A stretch of 64,000 nucleotides of DNA from Peptococcaceae bacterium BRH_c4b (GTDB taxonomy: Bacteria > Bacillota > Desulfotomaculia > Desulfotomaculales > Desulfocucumaceae), in NCBI GenBank assembly GCA_000961595.1, contig LADO01000017.1:1-64000 (forward strand), given 5' to 3'. Below are positions 1-64,000 of the stretch, one piece after another (within the stretch, counting starts at the first letter, position 1; each line of letters begins with the position of its first letter). The notes beneath the pieces were generated by a model. That model did no database searches. It was given only the letters and a program-made list of their open reading frames with translations, and was not told the DNA's origin. Made by a program: the position numbers and the translations under genes.

Positions 1-92
1 TACGCCGACAATACGCAGCACGAAGGCTGCTGGGTATCCCCGGTCAATCCACTTATCGGCTATTTCTATCCTGTCTGAAAGCCGGGGTTTTT
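1..92 (-). CDS. IS3-family transposase OrfB, N-terminal fragment (cut by window edge)
   Basis: This is the beginning of the DDE integrase-like OrfB of an IS3-family element. It lies in the -1 frame relative to OrfA and is open to the window edge. The translation contains DRIEIADKW, then IDRGYPAAFVLRIVGV, which is typical of the start of IS3-group OrfB. I see no convincing independent start, so it is probably made as an OrfAB fusion by -1 frameshifting at 93-99. The catalytic DDE residues lie outside the window, so I cannot tell whether the element is intact. Confidence 0.8.
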
Positions 93-401
93 CTTTTTTA
101 TTAGGTCCCTCATAATGGCGATTTCAAGGTCTTTTTCGCCAAGGAGTTTTTTAAGTTTATCGTTTTCCTTTTCTAACTGTTTAAACTCTTGATTTGAGGG
201 TATATAAACAGCTGTTTTCTTTGCTTCGCCGTTTGTGTGCTGCCATGCTTTGTGTTTCGACTGGCTAATCCAGCCGTATAGGGTCTTTGGGCTTATTTCA
301 TGGCGCTTGGCCACTTGCAAGACGTTTCCGATTTCTTGAGCTTCTTGAATTAGTTGATCTTTAAATTCTTTTGGGTATCTTTTACTTTTCATGTTTGTCA
401 T
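66..401 (-). CDS. IS3-family transposase OrfA (HTH protein)
   Basis: A 111-residue OrfA-type protein with an N-terminal helix-turn-helix (RYPKEFKDQLIQEA, then VAKRHEISPKTLYGWI) that binds the element ends. It is followed by a leucine-zipper-like coiled coil around residues 70-100 used for multimerisation with the OrfAB transposase. The ATG at 401 has AGGAGGG 11 bases upstream; a second in-frame ATG lies at 392. The gene ends just after the slippery site that links it to OrfB. The IS terminal inverted repeat should lie between 402 and 595, but I could not define it without the other end. Confidence 0.85.
   Translation of the reverse strand: MTNMKSKRYPKEFKDQLIQEAQEIGNVLQVAKRHEISPKTLYGWISQSKHKAWQHTNGEAKKTAVYIPSNQEFKQLEKENDKLKKLLGEKDLEIAIMRDLIKKKNPGFQTG
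93..99 (-). other. Programmed -1 frameshift heptamer A.AAA.AAG
   Basis: Read on the minus strand in the OrfA frame the codons are ATA AAA AAG, so the heptamer A AAA AAG sits exactly in the X XXY YYZ register used by IS3-family elements. Shifting back one base joins OrfA to a frame encoding EKPRLSDRIEIADKW, which is OrfB. This is read from the sequence; efficiency is unknown. Confidence 0.8.
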
Positions 402-595
402 GACTTGCTTATCCCTCCTGTTTTTAAGTTTATATCATTTGGGGATAAGACTCAAATTCCTTAAAGGGGCTAAATAGAAACCTTTCCTTTATTATGAAGC
501 TTTGCAGTATATGGGAATCATTGAAATGCTTACTATTACTGCATACGTATAATTAGTATGGACAAACAACAATACTTTAGATAGGAGGTGAAATA

Positions 596-1351
596 GTGGA
601 CCCAAAATCTAAAGTTGCGCTGTTTGTTGATTATGAGAATTTATTTTACAGTATGCACAATAAGTTCCAGTGTCAGCCGGACCCCATGGAATTGATCCAC
701 ATCGCCCTGCGCTACGGCCAGATTACCTTTGCCAGGGCCTACGGTGATTTTGAAAAAAACGTTTATATCAAGGGGGAGGTTCCCAAACTCAGAGCGTCAA
801 GCTTTGAGGTGGTCCATACCAGAACCGAAATGGTGGGGGGTAAGGAGAAGTCCTTTACCGATTTTAAAATTCTGGAGGATTTGTTTGTTTTCAAAGAGGA
901 AAACAGGGATGTTAATTCAATTCTGCTGGCCACAGGTGACGGCCATTTTTCCAATATAGTTGCCAGGATGAAAATAAGGGACGGTAAAAAGGTGGTGGTT
1001 GCCGGGGTGAAGGGGTCCATCAGCCGCGAATTACAAATGGCTGCTGGAAAAGAAGATGTAATTGAAATCTCCGGCTTTGAATTTGAGGTAGACGTGGAGC
1101 ATTTGAAAAAATTTATTTCCGCCCAGGAGGAGCGATACAGGTATTTGACCTTTATCCGGACGGCCTGCGCTTACCTGGAAAGTTTAAATGTATCGGTGGA
1201 ACAGAGGGATTTTTACCAGAAAAAAATAATCGGGGCTATGAACAAACTAATAGAGGCCGGTGAGCTTGAACAACTTAGGATTATCAGAAATGATATACCG
1301 GTAAACATTATCCGTAGTTGTGGGCCGGATGGCCTACAGAAATCCGGTTAA
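596..1351 (+). CDS. NYN (PIN-like) domain protein, putative RNA-processing nuclease
   Basis: A 251-residue protein with an N-terminal NYN/LabA-like PIN-fold domain at about residues 6-155. Recognisable acidic positions are VDYENL near residue 12, FTDFKI near residue 85 and LATGDGHF near residue 110, which match the metal-binding Asp pattern of this family. The C-terminal 90 residues form an unassigned helical region, possibly a small winged-helix or LOTUS-like module. The start is GTG at 596, with AGGAGGTG 6 bases upstream. The gene stands alone, with the IS element upstream and a strong terminator downstream. NYN proteins act on RNA; the substrate here is unknown. Confidence 0.8.
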   Translation: MDPKSKVALFVDYENLFYSMHNKFQCQPDPMELIHIALRYGQITFARAYGDFEKNVYIKGEVPKLRASSFEVVHTRTEMVGGKEKSFTDFKILEDLFVFKEENRDVNSILLATGDGHFSNIVARMKIRDGKKVVVAGVKGSISRELQMAAGKEDVIEISGFEFEVDVEHLKKFISAQEERYRYLTFIRTACAYLESLNVSVEQRDFYQKKIIGAMNKLIEAGELEQLRIIRNDIPVNIIRSCGPDGLQKSG

Positions 1352-1353
1352 AC

Positions 1354-1401
1354 AAAATTTTTTAAGGGCGGCCTCGTTGCAGGCTGCCCTTAAAAAATTT
1401 T
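1354..1401. terminator. Bidirectional Rho-independent terminator after the NYN gene
   Basis: Arms at 1354-1373 and 1382-1401 pair over 20 bases with one G-T mismatch. They are flanked by A and T runs on both sides, so the hairpin works in either direction. Confidence 0.85.
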
Positions 1402-1409
1402 AATACTAC

Positions 1410-1482
1410 GTCAGTACTCAGTAGTCAGAATGAGAACGGTTTCGTCCCGAAGTATTCTGACTACTGGCTACTGACTACTGAT
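1410..1482. repeat. TCAGTAGTC-family palindromic repeat, copy 1
   Basis: An imperfect palindrome: TCAGTACTCAGTAGTCAGAAT on the left is answered by ATTCTGACTACTGGCTACTG on the right, around a centre containing GAACGGTT. Related copies are at 8618-8692, 8785-8838 and 30820-31010. No ORF is inside. The rest of the 1352-1693 gap holds the terminator, one GGGGACATTCC repeat and the leader of the next gene. Confidence 0.8.
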
Positions 1483-1509
1483 ATAAAGGTTTGTCCCCTG
1501 ACATACGTT

Positions 1510-1560
1510 GGGGACATTCCTCCGACCCCAAAGTCAGACTAAAAAGAGAGGTGTGTCCCC
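1510..1560. repeat. GGGGACATTCC...GTGTGTCCCC repeat, copy 1
   Basis: A member of the dispersed family whose ends are GGGGACATTCCT and AGAGAGGTGTGTCCCC. Other copies lie at 14047, 22513, 36706, 37038, 42284, 47284 and 62225. A further GTCCCC lies about 10 bases upstream and could pair with the left arm. The form resembles REP/REPIN-type elements; no transposase of that type is in the window. Confidence 0.75.
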
Positions 1561-1693
1561 ATACCTTGTTACAGGGTTTTAAAATTTACCGTAGAATATT
1601 ATGTAAAGGAATAATTTTCCGGTTGTTCTTTAGGTTATAATATTAACAACAACATGCGAGGAGGCGAAATTTCCGGATCTTTCCGGGAAGATA

Positions 1694-3565
1694 ATGCAGC
1701 AGACACTGGAAAAGATATTACCCCATGTGCAAAAGCCCTCCCGTTACACAGGCGGCGAGTGGAATGCTATAATAAAAGAATGGCATAACATAGATGTAAA
1801 GATAGCTTTTGCCTTTCCTGATGTTTACGAGGTGGGTATGTCTCACCTGGGCTTACAGATATTGTACCATGTAGTAAACAGTCGCCGGGACGCTCTGATG
1901 GAGAGGGTTTTCGCACCATGGATGGATATGGAGGGTATGCTGCGAAAGCACAGGATGCCTCTTTTCAGCCTGGAGTCCCGCAGGCCGCTGGCGGATTTTG
2001 ATATTGTGGCTTTCACGTTGCAGTATGAAATGACCTTTACCAATGTATTAAACATGCTGGATATGGCAGGGTTGCCTTTACGGTCCGCCGGAAGGAACAA
2101 AAATCATCCTTTAATCATCGCCGGCGGGCCCTCTGCTTTCAATCCGGAACCCCTGGCTGACTTTGTGGACGCCTTTGTTATAGGTGAGGGTGAGGAAGTG
2201 CTGGGCGATATTATTGACCTTTACAAAACCACCGGGTATTTGTCCAGGGAAGACTTATTAGAGAAACTGGCCACAATCCAAGGGGTTTACGTACCTTCCC
2301 TCTACCGTATACAGTATGGTACCGACGGCTCAGTGACTTCCTTTGCTGCAGTGTCCGGGGCACCGGAGAAGGTGGTCAAAAGGGTGCTTTCCGATTTTGA
2401 CCGGGCGCCTTTTCCCTCAAACCCAGTGGTGCCGTATATGGGAGTGGTACACGACCGGATTATGCTTGAGGTTTTGAGGGGCTGCACCAGGGGCTGCCGT
2501 TTTTGCCAGGCCGGTGTGATCTACCGACCGGTGCGGGAAAAAAGCCCGGACACATTGGCACGGCAGGCCGTGGAATTGGTGCAAAACACCGGTTACGATG
2601 AGATTTCCCTTACCTCTTTAAGCACCACTGATTACACCCGCATTCGGCCGCTGGTTACAGAGTTACTAAACCAATTGGAACACAAGGGAGTTGGAATATC
2701 GCTGCCATCCCTCAGGGTTGATGCTTTCTCCGTGGACTTGGCCAAGGAAGTCCAGAGGGTCAGGCGCTCCAGTCTTACCTTCGCACCCGAGGCCGGGAGC
2801 CAGCGGATGAGAGATGTGATTAACAAGGGAGTTACCGAAGAAAACCTGCTGGATGCTGTTACAGCTTCATTCGGTGCCGGCTGGCACGCAGTAAAGCTTT
2901 ATTTTATGATTGGCCTTCCCGGGGAGTTGGAAGAGGACCTGGACGGTATTGCCGAACTGGCGATAAAGGTGTTGCAGGCCGGCCTGCAGTGCCGCGTTGC
3001 CAAAGGAAGACTCAAGGTTACGGTTAGCGCTTCGTCCTTCGTGCCCAAATCCCATACGGCCTTCCAGTGGGAGCCCCAGAACACCCTGGGGGAGCTTAAA
3101 AGGAAGCAGTTCTACCTTAAGGAAAAACTAAAAAAAGAAAAAAAGATAGCTTTTAACTGGCATGATCCGGAAACCAGCTTTCTGGAGGCGGTGCTGGCCA
3201 GGGGCGACCGCCGGCTGGGAGACGTGCTGGAAACGGCTTGGAGACTGGGCGCCAGGTTTGACGGCTGGTCCGAATGTTTTAACTATGATTTATGGCACAG
3301 AGCCTTCCGGGAAAACAGCATTGATCCCGGCGAGTATGCGTATAGGCGTTTCAACTACGAAGATGTTCTGCCCTGGGATCACATTGACGCCGGAGTTGAT
3401 AAAAAATATCTCATCTGGGAGCACAAGAGGGCCATGGCGGGCGTACTCACCCCGGACTGCCGGGCGGGCAGGTGCCCGGGCTGCGGGCTTTGCCCGGCGC
3501 TGGAGATAAAACCCGAATTGCCGGGAGGTGATGATTATGCCCCGCTACAGAATCCGCTACAGTAA
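1694..3565 (+). CDS. B12-binding-type radical SAM protein, TIGR03960 family
   Basis: A 623-residue protein. The N-terminal 200 residues resemble a cobalamin-binding domain (FPDVYEVGMSHLGLQILYHVV). The radical-SAM core follows, with the 4Fe-4S motif CTRGCRFC (CxxxCxxC) at about residues 264-271. The C terminus has extra Cys-rich sequence (CRAGRCPGCGLCPAL) that could bind a further cluster or zinc. In Bacillota this family is regularly followed by the TIGR03936 protein and RNase G, as here, but its reaction is not established. The next gene overlaps its end by 29 bases, which suggests translational coupling. The start ATG at 1694 is the first reasonable one; the SD is weak, so a few residues either way are possible. 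Confidence 0.88.
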   Translation: MQQTLEKILPHVQKPSRYTGGEWNAIIKEWHNIDVKIAFAFPDVYEVGMSHLGLQILYHVVNSRRDALMERVFAPWMDMEGMLRKHRMPLFSLESRRPLADFDIVAFTLQYEMTFTNVLNMLDMAGLPLRSAGRNKNHPLIIAGGPSAFNPEPLADFVDAFVIGEGEEVLGDIIDLYKTTGYLSREDLLEKLATIQGVYVPSLYRIQYGTDGSVTSFAAVSGAPEKVVKRVLSDFDRAPFPSNPVVPYMGVVHDRIMLEVLRGCTRGCRFCQAGVIYRPVREKSPDTLARQAVELVQNTGYDEISLTSLSTTDYTRIRPLVTELLNQLEHKGVGISLPSLRVDAFSVDLAKEVQRVRRSSLTFAPEAGSQRMRDVINKGVTEENLLDAVTASFGAGWHAVKLYFMIGLPGELEEDLDGIAELAIKVLQAGLQCRVAKGRLKVTVSASSFVPKSHTAFQWEPQNTLGELKRKQFYLKEKLKKEKKIAFNWHDPETSFLEAVLARGDRRLGDVLETAWRLGARFDGWSECFNYDLWHRAFRENSIDPGEYAYRRFNYEDVLPWDHIDAGVDKKYLIWEHKRAMAGVLTPDCRAGRCPGCGLCPALEIKPELPGGDDYAPLQNPLQ

Positions 3566-4223
3566 AAAGGGGCCGGCCCGTTTCATCTCCCACCTGGATC
3601 TGTTAAGAACCTTTGAGCGAGCCATTCGCCGGGCCGGTCTCCCGGTGGCGTTTTCCCAGGGCTTTAATCCACACCCGAAATTCAGTTTTGGCGCCCCGCT
3701 ACCAGTGGGCGTGCCGGGGGAAAACGAGTATATGGATATTGAGCTGGCTGAGGAAATGCCGCCAGGTGATATTGTAAAGTCCCTGGGCGGAGCGTTGCCC
3801 GGGGGGCTAGACCTCGAAGCGGTCTTTCAGGTGCCGGATAACTCACCGGCCATCATGTCCCTCATTGACAGGGCTGGCTATACGGTGCGCCTGGATTTTA
3901 ATGAACCCATTGACGCCGGTCTGTTTGAACGGTGTATGTCGGATTTATTGGCGCTGCCGGAGTTGCAGGTGACCCGCACCAACAAGGAAGGCAGGAAAAA
4001 AACTCATGACATCCGCCCGGGGATATTCAAGCTGGAGGGTGTTGTTTACGGAGACGTGGCGGTACTGGAAATGGAGATCAAAACAGGCAGTGCGGGTAAT
4101 ATCCGGCCAGAAGAAGTAATCAGGGAGTTAACCGGTATTGGCAATCTGCCTGTGGCTGAATACGGAATTCATATCACCAGGAACGTGCTATACGCCCCGG
4201 GAGGCCGCTCCCTGGATGAATAA
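3537..4223 (+). CDS. Radical-SAM-associated protein, TIGR03936/DUF2344 family
   Basis: A 228-residue protein with the family signature KKGPARFISHLDLLRTFERA near the N terminus and FSQGFNPHPKFSFG after it. It is a conserved partner of the preceding radical-SAM protein; in some bacteria the two are fused. The biochemical role is unknown, though genomic context ties it to tRNA or ribosome-related functions. I choose ATG 3537 because GGGAGG at 3523-3528 is 8 bases away. In-frame GTG 3528 and ATG 3531 are too close to that site. Confidence 0.85.
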   Translation: MPRYRIRYSKKGPARFISHLDLLRTFERAIRRAGLPVAFSQGFNPHPKFSFGAPLPVGVPGENEYMDIELAEEMPPGDIVKSLGGALPGGLDLEAVFQVPDNSPAIMSLIDRAGYTVRLDFNEPIDAGLFERCMSDLLALPELQVTRTNKEGRKKTHDIRPGIFKLEGVVYGDVAVLEMEIKTGSAGNIRPEEVIRELTGIGNLPVAEYGIHITRNVLYAPGGRSLDE

Positions 4224-4316
4224 CTGGCACTGTTCATGCAAGGCGGCAACAAGAAAACCCTGAGCATTGTGTTTATTAACTAAAACCATCTATAAGGTTT
4301 TTGAGGAAGGTTTGCC

Positions 4317-6002
4317 ATGTTTAGAGAAATTGTAATAAATGTAGGCGAGGAAGAAACAAGGGCGGCTATGCTGGAGGACAGGGTGTCGGTGGAAATATTT
4401 ATTGAACGATCGGTTACCCAGCGCCTCGTAGGCAATATCTATAAGGGCAGGGTGGAAAATGTACTGCCCGGGATGCAGGCCGCCTTTGTAGATATTGGGC
4501 TGGAAAAGAACGCCTTTTTATACGTGGAAGATGCCCTGCCCTCCAGATCCCCTGACGGGCAGGGTGGGGGATCCGCCCTGGGGGCCAACATCTGTGATAT
4601 CTTAAAGCATGGTCAGGAAATAATTGTCCAGATTGTAAAGGAGCCCATCGGGACCAAGGGCCCCCGGGTCACCACACATATAACTCTGCCCGGACGCTAC
4701 CTGGTGTTGATGCCTACCGTGGATTACATCGGCATTTCCCGCCGGATCGAAAACGAAAAGGAGAGGGAAAGGCTAAAGGAACTGGCTGCCAGGGTCAAGC
4801 CCGAGGGTATGGGTGTAATCGTCAGAACTGTGGCCGAGGGGGTTTTGGAGGACGATCTGGCCCAGGATATCATGCTGCTAAATAAACTCTGGCGCAAGAT
4901 AGTGCAGCGGGCGGGGCATGGTCCCGTGCCTAATTTGTTGCACAGGGATCTTGAGCTCATCCAGCGGCTGCTGAGAGATGTCTTCACCGAGGATGTGAAC
5001 CGTCTGACCATAGATTCCCGCTATGAATATGAAAAAATACTGGATTTACTCGATATTACCGGCTCCAGACTGAAGTTCAAGGTGGTGCTGGACGAAAGGG
5101 AAGATATTTTCCGGGACTACGGTATCGATCTGGAATTGGAGAAGTCCTTGAAACGGAAAGTCTGGCTGAAATGCGGCGGCTATATCGTTATCGACCAGGC
5201 CGAGGCACTTACCGCCATTGACGTAAACACCGGTAAGTTTGTAGGGTCCACAAACCTGGAGGACACAGTGTTGCGCACCAACCTCGATGCAGCGGCGGAA
5301 ATTGCCCGGCAACTCCGGCTGCGCAATCTTGGAGGCATAATAATAGTGGACTTTATTGACATGCAGAAGGAGGAACACCGCCAGCAGGTGCTGCAGGTGC
5401 TGGAAGACGAGATCAAGAAAGACAAAACTAAGACCAATATACTTGGTATTACCCAGCTTGGTCTGGTGGAGATGACTCGTAAAAAGGTGCGTCCCAGTAT
5501 GGGCGAGGTGATGCAGAGGCCCTGCCCCTATTGCGAAGGCAGGGGCAAAGTATTGTCTGAGGAAACCGTGGGCATTCATTTCAAAAACCAGATTTACCAG
5601 ATGGCCCGCCAGACTTCTGCCGACACCATCCTGGTGGAGGCCAACCCATTGGTGGCCGCCCGGCTTATTGGCAGCGGCGGGGCCAACCTGAGGGAACTGG
5701 AGCACCGTACCGGGAAAAATTTATACATTCGAGGTTCCCAGGGGCAGCATATCGAATCCGTTTCCTTACGGCCGCTTTACGACCAGGCAGACATACAGAC
5801 CCAGACTCTGGCGGTTCAGGCGGGTCAGATACTGGACGTAAGGGTGGAAGAGCCCCATGTTACCAATATTAACGATGGTATAGCCCGGGTGGATGGCTTT
5901 ATACTGGATATAGAGGGGGCCGGCTCTCTGGTGGGAGAGTCAGTGCTTGTGGAGGTAACCAAGGTCTACAGAACTTATGCCAAAGCCAGGATGGTAAAAT
6001 AG
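4317..6002 (+). CDS. rng: Ribonuclease G/E family endoribonuclease
   Basis: A 561-residue RNase G/E protein, longer than E. coli RNase G (about 490). An S1 RNA-binding domain spans about residues 35-130 (VGNIYKGRVENVLPGMQAAF, then DIGLEKNAFLYVED). The catalytic DNase I-like region contains EALTAIDVNTGKF and IIIVDFIDM, whose aspartates bind Mg. The zinc-link motif CPYCEGRG (CxxC) is at about residues 402-409. The last 100 residues add KH/S1-like sequence. It cleaves single-stranded A/U-rich RNA and processes rRNA and mRNA. Position before rplU-rpmA is conserved synteny. Confidence 0.93.
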   Translation: MFREIVINVGEEETRAAMLEDRVSVEIFIERSVTQRLVGNIYKGRVENVLPGMQAAFVDIGLEKNAFLYVEDALPSRSPDGQGGGSALGANICDILKHGQEIIVQIVKEPIGTKGPRVTTHITLPGRYLVLMPTVDYIGISRRIENEKERERLKELAARVKPEGMGVIVRTVAEGVLEDDLAQDIMLLNKLWRKIVQRAGHGPVPNLLHRDLELIQRLLRDVFTEDVNRLTIDSRYEYEKILDLLDITGSRLKFKVVLDEREDIFRDYGIDLELEKSLKRKVWLKCGGYIVIDQAEALTAIDVNTGKFVGSTNLEDTVLRTNLDAAAEIARQLRLRNLGGIIIVDFIDMQKEEHRQQVLQVLEDEIKKDKTKTNILGITQLGLVEMTRKKVRPSMGEVMQRPCPYCEGRGKVLSEETVGIHFKNQIYQMARQTSADTILVEANPLVAARLIGSGGANLRELEHRTGKNLYIRGSQGQHIESVSLRPLYDQADIQTQTLAVQAGQILDVRVEEPHVTNINDGIARVDGFILDIEGAGSLVGESVLVEVTKVYRTYAKARMVK

Positions 6003-6019
6003 ACTTAAGACCTTTTTCC

Positions 6020-6047
6020 TTGACAAAACCCCCTGTTATGTTAAAAT
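6020..6047 (+). promoter_or_regulatory. Sigma-A promoter of the rplU operon
   Basis: Consensus -35 TTGACA at 6020-6025 and -10 TAAAAT at 6042-6047 are separated by 16 bases. It lies 120 bases upstream of rplU and directly before the leader RNA. Confidence 0.75.
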
Positions 6048-6054
6048 ACTATAT

Positions 6055-6165
6055 TGTAGGCATATAGTAGCCAAAACCACCGCTCGGAACGGGTTAGAGA
6101 CCGGCGTAAGCCGCAAATCGGGCATGCCCGTACCTGGTTCCGGCGAGTCCTAAAAACGGGGGAGG
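6055..6165 (+). ncRNA. Ribosomal protein L21 leader RNA
   Basis: The untranslated leader contains GCTCGGAACGGG, CGCAAATCGGGCATGCCCG and GGTTCCGGCGAGTCCT, which can fold into the multi-stem L21 leader seen upstream of rplU in Bacillota. Such leaders let excess r-protein repress its own operon. Identification is from remembered motifs and position; a covariance-model search would confirm it. Confidence 0.75.
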
Positions 6166-6172
6166 TTAATAA

Positions 6173-6484
6173 GTGTACGCCATTATTGAGACAGGCGGAA
6201 AGCAGTTTCGGGTTCAGGAGGGGGATACCCTCTATGTTGAGAAACTCAACAATGAGCCGGGCGAAACAGTAGAAATCAACAAGGTATTAGCGGTGCAGAA
6301 AGACGATCAATTAAAGCTGGGCAGCCCTTTGCTGGACGGCGCCACCGTGCAGCTAAAGGTCGTTCGCCACGGCAGGGGCAAGAAAATAATCATTTTCAAG
6401 TACAAAGCTAAAAAAAATTATCGGCGCAAAAAGGGTCACCGCCAGTCCTTTACCCAGGTGACGGTGGAAAAAATAAACGCCTGA
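6173..6484 (+). CDS. rplU: 50S ribosomal protein L21
   Basis: 103 residues, full length for L21. It starts [17 protein letters not shown] and ends with the basic rRNA-binding tail [17 protein letters not shown]. The start is GTG at 6173 behind GGGGGAGG. It binds 23S rRNA domain I in the large subunit. The next gene, rpmA, starts only 19 bases after its stop; the usual Bacillota gene between them (ysxB/prp) is absent. Confidence 0.97.
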
Positions 6485-6503
6485 TATACGGAGGTGTGTT
6501 TTA

Positions 6504-6776
6504 ATGGCTCATAAGAAAGGTGTAGGTAGTTCCAGAAACGGTAGGGATTCCAAACCCAAAATGCTGGGTGTTAAAAGGGGCGACGGACAGTTTGTGACTG
6601 CCGGCTCCATACTGGTACGCCAGCGCGGAACCAGGATTTATCCGGGTACTAATGTGGGCAAAGGGAGAGACGATACCCTATTTGCAAAGATTGACGGAGT
6701 TGTAGCCTTCCGCACCAGAGGCAAGGATAAAAAAGAGGTTGAGATTCAGCCCGTAGTGGCCGAAGCAGTTATGTAA
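6504..6776 (+). CDS. rpmA: 50S ribosomal protein L27
   Basis: 90 residues beginning [20 protein letters not shown]27 reaches the peptidyl-transferase centre with its N terminus. Most Bacillota L27 proteins carry an extra N-terminal peptide (about 9-12 residues ending in phenylalanine) removed by the protease Prp (YsxB). This one starts directly at the mature-type AHKKG end, which agrees with the missing prp gene. SD is GGAGGTG, 8 bases before ATG. Confidence 0.97.
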
Positions 6777-6794
6777 CAACAAAGTTTATTAAAG

Positions 6795-6826
6795 GAGATC
6801 GGGGGTATATACCTCCGGTCTCTTTA
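6795..6826 (+). terminator. Terminator of rplU-rpmA
   Basis: GAGATCGGGGGT and ACCTCCGGTCTC form a stem around TATA, followed by TTTATTCTT. It ends the r-protein operon and so separates it from spo0B-obg. Confidence 0.8.
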
Positions 6827-6867
6827 TTCTTGCAGGGAAAATTAAAATATTCCGGGTGCCTGGAAAA

Positions 6868-7489
6868 CTTAAAAAGCAACCCCTTTCAGGGAGTCGCTTT
6901 TACTTACAGTGATAACTTGCCGGGTAAATATTGCGGCATAGGTCCGGTTGGTTTTCCCAGCCGGTTACCCGCCGTTACCGCGCGGGCGGTTTCCCTTTAA
7001 AACCCCTCCGGAATGATATCCGGTACCGGATTGCCACTAAGTCCGCACTTTAATCCCCGGCCTGTTCCGTTTCCATAAACGGACAGCCTAGAAGTTTTCC
7101 TTGACGGTAACCCTTCCTCTAGCCTCTTTTGCAGCGGTGGTTTCAGAAAAATACTATTCCATTCCCCACATCCACCTCAAGGCAGGCTACACTGCACGCA
7201 GTTGCTGCCACATGCAGGTTCACACCCCGGGCGCAAGCCTACTGCCTGCGGCACGGGTCTCCACGGAAACAGGGTCATTACATGGGCCGGGTATTTTAGC
7301 CCGTCATATAATTTGTCAATACATGCCTTTGCATTTAGCCCTGAGTCCTTAACTCCCAGTACCGGCCCCCGATGGCGTCGAAAGCCAGCACCAGGAACTT
7401 CATCGATGTGCCCTTGGCGGATTTTTAGCCCCGCCTTCGATAGAAGGTTTCCCGACTAGGATACTGCATCACTGATTATTCGGTTTATA
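6868..7489 (-). ncRNA. Large structured non-coding RNA (about 620 nt), OLE-RNA-like candidate
   Basis: No credible CDS occupies this GC-rich stretch, but the minus strand reads as an isolated transcription unit. TTTACA-N18-TATAAT lies just upstream (7496-7525) and a Rho-independent hairpin ends in TTTTT at about 6871. Between them are many local stems: CCTTC/GAAGG; GGCGG/CCGCC; CTGTCCGTTT with AAACGGAACAG; ATCCGG/CCGGAT; CCGGCTGG with CCAACCGG; TGCCG/CGGCA. Repeated GGGAAA/GGAAAA purine loops occur. Length, structural density and host group fit the ornate large extremophilic (OLE) RNA class, a membrane-associated RNA. However, I cannot align it to that family from memory, and the isoprenoid or oapA neighbours usual for OLE are absent. 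RNA gene: confident; class: tentative. Confidence 0.7.
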
Positions 7490-7495
7490 TTATGA

Positions 7496-7525
7496 ATTAT
7501 AGCAGAAAAGCGGCTGTTTTGTAAA
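7496..7525 (-). promoter_or_regulatory. Promoter of the structured RNA
   Basis: On the minus strand, -35 TTTACA at 7525-7520 and a perfect -10 TATAAT at 7501-7496 are 18 bases apart. Initiation would fall near 7489, the 5' end of the structured region. Confidence 0.8.
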
Positions 7526-7582
7526 AACCGTTCCCGGGCCGCCGGCGCATGCTGTAGAATAGTCCGCCTCTTCTATGGGACT

Positions 7583-7675
7583 TGGCGCCTACTGTCGCCA
7601 TTTCTGCCGGTTATGCTCGTCAATGCTTCCGGAGGCAAAGCAAGTACCCGGGGCTCGATCACAGGTTGGCAGAAA
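7583..7675. other. Nested inverted repeats upstream of the RNA promoter
   Basis: Two stems are visible: TGGCG (7583-7587) with CGCCA (7596-7600), and TTTCTGCC (7601-7608) with GGCAGAAA (7668-7675) enclosing about 60 bases that contain GCTTCCGGAGGCAAAGC. The region is GC-rich, non-coding and structured on either strand. It could be a second small RNA or a leader; I do not recognise a known riboswitch. Confidence 0.4.
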
Positions 7676-7826
7676 ATAGCTGGGGAGGGAGGAATTATGC
7701 TTTGCGCGGTTAATATTTATAATGCGGCTTTTGCCTGCTTGTTCATGGATAAGCCTATACTCTAAAATGATAATAAATGTATCTGCATTTTTTAATGCGT
7801 TATGGCATTATTCGCCCTGATATATC

Positions 7827-7911
7827 TGTGGATAATATGTTGATAAGTGTTGACGTAGGACCGGAGTACTACGAATATACGTACTTTTTTACTCGCATCG
7901 CTTGTGGATAA
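7827..7911. promoter_or_regulatory. Two perfect DnaA boxes upstream of spo0B
   Basis: TGTGGATAA, the reverse complement of the consensus DnaA box TTATCCACA, occurs at 7827-7835 and again at 7903-7911 in the same orientation. A GTTGATAAG near-match lies between them. They precede the spo0B-like gene by about 115-200 bases. Binding by DnaA is inferred. Confidence 0.5.
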
Positions 7912-8024
7912 GTTTAAGTTTTTATAGTGCCAAAGTTACTGATTATGAGTCTGTAGACTCTGCCGGACAGTTACTGATATTCAAAAGATTATATTACAAT
8001 TTTAATGTTAGGGGAGGAACATAC

Positions 8025-8588
8025 GTGGATATACTGGCTATGTTGGAATTTATTTCTGTGCAAAGGCATGATTTTTTAAACCACCTACAGGTTATATCCG
8101 GGCTGCTGCAGTTGAATAAAGGTGATAAAGTCAGGGATTATATTCGTCAGGTTAGCCTGGACGTTGATAGGCTGAGCAAGGTAATCCACATTAAAAACCC
8201 ATTTGTAGCTGCGGCCCTTTTACTGGGGAATCACCAGGCGGAAAAGCATCAGGTAATGATTAACTATAATATACATACCGATATGGACCAGTGCGCCATA
8301 CCCGGCGAGGAAATGGCCAAGGTTTTGTATGAAGCGCTGTCCCGGGCTGTTGAGCATTTGGCGTCACCGGAAGTGCCTGGCCGCAGCATGGATATATCTA
8401 TTTCGGAAACTGACAAAAAATATCTATGCAGGATTTCCTTCCCTGAAACGGCGGGGCGGGGAGACGGTATATCCCGGGATGTGGTAGCGGATATGGAAAA
8501 ATGTCTCTTGCCTTTCGGAGGCAGGATGGGCCTGGCGGTTACCGGGGGCGGTGGAGAGATTCATATTATTTCACCCCGGGTCACCTGA
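8025..8588 (+). CDS. Spo0B-like phosphotransferase/histidine-kinase-type protein
   Basis: 187 residues, close to B. subtilis Spo0B (about 190). An N-terminal helical hairpin carries RHDFLNHLQVISGLLQL; the histidine at about residue 15 is the expected phospho-acceptor (H-D-x-x-N box). The C-terminal part is a degenerate ATPase-like fold without clear N or G boxes, as in Spo0B. The protein would relay phosphate from Spo0F to Spo0A in sporulation. Its place directly upstream of obg repeats the Bacillus rplU-rpmA-spo0B-obg order. GTG 8025 is chosen because GGGGAGG lies 7 bases upstream; the longer ORF from 7902 runs through the DnaA-box region and lacks a ribosome site. Confidence 0.75.
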   Translation: MDILAMLEFISVQRHDFLNHLQVISGLLQLNKGDKVRDYIRQVSLDVDRLSKVIHIKNPFVAAALLLGNHQAEKHQVMINYNIHTDMDQCAIPGEEMAKVLYEALSRAVEHLASPEVPGRSMDISISETDKKYLCRISFPETAGRGDGISRDVVADMEKCLLPFGGRMGLAVTGGGGEIHIISPRVT

Positions 8589-8617
8589 AGTAAGCTAAAA
8601 TAGAGCATAATACTAAT

Positions 8618-8692
8618 TAGTAGTCAGTAGTCAGTATTCAGTAGCCAAAATGATAGAACGGTTTATCGACTCTTAGTATTCTGACTACCTGA
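8618..8692. repeat. TCAGTAGTC-family repeat, copy 2
   Basis: TAGTAGTCAGTAGTCAGTAT on the left pairs with ATTCTGACTAC on the right, around GATAGAACGGTT. It sits between spo0B and obg and, with copy 3, accounts for the unusual 263-base gap in this normally tight gene pair. Confidence 0.75.
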
Positions 8693-8784
8693 ATATAAAT
8701 ACATGCCGCTAGCGTGGCACCATCAGACGATGAAAAATTTTATTTAATGGCAGAAGTTAGAATGAATGATCCGGTGAAAAAATA

Positions 8785-10120
<1,336 letters not shown>

Positions 10121-10291
10121 AAAACAACAACATATTTAGATGTCCGTCTCATAATAATTGTTATATGCGTGAATAAATTTTACAAAAAACATTTGATAAT
10201 TCAGAAGGAAAAAGTTAATTCTTGGAGAACTATGTTGAATGTTTCACAATCATAACCAGGGCTTCTATATTTAACATAGGGGTGACATAGA

Positions 10292-11854
10292 ATGATTACT
10301 AAAATCCGAACCAGGCTAATTCTAATGTGTTCGTTTTTACTGCTGTTTACTCTGACAATCGGCCTGTTGACGCTTTATGAGATAAAAGAGCTAGACAGGT
10401 CCTATCAGTATGTGGTTAAAACTCGCTCCGAAATCGCCAGCCGCTCTAAAACACTGGTGGTGAATTTCGAATATAGTGCTCTCTATCTTCGTTCCTACCT
10501 GCTTACAGGTTCGGAAGATTACCTGATAAAATATAAAGAAACCCTGGCGAAAACCGGGGAAGATGCCGAAGTATTGAAAAAGATGGCCAATGACGATAAA
10601 AGCAGGCAAATGGTGGATGAAATGGTAGTGGGTCTGGACGGTTTTACCACTTATGCCAGGGAAGTGGTAGCCATCAGGCAAACCGGCCAGTTTGATGACG
10701 TGGTGAATTATACTTTAAACAAAAAAGGCACCATTAACAGTATCATTAAGATCGGTCTTGCCCTCAGTGACTACCAGGAAAAATTAATGGGCGATGAAAC
10801 CGCCGCCAACTCCCTAAAAGTGGAGAAAGTCATAAAAATGGTAGTCTCAGCGATTATTTTACTGCTAATGGTGGGGCTGGCAATATCCTTATTTTTAGCC
10901 AATCTTATCAGTAAGCCGTTGTCCATGCTGGAAAGGGGTGCTGCGGTGATCGCCGCCGGTGACCTTACAGGTCAGGATATGGACGTAAAAACCAGAGATG
11001 AGGCTGGTAACCTGACCAGGATGTTCAACCATATGAGGCGTGGGCTGAGGGATCTGGTGGGAGAGGTTTCATCCACGGCCATTCAGCTTTCCAGGGCGGT
11101 TCAACATTTATCCTCCACCGCCGAACAGGTAAGCAAACATGCCGTTGAATCCTCAGGTACGGTTTCCCAGATGGGAGACGCCGTGGATCAGGTGGCGCAA
11201 AATGCCAACAGCGTGGCCACAGTGGCCAGGGAGACGGTGGATTTGGCTGAGTCCGGTGGACAGCGTATAGATAAGGTGGTAAGCTCCATTGCCGGGTTGG
11301 GCGATGTCACGGGCCAGGTGGTATCGGTCATTGGCAGCCTGGACAGGGCATCCGGTGAGATAGGCAAGATTGTTGACATTATCAGGGGTATTGCTGACCA
11401 GACCAACCTTCTTGCCCTTAACGCTGCCATAGAGGCAGCCAGGGCGGGCGAGCAGGGCAGGGGGTTTGCCGTGGTGGCGGAAGAGGTCAGAAAGCTGGCG
11501 GAACAGTCCGCGGAGGCAACCAAAGAAATATACAACTTAATTAATGAGGTGCAGGGTGAATCAAGCCGGGCAGTGACCGTTATGAATCAGAGCCAGCAGG
11601 AGTACACCCGGGTGCATTCAGTTATAGACGAGGTGGGAAGCTATTTCCGGACGATTATAGATAAAATTCAGAGCCTTGGGGCTCAGATACAGGATGTCGC
11701 CGCCGCTGCCCAGCAGATGGCCGCCAGCGTTGAGAACGTCAGCGCCATAACCGCAGAGCAGTCAGCTTCGGTGGAGGAGGTATCCGCCCTGGCGCAGCAA
11801 CTGGCTGGTATGGGAGTGGCTATGGAAGAACTGACCGGTAAGTTTAAATATTAA
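10292..11854 (+). CDS. Methyl-accepting chemotaxis protein
   Basis: 520 residues. TM1 is near 10-28 and a four-helix-type periplasmic sensor region spans about 30-180. TM2 is near 186-206 ([19 protein letters not shown]). A HAMP domain follows to about 260, then the cytoplasmic signalling domain. The hairpin tip with the conserved sequence around [19 protein letters not shown] and [18 protein letters not shown] is intact, so it should bind CheA/CheW. The ligand is unknown. It is an orphan receptor: no che genes are nearby. SD AGGGGTG. Confidence 0.93.
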
Positions 11855-11950
11855 AGGTATATTGTTAAATTTTTGCTGGTAAAAGGTTAAAGCAGCGGTT
11901 ACTAAATCTATTTACTATCCAAGATTAGGAGATAATGTTCTATAATAGGA

Positions 11951-11990
11951 AGCCGTTCACTGGTTATCATCAAGCTGTGAACGGTTTTTT
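11951..11990 (+). terminator. Terminator after the chemoreceptor
   Basis: AGCCGTTCAC and GTGAACGGTTTTTT form a stem followed by six T residues. Confidence 0.88.
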
Positions 11991-12102
11991 ATACATTAAA
12001 ACCGGTTGCCGGGATGACGGTACAAATCCATATATGTTATAATGTTAATTACTTCTATTTTATGTAGATGAAAATTTATGCTTGACAACGGGTGTAAAAG
12101 AT

Positions 12103-13230
12103 ATGCGGAAGCAAGCCAGGGATTTTAACGATGTGAGGCGTACTGTTGTAAAAATAGGGTCCAGTTCCCTTATATACAGCACCGGCAAACCCAATCTGGC
12201 TCAAATGGAAAACCTGGTTCGCCAGATGGCTGACATTCATAACCGGGGCGTAGATGTGCTGCTGGTGACCTCCGGGGCTATAGGCGTGGGTTTCAACAGG
12301 TTGGGGTACAGCCAGAAGCCCAAAAGCATACCGGAAAAACAGGCTGCTGCCGCCGTGGGGCAGGGTATGCTGATGCATTTGTATGAAAAATTTTTTGATG
12401 AATACGGGGTGGTGGTGGGGCAGATACTGCTAACCCGGGAAGACTTTTCGGACCGCAGACGGTTTCTGAATGCCCGTAATACCATGTACGCACTGCTGGG
12501 GATGGGTGTAATCCCCGTGATCAATGAAAATGATACCGTGGCTGTGGATGAAATAAAGGTGGGTGACAACGATACCCTGGCGGCCCAGGTGGCGGGGTTA
12601 GTGGACGCGGACCTGTTACTTTTGCTTTCCGATATAGATGGGCTGTATAATGCAAACCCCAAGACTGATCCTGGAGCCGTTGTTATTCCCATGGTAACCG
12701 AAATAACCAGGGAATTGGAGTCAGCAGCCGGTGGTTCCGGCAGCGCTGTAGGTACTGGCGGTATGGCTACTAAGCTTCATGCTGCACGTATGGCCATGCA
12801 TTTCGGTTTGGCCACAGTGGTGGCCGGGGCCGGTACGGGTGACGTTATCCGGCGGGTTTTGGCCGGGGAGGAATTAGGTACGGTTTTCTGGCCCTCGGTC
12901 AGACTGGACAATAAAAAGCGTTGGATTGCCTATTGCGCCACAGTCCAGGGAAAGCTTTTCCTGGACGAGGGGGCGGCCCAGGCTCTGGCGCGCCGGGGTA
13001 AAAGCCTTTTGCCATCAGGTATAACCGGGGTGGAGGGCGACTTTGAAATTGGCAACACGGTAAGCCTGGTGGGACCGGACGGAGTGGAAATAGCCAGGGG
13101 TATCGTTAATTATTCCGCCAGGGAAGTAAATCTGATCAAAGGGCTGCATACCCATGATATCCAGAAGACACTGGGGCACAAGGACTATGATGAAGTGGTG
13201 CACCGCAACAATCTTGTGCTGGATGTGTGA
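12103..13230 (+). CDS. proB: Glutamate 5-kinase
   Basis: About 375 residues: an amino-acid kinase domain (RTVVKIGSSSLI, then VTSGAIGVG and NENDTVAVDEI) followed by a C-terminal PUA domain from about residue 285. It phosphorylates glutamate to glutamyl-5-phosphate, the first step of proline synthesis, and is feedback-inhibited by proline. It usually follows obg and precedes proA. Here a chemoreceptor is inserted before it and no proA follows in the window. ATG 12103 is preferred over the upstream TTG 12082 because a GGGTG lies 9 bases before it, though the ribosome site is weak. Confidence 0.93.
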   Translation: MRKQARDFNDVRRTVVKIGSSSLIYSTGKPNLAQMENLVRQMADIHNRGVDVLLVTSGAIGVGFNRLGYSQKPKSIPEKQAAAAVGQGMLMHLYEKFFDEYGVVVGQILLTREDFSDRRRFLNARNTMYALLGMGVIPVINENDTVAVDEIKVGDNDTLAAQVAGLVDADLLLLLSDIDGLYNANPKTDPGAVVIPMVTEITRELESAAGGSGSAVGTGGMATKLHAARMAMHFGLATVVAGAGTGDVIRRVLAGEELGTVFWPSVRLDNKKRWIAYCATVQGKLFLDEGAAQALARRGKSLLPSGITGVEGDFEIGNTVSLVGPDGVEIARGIVNYSAREVNLIKGLHTHDIQKTLGHKDYDEVVHRNNLVLDV

Positions 13231-13244
13231 CGGTAGATGTGTGA

Positions 13245-13333
13245 CGGTACCTGTGACGGTACCGGTTAACTAAGTTATTAAGTTATTATCCCGCTAAAAC
13301 AGGTAAACCGCCATTTGGCGGTTTACCTGTTTT
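13245..13333. repeat. GGTAACTAAGTTATTAAG repeat ending in an 18-bp perfect hairpin (copy 1)
   Basis: A run starting GGTACCGGTTAACTAAG leads into arms 13296-13313 and 13316-13333 that pair perfectly over 18 bases. It lies between the converging proB and sulfite-reductase genes and will act as a bidirectional terminator. The whole block recurs, slightly decayed, at 15650-15732. Confidence 0.85.
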
Positions 13334-13363
13334 AGGCTTTCATGCCTGGCAGACTCCACCTTA

Positions 13364-14020
13364 TTATTCCAATACAGCCTTTTTAAATTCCTCAACTCCT
13401 ATGCGGTCAATAAAACGCGCCGTTCTCTCCTTGATTTTGGCATTGGCCCCGTAGTAGTCGAAGCATTTTTTCGCCAGATCCACCACCTGTTCGTCGGTAA
13501 GTCCCTCTGCCAGTATCGTACCTATTCTGGGCCTGTTGCCGGAATTGCCGCCGAAGGACACGGTCCAGCCGCTTTTCTTGCCGTAGGCTCCGAAGTCTCT
13601 GACTAAGCCTTCACCGCAGTTGTTGGAACAGCCGGAAATGCCGAATTTAGCTTTGGCCGGTAAATCCATGCCTACAAACATTTTTTCCAGTTTGCCGCCC
13701 AGTCCAAGTGAGTCCAGTATGCCGAACCGGCATACTGCGGTTCCCGGGCAGGCCTGAACATAGTGCACGCAGAGTTCCACCGCCGGACCCACATCCATAC
13801 CCAGGTCGTGCCAGATCTCGTCTACCTGTTCAGGTTTCATACCCACCAGAGCAAAACGCTGGCCTGAGGTTATTTTGATAATGGGGATGTTATATTTCTT
13901 TGCCACCCCGGCAATTTTTTCAAGTGTGTCAGGGGTGACCAGTCCCATGGGGGAGCGGGGCACGATGGCGTAAGTAATCTTATCCCGCTGAATGAATGCT
14001 CCTTTCGGCATATCAGTCAT
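13364..14020 (-). CDS. Low-molecular-weight sulfite reductase-like siroheme protein
   Basis: 218 residues, the size of the small single-subunit assimilatory-type sulfite reductases described in Desulfovibrio and methanogens. There is an N-terminal ferredoxin-like half domain, then the siroheme/4Fe-4S binding motif split as CPGTAVC (C-x5-C, near residues 99-105) and GCSNNCGEG (C-x3-C, near 138-142). A siroheme enzyme of this type can reduce sulfite or nitrite by six electrons; the physiological substrate is not shown. SD AGGAGGG is 6 bases before ATG. It is monocistronic, with no electron-donor gene beside it. Confidence 0.85.
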   Translation of the reverse strand: MTDMPKGAFIQRDKITYAIVPRSPMGLVTPDTLEKIAGVAKKYNIPIIKITSGQRFALVGMKPEQVDEIWHDLGMDVGPAVELCVHYVQACPGTAVCRFGILDSLGLGGKLEKMFVGMDLPAKAKFGISGCSNNCGEGLVRDFGAYGKKSGWTVSFGGNSGNRPRIGTILAEGLTDEQVVDLAKKCFDYYGANAKIKERTARFIDRIGVEEFKKAVLE

Positions 14021-14046
14021 TTCAAGCCCTCCTGTTTTGTTTCAAT

Positions 14047-14080
14047 TAGGGGACATTCCTTCTCGGATGCCCCCTTTCCT
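14047..14080. repeat. GGGGACATTCC repeat, short decayed copy
   Basis: Starts GGGGACATTCCTTCTCGGATG and goes almost directly into CCCCCTTTCCTTATTAC. The centre and most of the right arm are deleted. It lies in the leader region between two divergent genes. Confidence 0.65.
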
Positions 14081-14234
14081 TATTACTGGTATTTTCGCTG
14101 TTTTCCCTTTAATCCCTTCTCCGGGGGAGTACTCTGTAATTTAAAGCGGTACTCTATTGCAGGGTTAGTGCATGCATTAACCGGTAATGGTCATACTATT
14201 TAAAAATGTTGGAGACAAAAGGGGAGTAGAGTGG

Positions 14235-15338
14235 ATGCAAAAGCTGCGTGTGGGGATTATCGGTGCCGGTATGGCCCTGGAAAAACTCCATTATCCGGCG
14301 TACCAGGAACTGTCCGACCAATACCAGATAGTGGCTCTGGCCGATGTCGAGGTTGAAAAGGCTCGATCGTGGGCCGGGAGGCTGGGCCTGAATTTGGAAA
14401 AGGACGCCTACGGGGATTATCGGGAGATGATGAAAAGGACCGACATAGACGCTTTTGATATTATGGTGCCGATAAACGACAATTTCGAAGTAGCGGACGT
14501 GGTGGCCAAGGCCGGTAAGCCCATAATACTGGAAAAACCTCTGGCGCCCACACCGGAGCAGGCCAGGGTAAGCGCCGAGCTGCCGAAAAAATACAACATC
14601 CCTGTTATGATTGCCGAAAACTACCGCTATAATGAAGAGGTTGACATAATCCGGGACATGATCCGTACGGAAAAGGTGGGAAAACCGGTATATTTCATGC
14701 AGAACAAGGTTGTGTTCTTTCCCGGGGACATGAAGCAGCAGAATAAATTCCCTACGGTGGAATGGAGGCAGCATGCAAAATTCCCGGGGGGCGCTATACT
14801 GGATACTGGCGTGCACGACATGGCCATGCTGAGGCACGTTTTCGGGGCTGTGGAGAAACTGCAGGCCTTCGGCGTGCCCCAAAACGATGACTTTGCCCCT
14901 TACGCAGCCGTTAATGTAAACATCAAGTTTATGAACGGGGTGACCGGGCAGTTTTCCTTCTATAGTGCGGGTAAGGAGATGCAGAGGCCGTTGGTGGGGC
15001 TTAGGATATTCTGCACTAACGGTATGATTTACCTGGAGGAAAGGGACTGCGGCACCATCAACGTGTCGTACAATGATGGTCGTTTGGAGAAGGTCCCTTA
15101 CCGGCCCCAGCGGGGGTATTACAATGAACTGTTAAATTTCTACAACGCCGCCATGGGCAAGGAGCCCCTATCAGTCACCCCTGAGATGGAGTATGGTGAC
15201 GCAATGATGATTTTCAAGATACTGGAGTCTGCCAAAACAGGAGAAGTACTGGACGTAGACCACGATGACAGCTATATGCCCGCCTATATGGCTGAAGAAC
15301 AGGCTCGACAGGCCCGTAGTAGAGATTACGTTCAATAA
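14235..15338 (+). CDS. Gfo/Idh/MocA family NAD(P)-dependent oxidoreductase
   Basis: About 367 residues. An N-terminal Rossmann fold begins LRVGIIGAGMALEKLHYPAY. The family's EKPLAPT segment, whose lysine takes part in catalysis, is near residue 100. A C-terminal alpha/beta domain contains GGAILDTGVHDM. Members oxidise or reduce sugars, inositols or related compounds; the substrate cannot be read here. ATG 14235 is chosen because GGGGAG lies 8 bases upstream. It is monocistronic and divergent from the sulfite-reductase-like gene. Confidence 0.88.
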   Translation: MQKLRVGIIGAGMALEKLHYPAYQELSDQYQIVALADVEVEKARSWAGRLGLNLEKDAYGDYREMMKRTDIDAFDIMVPINDNFEVADVVAKAGKPIILEKPLAPTPEQARVSAELPKKYNIPVMIAENYRYNEEVDIIRDMIRTEKVGKPVYFMQNKVVFFPGDMKQQNKFPTVEWRQHAKFPGGAILDTGVHDMAMLRHVFGAVEKLQAFGVPQNDDFAPYAAVNVNIKFMNGVTGQFSFYSAGKEMQRPLVGLRIFCTNGMIYLEERDCGTINVSYNDGRLEKVPYRPQRGYYNELLNFYNAAMGKEPLSVTPEMEYGDAMMIFKILESAKTGEVLDVDHDDSYMPAYMAEEQARQARSRDYVQ

Positions 15339-15350
15339 TAAAGTTATTGC

Positions 15351-15803
15351 GCAAAGACAGGGGGACGAAGACATGTGGGAAGCAAGGGGACGGTTCTCGT
15401 TCAGTGAACTAAGGTGTTGACCCGCGAAAACAGGATGCGCCCCACCAATACAGTCGGTGTGGCGCATCCTGCTAAAATGGTCACCTATCCCCTATTAATT
15501 TTCTTCCAAGCAGATGGAACAACTGTTGATTTACCGTATTTTACAATCAAATACGCTGCTATTACCCCCCAAAAACCGTGATCAAGAAAAGAATGATAAG
15601 CGTGCCAAGGGTCGGTTAACGTAGTATACATACTAACTCTTAAATGGTATCTATACGGTACCGGGTAACTAGGTTATTAAGTTATTTTTCCGGAAAAACA
15701 AAAACCGCCATCTGGCGGTTTACCTGTTTTATTTTATTGGAGGCGGGGAGCGTTGAACCTACCGTTCCCCTGTCTTCCCCTTCTTTGGTCCCCCTGTCTT
15801 TGC
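15351..15803. mobile_element. 450-bp non-coding block bounded by 50-bp inverted repeats (MITE-like)
   Basis: The left end GCAAAGACAGGGGGAC (from 15351) and the right end GTCCCCCTGTCTTTGC (to 15803) are exact inverted copies over 16 bases. Similarity continues inward, with interruptions, for about 50 bases (AAGGGGACGGTTC to 15393 against GAACCTACCGTTCCCC from 15755). Inside are a strong hairpin with arms 15431-15446 and 15456-15471 and the second copy of the AACTAGGTTATTAAG repeat. No ORF of note and no clear target duplication. The right end stops one base before the nitrilase stop codon. Confidence 0.6.
15650..15732. repeat. GGTAACTAGGTTATTAAG repeat with hairpin (copy 2)
   Basis: Shares the lead-in GGTACCGGGTAACTAGGTTATTAAG and the tail CTGGCGGTTTACCTGTTTTA with 13245-13333. 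The left arm has diverged, so only AAACCGCCA (15702-15710) and TGGCGGTTT (15713-15721) still pair perfectly. Confidence 0.8.
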
Positions 15804-15804
15804 A

Positions 15805-16647
15805 CTATAGAGGTTTGACCTTTTTCAGTAGTTCCCCGTAAAGTTCCGGCCTTCTGCCCTCCAGATAGAAACTATGCCTCATGGAGCCTGATTCCCTGCG
15901 CCGGATAGTGTTCAGCAGGGTGGGGTCCAGGTCTGCCACCAGGAGACCTTCTCTGCCGTCGAAGTCCTCCGCCACAACAGTGCCCTTGGGGTCTATGACC
16001 AGGGCTCCGCCGCAGAAGGACTGGCCTGTGCCGTCGCTGCCCACCAGATTGCAGGCTGCCACGAATACTGTATTGTCATAGGCCCTGGCAGCCAGATACT
16101 TCAACCATATGTTCCTGCGGTCCCCCACAATTGTTGGGGAAGCATGGGGGGCGAAAATTATTTCTGCCCCTTTCAGAGATAATATGGCGGAGACCTCCGG
16201 GAAATGTAAATCCCAGCAGATTTCCACTCCGAAGGAGGCTTGTGCTGAGCTGAAAACGGGCAGTTTGTCTCCGGGGGAGAAATAAGGAGCCTCGCTCTTA
16301 CCCAGGTGTGTTTTACGATAGACTGCCCAATCGCCGCCGGGAAAAGCCAGCAACTGGGTAATATACGGTTTTTCCGTACCAGACTGTTCAGCCAGCCCCG
16401 CCAGCACAATAATACCTTCCTGTACGGCTAGACGTATTATGGCTTCGGAGCTTTCGCCCGGGATGGGTTTTGCCAGCGGGGGTGATTTTTCACGGTGATA
16501 CCCTTGTATGCAGAGTTCCGGAAAGCATATTATGTCGGCTTTTTTTTCAGCCGCCTGCCGGGTAAAGCTATAAATTTTTTCCATATTCTTGTCAATCATG
16601 CCTGTTTCCGACTGCATTTGCACCAGGGCTATCCGGATGGGCTCCAT
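15805..16647 (-). CDS. Carbon-nitrogen hydrolase (nitrilase superfamily)
   Basis: 280 residues with the complete Glu-Lys-Cys catalytic triad: FPELCIQGY (Glu near residue 43), YRKTHLGKSE (Lys near 113) and GVEICWDLHFPE (Cys near 146). The lack of extensions suggests an amidase or carbamoylase type such as omega-amidase or N-carbamoyl hydrolase, not a true nitrilase; the exact substrate is not deducible. ATG 16647 has AAAGGAGA 8 bases upstream. It stands alone and is divergent from the GNAT gene. Confidence 0.88.
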   Translation of the reverse strand: MEPIRIALVQMQSETGMIDKNMEKIYSFTRQAAEKKADIICFPELCIQGYHREKSPPLAKPIPGESSEAIIRLAVQEGIIVLAGLAEQSGTEKPYITQLLAFPGGDWAVYRKTHLGKSEAPYFSPGDKLPVFSSAQASFGVEICWDLHFPEVSAILSLKGAEIIFAPHASPTIVGDRRNIWLKYLAARAYDNTVFVAACNLVGSDGTGQSFCGGALVIDPKGTVVAEDFDGREGLLVADLDPTLLNTIRRRESGSMRHSFYLEGRRPELYGELLKKVKPL

Positions 16648-16798
16648 AACAGAAGTCTCCTTTTGTATTTTAAAATATTGGCTAAAATATTATAAACCAC
16701 CCAAACCCCCGCTGGCAAAAGAAATAGACACCAGGGGAAGGGAATGGCGGTGTAGTGCAGAAATAATATTACAGGTTGTATAGTAAGGAGGCCCTGGT

Positions 16799-17842
16799 AT
16801 GGAGAGAAATCTGGAGATATTTGATGGAAAACTGAGCAAATTGTTTCCAGGGTGCACGGATATTATTGCTGAAATTAAAGATGCCGATGTAGTAAAAAAT
16901 ATACTGATCAGATTACTGGACGGGGAGACAGAATTAAACGTTATTTTTTCCGGCGGGGATAAAAGCGAAAATCCCGTACAGCTATTACAGGACAACGGTC
17001 ACCTGTTGCTGGTGGACAGGGAGGGTAAGGTGTCCTACCGCTTTAAGCAGCCCCTGAGAATGATGGTTGCCCGTTTTCCTCAACATCCCAGACATTCCTT
17101 TGTCAGGGTGGGATTTGCCGGGTCCGATCCCTGCGATGTTAAAAAAACAAAACTGTCCGCTGTAGGTGATAAAAACGATATCAGGGATTTAATTATAAGT
17201 GTTAAGAATAAGACAGCTGGCGGAGGTTTTGTGCTATATCCCAAGGGTTCGCTATGCGGCGACCCGCGCATTCAAAAGCAGGTTTTGGAACTGGCTGAAA
17301 TCGGTAGGGAATCCAAGATTTTTGCCGAGCTGGTTGAGGTGGAGGACGACGGCGCCGGTAGTATGAAAAAGAGTGTCAAACTGGTGCCCTACTCACCGGA
17401 GGATGCCTCAGTGTGGGAAAAATGGCGAAAGAATATTGATACGTCAGTTTTTCAAACCACCATCGGCCCCAGGAACTTTACCGTGGCCAAGGAGCCGGGA
17501 GGGGATTATCACCTTTATATGCTCGAATACGGCGGGAAGAAGGTTGGCGCGGCCTGGGTGGAACAGATATTTACCAGAACCGCATCGGCGGAACTGGGTA
17601 TATTGATCGGGGAGCCTCAGTTTTGGGGCCTGGGTATAGGAACCCAGGCCATGCAGGCCATGATGGAGATAGCCAAAAACAGGCTGGGACTGAAATTTTT
17701 ATGGCTTTCAGTACGCGAAGCCAATGTAAGGGCACTTACCTGCTACAATAAATGCGGTTTTATTATCAAAAAGAGAATGCCTGTGATTAACAGATCGGAT
17801 GGTTCCTACCAGATCTGGGTCACCATGGAGAGGATGCTGTAA
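16799..17842 (+). CDS. Two-domain protein: unassigned (PilZ-like?) N-domain plus GNAT acetyltransferase
   Basis: 347 residues. The C-terminal part (about 195-347) is a GNAT domain: KLVPYSPEDASVW at its start, acetyl-CoA loop WGLGIGTQAMQAMM (R/Q-x-x-G-x-G/A type) and the family's closing ANVRALTCYNKCGF. The first 190 residues are not a second GNAT. Their order (RFPQHPRHSFVRVGF, a gap, then VKNKTAGGGFVLY) recalls the RxxxR...DxSxxGG arrangement of PilZ domains, but the key Asp and Ser are absent. The acceptor may be a ribosomal protein or peptide by analogy with RimJ/L-type GNATs. SD GGAGG is 7 bases before ATG. It converges with trkA, stops 5 bases apart. Confidence 0.75.
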   Translation: MERNLEIFDGKLSKLFPGCTDIIAEIKDADVVKNILIRLLDGETELNVIFSGGDKSENPVQLLQDNGHLLLVDREGKVSYRFKQPLRMMVARFPQHPRHSFVRVGFAGSDPCDVKKTKLSAVGDKNDIRDLIISVKNKTAGGGFVLYPKGSLCGDPRIQKQVLELAEIGRESKIFAELVEVEDDGAGSMKKSVKLVPYSPEDASVWEKWRKNIDTSVFQTTIGPRNFTVAKEPGGDYHLYMLEYGGKKVGAAWVEQIFTRTASAELGILIGEPQFWGLGIGTQAMQAMMEIAKNRLGLKFLWLSVREANVRALTCYNKCGFIIKKRMPVINRSDGSYQIWVTMERML

Positions 17843-17847
17843 ATATA

Positions 17848-18498
17848 TTATCCCTCAGTCTCAAAGAATTTTAATTTTTCGTTGCTGCCAATAACGATGA
17901 GTACATCCCCCTCTTCAATAATCTGCCTGGCTCCGGGGGAAATGATAAATTCTTTCCCCCGGCGGATGGCCAGCACCGAAATGTCGAATTTTTTACGCAA
18001 TCCCGTGTCCTGCAGGGATACGCCTTGAAATTCCGGGGATGCGGCCAGTTCAACCAGGCTGTAATCAGGTGACAGGTTGATAACGTCGATAATATTTTTG
18101 GAAACCAGCCAGCGTGCCACCCGCTCGCCCATATCCCTTTCGGGAAATACAACAACATCAGCTCCTATTTTTTGCAGCACCTTGCCCTGCAGTTCAGTGG
18201 CGGCCTTGGCCACCACTTTTTTAACGCCCATTTCCTTTAGCATCACCGTAACTAGTATATTGGACTGTATATCCTGGCCAATGGCCACCACCACTACGTC
18301 AAAGTTTCTCAGTCCCAGCGATTTCAGGACTGTCTCATCAAGCGCGTTGGCCGTGACGGCGTGGGTGACCACGTCCGCTAATTCTTCCACCTTGTTTTCA
18401 TCGGCATCAATGGCCAGCACATCATAGCCCATTTGGGTTAATGTCCTGGCTACACTGGTGCCGAAACGCCCCAGTCCGATAACTGTAAATTGTTTCAT
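17848..18498 (-). CDS. TrkA/KtrA-type potassium-channel regulatory protein
   Basis: 216 residues. The RCK_N Rossmann domain starts FTVIGLGRFGTSVART (GxGxxG) with the acidic end of strand 2 at IDADENKVEEL. An RCK_C domain follows at about 135-216. These cytosolic rings gate K+ uptake by KtrB/TrkH in response to ATP/ADP or NAD(H), and RCK_C can bind c-di-AMP. No membrane subunit is adjacent, so the partner must be elsewhere. Confidence 0.9.
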   Translation of the reverse strand: MKQFTVIGLGRFGTSVARTLTQMGYDVLAIDADENKVEELADVVTHAVTANALDETVLKSLGLRNFDVVVVAIGQDIQSNILVTVMLKEMGVKKVVAKAATELQGKVLQKIGADVVVFPERDMGERVARWLVSKNIIDVINLSPDYSLVELAASPEFQGVSLQDTGLRKKFDISVLAIRRGKEFIISPGARQIIEEGDVLIVIGSNEKLKFFETEG

Positions 18499-18575
18499 TA
18501 CTTATACCCCGGTTCTCTTTTTTTTCTTGCAAAATATTATATACAGGCAGGCCGGCTGTTATTTTTAAACGATTA

Positions 18576-19778
18576 TCAGTTTAGTTTAAAGGGCAGTTTG
18601 GAGAAGCAGCTTTTACAAAATTTACCCGGTACCAGCACAGAGCCGCAGGCCTGGCAGTAAGATAACTTTTTCTCCGCACACTCCCGGCAGTAAAAATTAC
18701 CACGCATTTCCACCTTGGCGGCGAAAAAGTCGGCATCGTTATAGTCTACCCATTTGCCGCATTCGGAGCAGCAGGCCTCTTCCATATCGGACAGCAGGTA
18801 GTCTATGGCAACATAGGGTTCCCCGCAGGCGAGTCCCATTTTCAATATAATCCTGTCGCTAAGGGTCATGTTATCTTTCAGGTAGTTGAACAGCCTTTCA
18901 TGCATTTTGTCGGGGGTGTAATGCTTTAATATCAGATCCACCTGCTCGTCCTTGACCCTGGAGGCCCCGGAAAAAATATTCTCAAATTCTTCCACGGTGA
19001 TAATATCAAAGGCCAGGTCCCAGCACTCGTAGAGGTACCCGGACACTCCTTCGGCATCGCGAATCTTTATGCCGTCGAAATATCCTTCCAATGCTTCGTA
19101 CATCTTTTCCTTCAAGTCCAGCAGGTCGTTTTTCATTCTCTCCCTTCTCAAGATGCTCAAAACATCATCGGCCTGTAGCAGCAGGCTGAAGGAGTGTTCT
19201 TTCAGGCGTTTCAGTATCCTGTCGTTTCTGCTTTTAATTTTGTTTTTATAAAAAGACATGTGCTCGATGTTGGACCAGAGGTTTTCCACTTCGCTGCGCA
19301 GTTGTATTTCAAAATTATAGTTTGCCGTCGCCGTTTTAGCCCCGGCCTTGAGGGAGTATACACCGTCGTAATGGTGGGTGAGATTGCCATTTTCGTGTTT
19401 TGTGGGCAAATGAATGAGCGATGATATATGAGATATTTCCAGTAGTTCATCGCGCCTTTTATCCATGAGCTTGACCACTTTTTCAATGTCTTCGGACAAC
19501 TCTACCACTATGAAAACACCAATGGTATCCGGTATATCATTTAAAGTTTTGGCATCTTTGTACTGTTCTTTTCTTTGTATTTTATCGAGTATGCTTTCCC
19601 AGCTTTTCACCCTGACCTCAAAGCGGTAGAGGGGGTATTGCTTAACCTGTAGCCTGTATGCCCGCTGGTGTTTTTCCAGGAAGGCCCTTAAATCCTCCAC
19701 AATGGAGTCGGCAGCGGTGCAGTAGTCCTCGTAATTGTCAAAATACTCCTTTTGAAGAAGCTCCGGGTTTGCTTTCAA
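18576..19778 (-). CDS. RelA/SpoT-like nucleotidyltransferase fold with C-terminal zinc ribbons
   Basis: 400 residues. Residues about 45-200 follow the layout of a RelA/SpoT synthetase domain: VRVKSWESILDKIQRK, LNDIPDTIGVFIVV and FEIQLRSEVENLWSNIEH. The segment GVFIVV lacks the usual Arg of the family G-x-R motif, and the Y-x-S-x-H segment is only HYDGVYSL. Residues about 330-395 hold CSECGKW, FYCRECAEK, YCQACGS and FCKSCFSK, enough for two zinc ribbons. It may synthesise (p)ppGpp, transfer pyrophosphate to RNA as toxSAS proteins do, or be inactive. TTG start with GGGAGG 8 bases upstream. Monocistronic. Confidence 0.7.
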   Translation of the reverse strand: MKANPELLQKEYFDNYEDYCTAADSIVEDLRAFLEKHQRAYRLQVKQYPLYRFEVRVKSWESILDKIQRKEQYKDAKTLNDIPDTIGVFIVVELSEDIEKVVKLMDKRRDELLEISHISSLIHLPTKHENGNLTHHYDGVYSLKAGAKTATANYNFEIQLRSEVENLWSNIEHMSFYKNKIKSRNDRILKRLKEHSFSLLLQADDVLSILRRERMKNDLLDLKEKMYEALEGYFDGIKIRDAEGVSGYLYECWDLAFDIITVEEFENIFSGASRVKDEQVDLILKHYTPDKMHERLFNYLKDNMTLSDRIILKMGLACGEPYVAIDYLLSDMEEACCSECGKWVDYNDADFFAAKVEMRGNFYCRECAEKKLSYCQACGSVLVPGKFCKSCFSKLPFKLN

Positions 19779-19896
19779 GGTGAATGCCTCCCTTGGGGGT
19801 ACTGATAATATTAGGGGATATATAAAATTTGTTCCGGGACGATGGTTTTCCTTCTTTTTAACGACAATTTTTTATTACTGAAGGCGGATGTAATAT

Positions 19897-21798
19897 TCAG
19901 GTGGCTGATTCGGTTAATTCCACCCACTCATTATAATATTTTTCCAGTATAGCTTTAAGTTCCTCCAGACGGGTGTTTTTATCCAGAAGCAACTCTACAT
20001 TTTGATACACTTCCGGCAGCACCATTTCTCTTTCCAGTGCCTCCGCCATTTTTTCTGCCTCTGCTATATCCGCTTCCAGTTTATCAATCCTGCGTTGTAT
20101 TTTTTCCTGTTTTCTTTTGGTTTCTTTTTGCAGTTGATAATCGTTTTTTGTATCATTTTCCCTGTTTTCCCGGCCTGCCGAGGTGCTATGTGTACCACGG
20201 CAGGCGTCAGCTTGTTCCATTTCCTTTTTTTTCAGGTAGTAATCGTAATTACCCGGGTAATCAAATACCCCTCCGGGTGTCAATTCCAGTGTTCTGGTAG
20301 CAATTTTGTTGAGGAAATAACGGTCATGGGAAACGAATAATATGGTGCCGGGGAAGTCCTGCAGCGCCTTTTCCAGAATTTCCTTACTGTAAACATCCAG
20401 GTGATTGGTGGGTTCGTCCAGAAGCAGAAAATTGGGCTTTTGTAGCATTAGTTTGGCCAGGGAAACCCTGGCCTTTTCCCCGCCGCTCAACTCGTACATT
20501 TCCTTATATACCTCATCACCCCGAATGAGAAAGTTCCCTAAAATTGTCCGGATATCCTTTTCATCCAGGCCTGGATAACTGTCCCAGAGCTCGTGCAGCA
20601 CCTGCCGGGTACTGCCTGCACAGGACTGCTCTTGCTGGTAATACCCAGTAAAGACATTGGTTCCCAGCAATAAATGTCCGGCCAGGGGGACAATTCCACC
20701 GGCTATTGTCTTCAGCAGGGTTGTTTTACCCGCACCGTTAGGACCCACCAGGGCAACCCTTTCGCCCCGGGCCAGATGGAAGTTTAACCTCCGGGACAGT
20801 AATAGCCCCGGGTAACCAATGGTCATATCATTTACTTTTAAAACCTCCGAGCCGCTTTGCCGTACTATGTCAAAGGAAAACCGGGTCGTTTTCAGTGTGG
20901 CAGGCCTTTCAGATGGTTGAATTTTTTCCAGAGCTTTTTGTCTGCTCCTGGCCCGGGAGGTGGTGGAAGCCCTGGCTATATTTCTCCTGACAAAATCCTC
21001 CTGACGAGCAATTTCCTGTTGTTGTTTGCGATATTGTTTGTCTTGTAGACGGATAAGTTCACTTTTTTGTTCGACAAAGCTGGAATAGTTGCCAGGGTAA
21101 CGAGTGACACGGCCATTTTCCAGTTCGAAAATTGTTTTTGTAGTTTGATCGAGAAAGTAGCGGTCATGGGAAACCACCAGGACAGCGCCGGGAAATGATT
21201 TGAGATATTGCTCCAGCCAGGCCAGAGTTTCCACGTCCAGATAGTTGGTAGGCTCATCTAGAACCAGCAGGCCCGGTTTCAACAGTAAAAGCCTGGACAG
21301 GGCCAGGCGGGTTTTTTGGCCGCCACTTAGATTATTTACAGGTAAATTAAAGAATTGGTCTGAAAAATTTAGACCCTTAAGCACCCGGGCAATATCGGTC
21401 CTGTAGCTGTATCCTCCCCGGTTGCGGAATTCTTCGGAAAGAGTGTCATATTCAAGTAAGGCTTCCCGGGTATCAAGGTGCTTTTCCAGTTGACGCAGAC
21501 GGCTTTCCATGTCGATCAGGGGTCGAAATACTTCCAGCATTTCATCCCAGACTGTACGGCTGGAATCAAGGTCTCCGTCCTGGGCAAGGTAGCCGTTGGT
21601 AACGCCGCCCGAGGCAATAACTTCCCCTGCGTCCGGAGGGATTTCTCCGGTAAGAATTTTTAACAGTGTGGACTTGCCCGCGCCGTTGGCACCCACCAGC
21701 CCCACCCGCTCATTTTCCTGTACCGTCAGCGTTATATCCTCAAGTATTGTTATATCTCCAAAAGATTTGCCAACATGACTGGCCTGTAGTAATATCAT
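19897..21798 (-). CDS. ABC-F family ATP-binding protein
   Basis: 633 residues, no transmembrane segments, two ABC cassettes. Cassette 1 has Walker A GANGAGKST, signature LSGGQ and Walker B LLVLDEPT. Cassette 2 has Walker A GPNGAGKTT, signature LSGGE and Walker B FLLLDEPT. The interdomain linker (about 240-310) is the charged helical P-site tRNA interaction motif. A C-terminal coiled coil runs from about 560. ABC-F proteins act on stalled ribosomes; some give antibiotic resistance, others (Uup, YdiF types) are housekeeping. The C-terminal coiled coil suggests a Uup/YdiF-like housekeeping type. Confidence 0.92.
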   Translation of the reverse strand: MILLQASHVGKSFGDITILEDITLTVQENERVGLVGANGAGKSTLLKILTGEIPPDAGEVIASGGVTNGYLAQDGDLDSSRTVWDEMLEVFRPLIDMESRLRQLEKHLDTREALLEYDTLSEEFRNRGGYSYRTDIARVLKGLNFSDQFFNLPVNNLSGGQKTRLALSRLLLLKPGLLVLDEPTNYLDVETLAWLEQYLKSFPGAVLVVSHDRYFLDQTTKTIFELENGRVTRYPGNYSSFVEQKSELIRLQDKQYRKQQQEIARQEDFVRRNIARASTTSRARSRQKALEKIQPSERPATLKTTRFSFDIVRQSGSEVLKVNDMTIGYPGLLLSRRLNFHLARGERVALVGPNGAGKTTLLKTIAGGIVPLAGHLLLGTNVFTGYYQQEQSCAGSTRQVLHELWDSYPGLDEKDIRTILGNFLIRGDEVYKEMYELSGGEKARVSLAKLMLQKPNFLLLDEPTNHLDVYSKEILEKALQDFPGTILFVSHDRYFLNKIATRTLELTPGGVFDYPGNYDYYLKKKEMEQADACRGTHSTSAGRENRENDTKNDYQLQKETKRKQEKIQRRIDKLEADIAEAEKMAEALEREMVLPEVYQNVELLLDKNTRLEELKAILEKYYNEWVELTESAT

Positions 21799-21927
21799 TG
21801 ACAGTATTCCACCTCGCTACGGTAAAAGTTTAACTTATACCGGAGGTCCGGACAAGTGTAAAAAAATATAATAGAACATTTGGAGTTGTGTGCAAAGGAG
21901 GCAACGGTGTTGTAGGGGCAACAAAAA

Positions 21928-21951
21928 ACACGGGATTAAATTATCCCGTGT
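21928..21951 (-). terminator. Terminator of the crystallin-like gene
   Basis: ACACGGGAT and ATCCCGTGT form a 9-bp perfect stem. On the minus strand it is followed by TTTTTTG, placing it directly after the gene at 21968. Confidence 0.85.
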
Positions 21952-21967
21952 CCTTTAATGAATTTTT

Positions 21968-22408
21968 TTATGCATACTTGTAAAACGGGGAAAAGTGCCA
22001 TAGGTACATGGGACCCGACATCTCCCAGCACCATTCCGGAGGAGCGGCGTCGGCGGTGACAGTGGCCAGAGGTACGGTTCTCGTGCTAACTATGACAGAC
22101 CCGCAGTGTTCCGGCTTGAAGACCTCCCCGGGCTTTATAATGAGATAGTGGCCTTGGTATCCCGGTTTTTCAAAAATATATACGTAGCAGTCGCCAGCCT
22201 TTAACATGGTAACATTTTTAATGTTGTGAAAATTTCTGATGGCCGTATCGGGTATCAGGTTATAGGAAAAATTTCCATGATAAATACTGGTATCCTTGGT
22301 TATATCCCTGGTTATGAAAAAGCCCTTCAGAAATTTGGTGATATTTGAAAAAAAGTTGTTGGTGACTATTTCCCGGCTCCCGGTTTCAGCATGTGAAATA
22401 GTGGACAT
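21968..22408 (-). CDS. Small protein with a beta/gamma-crystallin-like Greek-key motif
   Basis: 146 residues. The middle part reads CYVYIFEKPGYQGHYLII, then KPGEVFKPEHCGSVIVST. Its aromatic residue, the G in YQGH and the Ser in GSVIVS match the spacing of a beta/gamma-crystallin Greek-key motif. Only one such motif is evident, whereas most members have two. No signal peptide is seen. The C terminus is rich in Trp, Tyr and Phe. ATG 22408 is preferred because GAAGGGGGT lies 8 bases before it; the in-frame ATG at 22426 overlaps that site. Function unknown; calcium binding would be inference only. Confidence 0.55.
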   Translation of the reverse strand: MSTISHAETGSREIVTNNFFSNITKFLKGFFITRDITKDTSIYHGNFSYNLIPDTAIRNFHNIKNVTMLKAGDCYVYIFEKPGYQGHYLIIKPGEVFKPEHCGSVIVSTRTVPLATVTADAAPPEWCWEMSGPMYLWHFSPFYKYA

Positions 22409-22444
22409 TGTATTTACCCCCTTCATTTATACAATACCTCTATT

Positions 22445-22634
22445 ATCTCGCTAACAGCCTGTAAGAGCCGTCCTCGGAGGTCGGGGAGCAACAGGCTGTA
22501 AAGCTCAATGTTGGGGACATTCCTCTGACCCTAGATCCAGGCTACAAAGAGAGGTGTGTCCCCATACCTTTAATTTCGCTCTAAGGGTTCGGAAGGGGTT
22601 ATTCCCCTACCGAACCCAAGGCTCACTTATATTC
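22445..22634. repeat. Composite three-hairpin repeat, copy A (190 bp)
   Basis: Starts ATCTCGCTAACAGCCTGTA and ends GGCTCACTTATATTC, as does 36967-37159. It contains three palindromes: AACAGCCTGT...ACAGGCTGT; a GGGGACATTCCT...GTGTGTCCCC unit (22513-22563); and GGGTTCGG...CCGAACCC (22585-22617). The last is the exact reverse complement of the matching hairpin in copy B. Confidence 0.9.
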
Positions 22635-23184
22635 TTGATAGTATTATAGCCTTATGTATTCAGTCGGCACCATGGTTTCGCTTCCAGTGGCCCAATAAGT
22701 CAGCCCAAATATACAGCAGAAAAGTCTAAAATTTCACTAATCTTTAATTATTTTAAGTTAGGTATACAACTTTGCAGCTATTTTATTTTAGCCTGCAATG
22801 CCACTTGTAACATAAGGCACAATCCCCTGATGCTTAATTATTTAGTACTATGTTATTTATACTACAATATTTTGACTTGCTTGTCACCACATTTTTTTCT
22901 AAAAAAGGAGATAAGGGGATATTGTGAATTGAGTAACAATCCCATAATAGACGCGGCTTTCGAGGTTCGATAGTTTTTTTGGGGGTTATATTTTGTCATC
23001 AGTCAATATTGGTTATATAATAAATTTAACCTTGTTTTGTAGAATTTAAGATAGGTACACTATGCTCAACTAAATGCTATATGTTATTTAAGTGTTATAA
23101 GTTTGATTTAACTTATTTTTTCGTGTATAAATATTATTTTTGGAACAGGTATCTTTTTACCTGTGATGTTTGGAGGGATAAATT
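22635..23184. other. AT-rich intergenic region, 550 bases, no gene seen
   Basis: No ORF with a ribosome site is visible. A small stem ACAGGT/ACCTGT lies at about 23146-23165, just before the GGAGGG of the next gene, and a long T-rich stretch around 22970-22985. It probably holds the promoter of the PcrB-like gene and decayed sequence. Confidence 0.5.
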
Positions 23185-23910
23185 TTGTGGCCTGAAAAAT
23201 ACTGGCGGCACTGGCGGCTGATCGCCAAACTTGATCCGGATAAGCCTGTAAGCAGCGAGATATTGACTGTTGTAAGTCATCCCGGTTTTGATGCAGTAGT
23301 AGTGGGCGGAACCCAGGGGATAACCTTTGACAACACAAAGCAGCTAATCGAAAAAATCAGATCGTCGGGTTACAATGGTCCCCTGGTTCAGGAGATTTCC
23401 AACCCTCGGGCTGTGGTGGCAGGGGTCGATGCTTATTTTGTACCATTCGTATTAAACGCCTCTGAAAAGAAATGGTTTTCGGATTATTATTTTGAAGCCT
23501 TAACGGTTTATGGTAGGCTAATCGACTGGGGCAGAGTGCTTGTGGAGGGATACATCATCTGTAATCCGGATTCCGCAGCGGGCAAGGTTACCGGCACGGG
23601 TCCGGTGGGGGTTGAAGAGGCTCAGGTGTATGCGGCCATGGCAGAGGGGATTTATAATTTTCCCTTACTGTATATAGAATACAGCGGCAGTTTCGGGGAA
23701 ATTGATCTGGTGAAGGCAGTTTCGGTCAGACGCCGTAGGATTCATCTGGTTTACGGTGGGGGCATAGCAGAGGTGGCCATGGCAAGGGCCATGGCCGGTT
23801 ATGCCGATACACTGGTAATAGGCAACATTTTTTATGAAGACTGCGGCAGTGCCCGGAATATCGCACAGTACATGCATGACAGCCGGATATATAAGACCGG
23901 GTACAGATGA
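23185..23910 (+). CDS. Geranylgeranylglyceryl/heptaprenylglyceryl phosphate synthase family (PcrB-like)
   Basis: 241-residue TIM-barrel protein. Family landmarks are AKLDPDKP near the N terminus, VVVGGTQGIT, EISNP and a phosphate-binding YGGGI in the C-terminal half, followed by ADTLVIGN. Bacillus PcrB joins heptaprenyl diphosphate to glycerol-1-phosphate to make an archaea-like ether lipid; chain length here is not predictable by eye. The start is TTG 23185, with GGAGGG 7 bases upstream. It converges on the ComFB-like gene. Confidence 0.85.
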   Translation: MWPEKYWRHWRLIAKLDPDKPVSSEILTVVSHPGFDAVVVGGTQGITFDNTKQLIEKIRSSGYNGPLVQEISNPRAVVAGVDAYFVPFVLNASEKKWFSDYYFEALTVYGRLIDWGRVLVEGYIICNPDSAAGKVTGTGPVGVEEAQVYAAMAEGIYNFPLLYIEYSGSFGEIDLVKAVSVRRRRIHLVYGGGIAEVAMARAMAGYADTLVIGNIFYEDCGSARNIAQYMHDSRIYKTGYR

Positions 23911-23938
23911 CCATAAACCGGCGAGCATGGGTCAGGCA

Positions 23939-24211
23939 TCAATGCCGTGGGTTTTCCGATACTACCCTGATGGCATGGCATATCTGGGTGAAAATCTCTG
24001 TTCTGCCCCCTATCTGCTGATAGTCCACACCTGTAATTATAGTTCCCTTTTCCGAGGCGACGTAGTGGGGAGGGAGATAATTCAGTGTCAGGGCGATAAC
24101 GTCGTCCAGGCAGCGCTGGCATGTGCAGACCGGCCCGATCCTTTGCTGGTAGGATTTCAGCACCTCGGGAAAAAGCTCTCTTACCGCTATCTCGGCGCAG
24201 TTTATAACCAT
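23939..24211 (-). CDS. ComFB-like late competence family protein (paralogue 1)
   Basis: 90 residues matching the ComFB family. There is an N-terminal helix (NCAEIAVRELFPEVL), then CTCQRCLDDVIALTLNYLPPHYV, whose CxCxxC trio probably binds zinc, and a C-terminal VSENPRH. ComFB sits in the B. subtilis comF operon. Relatives in cyanobacteria have been reported as cyclic-dinucleotide receptors. A second copy lies at 40682-40999. GAAAGGAA lies 11 bases before ATG. Confidence 0.8.
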   Translation of the reverse strand: MVINCAEIAVRELFPEVLKSYQQRIGPVCTCQRCLDDVIALTLNYLPPHYVASEKGTIITGVDYQQIGGRTEIFTQICHAIRVVSENPRH

Positions 24212-24427
24212 TGGCGCTCATTCCTTTCGGCAGGCTTTTGCCCTGAAAGTTGTAGTGTATCAGACTAGCAGGAATAGCCTGTTTAGTTTAATAATACTAC
24301 CCGGGTCAATTGAAATCCTTCCTGTCCCAGGCATATATTAATCGGGCGGCGTGCCATAAGGGGTTAGAACTACTGATTAATAACCATTTTTCTGTAACAG
24401 CAGTTGATAAATACTATTTGAAAAATG

Positions 24428-24453
24428 AAAACCCGGGAGCATCCCCGGGTTTT
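24428..24453. terminator. Bidirectional terminator downstream of the MFS gene
   Basis: AAAACCCGGG (24428-24437) and CCCGGGTTTT (24444-24453) are perfect arms with A and T tails on either side. Confidence 0.88.
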
Positions 24454-24493
24454 CGGCATTCCGGGTTCGTAGTCCCGGGCTTCATGATTACAG

Positions 24494-25753
24494 TTATTGT
24501 ATCATTTCGGCAACGGGTGCCGTAGCCCCGGGCTTGGAGGTTGGCGCTTTAGTGATAAATGATATTGCAGCGGCGATAAGGAGCAGCACACCGGAAATCA
24601 TGTAACTGGCGCCGTATCCTCCGGTGAGGTCTACGGTCCGGCCTGCAATGATAGGGCCGATAGCGGCTGCGGCGCCCCAGGCGCTGAATACCAGGCCATA
24701 GTTGATGCCGGCGTTTTTTAGGCCGAAGTAGTCGAAAGTTGCTGACGGGAACAGGGACAACAGCGCACCGTAGGCCAGGCCGGTAAGGACGGAGCCTACC
24801 AGAAGCAGCACGGTACTTTTGTAAGATACGAAGCAGAACATGTTGACCGCCTGGATACCGAACACAATCAGCATGGTGTTGGTGCGGCCAAGTTTGTCGG
24901 ACAGCCACCCGGCCAGGATCCGGCCACCTGCGTTAGCCACCGCGAGTACTGCCACAAGGATGAAACCCCATTTGATGCCGCCCTGGATTTGGGATATTTT
25001 GGCCAGGTGGCCGATAATCATTAGGCCGGCCGAGGCGGCGAAGCAGAACATTATCCATAACAGGTAAAACTGGGGTGTTCTGAGCAGCTCACCAGGGGAG
25101 AAATCCAGTTTGGATGCCGTGGCGGAACCTGCTTTTGTTTGCGGGGCGGGGCCGCCGTACGGCACATAACCCGCAGGAGGATAGGCCAGTGCCTGGGATA
25201 GTACGAGAATTACAGCCAGGAAGAAAAATCCTTCAAATATAAATGATTTCGATATACCGTAATTTTTCAGCAGGTAATTGGTCAGCGGAGCGATATAAAC
25301 AGAAGCAAGACCGAAACCGGCCACCACCAGGCCAGCTATTTGCCCCTTCTTGTGGGGCTGGAACCACTTGACGGCGGCGGGGGTGGGTGCGGAATAACCA
25401 AAGCCCATGGCAGCACCTACTACAATTCCGAATCCTATGGTAATACCTGTTACCGATTGGGATAAGCCGGAAATAATCATGCCAGCGCCGGCCAGTACTC
25501 CACCGATGGTGGCAATGACCCGGGGGCCGACTCTATCCAGCCAGCGGCCAGCGATGATCATAAAAAGGGCAAACATTAAGCAGGCCAGGGTGTAGGGGAA
25601 CTGGGACTGGGTTTTGGTCCAGTGTAACTTGTCGACCAGAGCTGCGGCGAAAACACTCCAGGAGTATAATACGCCCAGTGCCAGGTTTACACCCATACCT
25701 GCAAAAACTACTGACCAGGCCCTTTTTTCGCTGGGTTGGGATTGGGTATTCAT
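24494..25753 (-). CDS. MFS transporter, oxalate/formate antiporter (OxlT)-like
   Basis: 419 residues with 12 predicted transmembrane helices. It starts KRAWSVVFAGMGVNLALGVLYSWSVF, typical of the OxlT branch, with the MFS loop GRWLDRVGPR after helix 2. The central loop is about 200-215. It follows acs by 93 bases on the same strand. Because it sits with acetate-activating enzymes, acetate or another monocarboxylate is a likelier substrate than oxalate, but that is inference. SD AAGGAGG. Confidence 0.85.
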   Translation of the reverse strand: MNTQSQPSEKRAWSVVFAGMGVNLALGVLYSWSVFAAALVDKLHWTKTQSQFPYTLACLMFALFMIIAGRWLDRVGPRVIATIGGVLAGAGMIISGLSQSVTGITIGFGIVVGAAMGFGYSAPTPAAVKWFQPHKKGQIAGLVVAGFGLASVYIAPLTNYLLKNYGISKSFIFEGFFFLAVILVLSQALAYPPAGYVPYGGPAPQTKAGSATASKLDFSPGELLRTPQFYLLWIMFCFAASAGLMIIGHLAKISQIQGGIKWGFILVAVLAVANAGGRILAGWLSDKLGRTNTMLIVFGIQAVNMFCFVSYKSTVLLLVGSVLTGLAYGALLSLFPSATFDYFGLKNAGINYGLVFSAWGAAAAIGPIIAGRTVDLTGGYGASYMISGVLLLIAAAISFITKAPTSKPGATAPVAEMIQ

Positions 25754-25846
25754 AAGCGCACCTCCTTATTTTTCCGGGCAGGCCCGTAAGCAAGCCTGCC
25801 CACTTTTTTTAGTTGTTGCCCCGCTGCTTTCCCTAAAGATACGGCT

Positions 25847-27826
25847 TTACTGCCTGCCGGTCACCAGGGAGTCTACCACTGTGGGATCTGCCAGGGTGCT
25901 GGTGTCACCCAGTTGATCTATATCTCCGGAGGCTATTTTCCTCAAAATTCTTCTCATGATTTTACCGCTCCTGGTTTTGGGCAGGGCGTTGGAGAAGTGA
26001 ATTTTGTCCGGTGAGGCGATGGGGCCAATTTCCTTGCGGACATGGGCCACCAGTTCCTTTTTCAGATCTTCTGTAAATTCTATGTCTTGTTTCAGGGTTA
26101 CATAGGCGTAAATACCTTCGCCTTTAATATCGTGGGGGTAGCCAACCACCGCTGCTTCAGCAACCTTGGCATTTGCCACCAGAGCGCTTTCCACCTCGGC
26201 AGTGCCAAGTCTGTGTCCGGATACGTTAAGTACGTCATCCACCCGGCCCATCAGCCAGAAATAACCGTCCTCATCCTTGCGGGCGCCGTCTCCGGTGAAG
26301 TATACGCCGGGATATTGTACGAAGTAAGTATTTTTAAATCTTTCCGGGTCTCCGTATACTCCGCGCATGATACCCGGCCAGGACTTTTCAATGACCAGGT
26401 AGCCGCCTTCGTTTACGTCCGCCTCACTGCCGTCCTGACGGATGACCTTCGGTTTTAAGCCAAAGAATGGCACTGTTGCAGAGCCTGGCTTGGTGGGGAT
26501 AGCACCGGGCAGCGGAGTAATAAGAATGCCGCCGGTTTCAGTCTGCCACCAGGTGTCAACGATCGGGGTTTTCTCTTTACCGATAATGGTGTGGTACCAA
26601 ACCCAAGCTTCGGGATTAATCGGCTCGCCCACCGTACCCAGTAAGCGCAGGCTGCTTAAGTCTCTATCGAGGGGCCACTTGTCGCCGTCTCTCATCATCG
26701 CCCGCAGGGCGGTGGGTGCGGTGTAGAAGATGTTGACGCCGTATTTCTCCACGATCTGCCAGAAACGGTCAGGCTGGGGATAGTTCGGTACGCTTTCATA
26801 CATCATGGATGTAGCCCCGGCCGCCAGGGGACCATAGACGATATAGCTGTGGCCGGTCACCCAGCCGATGTCCGCCGTGCACCAGAAGACATCCTCGTCG
26901 CGGTAATCGAAGATATATTTAAAGGTGGTTGTTACATAAGTGAGGTACCCGCCGGTTGTGTGCAGAACGCCCTTGGGTTTGCCTGTGCTGCCGCTGGTGT
27001 AGAGGATAAAGAGGGGATCTTCCGCATCCATGACTTCCGGCTCACAGTCTTTGGAAGCTGCGGCCATCAGGTCATTCCAGTAAAGGTCGCGCCCTTCCAC
27101 CATGTTGCATTCTTTGTCAACCCGGCTCACGACTACGCAGTGCTTCACATTGGGGCACTTGGCCATGGCCTTGTCGGCATTGTCCTTCTGCGGGAGCAGT
27201 TTGCCGCCCCGGAAGCCGTAGTTGCTGGTGATCAGTACATCCGCTTCAGCGTCTAAAATCCTGTCCCTCAGCGCCTCGGGGCTGAAACCGCCGAATACGA
27301 TGCTGTGAATGGCGCCGATCCGGGCGCAGGCCAGCATGGCGATAGCCAGTTCGGGAATCATCTGCAGGTAGATGGAGATCCGGTCGCCTTTTTTCACACC
27401 CAGGCCCTTCAGCACGTTGGCAAACTTGCAGACTTCCCGGTGCAGTTCGCCATAAGTATAAGTGCGGCTTTCCTCCAGAGGCTCGCCCTGCCAGATGATG
27501 GCCGCTTTGTTTCTGCGCCAGGTATTAAGATGACGATCCAGGCAGTTGTAAGTAACATTCAGCTTGGCACCCTGGTAATATTTAACAACCCCGTTTACGA
27601 AGTCGTACTCTTCAACTTTATCCCACTTCTTAAACCAGGTGATGTGTTCTTCCGCCATCTCGGCCCAGAATTGTTCCGGTTCTTCGATGGATTTCCGGTA
27701 TAATTCATCACGTTGTTGACGGGAACTAACTTTTGCACTGTCCACAAATTCCTGATGTGGGTAAAAGACCCTGCTTTCTGTCATTAGATTTTGTACGCTG
27801 CCGACTTGTTCTACTGCCACTGCCAT
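25847..27826 (-). CDS. acs: Acetate-CoA ligase, AMP-forming
   Basis: 659 residues, full length. It has the acetyl-CoA synthetase N-terminal domain ([24 protein letters not shown]), the adenylation P-loop [14 protein letters not shown], the acetate-pocket region [11 protein letters not shown] and the C-terminal acylatable lysine motif [14 protein letters not shown]. The last of these is regulated by acetylation in other bacteria. It converts acetate, ATP and CoA to acetyl-CoA, AMP and PPi. SD AAAGGAGG is 7 bases before ATG. It lies downstream of another synthetase and an IclR regulator. Confidence 0.96.
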
Positions 27827-27841
27827 TTGGTAGCCTCCTTT

Positions 27842-28130
27842 ATGGCCAGCCAGCCAGCCAGCCTTATTATTTAAATAATTAGTCCTTTACAGCCCAATCT
27901 TTTTATTCATTTTCTTTGATACGCCTGGTATTGCTACCGACATACTATAGAATATTTTTTAATCACCTCCAGCTAATGGATTGCTCTGGAAATTGTTCTA
28001 TGACGTAAGCAATAGTGTGAAGCTCGAATCTTTAGAAGATTTAGAAAATTAAAGTTGTTCCGCAGAGAGAAACGCTGTTTCATTATTTATAGCCTATTTT
28101 GGTCTGAATGTTAAGAAAATTCAGACCAAA
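27842..28130. promoter_or_regulatory. acs upstream region with a tetranucleotide run and a 12-bp palindrome
   Basis: In this 415-base gap, CCAG is repeated four times at 27845-27863, directly upstream of the acs ribosome site. A perfect palindrome, TTTGGTCTGAAT (28098-28109) and ATTCAGACCAAA (28119-28130), has a 9-base spacer and no T tail. It therefore looks more like an operator than a terminator, and the IclR-type protein encoded upstream is a candidate binder. Confidence 0.45.
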
Positions 28131-28190
28131 GGTTATTTATGAAGCTTATATGTTATTATTGAGGGTCGAATGGTAGTGCAAAAAAAATAA

Positions 28191-28227
28191 ACAGCCGCAT
28201 TTTCCATTCAAGGAATCATACGGCTGT
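28191..28227 (-). terminator. Terminator of the second synthetase gene
   Basis: ACAGCCG and CGGCTGT pair across a large loop. On the minus strand the stem is followed by TTATTTTTTTT, directly downstream of the gene at 28242. Confidence 0.7.
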
Positions 28228-28241
28228 CTGTCCTGTAAAGG

Positions 28242-29948
28242 TTATTCTGTAGTGACGAAACTTTGTGGTGGCAAGCCCAGTTCCCAGGATTTTAGAACCC
28301 TTCTCATAAGTTTACCGCTTCTTGTTCTGGGTAGGCTGGTACACATTTCTACTTCACGGGGCACCAGTCTGGGACCGAGTTTTTTTTCGATGAAATTGCA
28401 CAATTCCCCGCGCAATTCATCTGACCAGATGTAGTTACTGTTTAACACTATATAAGCCTTGATAATTTCACCGTGCAGGGGGTCCGGTTTGCCGATAACT
28501 CCGGCTTCGTCAACTGCCGGGTGTTCCACCAGCTTGCTTTCTATTTCGTATGGGCCCACCCTTTCGCTGTCGATTTTGATTACGTCGTCAATACGCCCCT
28601 GGAACCAGATATAGCCTTCCCTGTCTCTGTATGCTAAATCACCGGTTAGATACCAGGGGGGAAGTCTGAAGTATTCACGGTATTTTTCTTTGTCTTTCCA
28701 TATTCCTGTCATCACAGCTGGCCATCCGGATTTTATGGCCAGCTGTCCCACGGCGAAAGGCGGTAGCTCCGCCCCGCTTTCATCTATAATAGCTGCGTAA
28801 ATACCCGGAAACGCCTTACCGATGGAACCTGGCTTTAACGGCAGACAGGAGAAATTGGCTATCATCAGGGCACCGGTTTCGGTCATCCACCAGCTGTCAT
28901 GAACCGTCAGGTTAAACTTTTTCATGCTCCAGCGATTGATGATGGGGTTAAGGGGCTCTCCCACGCTGATTATTTTTCTCAGTGTTCCAGGCTGAAAATC
29001 TTCCCAGGCGGAACAATCTGCATTCATTAAATTTCTAAGCAGGCTGGGGGTGGTGTACCATATGGTAACCTTGTTGTCCTTTAGCAGTCTGTAACAGTTT
29101 TGGGCGTTGGGGGACTCCTTGCAGACAACGATGCAAACTCCGTTGAGCAAAGGCGCCCAGACACCGTATGAAATTCCAGTAATCCAACCAGGGTCGGCGG
29201 TGCACCAGTATACATCCTCATCCCTGAAATCCAGCACCCAGCGGCCGGTTTGGAAGTATTGGGGCGCTCCTGCGTGGGTGTGGATGACACCTTTGGGGTT
29301 TCCTGTAGAGCCCGAGGTGTAAAGTAAAAGCATGGGGTCCTGCCCCTCCATCCACTCCGTCACGGGTGTTGAGGGGGCGTTGTCTACCAGGCTGCACCAG
29401 TTGTATTCAGCATCGTAAGAGTCCGTGGTTACCACCATACGGATTGAATTTATTTCATCGTCCGCGATGCGCTGCCGCAGGGTATTTGTGGTAATTACCA
29501 TAACCGGCTCACTGTCGGCAAGGAAAGTCGTAACCGAATCTTTCATGTATTTGCAGTGCAGCGGGACGGCGATGGCGCCTATTTTTACCACTGCCAGCAG
29601 GCTGATATAGAATTCCGGGCAGGGTGGCATGAATAGGGCTATCCGCTCTCCTTTTTTTATACCCAGATCTTTTAAAGCATTGGCAAATTTATTGGTTAGC
29701 AGTTCTATGTCCTTATAAGAGTAGCATTTGCGCATGGAGCTGTTGTCATAGATTAGGGCCGTCCGGTGGCCCCTTCCCCCCAAAACGTGCCTTTCAATAC
29801 AGGAATAGGCGATATTAACCCGGCCCGCCCGGTCCCATCCTATTTCGTCTTCCGCGTCTTCCCACCGAAAGGTGGCATAAGCGTGGTCATAATCATTTAA
29901 ATTCTGTTTTGCCGGTGGTTTGGAATCATATGGGAAATCCGTGTTCAT
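28242..29948 (-). CDS. Acyl-CoA synthetase, AMP-forming (short/medium-chain type)
   Basis: 568 residues, shorter than Acs because it lacks most of the N-terminal Acs domain. Adenylation motifs: [30 protein letters not shown]-terminal PRTRSGKLMRRVLKSW. The tryptophan pair in the carboxylate pocket (DSWW) matches the acetate/propionate type, so it may be a second acetate- or propionate-CoA ligase. It is 42 bases from the IclR gene, same strand, so they are probably one operon. Confidence 0.88.
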   Translation of the reverse strand: MNTDFPYDSKPPAKQNLNDYDHAYATFRWEDAEDEIGWDRAGRVNIAYSCIERHVLGGRGHRTALIYDNSSMRKCYSYKDIELLTNKFANALKDLGIKKGERIALFMPPCPEFYISLLAVVKIGAIAVPLHCKYMKDSVTTFLADSEPVMVITTNTLRQRIADDEINSIRMVVTTDSYDAEYNWCSLVDNAPSTPVTEWMEGQDPMLLLYTSGSTGNPKGVIHTHAGAPQYFQTGRWVLDFRDEDVYWCTADPGWITGISYGVWAPLLNGVCIVVCKESPNAQNCYRLLKDNKVTIWYTTPSLLRNLMNADCSAWEDFQPGTLRKIISVGEPLNPIINRWSMKKFNLTVHDSWWMTETGALMIANFSCLPLKPGSIGKAFPGIYAAIIDESGAELPPFAVGQLAIKSGWPAVMTGIWKDKEKYREYFRLPPWYLTGDLAYRDREGYIWFQGRIDDVIKIDSERVGPYEIESKLVEHPAVDEAGVIGKPDPLHGEIIKAYIVLNSNYIWSDELRGELCNFIEKKLGPRLVPREVEMCTSLPRTRSGKLMRRVLKSWELGLPPQSFVTTE

Positions 29949-29990
29949 CCGGCGTTCCCCTCCTGTGTTATATGATTATAGGTTTCTTGA

Positions 29991-30788
29991 TCATCTGTTC
30001 GCTGGATTGTTGAGCAAGTCCTTGCGGTAGCCCAGCTGTGCCGATATGGACATACACGCTTCCTTGAGCACATTAACCAGCCGGTAAATCCTCTCCAGAG
30101 ATAGTCTGGAACTGGGTCCGGTGATACTCAGGGCGGCAATTACACTGCCGCTGTGGTTGTACACCGGGGCGGCAATAGAGCGCACGCCTTCTGCCATTTC
30201 TTCGGCGTTAACGGCAAATCCCTGCTTGTTGATTTTATTTAGATGAGCAATCATCTGATCTATGTTGGTTATGGTATTTGCCGTGTACTTTTTCATTTCC
30301 TGGTTGCCCAGCAGTTCTTTGATACCCTGCTCGGGAAGCGTGGCCAGCAGTACTTTCCCTTCCGCCGTACAATGGATTTCTCCCCTCCAATCAAGGTTAA
30401 CCGTAACGACTTCCGGAGAATGATCCCGCTCAACAAACAAGACTTCGCCTCTGTCCAGAACGGCCAGTTGTACAGTTTCCCTCGATATCTCAACCAATTC
30501 TTGCATAAACGGCGTTGCTACCTTGCGAAAGTCCAGGTTGTTAAGCGTTTTAAGTCCCAGGTAAATTATTTTGTTGCCCAGTTTGTACCGTTCCGTATGT
30601 GGATCTTTTTCCGCAAAACCGTATGCTTGCAGGGTGGATACTATTCTGTGTACAGTACTTTTATGAAGCTTAAGTATCTGACCCAGTTCCGTGCAGCCGA
30701 AGCCCTGGGGCTGCCTGGCCAGTGCTTCCAATATGATTAACGCTCGCTCCACCGAATGTACTGGATTTTCTGGCGGGTGTTCAGCCAT
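29991..30788 (-). CDS. IclR family transcriptional regulator
   Basis: 265 residues. The N-terminal winged HTH (about 10-75) has SVERALIILEALARQPQGFG and LHKSTVHRIVSTLQAYGF. The C-terminal GAF-like effector domain (about 85-255) includes the conserved SIAAPVYNHSGSVIAALSI. IclR proteins sense small organic acids or aromatics. As the first gene before two acyl-CoA synthetases and a carboxylate transporter, it is the likely regulator of this acid-activation block. SD AAAGGAGG. Confidence 0.92.
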   Translation of the reverse strand: MAEHPPENPVHSVERALIILEALARQPQGFGCTELGQILKLHKSTVHRIVSTLQAYGFAEKDPHTERYKLGNKIIYLGLKTLNNLDFRKVATPFMQELVEISRETVQLAVLDRGEVLFVERDHSPEVVTVNLDWRGEIHCTAEGKVLLATLPEQGIKELLGNQEMKKYTANTITNIDQMIAHLNKINKQGFAVNAEEMAEGVRSIAAPVYNHSGSVIAALSITGPSSRLSLERIYRLVNVLKEACMSISAQLGYRKDLLNNPANR

Positions 30789-30819
30789 TGGCGAGCCTCC
30801 TTTAATAAGAACCTATAAA

Positions 30820-31010
30820 CCAGGAGTCAGGAGTCAGGAGTCAGAATGAAGAAACCGGCAAAAACAACAGAAGTCAGCATGAGAGAACGGTTGATCGTCT
30901 CGAGGTATTTAAAAGTCTAATGTCAAAAGTCGAAGGTCTAGAGTCAATGAAAGCTGGAAACCTTAGGCTTTGGACTTTAAAAGATTCTGACTACTGACTA
31001 CTGAATTCTG
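30820..31010. repeat. TCAGTAGTC-family repeat, long copy 4
   Basis: Starts with GGAGTCAGGAGTCAGGAGTCAG (tandem GGAGTCA) and ends GATTCTGACTACTGACTACTG with GAATTCTGAATACC. The centre contains a nested AAAAGTC/GACTTTT-type stem (AAAGTCTAATGTCAAAAGTCG... TGGACTTTAAAAG). It fills most of the 475-base gap between the divergent iclR and jetA genes. From 31011 to 31263 I see only a CCAATTACCAAT direct repeat near 31170-31205 and the jetA leader. Confidence 0.8.
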
Positions 31011-31263
31011 AATACCTGATATTAATATACCTTTAGTTTTCTGGCAATGGCAAAGAAACCTGCCCGAAAGGATGCTTTTGCGGCCTGAGTTGTTGTACAC
31101 GGGTACTGCCAGCATGCACTATAGTTCCCAATGACTTTCAGCACTTTTTAGCATTGCCCTCTTCTAATTTTCCAATTACCAATATCAAATATCCAATTAC
31201 CAATTGGCGAAGGGTGTGTTATTTATATATAATGAATGGGAGAACAGGCGAAAGTGAGTAAAA

Positions 31264-32670
31264 ATGCAATTTTTTGATCTGGTGCCGGAAAAACTATTCT
31301 CCGTACTTACATCCAAAAACAAGGATATATACCTGGAAGCCCTTTTTGTCATACATAGGTATTACCATCAGGAATTGCTCATGCGCAAGGCCGATTTGAT
31401 AGCAATGTTTATTCATCATCTGGAGGACAGAATGATGGATCTTAGCGAAGAGATAGGGGACGAGCCCATCGGGGGAAAAAACCTGTCCGGCCGTGCTCAT
31501 TTTTTGTTGCGCAAATTAATCGGCTCCGGCTGGCTGGAGAAGGAATACCACCCCAATTCATTTGAGGAATACCTGGTGGTGCCGGATTATGCGGCAGACA
31601 TACTCAGCGTTTTATACGGGATAACGGATGACAGCCCGGGTGAATACAATTCGCTGGTATATTCAACATATTCCTGCCTTAATACCGCCGATGCCGAACG
31701 GGATGATTTTATGCTGGAAGCCTTGCTGCAGTCCCACGGGGCCACGGTAAAGCTGAGGGAAAACCTGCGCCGGCTGTACAACAATATGCGCCGTTATTAC
31801 CAGCGATTGCAGGACAAAGAGGAGATCAGGGAGATCATGAAAGAGCATTTTGACAATTATCAGGTGCTCGTACTGGACAGGATTTATCACCCTCTGAAAA
31901 CATTTGACAGCATCCCCCGGTACAAGACCAGGATTTTGCGTATATTGCGCAACTGGTTGACTGATGTAAGGGTTATTGAAAAAATTTCCGCCCTGATGGT
32001 AAGGAAGGGCTACCGTGCCGTCCCCGAAGAAGCCAGGGCCGATGTTGTAAGGATACTGGGTGAAATTATAGACATCTATGAAAATATCGAAAATCTGCTC
32101 AGGGAAATTGATAAAAAGAACACCAGTTACACCAGGGCTTCGGTGGAGAGAACACGGTACCTGCTCAACACCGACCGTGATGCCCGGGGCAAACTGGTGG
32201 AGGTGCTAAAAGGACTACCTGGCCTTAAGCAAAGTCTACCTGCCGGAACCGAAAGTTTGTTGCAGGAAGGCCTCAACATTTTCAGGCAGCAATTTATAGA
32301 CGAATATTCACTTTACCGGGAGCGCCAAAGAAAAACTGCCGGTGAAGCCCAACCCCTGGCGGTTACCCCGCCCGGACGCCGCAAGGAGATGGAGAGTGAA
32401 TTTAATCGCTTTGAGCAACGCTTGCGGGATAGTCTTACCCACAAGAAAATAGTACAATTTATAAGCGCCTACCTGCAGGAGAGGGAGACGGTAACCAGTG
32501 AGGAATTACAGTTGGAGGAAACGGAGGATTTTGTGAAGCTCATTATGGCTGTACTGAAAAATAATGAAGAGGACATCCCTTATCAGGTCCGGTTTCTGGA
32601 CGGGTACGTTTTTGTAAACGGTTACCGCATACCGGACATGGTTTTCTCTGTCAAAGGGGTGGTTCGTTAA
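31264..32670 (+). CDS. Wadjet JetA / MksF-like kleisin subunit
   Basis: 468 residues resembling the type II Wadjet JetA family (DUF5716). Its N-terminal winged-helix region has FDLVPEKLFSVLTSKNKDIYLE; a long helical middle (about 160-330) and a C-terminal domain end VNGYRIPDMVFSV. Kleisins of this type bridge the heads of an SMC dimer, as MukF does with MukB. The next gene begins directly after its stop, so the three genes form a tight operon. Assignment is from memory of family sequence and from the jetB and jetC neighbours. Confidence 0.8.
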   Translation: MQFFDLVPEKLFSVLTSKNKDIYLEALFVIHRYYHQELLMRKADLIAMFIHHLEDRMMDLSEEIGDEPIGGKNLSGRAHFLLRKLIGSGWLEKEYHPNSFEEYLVVPDYAADILSVLYGITDDSPGEYNSLVYSTYSCLNTADAERDDFMLEALLQSHGATVKLRENLRRLYNNMRRYYQRLQDKEEIREIMKEHFDNYQVLVLDRIYHPLKTFDSIPRYKTRILRILRNWLTDVRVIEKISALMVRKGYRAVPEEARADVVRILGEIIDIYENIENLLREIDKKNTSYTRASVERTRYLLNTDRDARGKLVEVLKGLPGLKQSLPAGTESLLQEGLNIFRQQFIDEYSLYRERQRKTAGEAQPLAVTPPGRRKEMESEFNRFEQRLRDSLTHKKIVQFISAYLQERETVTSEELQLEETEDFVKLIMAVLKNNEEDIPYQVRFLDGYVFVNGYRIPDMVFSVKGVVR

Positions 32671-33321
32671 ATGTGGTACAAGGACTGGGCATTGCTTACC
32701 GCCGAGGAGAGGGAGCATTTTTCCAGGATTATCAATATACTGCTGGCTAAAACGTTTATGCTGAGAGACCGGCTTGAGCACAGGGAAAAATCCCTGGCGG
32801 CGGACAGGGATTTCCGTTTTATAGAAAGGCAATATCACCTTTTCAGGGATTACCTGGCGGTGGCAGGGTGGGAGCTTACGCTGGAAACGGACTACGGGGT
32901 GGCCTGGGTTTCCAATCCTGCCGGTTTCAGTCGCCGGCAGCTGGACAAGGTTACCACTTATTTTCTGTATGTTCTGCGTTTGATTTACGAGGAAGAGCGG
33001 GAAAAACTGTCCATTCGCAAGGAAGTCATCACCACGGTGATGGAGGTTGTGCAAAAACTGGGCTACCTTGGGCTGATTGACCGCCGGATAACGGATACCC
33101 TGCTGGCGGATAGTTTTGCGATCTTAAAGGATTTTAATATTATTGATAAACTGGACGGAAGCTGGACCGACCCGGAGGCCAGAATATTGATTTATCCCAC
33201 CATACTCTTTGTAATCAGTAACGAAAGAATTAATTTTCTGTACCGGAATCTCTGCGGGGAAAATGGTGCGGGTAATTATGCCGGTAACGGCAATACCCAA
33301 AAGGGGGAACAAGGGGATTGA
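32671..33321 (+). CDS. Wadjet JetB / MksE-like subunit
   Basis: 216 residues, the size of JetB/MksE (DUF6063/DUF4194-like) proteins. It has winged-helix segments: FSRIINILLAKTFMLRDRLE; FIERQYHLFRDYLAVAGWEL; and a helical C-terminal half. These proteins bind the kleisin and DNA in the MukE position. Its ATG follows the JetA stop directly, and its own stop overlaps the start of jetC by four bases (TTGA), which shows translational coupling throughout. Confidence 0.78.
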   Translation: MWYKDWALLTAEEREHFSRIINILLAKTFMLRDRLEHREKSLAADRDFRFIERQYHLFRDYLAVAGWELTLETDYGVAWVSNPAGFSRRQLDKVTTYFLYVLRLIYEEEREKLSIRKEVITTVMEVVQKLGYLGLIDRRITDTLLADSFAILKDFNIIDKLDGSWTDPEARILIYPTILFVISNERINFLYRNLCGENGAGNYAGNGNTQKGEQGD

Positions 33322-36300
33322 AGCTCCTGAAAAAACTGTTGTTAATCAACTGGCATTATTTCAGATATCAATTGGTAGATTTTGACAGAATTAATTTTTT
33401 AACCGGGGTTAACGCATCGGGCAAGTCCACACTCATCGACGCTTTGCAATTGCTTATGCTGGGCGACACCGCCGGCAATTTTTTCAACAAGGCGGCCAAT
33501 GAGAAATCCAGGCGCAATTTGAAGGGATATTTACGGGGGGAAGTGGCGGAGAATGAAGAAAAGGGTCTGGTTTATATCCGCTCGGGCAATTTCACCAGCT
33601 ACATAGTGGGTGAGTTCGAAGATACCGTAAAGGAAAGGCGGTTTTGCCTGGGGGTAGTATTTGACTGCAATGCCGCCGGCGACTACAACCACCGTTTTTT
33701 TTCCCTGGAACATGCCATGCCGGACAATCATTTTCTTAACCACAGGACGCCTTTTTCCACAGAATCTTTGAAGGCGTTCCTGCACGAAAATTATGGCCGG
33801 CAAGCAGTTGATTTTTTTGATTCCAACCAGAGGTACAGGGAAGTGCTGAGGGGCCGCATGGGCAATCTTAATGAAAAATTCTTCCGTCTGTTCCGGAAGG
33901 CGGTACCCTTTTCCCCGATCATGGATATCAAGGGCTTTATCAGTGAATTTGTATGCGATGTTGGCGGCAGGCTGGATGTAGAGGATATGCTGGAGAACAT
34001 CCGTCATTACAAACAGCTGGAAGGCGAACTGGAGACTATCAAAAAGAGGATAAATGCGCTGGAGGACATTAACGGCTGCCATCTAACCTATGCAGGGGAA
34101 AAAATGCGTCTCACCACGCAGCAATATATTATCGCCAGAGCCGGACTGGAGCAGACAGGCAATGAGATTAAAGCCCTGTACGGGGAGGCTGATAAAGCTA
34201 CACAAAAAATCAATAAAGCAGACCAGGAACTGGCGGGAGCTGATACAGCCATTAATGAGCTGGAAGTAAAAAGAAGCGGATTTATTGATGAAAGGAACGC
34301 TTCTGACGTTACAGGCCTGGAACGCCGCTTGAAAGACGAAAAGGACAGGCTTCAACTGCAGGTGGACATGCGCTTGAAAAATCGGGAGCGCATAAATAGA
34401 ATCCTTGTCGACATGTCCGCCGTCTGGGGCAGTCTTGTCAAGCAATTGGAAGATGCCGGTGCGGATCGCCCGGACTTGTCTGCTCTGATTCCCGGGCTTA
34501 AATTTATCCGCAGGGCGGCCGGTGACGCCGGGCTGCTTGCCAGAGAAGAACTGAAGGCGGTCAGTGGCGCCATGAGGGATTTCCGCAGGGAACTGGCGGA
34601 TGTCTTTGCTGATGCCAGGGAAGAACTATCCAGGACAGTAAATAGAATAAAACAGATTGAAAATGAAATCAGGGAACTGGAAAGGGGTATAAAACCTTAT
34701 ACCAGGCAGTTAAACGGCCTGAGCGCGGCCATTGCTGCGGAAATCCGGAAAATCTCAGGGCGGGACATAATGCCCCGGGTATTCGCCGATTTAATGGAAA
34801 TAAGGGATGAGCAGTGGCGTAACGCTATTGAGGGGTATTTGCATACCCAGAAATTTTATTTGCTGTTAGACCCGGATTTTTTCCTGCCGGCCCTCGATGT
34901 TTATGACCGGCTTAAATTTCAAAGGGAATTCTATGATCTGGGCATTGTGGACGTGGCTAAAATTTTGTCCAGGAACCCGGTGGTACTGCCGGGAAGCCTG
35001 GCTGAAGAAATTATTACTACTGACGGCTCCGCCCGGGTTTATGCCGACTTTTTGCTGGGGCGGGTTATAAAGTGCGGGACGGCTGAAGAGTTGCGCAGTT
35101 ACGAAACGGCTATTACCCCCACCGGAATGCTATACCAGAGATTTGTGGTCCGCCAGATTAATCCCTCCCGTTACCGGCAGCCGTATATCGGCCGGGGGGC
35201 TGTGGCTGAGCATATCAGATTAAAGACTGAAGAGGCGGCTGCTTTAAAAAGGAAACTGCTGCATTTTCAGCCCCGGCATGATTTATACAGCCGCCTGAGG
35301 GAAATACAGGGATTAAGCGATAACGATGTCAACAACCTGCTGGAATGGGCCGCCTCACTGTCAGACCTGCAGGAACTCCAGCAAAGGCTGCAGGAAAGCA
35401 TAAACAGGTACGGCAGCCTGGATTTGGACTACCTGCACCGCCTGGACGGGGAAATAGAAGCTATCGTGTTGCAGATTAGGGATAAAAATAAACTCAGGGA
35501 CTCCCTGATCAGGGAAAAGGGCAGGGCGGAGAACCGCCTGGAGAGCATTAACGGGGACTTGGCCCCGCGCCTTGAGGAACAGTGCCTGCAGAAACAGATT
35601 GAAATCGACAAAATGTTCCACCGGGAGTGGCGGGAGGAAAACGGCGAACCCGATTTCACAGAAGCGTTAAATAGGATCAGCGGACTGGGTGAGATTGTAG
35701 ATTATTATGTAGGCCAGCTTGAAGAAACCTCCAGGGTCGCAGGATTGCACCGGGACGAACTGCTCCGGTTAAGGAGCAATTACAACCGCGATTATAAATC
35801 TTCCCTGGACATCAGCCGGGAGCATAACCAGGACTGGGAAAATGAAGCGGTCCGGCTGAAGGAGACAAGGCTTACCACCTATGAGCACAAAATTAAAAAG
35901 GCCAGGGAGAAAGCCCAGCTGCAGTTCCAGGAGGATTTTGTCAGTAAATTAAGGGAAAACATTGAAACAGTGGAAAGGCAGCTTTTTGAACTGAACATAG
36001 CCCTGAAAGATGTCCCCTTCGGGCACGACCGCTACCGCTTCAGCGTAGTTCCGAACAGGCAGTACCAGAGGTATTATGACATGGTAATGAGCGATTTACT
36101 GATTCAGGGCCATAATGTCTTTTCCGGGGAATTCCAGTCTAGATACCGGGATGTGGTGGATGAGCTTTTTCGCCAGCTAGTTGATGCCGAAAACGGCGAG
36201 CTTTCCCCGGAAAAGCGTGTGGAAATGGAGAGAAACCTGGAGCATTTTACGGATTTCCGGACTTACCTCGATTTCGATTTAATAGTATCCGATGGTGAAG

Positions 36301-36662
36301 GGAATGAATCCCGCCTTTCGAGGATGATCAGTAAAAAATCCGGTGGTGAAACCCAGACTCCCTTTTATATATCGGTACTGGCCTCTTTTCTGCAAATATA
36401 CAGGCTGAAACAGCAGGGGTTCAACAACACCCTGCGGCTTATCGTTTTTGACGAGGCCTATAGCAAAATGGACCACCAGAGGATCAAGGAGAGCATAAGG
36501 CTAATCAGGGATTTAGACCTGCAGGTGATTATATCCGCACCCACGGAAAAAATAGCTGACATAGCGCCCCTGGTGGATCGTAATTTGTGTGTAACCAGGG
36601 TGGATGGGGAGACCTTCGCCAGGGCTTTCGATCCCAGAAAACTAAATGAAGAAAGAGCCTGA
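33318..36662 (+). CDS. Wadjet JetC / MksB-like SMC ATPase
   Basis: 1114 residues with SMC/MukB layout. Walker A is GVNASGKST at residues 30-38. Coiled-coil arms span about 250-480 and 640-960 around a hinge-like centre (about 480-640). The ABC signature is KKSGGETQ (about 1015) and Walker B is LIVFDEAYSKMD (about 1045). Such ATPases load on and extrude DNA loops; in Wadjet this detects small circular plasmids, which JetD then cuts. TTG 33318 is taken as start because it gives MKLLKKLLLINWHYF at the usual SMC N terminus. The gene ends inside a terminator hairpin and no jetD follows. Confidence 0.88.
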   Translation: MKLLKKLLLINWHYFRYQLVDFDRINFLTGVNASGKSTLIDALQLLMLGDTAGNFFNKAANEKSRRNLKGYLRGEVAENEEKGLVYIRSGNFTSYIVGEFEDTVKERRFCLGVVFDCNAAGDYNHRFFSLEHAMPDNHFLNHRTPFSTESLKAFLHENYGRQAVDFFDSNQRYREVLRGRMGNLNEKFFRLFRKAVPFSPIMDIKGFISEFVCDVGGRLDVEDMLENIRHYKQLEGELETIKKRINALEDINGCHLTYAGEKMRLTTQQYIIARAGLEQTGNEIKALYGEADKATQKINKADQELAGADTAINELEVKRSGFIDERNASDVTGLERRLKDEKDRLQLQVDMRLKNRERINRILVDMSAVWGSLVKQLEDAGADRPDLSALIPGLKFIRRAAGDAGLLAREELKAVSGAMRDFRRELADVFADAREELSRTVNRIKQIENEIRELERGIKPYTRQLNGLSAAIAAEIRKISGRDIMPRVFADLMEIRDEQWRNAIEGYLHTQKFYLLLDPDFFLPALDVYDRLKFQREFYDLGIVDVAKILSRNPVVLPGSLAEEIITTDGSARVYADFLLGRVIKCGTAEELRSYETAITPTGMLYQRFVVRQINPSRYRQPYIGRGAVAEHIRLKTEEAAALKRKLLHFQPRHDLYSRLREIQGLSDNDVNNLLEWAASLSDLQELQQRLQESINRYGSLDLDYLHRLDGEIEAIVLQIRDKNKLRDSLIREKGRAENRLESINGDLAPRLEEQCLQKQIEIDKMFHREWREENGEPDFTEALNRISGLGEIVDYYVGQLEETSRVAGLHRDELLRLRSNYNRDYKSSLDISREHNQDWENEAVRLKETRLTTYEHKIKKAREKAQLQFQEDFVSKLRENIETVERQLFELNIALKDVPFGHDRYRFSVVPNRQYQRYYDMVMSDLLIQGHNVFSGEFQSRYRDVVDELFRQLVDAENGELSPEKRVEMERNLEHFTDFRTYLDFDLIVSDGEGNESRLSRMISKKSGGETQTPFYISVLASFLQIYRLKQQGFNNTLRLIVFDEAYSKMDHQRIKESIRLIRDLDLQVIISAPTEKIADIAPLVDRNLCVTRVDGETFARAFDPRKLNEERA

Positions 36663-36683
36663 GCCAGGAAGGCTCTTTTTTTT
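36654..36683 (+). terminator. Terminator embedded in the jetC stop
   Basis: AGAGCCT (36654-36660) and AGGCTCT (36670-36676) form a stem followed by eight T residues. It includes the last codons of jetC, so transcription ends there. Confidence 0.88.
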
Positions 36684-36705
36684 GGGGAAAACATTCCTTA
36701 AATTA

Positions 36706-36771
36706 GGGGACATTCCTTCTCTGATTTGTTAAGAAGAAAGGGATATAGCGAACCCAAGAAGGTGTGTCCCC
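36706..36771. repeat. GGGGACATTCC repeat with GAACCC centre
   Basis: Begins GGGGACATTCCTTCTCTGA and ends GAACCCAAGAAGGTGTGTCCCC. The first of several elements filling the 530 bases between jetC and the phosphate transporter. Confidence 0.75.
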
Positions 36772-36871
36772 TTTCCTATTACTATTTTTCCTGAAAATAT
36801 CTATATTAACAATAAAATATGATCGGTCATAATTATTTCCTTGTTCACCGTAACCCCCAAAAGCATTATAA

Positions 36872-36888
36872 TGTTAAGAATATGTTAA
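36872..36888 (-). promoter_or_regulatory. Possible PhoP box (two TTAACA repeats, 11-bp period)
   Basis: TGTTAA at 36872-36877 and 36883-36888 read on the minus strand as TTAACA-N5-TTAACA, the arrangement of Bacillus PhoP boxes. Another TTAACA lies at 36806-36811. It is 300 bases upstream of a Na/Pi transporter gene, with a repeat element between. The local sequence is AT-rich, so chance is possible. Confidence 0.35.
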
Positions 36889-36966
36889 TAAAGCAGTCTC
36901 AAGATTCTTTTCAAATCGACATTATGCTTGTACAATTAATAATGATTGTAAAAAAATGAACTATCT

Positions 36967-37159
36967 ATCTCGCTAACAGCCTGTACGATCACGTCCTTGA
37001 AGGTCGGGGATCAACAGGCTGTATAGCTCGTTTAGTTGGGGACATTCCTCTGACCCTAGATCCAGACTCCAAAGAGAGGTGTGTCCCCATACCTTGATGT
37101 TCGCTCTAAGGGTTCGGTAGGGGAATAACCCCTTCCGAACCCAAGGCTCACTTATATTC
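36967..37159. repeat. Composite three-hairpin repeat, copy B (193 bp)
   Basis: Runs from ATCTCGCTAACAGCCTGTA to GGCTCACTTATATTC, aligned throughout with 22445-22634. The unit GGGGACATTCCT...GTGTGTCCCC is at 37038-37088. The third hairpin (37110-37142) is the exact reverse complement of the one in copy A, while its flanks are in the same orientation. Confidence 0.9.
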
Positions 37160-37192
37160 GACTGATAAGCACAGCAGGAAGAGGTGATCAAG

Positions 37193-38866
37193 GTGTGGCA
37201 TGTGATCGTGCTCGGTCTGGTTGGAGGTATGGGGTTACTCCTGTACGGCATGACCATAATGAGCGAGGGGCTGCAGAAAATAGCCGGTTCGAAACTGCGC
37301 CAGATTTTAAGTTCACTTACCCACAACCGGTTCAGCGGGCTGATCGTGGGGGCGCTACTAACAATTCTTTTTCAGAGCAGTACCGCCACCACGGTAATAC
37401 TGGTGGGTCTGACCAGTGCCTCTGTCATTTCACTGAGACAGACCTTGCCGGTAATTCTTGGCTCGGATATTGGCACCACCGTCACTGCCCAGTTGATTGC
37501 CCTAAAAGTGACGGAGATTGCCCTGCCCATAGTGGGCATTGGGGCCAGTATAATCTTTTTCAGCAAAAGGGATAGATATCGCAGGTACGGCCAGGTATTG
37601 ATGGGCTTCGGCCTTATGTTTCTGGGGCTGAAGATAATGTCGGAAATAATGCTGCCCCTGAGACAGGACCCATTTTTCCCGCAGTTGATGGCCAATATGA
37701 GTAAGCTTCCGCTGCTGGCCATGTTTGTGGCGGCCATTTTTACTTTTCTGATACACAGTAGCGCTGCCGCGGTTGGTATCATCATGGTAATGGCCATGCA
37801 GCACCTGATCGACCTGCATGCTGCCATTTACTTGCTGTTCGGCGCAAATATAGGGACCTCCTTCACTGCTATACTGTCAGGCCTTGGTTCAACCCGGGAG
37901 TCCCAGAGAGTGGCCACGGCACACCTGTTGTTTAAATTAGCCGGAGTTCTTATGATGATTCCCCTGGTGCAGCCCTTTGAGGCTTTACTGGTTAGGCTGT
38001 CTTCGTCCCCCGCCTACCAGGTGGCCAACGTGCACACAATATTCAACATCGCCATAGCCATGGTATTCTTGCCTTTTATTCCTCAATTTGCAAAATTACT
38101 TGAAAAAATCCTACCGAATAAAAAGGAAGATAAGAAATTTAAGCCCAGATATCTTGACCAGACGCTGATCAAAACGCCGTCCATTGCTCTGGGCCTGGCT
38201 ACCAAGGAGATCATGCGCATCTGGGATTATGTTCTAGATATGACCAAGAGTATTGCTGCAATTTTTGAAAAGAATGATCTGTCGCTGCTTCAGCAGGTAA
38301 ACAAGACGGAGGAAAAGGTTGATATTCTATACAAAGAATCCAGCGAATATTTGACCAGCCTGCTCAGGCAGCCGCTATCCAGGCAGGAATTTCTAAAATG
38401 TATGAGTTTGATTAATATAGTCAACGATCTAGAGCACGTAGGAGATATTATAGAAAAGAATGTTACCTACCTGGCCCAGTGTAAAATAGACGGGCAGTGC
38501 AATTTTTCGGAAGAGGGCTGGGACGAGATATCCATCATGCATAAAAGGGTATGTGATCTTATGCAGATGGCCAATATGGCCATGGTGACCAGTAACAGGG
38601 AGATGGCTGCAAAGGTGATGAAGCTTCAGTTGGAGATAGATAAAATGGAGCGCCACCTGAGGGTGTTGCATATTCACCGCCTGCGCATAGGGACACAGGA
38701 GTCGGAAGCGACTAGTTCCACCCACCTGGATTTAATCAATGCGCTGCTGCATATAAGTGTTCATACAAGGAACATAGCTATGGAGGTAGCCAACGAGCAA
38801 CTGGAAATGACAGCCAGCGGCGAGAGACTGGATGCTACCGGGATTACCACCCCCGGCCAGGCTTAA
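37193..38866 (+). CDS. Na+/phosphate cotransporter family protein (NptA/YjbB-like) with PhoU-like tail
   Basis: About 557 residues. The first 300 contain eight or so transmembrane helices with the duplicated QSS signature of Na/Pi-cotransporters (LLTILFQSSTATTVI and the related FLIHSSAAAVGIIM). Residues about 340-530 form a soluble PhoU-like helical domain (LMSLINIVNDLEHVGDIIEKN). It may import or export phosphate. GTG 37193 is chosen because GAGGTGATC, a perfect complement of the 16S rRNA 3' end, precedes it by 3 bases (core AGGTG 6 bases); GTG 37184 is an alternative. Confidence 0.88.
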   Translation: MWHVIVLGLVGGMGLLLYGMTIMSEGLQKIAGSKLRQILSSLTHNRFSGLIVGALLTILFQSSTATTVILVGLTSASVISLRQTLPVILGSDIGTTVTAQLIALKVTEIALPIVGIGASIIFFSKRDRYRRYGQVLMGFGLMFLGLKIMSEIMLPLRQDPFFPQLMANMSKLPLLAMFVAAIFTFLIHSSAAAVGIIMVMAMQHLIDLHAAIYLLFGANIGTSFTAILSGLGSTRESQRVATAHLLFKLAGVLMMIPLVQPFEALLVRLSSSPAYQVANVHTIFNIAIAMVFLPFIPQFAKLLEKILPNKKEDKKFKPRYLDQTLIKTPSIALGLATKEIMRIWDYVLDMTKSIAAIFEKNDLSLLQQVNKTEEKVDILYKESSEYLTSLLRQPLSRQEFLKCMSLINIVNDLEHVGDIIEKNVTYLAQCKIDGQCNFSEEGWDEISIMHKRVCDLMQMANMAMVTSNREMAAKVMKLQLEIDKMERHLRVLHIHRLRIGTQESEATSSTHLDLINALLHISVHTRNIAMEVANEQLEMTASGERLDATGITTPGQA

Positions 38867-38880
38867 TACAAGCAATAAAA

Positions 38881-38908
38881 AAGGAGCGCACAGGCACAGG
38901 CGCTCCTT
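38881..38908. terminator. Bidirectional terminator between converging genes
   Basis: AAGGAGCGC and GCGCTCCTT pair perfectly over 9 bases, with A-rich sequence on the left and TCTTTTCTTT on the right. Confidence 0.85.
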
Positions 38909-38925
38909 CTTTTCTTTGATAGGGG

Positions 38926-40494
38926 TTATATGCCGTCCATATAACTGCCGAAAAGTGCCTTCCATTTGGTTATGGCGATGTTCTGCTGACCGGCCCGGTG
39001 ATGGGCAATACCCTGTCTGGCCAGATCATAGGAATTGGTCAGGGCGCGTCCAAAAACGTTGAAAAGTGATGAATTCGCATACAGGTATTCATCTATATGG
39101 GTTTTGGGTTGTACAGGATCCTTAATAAATGGTTTTTTGTTCTGACTGAAATAAGTGTAGGCATACCGGAACCACCTGTGTACCGATTCAAAGGATATAT
39201 CCAGGCTTGTCTTACTGGCTATAAGGTCTGTGAACATTTCCAGGTGGTAAGAGCTGACTATACTGGCATGAGTTCTATGCCAGGCCTTGAGTATTCGTAA
39301 GAAGGGCAAAAATTCCGGCCCATTGCGCTTAACCGCCTCCTCCATCCACTTTTCCGGCACAGCTGGGTTGCGGTTAATCCACAGGGTGCCCATGGGCATC
39401 AGCAGGTGGCCCTTGTCTCCTTCAAGTACGGCAAAAATAGGGGTGATGGAGAATCTGATACCTTGTAACGTGATGAATATGCGGTTTCGTGCATTGGTTA
39501 TGTCTACGCCCGGGTTCCACTGGGAAAGGAATTTCTGCATCGGCAGCAGTATTTCATTTACTAGGGGTGTGGTTTTCTGAGGTGCGGGCATTACAACAAT
39601 AACGTCGATTTCCTTCAGCGGGCTGATCATGGTTCCCCGGGACAGGGAGCCGCTTAGAGAGACCTGGCGGATATTTAAATCGTGGGCCTTTTCAAATATA
39701 TGGCTGAGGTTTTGAAAACCTATAGCAACGGCGTCCAATTCTGCCTCCGTCGGAGTGCAGTGCTGCAGCATTTTGCCCAGTGGTTGATCCTTGACCAAAT
39801 GGGTAAAGGGTTGGGGTATGGTCAGGGGAGGCATTTTAATTTTTGTTGCAGAACTGGTATCGGTTTTTGGTTTACCCTGCACAGGGTTTAGCGAGTCCAG
39901 TTTTATTTCCGCTATTATTTCGTTATGCTCAACAAATCCTGTCTTTTGCAGGGCGAGTTCATAAAGAGGGACATTTCCGATGCCCTTAAGGCCGCGGACC
40001 CCCAGAAAGCGGTAAATAAGCTGCTTAAAATCACCCAGGAATGGTTTAATCATCTCGATGGTGGTTTCATCGGTGAGTATCTGATTGGGCAGGGCCTGAC
40101 TGTTGAGCCTGGCGGTCTTATCCACGGACTGTCCGTAGTAATCGATACCGTTATTCTGCAACCGTGTGGCTATGCCATGGTTAAAGCTTATCTTGGTACG
40201 GAAGGAAAGCCCATCGTCATGGATTGTTTTAATAAACTCCAGTGATGCCAGCATGGCCTCCAGGGGGTTGTTGAATACAACCATGACGGCATCTCCTATA
40301 TGCTTCACTATTCGGCCATTATACCGCTGGCATATGTCATCGGCCAGTTTGTTGTGGCTCACGGCCAGGTTAACCCCCTCGGATTGTCCCAGCTGATTCT
40401 TTAAGGCAGTGGAATCCACCAAGTCGAAAAAGGCTATACAGAGGGCATCCAGATCACCAAGTTTTTGATATTGTGATAATAAAGTTGCGTCCAA
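38926..40494 (-). CDS. Class III nucleotidyl cyclase fused to a CD-NTase-like nucleotidyltransferase
   Basis: 522 residues. Residues about 15-185 are a class III cyclase domain with both metal aspartates, D24 (FFDLVDST) and D68 (HIGDAVM). The usual transition-state Asn of VNxxxR is D125 while R129 remains; the base-selecting position is Q122. Residues about 245-450 are a polymerase-beta/CD-NTase-type domain: GSLSRGT (282-288), E295-x-D297, then LRILKAWHRTH. The third metal acid appears to be S349. No membrane segment or effector domain is seen. TTG start with GGAGGAG 6 bases upstream. It is divergent from a ComFB-like gene, 187 bases away. This domain pair in one chain is unfamiliar to me. 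Confidence 0.78.
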   Translation of the reverse strand: MDATLLSQYQKLGDLDALCIAFFDLVDSTALKNQLGQSEGVNLAVSHNKLADDICQRYNGRIVKHIGDAVMVVFNNPLEAMLASLEFIKTIHDDGLSFRTKISFNHGIATRLQNNGIDYYGQSVDKTARLNSQALPNQILTDETTIEMIKPFLGDFKQLIYRFLGVRGLKGIGNVPLYELALQKTGFVEHNEIIAEIKLDSLNPVQGKPKTDTSSATKIKMPPLTIPQPFTHLVKDQPLGKMLQHCTPTEAELDAVAIGFQNLSHIFEKAHDLNIRQVSLSGSLSRGTMISPLKEIDVIVVMPAPQKTTPLVNEILLPMQKFLSQWNPGVDITNARNRIFITLQGIRFSITPIFAVLEGDKGHLLMPMGTLWINRNPAVPEKWMEEAVKRNGPEFLPFLRILKAWHRTHASIVSSYHLEMFTDLIASKTSLDISFESVHRWFRYAYTYFSQNKKPFIKDPVQPKTHIDEYLYANSSLFNVFGRALTNSYDLARQGIAHHRAGQQNIAITKWKALFGSYMDGI

Positions 40495-40681
40495 GGTTTT
40501 CTCCTCCGTTACATTATGGTCATACTATATCTAATATTTCTGCCAGTAGACGAACTCGTGTATTGAGAGTCCGCTTTCTACGATATAAAAATATTATACG
40601 ATAAAAAATGTGCCGTTTACTACTATCCATTGGAAATATTATGATAAAATTAGAGAAAACGTCGAATTGGCGGTGAAAAAC

Positions 40682-40999
40682 ATGCTTGTTAATTATGCTG
40701 AGAAAGCGGTTATTCAATTAATGGCGAATGTAGTGGAAAAAATCAGGGAACAAGATGCCGGGGCCTGTCTGTGTGAAATATGCCTGGAGGATGTAGCGGC
40801 CAGCGCGCTGAACAAATTACCGCCCCTTTATGCTTCCTCTGAGCCCGGGGACCATGTCACTGAGTCACAGCTCAATGAATTGGGGGGGGAGCAGAAAATT
40901 ATGGCCATCATCATGAACGCCGCCCTAATTATCATCAAAAATCCCAGGCACGGTATTGACAGGGATATTGACGATCTGGTCAGGGACAAGGCTAAATAA
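40682..40999 (+). CDS. ComFB-like late competence family protein (paralogue 2)
   Basis: 105 residues, the same family as 23939-24211. It has NYAEKAVIQLMANVVE, then CLCEICLEDVAASALNKLPPLY with the same CxCxxC pattern, and ends with IIKNPRHG plus a short charged tail. ComFB relatives have been reported to bind cyclic dinucleotides, which makes its place beside a nucleotidyl cyclase/NTase gene suggestive. ATG 40682 is chosen because GGCGGTG lies 8 bases upstream. The longer ORF from 40610 has no ribosome site. Confidence 0.8.
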   Translation: MLVNYAEKAVIQLMANVVEKIREQDAGACLCEICLEDVAASALNKLPPLYASSEPGDHVTESQLNELGGEQKIMAIIMNAALIIIKNPRHGIDRDIDDLVRDKAK

Positions 41000-41130
41000 T
41001 TTTTCCTAAGCATATCTCCTTTGTGCAGCTTTCAAGAAGTAATATATTATTTGTATTTATTCTTTTTTCATATTCTTTTAAGGTAAGGCTGTAAAAATGT
41101 CCTATATAGACAAAGGAGGTTTGAAGGTTC

Positions 41131-42279
41131 ATGACCGATCTTAGAAAAAACAAAACAATAACATTAATTGTACTGGGAGCATTCGTACTGGGAGTGCTGC
41201 TCGCCGGCACAGCTTGTTACCTGGCTCCCATCCAGCCATCCCAGGCGGTGGATGGGGAAACGGTAAGCGTTGGACAGAATCCAGTGGGGACAAATCTTAT
41301 AGCAGATATTGTAGAAAAGACAAGCCCGGCGGTGGTTTTGATAGAGACCACGGCCCAGACAAAAAGAAATTACGATCCTTTCTTCAACGACCCTTTCTTC
41401 AGGGATTTCTTCGGCAACCGGGCTCCTTATGAAGGTGGAACCGAAATTACCCAGGGTATGGGTTCCGGGTTTTTAATCAGCAAGGACGGGTATATACTTA
41501 CCAACCAGCATGTGGTAGCCGGGGCGAACAAAATAGAAGTTGTTCTGGAAAAGGGCAACAAGCGGGTAATGGCAAAAGTGATGGGGTCGGATGCTGAACT
41601 GGACCTGGCGGTGCTGAAAATAGATGCCGGAAACAATCTGCCTTATCTGGAGATTGGGGATTCTAACCAGGTAAGGGTGGGTGACTGGTCCATCGCCATC
41701 GGTAACCCGCACGGTCTGGATCATACCGTAACCGTGGGGGTAATCAGCGCCAAGGGCCGCCCTATAACCATACAAAACAGGGATTATAAAAATCTGTTGC
41801 AGACGGATGCTTCCATTAACCCTGGCAACAGCGGTGGCCCCCTTCTTAACATGAAGGGCCAGGTGATAGGTATCAATACGGCGGTAAACGCCTCCGCTCA
41901 GGGTATCGGCTTTGCGATTCCCACCAGTACGGTAAGCCCGGTTCTGAACACACTAAAGAACAAGGGGAGTATATCGCATCCCTGGATTGGGGTCTACATC
42001 CAGCCTGTTACCGATGATATTGCCAAATACCTCGGTATGGACAAACCTGAGGGGATACTGATCAGCGACGTGGTTGACGGTGGGCCGGCTGGTTCTGCCG
42101 GGTTGGCCCAGGGCGATGTGCTCCTGGAGGCCGATAGGCAAAAGATTAACACCACCCGGGATCTTACCACCAAAATTGAGAACAGCAAGGTTGGGCAGAA
42201 AATAACATTGCTGGTGTTCAGGAACAAACAGATTGTCAATGTTCCGGTGGTTATTGGCGATAAGGGAAATGCGCAATAA
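41131..42279 (+). CDS. HtrA/DegP-like trypsin-type serine protease with PDZ domain
   Basis: 382 residues. An N-terminal signal anchor (TM about 9-30) is followed by the protease domain with His in LTNQHVVAG, Asp in ELDLAVLKID and Ser in NPGNSGGPLL. One PDZ domain covers about 285-378 (ISDVVDGGPAGSAGLAQGDVLL). It degrades misfolded exported proteins at the outer face of the membrane. SD AAAGGAGG. A two-component system follows after 126 bases, an arrangement known for htrA genes under CssRS-type control, but linkage here is inferred only. Confidence 0.94.
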   Translation: MTDLRKNKTITLIVLGAFVLGVLLAGTACYLAPIQPSQAVDGETVSVGQNPVGTNLIADIVEKTSPAVVLIETTAQTKRNYDPFFNDPFFRDFFGNRAPYEGGTEITQGMGSGFLISKDGYILTNQHVVAGANKIEVVLEKGNKRVMAKVMGSDAELDLAVLKIDAGNNLPYLEIGDSNQVRVGDWSIAIGNPHGLDHTVTVGVISAKGRPITIQNRDYKNLLQTDASINPGNSGGPLLNMKGQVIGINTAVNASAQGIGFAIPTSTVSPVLNTLKNKGSISHPWIGVYIQPVTDDIAKYLGMDKPEGILISDVVDGGPAGSAGLAQGDVLLEADRQKINTTRDLTTKIENSKVGQKITLLVFRNKQIVNVPVVIGDKGNAQ

Positions 42280-42283
42280 TATT

Positions 42284-42327
42284 GGGGGACATTCCATCGG
42301 GGACATTCTTCGTAGAGGTGTGTCCCC
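42284..42327. repeat. GGGGACATTCC repeat after htrA
   Basis: GGGGGACATTCCATC followed at once by a second GGGGACATTCTTC, then GTAGAGGTGTGTCCCC. The left arm is tandemly duplicated. Confidence 0.7.
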
Positions 42328-42405
42328 TTTCCTTAGATCCGGGGTGAAGGACCGATAGTCCTGGGGGGCGGCAGCCCCTTTTTTTAATAAGGAGAAAAAA
42401 CTGTA

Positions 42406-43080
42406 ATGCTGATATTGGTTATTGATGATGATCCTAAAATAACTGCTCTTTTAAAGAGGGCGCTTTCCTTTGAGGGATACGCTGTGGAAACTGCCGCCAG
42501 CGGGGCTGCAGGCCTTGACATTGTCCATAACAGCAAGCCGGACCTGGTGGTGCTGGATATAATGATGCCTGGCATCGACGGCTGGGAGGTCTGCCGCAGG
42601 ATCAGGGAGACGGATGACATTCCGGTACTGCTGCTTACCGCCAGGGATGAGGTAGCCGATCGCGTGAAAGGCCTGGACCTGGGGGCGGATGATTACCTGG
42701 TGAAGCCCTTTGCCCTGGAGGAATTGCTGGCCAGAGTCAGGGCCTTGTTAAGGCGCAGCAGGTCTCCGGAAGACCAGACCGGTGTTCTGGCCTATGCTGA
42801 TCTGGTTCTGGATAGCGGAACCAGGGAAGCCAGGCGGGGTGGCCGTATCTTTATATTGACTGCCAAGGAATATGATTTGCTGAAATTGTTTTTGGAAAAC
42901 CCCAGAAGGGTGCTGACCAGGGATTTGCTCATGGAAAGGGTTTGGGGCTATGATTTCAGCGGGGAGTCCAACGTTCTGGAAGTATATATAGGCATGTTGC
43001 GCCAGAAGCTGGAAGAAAATGGTGAGAAAAGGCTAATCCAAACAGTACGGGGAGTAGGATATGTATTGAAAGAGGCATAA
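42406..43080 (+). CDS. OmpR-family response regulator
   Basis: 224 residues. The receiver domain has DDDPK (acidic pair near residue 8-9), the phospho-acceptor Asp in VVLDIMMPGIDGWE (about 51) and Lys in VKPFALEELLARV (about 102). A winged-helix DNA-binding domain spans about 125-222 (LTAKEYDLLKLFLENPRRV). The kinase gene begins 23 bases later, so they form a pair. SD AAGGAG. Confidence 0.95.
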   Translation: MLILVIDDDPKITALLKRALSFEGYAVETAASGAAGLDIVHNSKPDLVVLDIMMPGIDGWEVCRRIRETDDIPVLLLTARDEVADRVKGLDLGADDYLVKPFALEELLARVRALLRRSRSPEDQTGVLAYADLVLDSGTREARRGGRIFILTAKEYDLLKLFLENPRRVLTRDLLMERVWGYDFSGESNVLEVYIGMLRQKLEENGEKRLIQTVRGVGYVLKEA

Positions 43081-43103
43081 ACTGTATCATGATGGGGGAT
43101 TTT

Positions 43104-44540
43104 ATGTCTGTTCGCTTGAGACTGACACTTCTATACACCGGCCTGCTGGCCCTTACCCTTTCCATTTTTGCGTCCATAGTGTACGTAAATATGTACAGGA
43201 CTCTTTATGGCGAAATCGACCAGAGCGTGTATTCAATGGCGCATTCGGTGCTGAAATCGGTGAAAATAACCAGGGCGCCTTATACCCTGCGGGAGATTAT
43301 ACTGCCCGATGTGGATGTTTTTTCCTCTCCGGACACCTATATCCAGGTGGTTGATGCGGAGGGAAGGCTGTATACTCACTCCCGAAACCTGGGTGTTCAA
43401 TTACTGCCTTTAAGCGAAAGCACCCTGACCAATGCCATGCAGAGAAAGGGTTTTTACGAAACCGTCAGGTCCGCCAGCAGGAAACTGCGTATTTTTAACG
43501 TTCCCCTGATTCTGGATGGAAATCTGGTGGGCATACTGCAGGTAGGCAGGACGCTGCACCAGGTGGATGAGGTTTTAAATAGGCTCAAAATATTAGTTCT
43601 TTCCGGCGGACTGGCCACAGTGCTGATTGCCGGCCTGCTGGGCTTAAGTATGGCTAAAATGGCCTTCCGCCCACTGGAGAAAATAAATGCCACCGCCTCA
43701 ACCATTCAAAAGGGCAGTGATCTGGGACGCCGCATTGAATATACCGGGCCGCAGGATGAACTGGGTATGCTGGTGGTTACCATCAACAGCATGCTGGAGC
43801 GGCTGGATACCGCCTACCGCAAGCTGGAAAGCGCCAACGAGGTCCAGCGGCGGTTTGTGGCTGACGCGTCCCATGAGCTGCGGACCCCCCTTACTACCAT
43901 CCGTGGGAATGCTGAGTTGCTTATAAAAATGCAGCAGGACAGGCCTGCCGGGGAAATTGATGCCCTTCAGGATATAGTTTCCGAGGCGGAAAGGCTCACC
44001 AGGCTGGTGTCGGGCCTGCTGGCCCTGGCCAGGGCGGATGCCGGTCAGTGTTTTGATACAAGCTCTGTAGAACTGGCCGCAGTCATGGACGATATCGCCC
44101 AGGGTGCCAGACTCTTAAGTGAGGACGTACAGTTCGAGTATAACAGCACACCGGCAATAAAGGATTTGAGGGTCAATGTTAATGCCGATCTCATAAAACA
44201 GGTTTTTTTCATCCTTCTGGACAACGCTTTTAAATATACACCCCCCGGTGGGAAGGTGATCTTGACCCTGGAGGGCAAATCCGGGGTGCCAGGAGGGGAG
44301 GGCGGTATCTGTATGGTGGGGGTTACCGTTAGTGATACCGGGCCGGGTATTCCAGAGGAAGACAGGGAGAGAGTATTCGGTCGTTTTTACCGCGGGGATT
44401 TCGCCAGGGGAACAAGCGGCTCCGGTCTCGGACTGGCTATTGCCCGGTGGATTGTGGAGCAGCACGGAGGAACCATTGGGATTCGCAGCACAGTGGGTGA
44501 AGGAAGCCATTTTACGGTATATTTGCCCGCTGTTATTTAA
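43104..44540 (+). CDS. Sensor histidine kinase
   Basis: About 478 residues. TM1 is near 10-30 and the extracellular sensor lies at about 32-155. TM2 (ILVLSGGLATVLIAGLLGLSM) is at about 157-180, followed by HAMP. The HisKA box DASHELRTPLTTIRGNAEL carries the phospho-His, and HATPase_c has N box FILLDNAFKYTPPG and G boxes DTGPGIP and GSGLGLAIARWI. The signal is unknown; the htrA gene upstream makes envelope stress a reasonable guess. ATG 43104 is preferred because GGGGGA lies 5 bases before it. Confidence 0.94.
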   Translation: MSVRLRLTLLYTGLLALTLSIFASIVYVNMYRTLYGEIDQSVYSMAHSVLKSVKITRAPYTLREIILPDVDVFSSPDTYIQVVDAEGRLYTHSRNLGVQLLPLSESTLTNAMQRKGFYETVRSASRKLRIFNVPLILDGNLVGILQVGRTLHQVDEVLNRLKILVLSGGLATVLIAGLLGLSMAKMAFRPLEKINATASTIQKGSDLGRRIEYTGPQDELGMLVVTINSMLERLDTAYRKLESANEVQRRFVADASHELRTPLTTIRGNAELLIKMQQDRPAGEIDALQDIVSEAERLTRLVSGLLALARADAGQCFDTSSVELAAVMDDIAQGARLLSEDVQFEYNSTPAIKDLRVNVNADLIKQVFFILLDNAFKYTPPGGKVILTLEGKSGVPGGEGGICMVGVTVSDTGPGIPEEDRERVFGRFYRGDFARGTSGSGLGLAIARWIVEQHGGTIGIRSTVGEGSHFTVYLPAVI

Positions 44541-44595
44541 ATTTGATTTTATTTACATTTTTTGGCTGGCTGGAAATTATATTTATTAAAAGAGG

Positions 44596-44632
44596 TTGAC
44601 AGTCAAATTGAGGTTAATTATAATGGTTATAA
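44596..44632 (+). promoter_or_regulatory. Sigma-A promoter overlapped by a Per box
   Basis: TTGACA at 44596-44601 and TATAAT at 44619-44624 are spaced by 17 bases, a perfect consensus promoter. TTATAATGGTTATAA at 44618-44632 differs from the Bacillus Per box TTATAATNATTATAA at a single base and covers the -10. It lies 27 bases before the PerR-like gene, which is what autoregulation would need. Confidence 0.8.
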
Positions 44633-44659
44633 ACAAAGAGAGGTTATAAAATTGTAGCG

Positions 44660-45103
44660 ATGATTAATAAATTAAGGAAAATGGGGTTGAAAGTAACCCC
44701 GCAGAGGCTCGCAATATTACAATTTCTAGAAGGAAATACCTCCCATCCCACAGCGGAGGATATTTACAGAGAGTTAAAGCCGCAATTTCCCTCTCTTTCC
44801 CTGGCCACGGTCTACAATACCCTGGAGGCACTGGCCGGAGGCGGTGAACTGCAGGAGGTGCGGATTACCAGTAACAGGAGGCATTTTGATCCCAATCCCG
44901 TCCCTCACTGCCATTTCCTTTGCCAAAATTGCGATGCTATTTATGACCTGGAGATGTGGCCGGAGGAACTCAGGGTGCCGTGTGAAATAGACGGCAATCT
45001 GATCCTGAACTCCACCCTTTACCTGTACGGCACTTGTTCCAGGTGCAGGGCAAACCAGGGTAACGGCGGCGGGGATAATGACAAGGAAAACGAGCCGGGG
45101 TAA
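44660..45103 (+). CDS. perR: Fur-family regulator, PerR-like
   Basis: 147 residues. A winged helix spans about 1-80 (MGLKVTPQRLAILQFL, SLATVYNTLEALAGGG). The metal-binding half has RRHFDPNPVPHCHFLCQNC, whose His and Asp positions match PerR's peroxide-sensing Fe site, and two structural CxxC pairs, CQNC and CSRC. The PerR call rests on these, the Per-box promoter, and neighbouring rubredoxin, flavodiiron and rubrerythrin genes. Fur or Zur remain possible. The ribosome site is weak (GAGAGG about 16 bases upstream). Confidence 0.82.
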   Translation: MINKLRKMGLKVTPQRLAILQFLEGNTSHPTAEDIYRELKPQFPSLSLATVYNTLEALAGGGELQEVRITSNRRHFDPNPVPHCHFLCQNCDAIYDLEMWPEELRVPCEIDGNLILNSTLYLYGTCSRCRANQGNGGGDNDKENEPG

Positions 45104-45181
45104 AAATTTAAACTGTCTGTAATGGTATGTTAATATTTATCCCGCATAATAAATCAAAACAATAAAGGAGGAAGTTATAAT

Positions 45182-45334
45182 ATGGACAAATGGGTATGCA
45201 CTCTCTGCGGTTATGTTTACGATCCGGCTGAAGGCGCCGACGGGGTTGCACCCGGAACGCCTTTTGAAGATCTTCCGGATGACTGGGTGTGCCCGGTTTG
45301 TGGAGCCGGTAAAGACGAGTTTGAAAAACAATAG
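45182..45334 (+). CDS. Rubredoxin
   Basis: 50 residues. Both iron-binding pairs are present, [14 protein letters not shown] and [14 protein letters not shown] one-electron carrier; in anaerobes it passes electrons to flavodiiron proteins and rubrerythrins, whose genes follow. SD AAAGGAGG is 9 bases before ATG. It lies 78 bases after perR and 38 before the flavodiiron gene, so probably one operon. Confidence 0.95.
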
Positions 45335-45372
45335 TCAAGACTCATAAAAAAATTAGGGGTGCTGGTGGAGAA

Positions 45373-46572
45373 ATGAAAGCAATCAATATTAAAGAAGGGG
45401 TTTACTGGGTTGGGGCCCGGGATCCGGAGCTCAGAGTATTTGATATCGTAATGGAGACCGTATACGGTACCACTTATAACGCTTACCTGGTGGTGGGCGA
45501 GAAGGTTGCCCTGATAGATACGGTGAAAGAACGCTGCTACGAGCAACTGGTCGAAAAAATATCAGAAATAGTGCCAGTGGCTGAGATAGACTATATAATC
45601 GCCAATCACACCGAGCCCGATCATTCCGGGTCGCTGGCCAGGTTATTGAAAGAAACTCCCAAAGCCCAGGTGTTGGGCTCCAAACCCGCACTCATGTTTT
45701 TAAAGGAAATAGTGAATTTTGATTTTAACCAGAGAGTGGTTGCCCACGGAGAGGAACTGGATCTGGGCGGCAAGACGTTAAAGTTCATTTCAGCTCCTTT
45801 CCTGCACTGGCCGGATTCCATGTTTACTTATCTCAAGGAAGACAAATTGCTTTGCCCCTGTGATGCATTCGGCTGCCACTATTGCAGCGAGGAGATGTTC
45901 AATGATCTCGTGGCGGATGACATGAGCGATGCTTTTAAATACTATTTCGATGTTATTGTATCGCCATTCAGGAATTACGTGCTGGAGGCGGCTGAAAAAA
46001 TAAAGGATCTGGAAATAGATATTATTGCTCCGTCCCACGGCCCGATTCTACGCCAGGATCCCTGGAGCTACGTGGAAAAATACGCAGGGTGGTCCCGCAG
46101 GGAGGAGGATTTGACCAGGCAGAAAAGTGTCCCGGTGATTTATACCTCGGCCTATGGAAATACTGCCAGATTGGCTGGAAAAATCGCCCAGGGCCTGGAG
46201 GAGTCTGGTGTTAAGACAGAATTGCTGGAACTTGGTAAGGTGACGGATGCTGAAATTATAGCCAGGATTGAGGCAGCCCCCGGCTTTCTGATTGGTTCGC
46301 CCACCATCAACAGGGATGCCGTACCTCCGGTTTGGTATCTGTTGGCCCTGGTTTCGGCCATTACTAACAAGGGCAAGCCGGCTGCTGCGTTCGGCTCTTA
46401 CGGCTGGAGCGGCGAAGCGGTCAAACTTATCGAACAGCGTTTGTCCGGTCTGCAGTTAAAGGTAGGTCTTCCCGGACTGCGGGTAAATTTCGTGCCCACT
46501 GAAAAATCACTGGATGAAGCCAGGGAGTTCGGCAAATCCTTTGCGGGAGTCATCAAAGGTGAAAACAGTTGA
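45373..46572 (+). CDS. fprA: Flavodiiron protein (FprA-type O2/NO reductase)
   Basis: 399 residues. The beta-lactamase-like diiron domain (about 1-250) has NHTEPDHSG with the H-x-E-x-D-H iron ligands, a second His in FLHWPDSM, an acidic ligand segment CDAFGCHY and SHGP. The flavodoxin domain (about 255-395) has the FMN loop TSAYGNTARLA. No C-terminal rubredoxin is attached; the separate rubredoxin upstream is the likely donor. It reduces O2 to water or NO to N2O in the cytoplasm of anaerobes. Confidence 0.95.
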   Translation: MKAINIKEGVYWVGARDPELRVFDIVMETVYGTTYNAYLVVGEKVALIDTVKERCYEQLVEKISEIVPVAEIDYIIANHTEPDHSGSLARLLKETPKAQVLGSKPALMFLKEIVNFDFNQRVVAHGEELDLGGKTLKFISAPFLHWPDSMFTYLKEDKLLCPCDAFGCHYCSEEMFNDLVADDMSDAFKYYFDVIVSPFRNYVLEAAEKIKDLEIDIIAPSHGPILRQDPWSYVEKYAGWSRREEDLTRQKSVPVIYTSAYGNTARLAGKIAQGLEESGVKTELLELGKVTDAEIIARIEAAPGFLIGSPTINRDAVPPVWYLLALVSAITNKGKPAAAFGSYGWSGEAVKLIEQRLSGLQLKVGLPGLRVNFVPTEKSLDEAREFGKSFAGVIKGENS

Positions 46573-46639
46573 TTAACAATCCGTTAATTGTTCTGAAATC
46601 CTGCTAAGAAGATTACGAATATTGTCAATATTGGCAAAA

Positions 46640-46751
46640 TAATTGTTCAAAACTCCCATGCCCATACGGGCTCTATGAGGGAGATGAACCTCCGGATGTA
46701 TATCCTGTCTACGGCGCTCCCAAAGAGGAATTTGAACTGGTGGAGGATTAG
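46640..46751 (+). pseudogene. Decayed rubredoxin-like/rubrerythrin C-terminal fragment
   Basis: The frame ending in TAG at 46749-46751 reads CPYGLYEGDEPPDV, then YPVYGAPKEEFELVED. This is plainly the C-terminal iron site of a rubrerythrin-type domain (CGYIYEGDEPP...CPVCGAPKEEFELVE), but three of the four cysteines are Tyr. No start codon, ribosome site or upstream domain remains. It sits between fprA and an intact rubrerythrin, so it is probably the relic of a lost paralogue. Confidence 0.7.
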
Positions 46752-46783
46752 ATCAATAAAAAATACGGAAGGAAGTGTATATA

Positions 46784-47281
46784 ATGAAAACAAATGATAA
46801 TCTGATGGCCGCATTTGCCGGGGAGTCCCAGGCCAACCGCAAGTATCTGGCTTTTGCCAACAAAGCCGAAAAAGAGGGCTATGCCAATGTGGCCAAGCTT
46901 TTTCGTGCCATTGCCGAGGCTGAAACCATCCATGCCCTGAAACACCTGGAAGTCGCCGGCAAAGTGGACAGCACCCTGGAGAATCTTACCTCTGCTGCAG
47001 AAGGGGAGCATTATGAATTTGAAAAAATGTACCCCGAATTTTTAAAGGTAGCCGAAGAAGAGGGAAACAACAATGCTGTCAAATCGATTAAGTTCGCCCT
47101 TGAGGCCGAGAAGGTGCACGGTAAGCTTTATGAAACGGCCAAAGCCCTGCTGGAGGGCGGCAAGGACTTTACCGCCGGAGATTTATACCTGTGTCCGGTG
47201 TGTGGCTGGGTTGGCGGGGAAACGGTTCCGGATCGCTGCCCTATCTGTAACGCCCTTGCTAAAGCTTTTCATAAATATTAA
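46784..47281 (+). CDS. Rubrerythrin 1
   Basis: 165 residues. The diiron four-helix domain has ESQANRKYLAFA, EAETIHALKH and EAEKVHGKLYETA, covering the E-x-x-H type ligands. The C-terminal rubredoxin-like domain has YLCPVCGWVGGETVPDRCPICN. It reduces hydrogen peroxide, with electrons from rubredoxin. ATG 46784 is preferred over GTG 46775 because GAAGGAAG is 10 bases before it. Likely part of the PerR group. Confidence 0.94.
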   Translation: MKTNDNLMAAFAGESQANRKYLAFANKAEKEGYANVAKLFRAIAEAETIHALKHLEVAGKVDSTLENLTSAAEGEHYEFEKMYPEFLKVAEEEGNNNAVKSIKFALEAEKVHGKLYETAKALLEGGKDFTAGDLYLCPVCGWVGGETVPDRCPICNALAKAFHKY

Positions 47282-47283
47282 TT

Positions 47284-47380
47284 GGGGACATTCCTTCTTG
47301 TAACTGTTAAGACGTTAGAATTTTATATAACCCAGGAAGGTGTGTCCCCTGACCTTTGTATATTGGGGACATTCCTTCGC
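47284..47380. repeat. GGGGACATTCC repeats, one full and one left half
   Basis: The full unit 47284-47349 runs GGGGACATTCCTTC to CAGGAAGGTGTGTCCCC. A second left arm, GGGGACATTCCTTCGCG, begins at 47364. A separate stem GCCTGAAAGT/ACCTTCAGGC at about 47400-47422 with a T tail could terminate rubrerythrin transcription. Confidence 0.75.
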
Positions 47381-47524
47381 GAAATCGTAATGAAAAAAGG
47401 CCTGAAAGTAAAAACCTTCAGGCTTTTTGTGTATGAGGAGGCATACAACTATGGCAACATCACAATTAAATAGTATCATACGCATTCCGCGTTAACAATT
47501 AATAAAATGTGGTAAAAGTTGCAC

Positions 47525-47866
47525 TTAACGGTCCCTGAGCAGCATGTTTAAAAACCAGCTGACAATACTGGTGAGGATGGCCCCCAAAAAGGCCGCCCCG
47601 AAGCTGTCCACGTGAAAGCCGGGCACCAGCAGGGACGCCAGACTGAAGGTTATGGCGTTGATTACCAGTATGAACAGTCCCAGGGTCAGCAGGGATAGGG
47701 GCAGGGTCAGTACGATTAGCACCGGCCTGATTAGTGTGTTTACCAGACCCAGGGCCACAGCGGCCAGTATGGCCGGCCCTATTCCAGATAGATATATGCC
47801 CTTGATTAGATAGTCGGCAGCAAGAAGGGCGACGGCATTAATTACAAAGGGTATTAACCACTTCAT
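47525..47866 (-). CDS. Phage holin family 4 / DUF360-type small membrane protein
   Basis: 113 residues with four hydrophobic helices: KWLIPFVINAVALLAADYLI; a segment with LVNTLIRPVLIVLTLPLSLLT; LFILVINAITFSLASLLVPGF; and a C-terminal SIVSWFLNML. NTLIRPVL and TLPLSLLTLG are characteristic of this widespread family (YvlD-like). Function unknown; YvlD is cell-envelope-stress induced in Bacillus. ATG 47866 has GGGAGG 9 bases upstream; the longer frame to 47953 has no ribosome site. Confidence 0.82.
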   Translation of the reverse strand: MKWLIPFVINAVALLAADYLIKGIYLSGIGPAILAAVALGLVNTLIRPVLIVLTLPLSLLTLGLFILVINAITFSLASLLVPGFHVDSFGAAFLGAILTSIVSWFLNMLLRDR

Positions 47867-48110
47867 GTTTGTCCTCCCGGCGCTCCGGTTGATATTGGCC
47901 TGTCCGGCCTTGATACGTAAATATTTCGACAAAGATAATAATACTCCTGCCAATTAAGCCGTGCGAAGGACGATAGAATAATCCTGCTGCGGTATTGGCA
48001 ATGGCTTGACGAAGGCTGAGGATTTGCATTAATGTGTAGTTGCCGGACCAAAAAGGGCCGGTCCCGGGAGATTACCGGAATACAGGCAGAAGCAATACGG
48101 GGTGTGTTTC

Positions 48111-48872
48111 TTGTCCAATAAGAAAAAAGATTTCAGAAAATGGGCCATGGCGGATGTGAAAAAGGCTATTGTTGATTATAGGATGATATCCCATGGGGAT
48201 TCCGTGGCGGTGGGGCTTTCCGGGGGGAAGGACAGCGGCGTGCTGCTTTATGCGCTGTGGGCTGTGCGGCGCATTTCCCCGGTAAAATTTGATATCCATG
48301 CCATATCACTTGACCTCGGCTTCGGGATGGACACCGGTCCGCTAAAGGAATACTGTGAACGCCTGGAAATACCTTTTCACTTGTTGCCCACGGATATAGG
48401 TGAGATAATATTTGACATTAGAAATGAAAAAAACCCCTGTGCCCTTTGTGCCAACCTGCGCCGGGGGGCTCTCAACGGACTGGCTCTGGAATTGGGCTGC
48501 CGCAAGGTTGCTCTGGGTCATCACCTGGACGACGTGGTGGAAACTTTTTTTATGAGCCTTTTTTACAACGGTCAGTTCAGGACATTTGAACCCAATACTT
48601 ACCTGGACCGTAGGGATATTCATATGATTCGCCCCCTGATTTATCTGGAACAGGAAACTGTACAGGAGCTTGCCCTGCTGGAGAAAATACCGGTGGTGCC
48701 GAATCCGTGCCCTGCAAGCGGGCTGACCAAGAGGGAAGAAATTAAAATGCTGGTCCGGGAACTGATGAATAAATATCCCGACCTCAGAAAAAGAATGCTG
48801 ACTGCGCTCCAGACCGCTGATTTAAGAAACCTCTGGCCGCCCCCAGGGAATGATCAGTTCAACGAAAAATAA
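48111..48872 (+). CDS. PP-loop ATPase, TtcA-like tRNA 2-thiolation protein
   Basis: About 253 residues. The PP-loop is VGLSGGKDSGVLL near residues 34-46. CALCANLRRGAL (CxxC, about 110) supplies the usual 4Fe-4S ligands, with a third cysteine in PCPASGLTKRE. GHHLDDVVETFFM is the conserved helix. TtcA makes 2-thiocytidine-32 in tRNA; relatives thiolate other positions. TTG 48111 is proposed because CGGGGTGTG ends 7 bases before it; GTG 48102 overlaps that ribosome site. Confidence 0.82.
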   Translation: MSNKKKDFRKWAMADVKKAIVDYRMISHGDSVAVGLSGGKDSGVLLYALWAVRRISPVKFDIHAISLDLGFGMDTGPLKEYCERLEIPFHLLPTDIGEIIFDIRNEKNPCALCANLRRGALNGLALELGCRKVALGHHLDDVVETFFMSLFYNGQFRTFEPNTYLDRRDIHMIRPLIYLEQETVQELALLEKIPVVPNPCPASGLTKREEIKMLVRELMNKYPDLRKRMLTALQTADLRNLWPPPGNDQFNEK

Positions 48873-49244
48873 AAATTTGTAATTAAAATTTGTATTGTTA
48901 TTTTACCTTGTTTGTACTGCTGGCATACCGGCGAGTGTTTGTGAACAGCCCGGATTAACGGAAACGAATTTATGGTTATGATTGTGTCAATATTCACTAA
49001 TTATCTGTAGCGTGTGCCATTAAATTTGGATTTAGTTGTCGATATTATTGTAATGGTATAATAAGTGCAACCTTTTTTTAGATGTAAAATATCTAAAATA
49101 GTCTGCATATTTGCAATATTATTATTTTGTTTTAGGCTGTTTTTTAGTATTTACTCCCCGTAAATATGCATATATAATCAGCTTAAGTTATGTGAAATAT
49201 TTATCTATAAAAACTGTCTAGCGATCTAAAGTGGGGTGAAACTT
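48873..49244. other. AT-rich intergenic region before the ADP-forming synthetase
   Basis: About 370 bases, no ORF. A TATAAT at about 49057-49062 is preceded by a poor -35 (TTGTCG, 15 bases). TATGTGAAATA and GCATATATAATC near 49155-49200 could be another promoter. Nothing else recognised. Confidence 0.4.
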
Positions 49245-51353
49245 ATGGGTGTATTGACAAACTTTTTTAATCCTCAGTCGGTGGCTGTAATAGGCGCCTC
49301 CAGTTCCCCGGGCAAAATAGGTCACGCCATCTTGAAAAATGTTATTGAATCGGGTTATGCCGGAAAAATATTGCCCGTTAACCCTAGAGAGGATGAAATA
49401 TTAGGCCTTAAGGCTTATCCAGATATAAAAGCCGTTCCCGGGAGGGTTGAAATGGCGGTCATATCCGTTCCGGCGGCAGGTGTGCTAAAGGTGGCCGGAG
49501 AATGCGGCCGGGCCGGGGTAAAAAACCTGGTGGTCATCACGGCAGGCTTTAAGGAAGTGGGCAAGGAAGGGCTGGACATGGAAAAAGAGTTGCTAGCCAC
49601 CTGCCGGGAGTATGGCATGCACATGCTGGGCCCTAACTGCCTGGGTATGATAGACACCCATATGCGTATAAACACTTCCTTTGCCAAGGTATATCCCCTT
49701 AAGGGGAATATAGCTTTTTTCTCCCAGAGCGGTGCCATGCAGGTGGCCCTTCTGGACTGGAGCCTCACGGCGGGTATAGGTTTTAGCAAGGTGGTAAGCC
49801 TGGGCAACAAAGCCGATTTGTCGGAAATTGATTTTATAGAGGAGGCCGCCGAAGATCCCTATACCAGAGTGATTCTCTGCTACATTGAAGATGTGGCCAA
49901 CGGTGAGAGATTTTTGCAGGCGGTCAGCCGCGCCACCCGAAAAAAGCCTGTCGTCATACTTAAATCGGGCACCAGCCAGGCGGGCGCCCAGGCCGCGTCA
50001 TCCCATACCGGGGCGCTGGCAGGGAGCGATATTGCTTACGAAACAGCCTTTAAACAGTGTGGTGTGATCAGAGTTAAAACAATGACCGAATTGTTTGATC
50101 TGGCCACTGCCTTTTCCAAATGCGCCCTGCCCGCCGGAGATAAGGTGGCCATCGTTAGCAATTCGGGGGGGCCGGGAATCATAGCCACCGATAATGTGGA
50201 AACACACAGGCTGAGGATGGCCCGTTTCAATAAGGACACCCTGGAGGTTCTCCGGGGCGGCCTGCCGCCGGAATCCGGCATTTATAACCCCGTGGATGTA
50301 CTGGGGGACGCCAGGGCGGATCGCTATCGTTTCGCTCTGGAGAAGGTCTGCGCTGATTCCAATACCGATGTTTTGATGCTTTTACTCAGCCAGACTGCTA
50401 CTACACAGGCCATGGAAACGGGCAGGGCTTTGATAGAGATGAAGGAAACTTATCCCGATAAAACTTTTTTTGCCTCCTTTATGGGCGGGGATGCGCTTAA
50501 GGAGGGGGTCAACCTGCTGGCAGAGAGCGGTATTCCCTGTTATACTTTTCCTGAACCGGCCATATCGGCCATCAGCCAGATGGTGAAGTACCGGCAATTT
50601 ATTAATTCGCCTTTGCAGGAAGACGGGCTGGAATTTCCTGATGTGGATAAAAAGGCCGTGAAAGCCATATTTTATGATGTATTAAAAGACAACCGGCTGG
50701 TTTTGCTGGGCAGCGAGGCGGCGGAAGTGGCCAGGGCGTACGGTATACCTGCAGCGCCGGTGGCGCTGGCCACCACTACGGACGAGGCGGTGGAAGAGGC
50801 CGAAAAAATAGGCTACCCCGTGGTGCTTAAGGTGGCATCGCCGAAAATACTGCATAAAACTGATGTGGGCGGGGTTAAGGTGTCCCTTGATTCACCCGCG
50901 GCGGTGAAGAACGGATTTTTGGAAATAATGGAGAGTGTAAGAAGGCTGATGCCCCAGGCTGTGGTTTACGGGGTGGAGGTCAACAAAATGATGCCCCGGG
51001 GTACGGAATTGATTATTGGTATGTCCCGGGATATCCAATTCGGCCCCATGATTGCCTGCGGCCTGGGAGGTATCTATGTGAACCTTTTCAAAGATGTGTC
51101 TTTCCGGCTGGCCAGGGGCCTGACCCGCGATGAAATAGTAAAAATGATTACAGAAACCAAGTCCTACAGCCTGTTGAGAGGGTACAGGGGTTCCGAGCCG
51201 CAGGATGTTAATGCCGTAGTTGATGCTGTGGGTCGTGTCGCCAGGCTGGCGCTGGATTTTCAGGAAATTACGGAACTGGATGTCAATCCGGTGTTTGTAT
51301 ATCCCAATGGTTTAAGCGCCCTGGACGTAAAAATTACAATTTCAATGTCGTGA
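49245..51353 (+). CDS. Acetate-CoA ligase (ADP-forming), fused alpha and beta subunits
   Basis: 702 residues. The CoA-binding and ligase-CoA domains (about 5-450) have VAVIGASSSPGKIG, LGPNCLGM and the phospho-His segment SSHTGALAG (His near 250). The C-terminal ATP-grasp domain (about 485-700) has YPVVLKVASPKILHKTDVGGV and GVEVNKMMPRGTELIIG. It makes ATP from acetyl-CoA or other acyl-CoA and ADP plus Pi, or runs in reverse. ATG 49245 follows GGGGTG by 6 bases. The DRTGG gene starts 10 bases after its stop, so they are one operon. Confidence 0.93.
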   Translation: MGVLTNFFNPQSVAVIGASSSPGKIGHAILKNVIESGYAGKILPVNPREDEILGLKAYPDIKAVPGRVEMAVISVPAAGVLKVAGECGRAGVKNLVVITAGFKEVGKEGLDMEKELLATCREYGMHMLGPNCLGMIDTHMRINTSFAKVYPLKGNIAFFSQSGAMQVALLDWSLTAGIGFSKVVSLGNKADLSEIDFIEEAAEDPYTRVILCYIEDVANGERFLQAVSRATRKKPVVILKSGTSQAGAQAASSHTGALAGSDIAYETAFKQCGVIRVKTMTELFDLATAFSKCALPAGDKVAIVSNSGGPGIIATDNVETHRLRMARFNKDTLEVLRGGLPPESGIYNPVDVLGDARADRYRFALEKVCADSNTDVLMLLLSQTATTQAMETGRALIEMKETYPDKTFFASFMGGDALKEGVNLLAESGIPCYTFPEPAISAISQMVKYRQFINSPLQEDGLEFPDVDKKAVKAIFYDVLKDNRLVLLGSEAAEVARAYGIPAAPVALATTTDEAVEEAEKIGYPVVLKVASPKILHKTDVGGVKVSLDSPAAVKNGFLEIMESVRRLMPQAVVYGVEVNKMMPRGTELIIGMSRDIQFGPMIACGLGGIYVNLFKDVSFRLARGLTRDEIVKMITETKSYSLLRGYRGSEPQDVNAVVDAVGRVARLALDFQEITELDVNPVFVYPNGLSALDVKITISMS

Positions 51354-51363
51354 GGTGAATGAA

Positions 51364-52416
51364 ATGAAAAATCTCTATATTATGGGAGCTCCCGGGAGCG
51401 GTAAAACTCTGATGGCACTGGGTCTGGCCCTCAAATTCAAGCAGGAGGGGTACAGGGTTGCTTATTTTAAGCCGGTGGGTACGCCGGTCCGGGCAAACAA
51501 TCAGGTTGACACCGACGCCGTGCTGATGAAAGAGGTCCTGGCCATGAGCGCCTCGGTGGAGGAAATAGTGCCTATCCGGGCCGGTATGTCCTATCTTTCG
51601 GCCGACCGCAAGCAGGAAAGGCTGGGGGATATAATGTCCGCTTACCGGAAGGTGTCCGGGGGCGCTGATCTGATGATTATAGATGGCGCTGTTTTCCCGT
51701 ATGTTATGACTTCCTGGGGCCTGGACGACGTTACCCTGGCTCTGCAGATGAACGCCGCCGCGCTGATAACGGTAAAGATAGAAGACGATTTTAGCCTGGA
51801 CCGGGCCATTTTTTATAATGAATTTCTTTCGCTTAAAGGATTGTCCCTGGCAGGAAACGTGTTTAATAACGTGCCCAGGCCTGTGCTGGCCAAAGTCGAA
51901 GGGGTTTATGTCCCGCTGCTGGAGGAAAAGGGGTACCGCTCGCTGGGGGTAATACCCCGCCTGGAGGCTATTGCAGCGCCCACCGTGGAAGAGTTTTACC
52001 AGGAGTTGGGCGGTGAGGTATTGGCCGGGCACAACAGAATGAATTTGCAGGTACAGGATATCGTTATCGGCGCCATGACCATGGAAAGCGCCTTGAAATT
52101 CCTGCGCCGGGCCACGGACAAGGCGGTAATACTGGGCGGTGACCGGGGGGATCTGGCCCTGGCAGCCCTGGAAACCAGCACCTCCGTGCTGATACTCACC
52201 GGTGGGCTATACCCTGATGTCAGGGTGCTGGCCCGGGCGGAAGAGAAAAATGTTCCGGTTATACTGGTTCATTACGACACCTATACCGTGGTGGAGAAGC
52301 TCCATATGGTAACCCATAAATTAAAGCCTGAGGATCAGGAAGGAAAGAGGCTGACCCTGGAGAATATTGAACACTATTGCAACTGGCGCGCCATACTGGA
52401 CGCTTTGCAGGAATAA
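51364..52416 (+). CDS. Phosphotransacetylase-like N-domain protein (BioD-like P-loop + DRTGG)
   Basis: About 350 residues. The P-loop/BioD-like domain has MGAPGSGKTLMALGLAL and DGAVFPYVMTSWGLDD; a DRTGG domain runs from about 210. These are the N-terminal regulatory domains of long-form Pta without the catalytic phosphotransacetylase domain. Stand-alone versions are common beside ADP-forming acetyl-CoA synthetases and may sense nucleotides or acyl-CoA. ATG 51364 has GAGGTGA 6 bases upstream. Confidence 0.85.
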   Translation: MKNLYIMGAPGSGKTLMALGLALKFKQEGYRVAYFKPVGTPVRANNQVDTDAVLMKEVLAMSASVEEIVPIRAGMSYLSADRKQERLGDIMSAYRKVSGGADLMIIDGAVFPYVMTSWGLDDVTLALQMNAAALITVKIEDDFSLDRAIFYNEFLSLKGLSLAGNVFNNVPRPVLAKVEGVYVPLLEEKGYRSLGVIPRLEAIAAPTVEEFYQELGGEVLAGHNRMNLQVQDIVIGAMTMESALKFLRRATDKAVILGGDRGDLALAALETSTSVLILTGGLYPDVRVLARAEEKNVPVILVHYDTYTVVEKLHMVTHKLKPEDQEGKRLTLENIEHYCNWRAILDALQE

Positions 52417-52446
52417 TCCCGCCGGGAATTATAAAGGAGTGGTTCC

Positions 52447-52980
52447 ATGAATCTGGCCGGTAGCAGGACCGAGGCCAATATTAAGGCCGCTTTTGCCGGG
52501 GAGTCTCAGGCCCGCAACAAATATACCTATTTTGCCTCCGTTGCCCGTAAAGAGGGGTACGAGCAAATAGCGGAAATTTTTGAAGAAACAGCACTCAATG
52601 AAAAGGAACATGCCAAGCTGTTATTTAAACTGTTGAGTGGCATCGGCGGCACGACGGCCAATCTAAGGGTAGCCGCCGAAGGGGAGAATTACGAGTGGAC
52701 CTCCATGTACAGTGAGTTTGAAGAGGTGGCCAGGCAGGAGGGGTTTAATGCCATAGCGGAACTTTTTAAGGGCCTTGCCGCTATCGAAAAGGAACATGAA
52801 CTCCGCTTCAAGACCCTGCTGGCAAACATTGAAAAGGAAGCAGTATTTAAAAAGGATTCTTCTACACAGTGGAAGTGCAGGAACTGCGGACATATTCATA
52901 GCGGGGCCGAAGCTCCCGGAGAATGTCCGGTTTGTGCCCACCCCAGAGCGTACTTTGAACTGCTGTGCAGTAATTATTAG
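52447..52980 (+). CDS. Rubrerythrin 2
   Basis: 177 residues. Diiron-domain segments ESQARNKYTYFA, ALNEKEHAKLLFKLL and AAIEKEHELRF; C-terminal rubredoxin-like domain WKCRNCGHIHSG and CPVCAHPRAYF. It differs enough from rubrerythrin 1 that it belongs to another branch. Its place after the synthetase genes with a 30-base gap suggests co-transcription. SD AAAGGAG. Confidence 0.93.
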   Translation: MNLAGSRTEANIKAAFAGESQARNKYTYFASVARKEGYEQIAEIFEETALNEKEHAKLLFKLLSGIGGTTANLRVAAEGENYEWTSMYSEFEEVARQEGFNAIAELFKGLAAIEKEHELRFKTLLANIEKEAVFKKDSSTQWKCRNCGHIHSGAEAPGECPVCAHPRAYFELLCSNY

Positions 52981-53000
52981 TCTTGCTTTGTAGACATATA

Positions 53001-53048
53001 AAAGAGGGGCAGCTTCCAGGCCGTTATGCCGGCCGGCGCTGCCTCTTT
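53001..53048 (+). terminator. Terminator after rubrerythrin 2
   Basis: AAAGAGGGGCAGC and GCTGCCTCTTT form the outer stem, with GGCC/GGCC pairing inside, followed by TTATTTAT. The region between this and the lipoprotein start also contains a minus-strand 45-codon hydrophobic ORF (53054-53191) without a ribosome site. Confidence 0.8.
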
Positions 53049-53247
53049 GTTATTTATAATTCTGCCTTTTGCGCGGATTTGCTGTTAATTCTTAATCCTA
53101 TCAGGATGACGGCAACCACAGTAACCAGGGGGATTAATATTTCATGAAGATTTCCGTATGGTTTTAACAAAAAAGAAGAAAACGGAAACATAAAAGATTT
53201 TCTTGCGTCTGTATATATGTCCGAAAAAAATACAGGGGGGTAAAGTT

Positions 53248-54537
53248 GTGAAAAGGAAGTTTTATTGCATTTTGCTGGGAGCACTGCTGCTGGTACTGGC
53301 CGGGTGTGGCTCTTCCGGCAGGGTTGATGGGGACAAAAAAACACAGCCCACGCCGCCCGGGGAAGAAAAAACAGCATTGCGTGATGTCAGTTTGGTAGAG
53401 AACAATATTAGTCTCAGCGGCTACAATCACGACATTGTGCTCTCGCCTGACGGGAAAAAAGTGGCCTTTAGCGGTTATAATTATGACAAGTCTAAGCAGG
53501 ATCCGGATAGCATGATTGTACTGGCGGATCTTACTACCGGAGAAGCCAGGGAGATAAAAACAAAAGGTGGGGTTAACTGGGTTTCAGCATGGCTTAACGA
53601 CGGAAAAAGCCTTTTGTTTACCGGCAATGAAACTATTAATATACTGCTCACGGAAAGTGGAGAAGAAAGGGAGATAGAAAAGGTATTGACTCATGGCGCA
53701 ATTAGTCCGGATGGCAAAACAATTGCCTATACGGTAAGGGGGAAAATGTATCCCTGGGATAACAACACCCGTCCGAAGGGAGAGGCGGGTTTATGGCTGT
53801 ACGATATAGCCAGCGGGAATAAAAAACAGTTGACCAAAAACTTGGACGAATGGTATCCGGTGTGGTACCCTGATGGTAATAAAATATTTTATTTCTGTGA
53901 CCTGGGGCAAGAACTGGGGGACGGTGCCGGGCACTTGCAGGGCATGGCCAGCATATCTGTAGACGGTGGCAAGCCTGAGGTTTTCCCCCAAAAAAGCGGC
54001 AAATTCAGAAGCGCCGCATGGATCGTGCCCGGAAAAGCCCTTTACATACATGAGGGCTGGGACGACGGTGAAGCCAACAGTATACTTAATCTGGAAAATG
54101 ATAGGTATGTTTTCCTGGGCGAAGGTGACGTCTGGCCGGGGGCGTTTAAATCTGTGGCGGTGGATGCTAAAAACGGCCATTTAATCAAAACAGACAGCGG
54201 CCGGGTGGAGATTATTGACGTGAGCGGCAAAATTTTGAATCAGTTTGACCTGCCGGAAAAGGAAATCGGCAGTTTCAATTTCACCGTGTCACCCCGGGGG
54301 GATAGCCTGTCGTATGTCCAGGGTGAACTCGGACGTATGGGGAACAGCAAAATGAAGGGCAACCTGGTTAAATTAATAGCACTGGACGGTACCAGTGCGC
54401 GATCCTTAACTTCAGAATATAAATACAACGAAGATATTATATGGGACTGTGACGGTGATAATGTAATTTCCCTGCAGATGGAGCAGTCGGGTGACAGTGA
54501 AATTATTTCTGCTGTGAAAGTACTACCGATTAAGTAA
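53248..54537 (+). CDS. Lipoprotein with TolB/WD40-like beta-propeller repeats
   Basis: About 429 residues. The N terminus KRKFYCILLGALLLVLAGCGSSG is a lipoprotein signal with lipobox LAGC, so it is anchored outside the membrane. The rest has propeller-blade signatures: ISPDGKTIAYTVRG, LSPDGKKVAFSGYN, WYPDGNKIFYFCD and VSPRGDSLSYVQG. Such proteins bind other proteins or cell-wall components; no partner is suggested nearby. The start is GTG 53248 with GGGGGG 7 bases upstream; the ORF's earlier start lacks a site. Confidence 0.85.
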   Translation: MKRKFYCILLGALLLVLAGCGSSGRVDGDKKTQPTPPGEEKTALRDVSLVENNISLSGYNHDIVLSPDGKKVAFSGYNYDKSKQDPDSMIVLADLTTGEAREIKTKGGVNWVSAWLNDGKSLLFTGNETINILLTESGEEREIEKVLTHGAISPDGKTIAYTVRGKMYPWDNNTRPKGEAGLWLYDIASGNKKQLTKNLDEWYPVWYPDGNKIFYFCDLGQELGDGAGHLQGMASISVDGGKPEVFPQKSGKFRSAAWIVPGKALYIHEGWDDGEANSILNLENDRYVFLGEGDVWPGAFKSVAVDAKNGHLIKTDSGRVEIIDVSGKILNQFDLPEKEIGSFNFTVSPRGDSLSYVQGELGRMGNSKMKGNLVKLIALDGTSARSLTSEYKYNEDIIWDCDGDNVISLQMEQSGDSEIISAVKVLPIK

Positions 54538-54551
54538 TTAAGTAAAAAAAA

Positions 54552-54582
54552 CGTGGCCAGGATTATTTGAGTCCTGACCGCG
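54552..54582. terminator. Terminator shared by the lipoprotein and coo operons
   Basis: CGTGGCCAGGA and TCCTGACCGCG pair with two wobble or mismatch positions. The minus strand continues into TTTTTTTT (A run 54544-54551), so it terminates the CO-dehydrogenase operon. Confidence 0.75.
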
Positions 54583-54745
54583 TTCGGGAAATGAAATATG
54601 CTCAAAGGCTAGCCATATACTACTACCTGACATATCAGATCACATTGGTAAGACGAATGCCTTAATAGGTTTGGTTAAATGAGGGGGAGCCATAAAAATG
54701 ATTCCCCTACTCTATTTGAAAGGGAAGTTAATTATCCGGTGGGTT

Positions 54746-56014
54746 TTAGCCGGAAAGGTTGCTGCTGTATACAAATCCCCCGTCTTCCTGCTGGTTGAAG
54801 AAGTCGGCGTAACTAATATCAGATAACTGCCCGTTCAGCCCGCTGACAGGGATACTCTCCCGGATCAGCGCCCCGAAAACACCGGCCCCCGCGATATCAC
54901 CCTGTATAATGGCGCCGCGCAGGCAGCCGTCCTTTAATATAAACTTTTTATAGCAGCCTCCTTGCTCTTCGGTGTACGTGTCGTAACCGGGGCCAGGCGC
55001 TGAGGTCAGGCCGAAGGAAACAGTGGGCAGCCCGTAAAAGTGCATGGAGTTCCTGTAGGCGAAATTGTTTGCCAGTCTTCGGCGCGTCCCTGCCATGTTG
55101 TAGCCGGCAACCCGGCCCTGGAGCACTGCCAGCGGCCAGATGGGGGTTGTGGTAATCTGTCCGGAAAAGGCTTCAAAGGATTCACAAACATCTCCGGCGG
55201 CGTAGATATTCTGAAGGGATGTATCCTGATATTCGTTCACCCTTACCCCCCGGCCCACATCAACGGTCGTGCCTTCTAAAAAGGACACATTGGGCCTGAC
55301 TCCGGCGGCGGAAGCCACCATGCCGCAGGGAACCACCCGTGAACTTTTAAGTTGCACACCTGTTACATTTTCCTTACCGTCAAGCATTATCTTTGTTGCC
55401 ATTTCCCCGGTGATAATATCAATGCCCCGCTCTAGAATGATATCTTCGTAACGTACCGCAGCTTTTTGATCAAGCTGCAAGGGCAGGATATGGGCGGCTG
55501 CCTCCACGATGGTCACGGAGAGTCCTTTTTCATTTAATGCTATGGCAATGTCTACTCCGATTAGGCCGCCACCCATGACCACCACCTGCCGGCATCTTTC
55601 GGCAGCCTTGATAATGGCCCCGGCGTCCTCCAAATTGCGTAGGCTGTATACTTGATGAGCCCGGCGGATGTTTTCCACCGGCGGCAGGAAAGCCGATGCC
55701 CCGGTGGCAATGAGCAGTTTATCGAAGTAAAAGCTGTCTCCGGTGTCCGCCATTACTGTCTTTTCCTCCGCAAGAAGCCCTGTGGCCTTGACCCCGCCAA
55801 ACCAGCGGACATTGAATTTCTCCATAAAGTCCACAGGTACAAAGCGGGCTGCTGTGGCGTCCCTGCTGCCGGATATGATATCCGGCAGCAGGCAGCGCGA
55901 GTATATAAAACGGTCAGGGGAAAGCACGGTGATGTTTCCCCTGCCGTCAGACTGGCGAATTGCCTTTACAGCGCTCAATCCAGCGGCGCTGGCGCCTAAA
56001 ATCAAGTAATTCAC
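54746..56014 (-). CDS. FAD-dependent NAD(P)H oxidoreductase linked to CooF (FNOR)
   Basis: 422 residues, pyridine nucleotide-disulfide oxidoreductase class. The FAD-binding GASAAGLSA is at the N terminus, ATGASAFLPP follows, the NAD(P)H motif VVMGGGLIGVDIAIAL is at about 148-163, and YAAGDVCE is near 275. It would pass electrons between the CooF-type ferredoxin and NAD(P)+. CooS-CooF-FNOR sets are known from other anaerobes. GTG start overlaps the cooF stop (GTGA), indicating translational coupling. Confidence 0.88.
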   Translation of the reverse strand: MNYLILGASAAGLSAVKAIRQSDGRGNITVLSPDRFIYSRCLLPDIISGSRDATAARFVPVDFMEKFNVRWFGGVKATGLLAEEKTVMADTGDSFYFDKLLIATGASAFLPPVENIRRAHQVYSLRNLEDAGAIIKAAERCRQVVVMGGGLIGVDIAIALNEKGLSVTIVEAAAHILPLQLDQKAAVRYEDIILERGIDIITGEMATKIMLDGKENVTGVQLKSSRVVPCGMVASAAGVRPNVSFLEGTTVDVGRGVRVNEYQDTSLQNIYAAGDVCESFEAFSGQITTTPIWPLAVLQGRVAGYNMAGTRRRLANNFAYRNSMHFYGLPTVSFGLTSAPGPGYDTYTEEQGGCYKKFILKDGCLRGAIIQGDIAGAGVFGALIRESIPVSGLNGQLSDISYADFFNQQEDGGFVYSSNLSG

Positions 56015-56508
56015 TGTATTCCCCCCTCTGGTGACCGTTCGGGTACTGCTGCAACCGCATGGGTCGGAGAAATTTCAACCAGTGTAATCGCCCCGGTGGG
56101 GCAGGCCTCAACGCAGCGGGGCATTTCCCGGCCAGCGCAGAAATCGCATTTTACGGCGATCTTTCTCTCCCCGGCTTTCGGTGCAATCATACCGAAAGGA
56201 CAGGACATTACGCACATCCAGCATCCGGCGCAGCTTTCCGGGTCATGCTGTACCAGGCCGGTCACGGGATCCTTTGATAGCGCCCCGGTCATGCAGGCCG
56301 TGACGCATTCCGGCTCGCTGCAGTGCCGGCAGGTCAGTGGTACGGGCCTGTTTTGGTCATTCAACCGGACAGAGTTGCGGGGTTGGCTGCTCTGGTCGGA
56401 CAGATTCACCAGCCATACCGAGCTGGTGGGACTGTGTTCGGCCAGGCAGGCCACCTGGCAGTTTTTGCACCCGGCACACAGCTCCGGCTTAATAAAAATC
56501 CTCTTCAT
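56011..56508 (-). CDS. CooF-like polyferredoxin
   Basis: 165 residues with four 4Fe-4S motifs: CAGCKNCQVAC near the N terminus, CRHCSEPECVTAC, CAGCWMCVMSC and CDFCAGREMPRCVEAC. This is the arrangement of CooF and of dehydrogenase electron-transfer subunits. It would carry electrons between the CO-dehydrogenase homologue (13 bases upstream) and the FAD oxidoreductase. SD AAGGGGTG. Confidence 0.9.
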   Translation of the reverse strand: MKRIFIKPELCAGCKNCQVACLAEHSPTSSVWLVNLSDQSSQPRNSVRLNDQNRPVPLTCRHCSEPECVTACMTGALSKDPVTGLVQHDPESCAGCWMCVMSCPFGMIAPKAGERKIAVKCDFCAGREMPRCVEACPTGAITLVEISPTHAVAAVPERSPEGGIQ

Positions 56509-56521
56509 GTTTATTCACCCC

Positions 56522-58393
56522 TTACAGGCCCAGGCCCGCTCTTTTGGTATTGATCACAGCTTCCAACTGGTCAACCGTCGAATTAATATCGCCGTTGACA
56601 ATTACTCTTCCGCCGGTGATTTGCTCCAGATCCCCGGTCAGCACCTTTGTCACCAGTTCACTGCCGGTGATAAAGGGTGGAATGGCCAGGTGCAGGGTGA
56701 GACCCAGCGCAAGGCCGAAGGCCCCGTCCGCCAGTGCCTGTTCCTCCAGCCACTGGGGCGCGGAGATTACCAGGGGCAGCTGCGGCAGGTCAACTCCCAT
56801 TTCTGCGGCTATATCTGCAGCCACCTCTTCCAGCCGGCCTATGGCCAGGCAGGGGCCGAAATTCAGCACCGGTGGGATTCCCAGCTTCAGACAGATTGCT
56901 TTCAGTTTTGTCCCTGCCAGTTCCGCTGCCGCCGGGGACATCAGACCCACATTTTCCAGGGCGCCGCTGGTGCAGCCTGCCGACAGCACTATGATGTCGC
57001 GGCGGATTAACTCCCTGGTCATCCCGACGGTGAACACGTCATGTCCTCTGGCGGTCAGGTTTGAGCAGCCTACCACCGCGGCTATGCCTTTGATTTCGCC
57101 GGCGGCAATGAGGTCTATCAGGGGTTTATAATTGCCGCCCAGGAAGCTCTTCAGTGTTTTTTCGCTCAGCCCGGTGAGTACATCGTCGTAGCCGTGGGAG
57201 GGTACGTTAATAACAACGTCCTGGCGCCTGGCGGCGAAGCTGTCCGCTGCGGCCCGCATTATTTTCCCGGCTATAGCCCGGCTATTCCTTATATCAAAGG
57301 GCAGGTAATCGGCATTTTGTTTTTTTGCCACGTCATCCAGGCAGATCTGCGGCACCCGCATTTGCTCGCAAACCGTTTCCAGGCCCGGCAGGGTGCAGTT
57401 GAAATCTGACACCACCAGGTCTATGGCGCCGGTGGCCACCAGGGCCTCGGAGGTGAAGTTGTTTCCGGTTTGGCCTGCGAAAATCTCTGTGCAGTGCGCA
57501 CCACGCAGCTGCATATCCTGGCCCACACAGGTGGAGCCGGCAATCCTGAAGCCCTTCGCTCCTGCGTTCCCGGCTGTTGCGGCGGCTTCCGGAGACAACA
57601 GGGAATCTTGTAAGATTCCCACCAGGGAGTGCTGGTGCCCGGTGACCATAATGTTGATATAATCCGGATCCAGCACGCCGAAACCGACTCTCGCCGTCCT
57701 GATTTCCGGCTCTCCCCAGATGACGTCGTTAATCCGGTTGGTCATGGCCAGGCCGTATAACCCGGTGGTAATGCCCAGGCGCAGGGAATGGAGCAGCATA
57801 TCCAGGGGATCACTGGACAGGTTGGTGCTGGTCTTGACCAGGGCGTCAAAAACCTCGGATTTTGCTCCGCCGGGCAAAATGCCCAGTTCACACCACTTAT
57901 CAAAGCGCGGCCCGTAGGCAAGCTTTTCAACCAGTTGCATCTTTTCACTACGGGGGCGGTACAGGTCCTCCAGCACCCTGTCTGCCAGGCCGGCTGCTTT
58001 TTCATTTATGTCCTTGCCGCTTATGGCCAGGCGGTCTGCCAGTTCATGCAAGAGAGTGGTTCCCTTCAGGGGCAGATCGGAATTGCCCCGGCCAATCTCC
58101 CTTAAATTAACGGCGGCGTTTTCCACAATATGCAGGTAACAGGCTGCTCCGGCCGCCACCGCCCGCAGAAAATTCCTGGCAACCATGGTGTCCGGTGTTG
58201 CCCCGCATACACCTCGTGGAGAATTTGGGGTGATCCGGCAGGGGCCGTTGGAACAAAGTCGGCAGCACACTCCCTGCATGCCGAAACCGCATTTCACCGC
58301 CTGGTCGGGAACCCGGTTAAATGAAGTCTCCACGTTGCTCCTTGATAACAGAAAATCGTTAAGTACCTTGTCAGCGGAAATACATACTGCCAA
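56522..58393 (-). CDS. CooS-family Ni-Fe carbon monoxide dehydrogenase homologue (divergent active site)
   Basis: 623 residues, usual CooS length. All cluster ligands are present: D-cluster C35 and C43; B-cluster C44, C47, C52, C63; C-cluster His in TGHQHS, then Cys in GSTCVG, FNCTLP, VGCSN, AGCTSG and FGPCLA. But the second-shell residues that make CO/CO2 catalysis work in C. hydrogenoformans CODH-II are changed. The His relay segment (H93, H96, H99, H102) reads AACYLHIVENAAVNL, and the Lys563/Ile567 segment reads EEQALADG, that is Gln and Asp. TTG start behind GGAGGAG. It may act on another small molecule. Confidence 0.88.
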   Translation of the reverse strand: MAVCISADKVLNDFLLSRSNVETSFNRVPDQAVKCGFGMQGVCCRLCSNGPCRITPNSPRGVCGATPDTMVARNFLRAVAAGAACYLHIVENAAVNLREIGRGNSDLPLKGTTLLHELADRLAISGKDINEKAAGLADRVLEDLYRPRSEKMQLVEKLAYGPRFDKWCELGILPGGAKSEVFDALVKTSTNLSSDPLDMLLHSLRLGITTGLYGLAMTNRINDVIWGEPEIRTARVGFGVLDPDYINIMVTGHQHSLVGILQDSLLSPEAAATAGNAGAKGFRIAGSTCVGQDMQLRGAHCTEIFAGQTGNNFTSEALVATGAIDLVVSDFNCTLPGLETVCEQMRVPQICLDDVAKKQNADYLPFDIRNSRAIAGKIMRAAADSFAARRQDVVINVPSHGYDDVLTGLSEKTLKSFLGGNYKPLIDLIAAGEIKGIAAVVGCSNLTARGHDVFTVGMTRELIRRDIIVLSAGCTSGALENVGLMSPAAAELAGTKLKAICLKLGIPPVLNFGPCLAIGRLEEVAADIAAEMGVDLPQLPLVISAPQWLEEQALADGAFGLALGLTLHLAIPPFITGSELVTKVLTGDLEQITGGRVIVNGDINSTVDQLEAVINTKRAGLGL

Positions 58394-58425
58394 ATCAAGC
58401 TCCTCCTTTAATAGTATACTTAATG

Positions 58426-58458
58426 GGTATACATTAGGGTAAAAAAATAATGTATACC
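58426..58458. promoter_or_regulatory. Rrf2-type operator upstream of cooS
   Basis: GGTATACATTA (58426-58436) and TAATGTATACC (58448-58458) form a perfect 11-bp inverted repeat with an 11-base spacer. A third half-site AGTATACTTA is nearby at 58413-58422. It lies between cooS and the Rrf2 gene, in the promoter region of cooS. Confidence 0.75.
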
Positions 58459-58496
58459 AAATTGGTGCACAATGATTTGTAAATAAAGGGTGAAAA

Positions 58497-58910
58497 TTAT
58501 TTCACCCGCTCCCGGAGCATTTGAAAGTTGTAGCGGCCGAGATGTTCCTTCATGCATTCTTGCATTTCAAACAGTGCTTCGTGTACCGGGCAATGTTTGC
58601 TAAAAAATTTGTTGCACTCTTCGGGGGAATGCAGGCAGCGGTTAATGGCAATTGGACCTTCCACCGCCTCTACCACATCCAGCATTGTTATTGCCGAAGC
58701 AGGCTTTGCCAGGGAATAACCCCCGTTAACCCCCCGGTGGGACTGCACAATGTTCGCCTGGATGAGTAGCCGCAGAATTTTCAGCAAAAAGCGAATCGGT
58801 ATGCGCTCCTCTTCAGATATCAATTTTGCCTCAATCACCTGCCCGTAGGGCAGTCCTGAAAGGTACAAAATCGCCCGCATAGCATAGTCTGTTGCTTGAT
58901 TTAATCTCAT
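58497..58910 (-). CDS. Rrf2-family Fe-S transcriptional regulator
   Basis: 137 residues. N-terminal winged helix: RLNQATDYAMRAILYLSGL, then GGYSLAKPASAITMLDVVEAVEGP. The family Cys trio is NRCLHSPEECNKFFSKHC (C-x6-C-x7-C), so it probably holds a 2Fe-2S or 4Fe-4S cluster sensitive to redox, NO or O2. It is the obvious candidate to bind the palindrome at 58426-58458 and control the cooS-cooF-FNOR operon that follows on the same strand. Confidence 0.92.
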   Translation of the reverse strand: MRLNQATDYAMRAILYLSGLPYGQVIEAKLISEEERIPIRFLLKILRLLIQANIVQSHRGVNGGYSLAKPASAITMLDVVEAVEGPIAINRCLHSPEECNKFFSKHCPVHEALFEMQECMKEHLGRYNFQMLRERVK

Positions 58911-59124
58911 TTTAAATACCCTGCTTGAAATGTTTACTGAAAAGGTATAGTTTATATGAATATATTATTTTAATTCCGTTATATTTGTCAAGTACCTCTA
59001 TAAATTTTTCCGGAACTTTCCTGCGGCAATATAAAAGCATCAAAAACCCCTCAGCCGGCAGGAAGATTCCGCCGGAACACAGAATTACTGTTTTGGTATG
59101 CATACTTTCAGTGGAGGCGATAAA

Positions 59125-60033
59125 ATGGATATACTATCTGCCATTGGAAATACACCGCTTGTTGAATTAAAAACATTAAATACTAATTCTACGGTCAGGA
59201 TATTCGGGAAGTTGGAAGGATGCAACCCGGGTGGCTCGATAAAGGACCGGCCCGCCTATTACATGATCAAAAAGGCTGAGGAATCAGGCGAGCTAACCAG
59301 AGAAAAAATAATCCTTGAGCCAACCTCCGGGAATACCGGTATCGCCATAGCCATGATCGGGGCCGCAAAAGGATACCGGGTCATGCTTGTGGTACCCGGA
59401 TGTGTCAGTATGGAGAGAAGTCGCATTCTTGAGGCTTATGGCGCCGAAGTGATACTTACACCTGCGGAAGAGGGCACCGACGGCGCCATCAGGAAAGCAC
59501 ATAAGATTATTAACAACCAGCCTAAAAGTTATTATATGCCCAATCAGTTTCAAAACGATAATAATTCACTTTCCCATTACGAAACGACCGGGCCGGAAAT
59601 TTATTCCCAAACAAAAGGATTGATTGAAGTATTTATTGCCGGCATGGGGACTACCGGCACGTTGATGGGTACGGGCAGATATCTTAAAGAGAAAAACCCC
59701 GGCATCAGGGTCATCGGCATTGAACCCGTGAAGGGCCACGCTATACAGGGCCTGAAAAACATGGAGGAGGCCATAGTGCCGGAAATATACCATCCCGATA
59801 TGCTGGACGAAATAATAACCGTTGAAGACGATGAAGCCTTCGAAACCGCGAGGCTGCTTGCTACCAGGGAAGGAATATTTGTGGGTATGTCCAGCGGCGC
59901 GGCAGTGGCCGGGGCTTTGCGGGTGGCCGGGAGAATGGAATCAGGCAACATTGTAGTTATACTGCCCGACCGCGGTGACCGTTATTTAAGCACAACACTG
60001 TTCAGGTCAATATGCGCAAAATGCTCTCCCTGA
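59125..60033 (+). CDS. Cysteine synthase family PLP enzyme
   Basis: 302 residues. The PLP lysine lies in NPGGSIKDRPAYYM (about residue 42); EPTSGNTGIAIAMIG binds the substrate carboxylate; GMGTTGTLMGTGRYLKE holds the phosphate; IGIEPVKGH is conserved. It fits the O-acetylserine sulfhydrylase CysK/CysM group and starts LSAIGNTPLVEL. CysM-like features (RPAYYMI) are suggested. ATG 59125 with GGAGGCG 5 bases upstream; the longer frame from 59098 has no ribosome site. Confidence 0.9.
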   Translation: MDILSAIGNTPLVELKTLNTNSTVRIFGKLEGCNPGGSIKDRPAYYMIKKAEESGELTREKIILEPTSGNTGIAIAMIGAAKGYRVMLVVPGCVSMERSRILEAYGAEVILTPAEEGTDGAIRKAHKIINNQPKSYYMPNQFQNDNNSLSHYETTGPEIYSQTKGLIEVFIAGMGTTGTLMGTGRYLKEKNPGIRVIGIEPVKGHAIQGLKNMEEAIVPEIYHPDMLDEIITVEDDEAFETARLLATREGIFVGMSSGAAVAGALRVAGRMESGNIVVILPDRGDRYLSTTLFRSICAKCSP

Positions 60034-60049
60034 CTGCGGCAGTACGACA

Positions 60050-60090
60050 AAATGCGACAGGGGACGGTTTCACCGTCCCCTGTCGCATTT
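60050..60090. terminator. Bidirectional terminator, 19-bp perfect arms
   Basis: AAATGCGACAGGGGACGGT (60050-60068) and its exact complement (60072-60090) with a 3-base loop separate the converging cysteine synthase and aminotransferase genes. Its core GACAGGGGACGGT resembles the ends of the 15351-15803 element. Confidence 0.85.
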
Positions 60091-60091
60091 A

Positions 60092-61156
60092 TTACAGTTC
60101 CACGACCCAGTTGAATTCATCGGGTAGCAGTCCGTACTGCACACCGGTGATGTAATCGTAAAATTTCTGCGAGAGTTCGCCCACGCCGCCGTTGCCGGGT
60201 ACTATTATTTCGTCCCGCCAGTTCAACTCGTTGACCGGCGATACCACGGCGGCGGTGCCGGTGCCGAATATTTCATTCAGCGTGCCGTTGTGGGAAGCTT
60301 CCATCACCTCGTCAATGGAGAGGCGGCGTTCCACGGTGTCCAGTCCCCATTTCCGCGCTACCTGCAGCACAGATTCCCGGGTCATGCCGCCAAGAATGCT
60401 ACCTTCCAGGGGAGGTGTAATAACCTGATCGCCGATGACAAAGAATATATTCATGGTGCCCACTTCTTCGATATATTTCAGTTCCACTCCGTCCAGCCAG
60501 AGCACCTGGGTATAGCCTTTCTTTTTGGCTTCTTCGGCGGCCAGAATGCTGGCGGCATAGTTGCCCGGGGTTTTTACGTGGCCAATACCGCCCCGCACCG
60601 CACGGACGTATTTATCCGTGACCATTATTTTAACGGGTTGAAAGCCTTCCGGATAATAAGCTCCTACTGGCGACAGTATGATCATGAACTTGTAAGTGTG
60701 GGAAGGCCGCACACCCAGGTAGGGGTCGGTGGCAATGATAAAGGGTCTGATGTAAAGGGAGGTTTCCTTGGAGCCCGGGACCCAGTCCTGTTCCAGTTGG
60801 AGCAATTTGATCAATCCCTGAAACACCAATTCCTCGTCGATTTGAGGGATGCACATCCGCTCGGCGGAACGGTTCAGGCGGGCCAGGTAGGAGCGTGGCC
60901 TAAAAATACCTATCTTGCCGTTCGCTCTCCTGTATGCTTTCATGCCCTCGAAAATGGCCTGTCCATAGTGTAGAACCATAGTAGACGGTTCCAGGCTCAG
61001 GGGGCCGTATGGTTCTATGCGGGGGTTATGCCAGCCGTCTGCGACGGAGTAATCAACTACAAACATGTGGTCGGTAAACTTGGTGCCAAAGGTCAGCTCG
61101 CTATCCAGCGGTTTCTTTTTCATAGAATCCGCTTTGTTAATTGGAATCGTATACAA
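60092..61156 (-). CDS. ilvE: Branched-chain amino acid aminotransferase
   Basis: 354 residues, class IV (D-amino-acid-transaminase fold) aminotransferase. Landmarks: VLHYGQAIFEGMKAYRR; RMCIPQ; the PLP lysine in GHVKTPGNYAASI (about residue 197); EEVGTMNIFFV; GTGTAAVVSPVNEL. It makes Leu, Ile and Val from their keto acids and glutamate. It is the type II branched-chain transaminase (about 350 residues), longer than E. coli IlvE. TTG start with GGGAGG about 8 bases upstream; an in-frame ATG lies at 61123. Confidence 0.94.
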   Translation of the reverse strand: MYTIPINKADSMKKKPLDSELTFGTKFTDHMFVVDYSVADGWHNPRIEPYGPLSLEPSTMVLHYGQAIFEGMKAYRRANGKIGIFRPRSYLARLNRSAERMCIPQIDEELVFQGLIKLLQLEQDWVPGSKETSLYIRPFIIATDPYLGVRPSHTYKFMIILSPVGAYYPEGFQPVKIMVTDKYVRAVRGGIGHVKTPGNYAASILAAEEAKKKGYTQVLWLDGVELKYIEEVGTMNIFFVIGDQVITPPLEGSILGGMTRESVLQVARKWGLDTVERRLSIDEVMEASHNGTLNEIFGTGTAAVVSPVNELNWRDEIIVPGNGGVGELSQKFYDYITGVQYGLLPDEFNWVVEL

Positions 61157-61326
61157 CTAAAAGACCTCCCAAACATTGAATCGGAATTTTTTAATAATTT
61201 ATCTCTGTTATTTTTCTATATTTATTCTATTTTTCCTTCAGGAATATGAACAATAATATATTGAGGCATGCATTTTCCTGCAAGTGCTGTATGGTTGTGA
61301 AATTACAGGGGTGCAGCGGACAAACG

Positions 61327-61352
61327 CCCGGTGTGCTGTAAATCACACCGGG
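61327..61352. promoter_or_regulatory. Perfect palindrome between ilvE and the ferredoxin gene
   Basis: CCCGGTGTG and CACACCGGG pair over 9 bases with an 8-base loop and no T tail. It lies in the shared upstream region of two divergent genes, so an operator or attenuator-type stem is possible. Confidence 0.5.
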
Positions 61353-61429
61353 TATATGGTAATGCTTATAGAATTTCAGCTGCCAGAACATTATAATTGT
61401 TATAAAATACAAACCGGAGGGATTATACG

Positions 61430-61813
61430 ATGGCTAAAGCAAAACGGCCCATAGTGAGAATTGATGAGGAAAAATGCACTGGCTGCGGTTTGTGCGTATC
61501 CCCCTGCGCCGAGGGTGCTATTGAAATAAGGGACGGCAAGGCCAGGGTAATTAAAGAGGAATTGTGTGACGGAGCCGGCTTTTGTATAGGAACCTGCCCG
61601 GAAGGGGCGCTGACCGTTGAGGAGAGGGAAGCGGAGGAGTTCTCCGAGGAGGCGGTACACAAGCACACGCAAAGTAACCCGAGGAATTATATTCCTCAAA
61701 AATGTTTTCGCTGCGGTAGGAATGAGGATGAACTGCCAATAATGCCTTGCCGCAGTGCCGGGGAGAGCCTTTGGGTATGTACCCGCTGCCTGCCGGCGCT
61801 GATTCACGGGTAA
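61430..61813 (+). CDS. Ferredoxin with C-terminal zinc-binding tail
   Basis: 127 residues. The first cluster motif is CTGCGLCVSPC. The second, CDGAGFCIGTCPEG, has Ala in place of one Cys, so that site would hold a 3Fe-4S or altered cluster. The C-terminal 45 residues add CFRCGRNEDELPIMPC and CTRCLP, which look like a zinc ribbon. An electron carrier by inference; partner unknown. SD GGAGGG 8 bases before ATG. Confidence 0.88.
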   Translation: MAKAKRPIVRIDEEKCTGCGLCVSPCAEGAIEIRDGKARVIKEELCDGAGFCIGTCPEGALTVEEREAEEFSEEAVHKHTQSNPRNYIPQKCFRCGRNEDELPIMPCRSAGESLWVCTRCLPALIHG

Positions 61814-61884
61814 GCCCCAGTGCAGACGGGGTAGAACATGCGCTGATCCGTCACCATCGGGGTTGCTGTTCGTTTTGAACGACC

Positions 61885-61914
61885 AGGGATGGGAGATTCG
61901 TTCCATCCCTTTTT
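61885..61914 (+). terminator. Terminator of the ferredoxin gene
   Basis: AGGGATGG and CCATCCCT form an 8-bp stem followed by TTTTT. Confidence 0.85.
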
Positions 61915-61944
61915 AATCTTCCGGGGAAAGCAGATGCCAACCCA

Positions 61945-62136
61945 TTAGGGGTGAAGACACCGGCATTTAATACAGTGGCCTCTGGAGGCTTTGAACAGAT
62001 CCTTGAAAAGCTGGTCCAGTTCAGCATGCTTCAGACGGAGCAAACCTTCGGGATTAACCAGCGTATCATTTATAAACATCCTGACATAGGCATGTTCCTG
62101 GGTTTCTACCACGGTTACCAGTTTATATTTATTCAA
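61945..62136 (-). CDS. Small hypothetical protein with Cys-rich end
   Basis: A 63-residue ORF reading LNKYKLVTVVETQEHAYV, then NDTLVNPEGLLRLKHAELDQLF and ending CIKCRCLHP. It starts at TTG 62136 with GGGGTG 8 bases upstream, or at GTG 62145. Composition looks coding (varied, not low-complexity) and the CxxCxC end could bind metal. I recognise no family, and the sequence overlaps no other gene. Moderate support only. Confidence 0.45.
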   Translation of the reverse strand: MNKYKLVTVVETQEHAYVRMFINDTLVNPEGLLRLKHAELDQLFKDLFKASRGHCIKCRCLHP

Positions 62137-62224
62137 TTTCCACACCCCGTCTCAAAATTCAGGATCAAGCAGGAGTTATACCATAGTTTTTTGTCAGGGA
62201 GTCTACAGTTGCCGAATAAGGTAT

Positions 62225-62371
62225 GGGGACACACCTGTCTAAGGTATGGGGACACACCTTCTTAGGTAATCTAAAATTCTTTACTTCTTAATAATCTTGT
62301 GAAGGAATGTCCCCAATTTATGTTATCTATAATTCCTTGCTTTGAACAATTTCACGAAGGAATGTCCCCGA
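62225..62371. repeat. GGGGACATTCC repeat cluster (reverse orientation)
   Basis: Two GGGGACACACCT arms at 62225-62236 and 62249-62260 are answered by two GAAGGAATGTCCCC arms at 62301-62314 and 62356-62369. Two units appear nested or tandem, opposite in orientation to most other copies. It fills the gap before the phosphoesterase gene. Confidence 0.75.
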
Positions 62372-62424
62372 TTTATGATATTATTAATTTAATGTAAATA
62401 ACAGGGTTTTACCGGAGGGATATA

Positions 62425-63147
62425 ATGAATATATATTCCATCAGTGATCTGCACCTGTCCTTTACTACCAGTCCCGACCCGGACAATTGGAATGCCATTG
62501 AGTACAAACCCATGTCGGACTTGGATGAGAGGTGGACGGATCACGCCCAGGAAATATATAATAACTGGCTGCAAACCGTCGATAAAAATGACATAGTGCT
62601 GGTGCCGGGAGATATTTCCTGGTCCATGCGGCTGGATCAGATGCAATGCGATGTGCAATACCTGGCCATGCTTACAGGACATATAGTGGCGGTGCAGGGC
62701 AATCACGACTACTGGTGGCAATCTATATCACGAACCAGGGAAGCGATGCCTCCCAACATACAGTTGATACAAAACGACCATGTGCGGTTTGGGGAGTTGG
62801 CCATCTGCGGCTCCCGGGGCTGGCTGTGCCCTAACGGCTCATTTTTTAAAGAAGAGGATCAGAAAATATATAACAGGGAACTGATTCGCATGGAGAATTC
62901 CCTGAAAAGCGCGGCAGGGGCAAAGGAAATCATCGCCATGATGCATTATATGCCCACCAATGAAAAACACGAGTACAGCGGTTTTGTAGAGCTTTTCCTC
63001 AAATACGGGGTTAAAGCTGTTGTGTACGGTCACCTGCACGCCCGGGCCTGCCGGTACAGCTTGCCGGAAAGCCTGTGGGGGATTAATTTTTATCTGGTTA
63101 GCGCGGATTATCTTGGATTCAAGCCCCAGCTTATTTGCAGCAGGTAA
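62425..63147 (+). CDS. Calcineurin-like metallophosphoesterase
   Basis: 240 residues with all metal motifs: SDLHLS at the N terminus, VPGDISW, QGNHDYWW, a later MMHYMP and YGHLHA. It belongs to the short YpjB/ICC-like group of two-metal phosphoesterases. Substrate unknown. SD GGAGGGA 7 bases before ATG. Confidence 0.9.
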   Translation: MNIYSISDLHLSFTTSPDPDNWNAIEYKPMSDLDERWTDHAQEIYNNWLQTVDKNDIVLVPGDISWSMRLDQMQCDVQYLAMLTGHIVAVQGNHDYWWQSISRTREAMPPNIQLIQNDHVRFGELAICGSRGWLCPNGSFFKEEDQKIYNRELIRMENSLKSAAGAKEIIAMMHYMPTNEKHEYSGFVELFLKYGVKAVVYGHLHARACRYSLPESLWGINFYLVSADYLGFKPQLICSR

Positions 63148-63990
63148 TCAGGTCTCCTGCTTATACTCTACCGATGCACAGCCGGGGTGGCAGACTACTA
63201 GCTTGCCATCCAGGTATACGTGAAAAGCCTGGTTATCCGGGGCGATGTTGAGATTGCAAATCCCACAGCTTGTTTCCTTCCGGCAGATGGCCATAAGCCC
63301 TTCCCGGGCAGTGCCGTTTACTTTTCCGGTGGCTGCTTTTAGTTTGTTTTTCAGAGGAGTCACTGGTGAGCAGTCGGGGTGGTAACACTTTCTAACCCTT
63401 TTGCCATCCTGGCGGGCTTTAAATTCTACCACCGGAGTGTAAGGCAGTATATTTTTTTTGCAGCCGCAGCAGCGTAGCTTACGGGCGCCGTTTCCCTTTA
63501 GCACGTATCTGGTTTCAACCGGCTTCTGCCGTACCAAACGGTCTTTCAGATAGGAGAGCCTGGATTCATCCTCCATAATCCATTTTTCCAGTACCCTGTA
63601 AAAATCCCTGTAATTACGCTCGGTTAATTTGATGTGCGGCGGGAAACCGGCCTTCAAAATCTGGCTGTAAAATGCATCTTCCGCTATATCATGGGCCAGA
63701 CCGTCCATCCGGGCATATTCCCAGTTGTAATTATTCTCCGTCAACCAGGCATGCAGGCCGTGAAATATGTTCCCGGAACATACCAGTAGTTGGTCGTTCC
63801 TGCTTACACCAGCCTTTTCCATCATTTCTATTACTGCCCTGCAGACTACCTCCTCGAGACTTTCCCCGCCGTCCCAAGTCAAAGGGACGCGGGCCGTGTA
63901 TGATTCTACGGGACTTTCGGACACCAGCACCACTACTTCGGAAAATGCCCGGCATCCGCCCCCGGCGTCTTCGATAAACCAGGTTCTCAA
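63148..63990 (-). CDS. Uncharacterised protein with two C-terminal PARP-type-like zinc fingers (5' end cut)
   Basis: At least 280 residues; the frame continues upstream of TTG 63990 to the window edge (VITL...), so the true start is probably outside. The N-terminal 130 residues have an RNase H-like alternation (VVVLVSESPVESYTARV, QLLVCSGNIFHGL) without a clear catalytic set. Residues about 170-205 contain CCGCKK...CYHPDC, and about 240-272 contain CGICN...CHPGC. Both are CxxC...HxxC spacings like PARP-type zinc fingers. It ends directly against the phosphoesterase gene, convergent. Function not assigned. Confidence 0.6.
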   Translation of the reverse strand: MRTWFIEDAGGGCRAFSEVVVLVSESPVESYTARVPLTWDGGESLEEVVCRAVIEMMEKAGVSRNDQLLVCSGNIFHGLHAWLTENNYNWEYARMDGLAHDIAEDAFYSQILKAGFPPHIKLTERNYRDFYRVLEKWIMEDESRLSYLKDRLVRQKPVETRYVLKGNGARKLRCCGCKKNILPYTPVVEFKARQDGKRVRKCYHPDCSPVTPLKNKLKAATGKVNGTAREGLMAICRKETSCGICNLNIAPDNQAFHVYLDGKLVVCHPGCASVEYKQET

Positions 63991-64000
63991 AGTTATTACA

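Follow-up and report, generated by a model that had tools for sequence, protein, structure and literature searches.

A second OLE RNA gene, lacking the P9.3 arm, between rpmA and spo0B in Peptococcaceae bacterium BRH_c4b

The interval between rpmA and spo0B in Peptococcaceae bacterium BRH_c4b raises the question of which RNA it encodes. In the window analysed here, the first 64,000 nucleotides of contig LADO01000017.1, an initial annotation had placed a 620-nt structured RNA gene on the minus strand of this interval. OLE RNA was named as the best-fitting class, an undescribed large RNA was kept as the alternative, and the usual gene neighbours of OLE were noted to be absent. OLE RNA is a bacterial RNA of approximately 600 nt, the biochemistry of which is still unknown. 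If the gene belongs to this class, its isolation from those neighbours has to be accounted for.

Identity and boundaries of the gene

A search with the Rfam model RF01071 matched positions 6893-7488 of the minus strand over model positions 1-616 with 407.2 bits (E 3.5e-116), the gathering score of the model being 50. The interval 7488-6893 is a complete, full-length gene for OLE RNA, a known class; the match bears out the class first suggested and refutes an undescribed large RNA. It was the sole Rfam match in the window among those kept at the gathering score or at E ≤ 0.01. RNase P, ROOL and GOLLD, also named as candidates, gave no match at these thresholds, other hits being at chance level, and no tRNA or tmRNA was found. 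The minus strand folded at -245.9 kcal/mol compared with -209.9 ± 5.4 kcal/mol for shuffled sequences (z -6.7, from only 20 shuffles), in agreement with a structured RNA gene, although its length by the model is 596 nt and not 620 nt.

The interval holds no annotated protein, and to that extent is free of ORFs as had been described; short frames do exist on the opposite strand, and with these alone a protein-coding interval was rejected. The description of the RNA as antisense to the gap is positional only, because the gene is convergent with rpmA, whose stop codon (6776) lies approximately 95 nt past the terminator. OLE RNA overlaps neither rpmA nor spo0B, and antisense regulation of rpmA was rejected on this ground. 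Further upstream in the ribosomal protein operon, a divergent ribosomal protein L21 leader precedes rplU (RF00559, 6068-6160, plus strand), scoring 28.7 bits, below its gathering score of 36.

The near-consensus promoter and the terminator at the far end were both recovered as annotated (Table 1), the -10 box ending 7 nt before the first base of the OLE model. Each shuffle is expected to contain, by chance, 5.4 promoters of such quality and 4.4 such terminators. A promoter and a terminator stand at the same place in all nine orthologous loci found elsewhere: TTTTACA and TANAAT-type boxes at a similar distance were present in the loci of G001-G007 and L134, with a weaker -35 box in G016, and the gene is followed there by a GCAACCC..GGGTTGC-type hairpin and a T run. 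Two perfect DnaA boxes (TTATCCACA, minus strand) are situated at 7827-7835 and 7903-7911, between the OLE gene and spo0B. Three such boxes occur in the window against 0.46 expected by chance, and both of those near the OLE gene appear to be kept in Desulfocucumis palustris.

Table 1. Coordinates of the OLE RNA gene, its signals, structural elements and neighbours in the window.
Feature	Position	Strand	Remarks
rpmA (ribosomal protein L27), convergent neighbour	6504..6776	+	NCBIfam TIGR00062
Intrinsic terminator, stem and T run right at the OLE 3’ end	6872..6901	-	Stem also in orthologous loci
OLE RNA gene, second ("orphan") copy, full length	6893..7488	-	RF01071; 257/282 conserved columns
Extra hairpin after P6.1	7277..7312	-	Genus only (this genome and D. 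palustris); fold kept, sequence differs between species
P4 stem and A-rich loop L4 (GGGGCUAAAAAUCCG)	7418..7432	-	Equivalent to cryo-EM dimer bridge B1 (PMC12286853); invariant in subclade
Promoter: -35 TTTACA (7520-7525), 18-nt spacer, -10 TATAAT (7496-7501)	7496..7525	-	11/12 consensus
spo0B-like sporulation phosphotransferase, divergent neighbour	8025..8588	+	ORF before obg; weak histidine-kinase match

Two OLE genes in one genome and the orphan subclade

The draft genome (3.62 Mb in 66 contigs) yielded two full-length matches when searched with RF01071: the window copy and a copy of 517.8 bits on another contig (C13:45699-46312). The latter sits in the cluster ispA-ole-oapA-dxs-tlyA, as standard OLEs of this taxonomic order do, groups with these and is 68% identical to the window copy. 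The usual neighbours are indeed absent from the window locus, since the window gene is a second OLE, while the standard copy stands with ispA, oapA and dxs on C13; the oapA of this genome is the one on C13, and the surroundings of the window copy have none. The standard copy runs into oapA, whereas the orphan copy ends at its own terminator. In the standard OLEs of the order that were examined, oapA follows immediately, within 381 nt at most; it is not near the orphan copies.

Two sets of genomes were surveyed, one from the class (113 genomes, 101 of them with OLE) and one from the phylum (398 genomes, 284 of them with OLE). Among the approximately 370 distinct OLE carriers in these sets, no other genome had two full-length OLEs. 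A few genomes gave several partial matches with much weaker E-values, lying side by side on one contig in two cases (G010 and G091). Six genomes (G228, G261, G291, G321, G340 and G370) gave several RF01071 matches, with E-values much weaker than usual, perhaps representing interrupted or rearranged OLE genes. In the OLE papers accessible here, no genome is described as having two OLE genes.

That the two-OLE state is unique among the approximately 370 genomes, and that the genome is a draft of 66 contigs, might indicate an assembly artefact in which one contig derives from another organism. This is very improbable, as the genome is 100% complete with 0.5% contamination and contains a single dxs and a single obg, and as congruent trees place both loci within one family. 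The Obg tree and a tree of ispA, oapA, dxs, tlyA and xseA agree in placing this genome inside its family; the congruent trees and the single dxs show the standard locus to be native and vertically inherited, and its transfer or contamination was rejected on these grounds.

The eight genomes of the family (f1) and one genome of another family (G016) each have an OLE near rplU and rpmA, scoring 399-448 bits, although one contig (G007) ends before rpmA could be seen. These include D. palustris NAW-5 (G001), and a pattern scan of GTDB genomes added one further member (L134). The orphan copies formed a single clade both with FastTree (51 sequences; support 1.0, stem 0.37) and with IQ-TREE (96 OLEs; UFBoot 100, stem 0.43), within which the window and D. 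palustris copies are sisters (98%). In several relatives with only the orphan copy (L034, L035 and L036), an ORF for an HTH-like regulator of about 190 aa and one for an aminotransferase fusion of about 870-880 aa lie on the same strand between OLE and rpmA.

Structure, protein partners and proposed role

Conservation was assessed over 282 columns conserved in at least 95% of 42 standard OLEs of the order. The window copy matches 257 of these and the orphan-only relatives 251-258, with 239 unchanged in all nine orphans. Differences between the window copy and that of D. palustris affect 10 of 275 conserved columns compared with 110 of 309 variable columns. The check for covariation in relatives that had been proposed found double compensatory changes in 30 of 158 consensus pairs among nine subclade sequences. 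The extra hairpin after P6.1 had a fold z of -1.5 in this genome and -3.1 in D. palustris.

With an intact standard ole-oapA in the genome and a score for the window copy that is the lowest but one in the subclade (407 bits), the second gene might be regarded as a decaying relic kept by chance, the work being done by the standard OLE. Such a relic is unlikely: the conserved columns are kept to the same extent as in relatives that have only the orphan, changes are concentrated in variable columns, promoter and terminator are intact and the extra hairpin is common to D. palustris. The second copy could be redundant in this genome.

In common with standard full-length OLE (RF01071; H. halodurans, C. 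acetobutylicum), the orphan RNAs have the core sequence and architecture, and their genomes encode OapB and OapC. All subclade members keep the A-rich loop L4 (CUAAAAAU), and the subclade also keeps the GGC of L6.1 with the GCC of L5 and the J4a/5 stretch CACAUCGAUGAAG, which is used by the OapC kink turn. The orphans differ in being located away from oapA with a promoter and a terminator of their own, and in several structural elements. The P9.3 arm is missing or shortened and its palindromic GGGCCC loop absent in all subclade members, whereas the GGCCC of this loop is conserved in at least 95% of the standard OLEs of the order. Throughout the subclade L5 is 2 nt shorter, the conserved P7 sequence is replaced and the loop of the retained 3’ GNRA hairpin, GCGA in standard OLE, has become GCAA or GUAA. 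From its description in the literature, this hairpin is the putative OapB-binding P13 region. In two OLEs of other families, L156 (G163) and L145 (G131), most of the P9.3 arm is likewise missing; L145 still adjoins oapA.

In the cryo-EM structure of the OLE dimer, L4 forms bridge B1, L5-L7 form B2 and L9.3 forms the intermolecular bridge B3 (PMC12286853). As the subclade lacks the arm that carries B3, a dimer without this bridge is a structural prediction, and any such dimer would have to be held together solely by the A-A contact of L4 and the loop contacts of L5/L6.

Two reduced forms of OLE have been described (Fernando and Breaker 2024, PMC11332333). Variant 1, of the TANB77 type, has short P7, P8 and P9 and often no OapB site. 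The orphan shares the short P7 and P9, but P8 is not shortened, the putative OapB hairpin at the 3’ end is retained and the hosts have large genomes with OapB and OapC; on the presence of P8 and the 3’ GNRA hairpin, identity with variant 1 was rejected. Variant 2, of the RF39 type, is likewise a reduced OLE form but lacks P7 and P8, both of which the orphan possesses, and was rejected accordingly. OLE RNA itself is well known; judged by the accessible literature, the orphan subclade is a new structural and genomic OLE subtype, the novelty lying in the presence of two copies in one genome and in a lineage devoid of the arm and of an adjoining oapA.

This genome encodes OapA, OapB and OapC, its OapB matching PDB 7k9b (OLE-associated protein B) with an E-value of 1.1e-9. 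The gene for this KOW protein, oapB, lies upstream of infA in G000 (this genome) to G003, G005-G007 and G016; the contig of G004 ends too early. An oapC/ybxF-like ORF, assigned by position and sequence, precedes rpsL in all nine subclade genomes. In two relatives with only the orphan copy (G001 and G003) oapA was not found, the whole dxs/oapA cluster also being missing from these fragmented assemblies. Markedly faster evolution of oapA in orphan-only species was rejected: oapA evolves slightly faster there, about as ispA does, and since the change in rate is similar to that of ispA there is no clear sign of coevolution.

In the published OLE system the RNA resides at the membrane with OapA, OapB and OapC and takes part in stress adaptation (PMC12265935, PMC11332333, PMC9723947). 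Most probably, the window interval is the monocistronic gene of a second, P9.3-less OLE RNA with its own promoter and terminator, which keeps the OLE core fold and enters a membrane particle with OapB, OapC and, in trans, OapA; this subtype would have replaced the standard ole in sister lineages, both being kept here. The second RNA would be transcribed from its own promoter, stop at its own terminator and fold into the OLE core. It would then join OapB, OapC and the OapA supplied by the ispA-ole-oapA-dxs cluster in an OLE particle which, by analogy with the published system, may act at the membrane in stress adaptation. In orphan-only species the subclade RNA would be the only OLE and would have to obtain OapA in trans.

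Within BRH_c4b the two RNAs could act in parallel, differ in regulation or pair with each other in mixed dimers via L4 and L5/L6. More tentatively, and with doubt prevailing, two functionally distinct OLE RNAs may work side by side, as two kinds of particle or as such mixed dimers, with both the P9.3 bridge and the ole-oapA operon dispensable for a working particle. Two diverged OLEs here and relatives with only the reduced one constitute a natural experiment on whether OLE requires the P9.3 dimer bridge and linkage to oapA, and on whether its particles are able to specialise.

Relocation of ole

Among the relatives, the oapA cluster was assembled in six (G002, G004-G007 and G016). In each of these, ole has disappeared from the cluster, whereas oapA keeps its place between ispA and dxs, and the ispA-oapA gap measures 26-286 nt. 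No OLE remnant was found between ispA and oapA in the orphan-only relatives, nor a second OLE match in those genomes. Both the Obg tree and the five-gene tree place G016 outside, followed by the present genus and then the other genomes of the family. As only BRH_c4b retains both copies and these six relatives have lost the standard one, relocation appears to have proceeded by gain of a second copy followed by loss of the old, which suggests that it runs through a two-copy stage. On the simplest reading, the origin of the second ole predates the divergence of the two families, there were at least two losses of the standard copy, and this genome has retained both genes. Alternatively, the standard ole may have been lost once and then ole alone regained.

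Horizontal transfer from distant Bacillota into the common ancestor of the two families, instead of duplication, might also account for the orphan subclade. The long stem (0.37-0.43) would suit such an origin, as would an OLE of another, distant family (L156), which is without the P9.3 arm, is likewise encoded away from oapA and joins the clade as its sister group in the 96-sequence IQ-TREE analysis. Its position is weakly supported (54%), however, it is without the 2-nt deletion in L5 and its neighbourhood is unrelated; the loss of the P9.3 arm in L145 also indicates that arm loss can be convergent. Transfer deserves serious consideration, although the balance lies somewhat against it.

Relocation of ole has happened repeatedly, since ole lies away from oapA in several other families, and for such relocation BRH_c4b offers a two-copy intermediate. 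Four families of the phylum (f21, f108, f23 and f30) resemble the orphan-only relatives in that ole is away from oapA while oapA stays in ispA-oapA-dxs; they differ from BRH_c4b in having one OLE only. Loci of other families with ole away from oapA were L155, L156, L157, L158, L159, L162 and L163, and oapA was between ispA and dxs in all six genomes followed up among the L155-L163 loci. The ispA-oapA gap of other families with a relocated ole gave no Rfam match. Unlike that of the orphan-only relatives, this gap holds an ORF for a small membrane protein in the three relocated-ole loci examined in detail.
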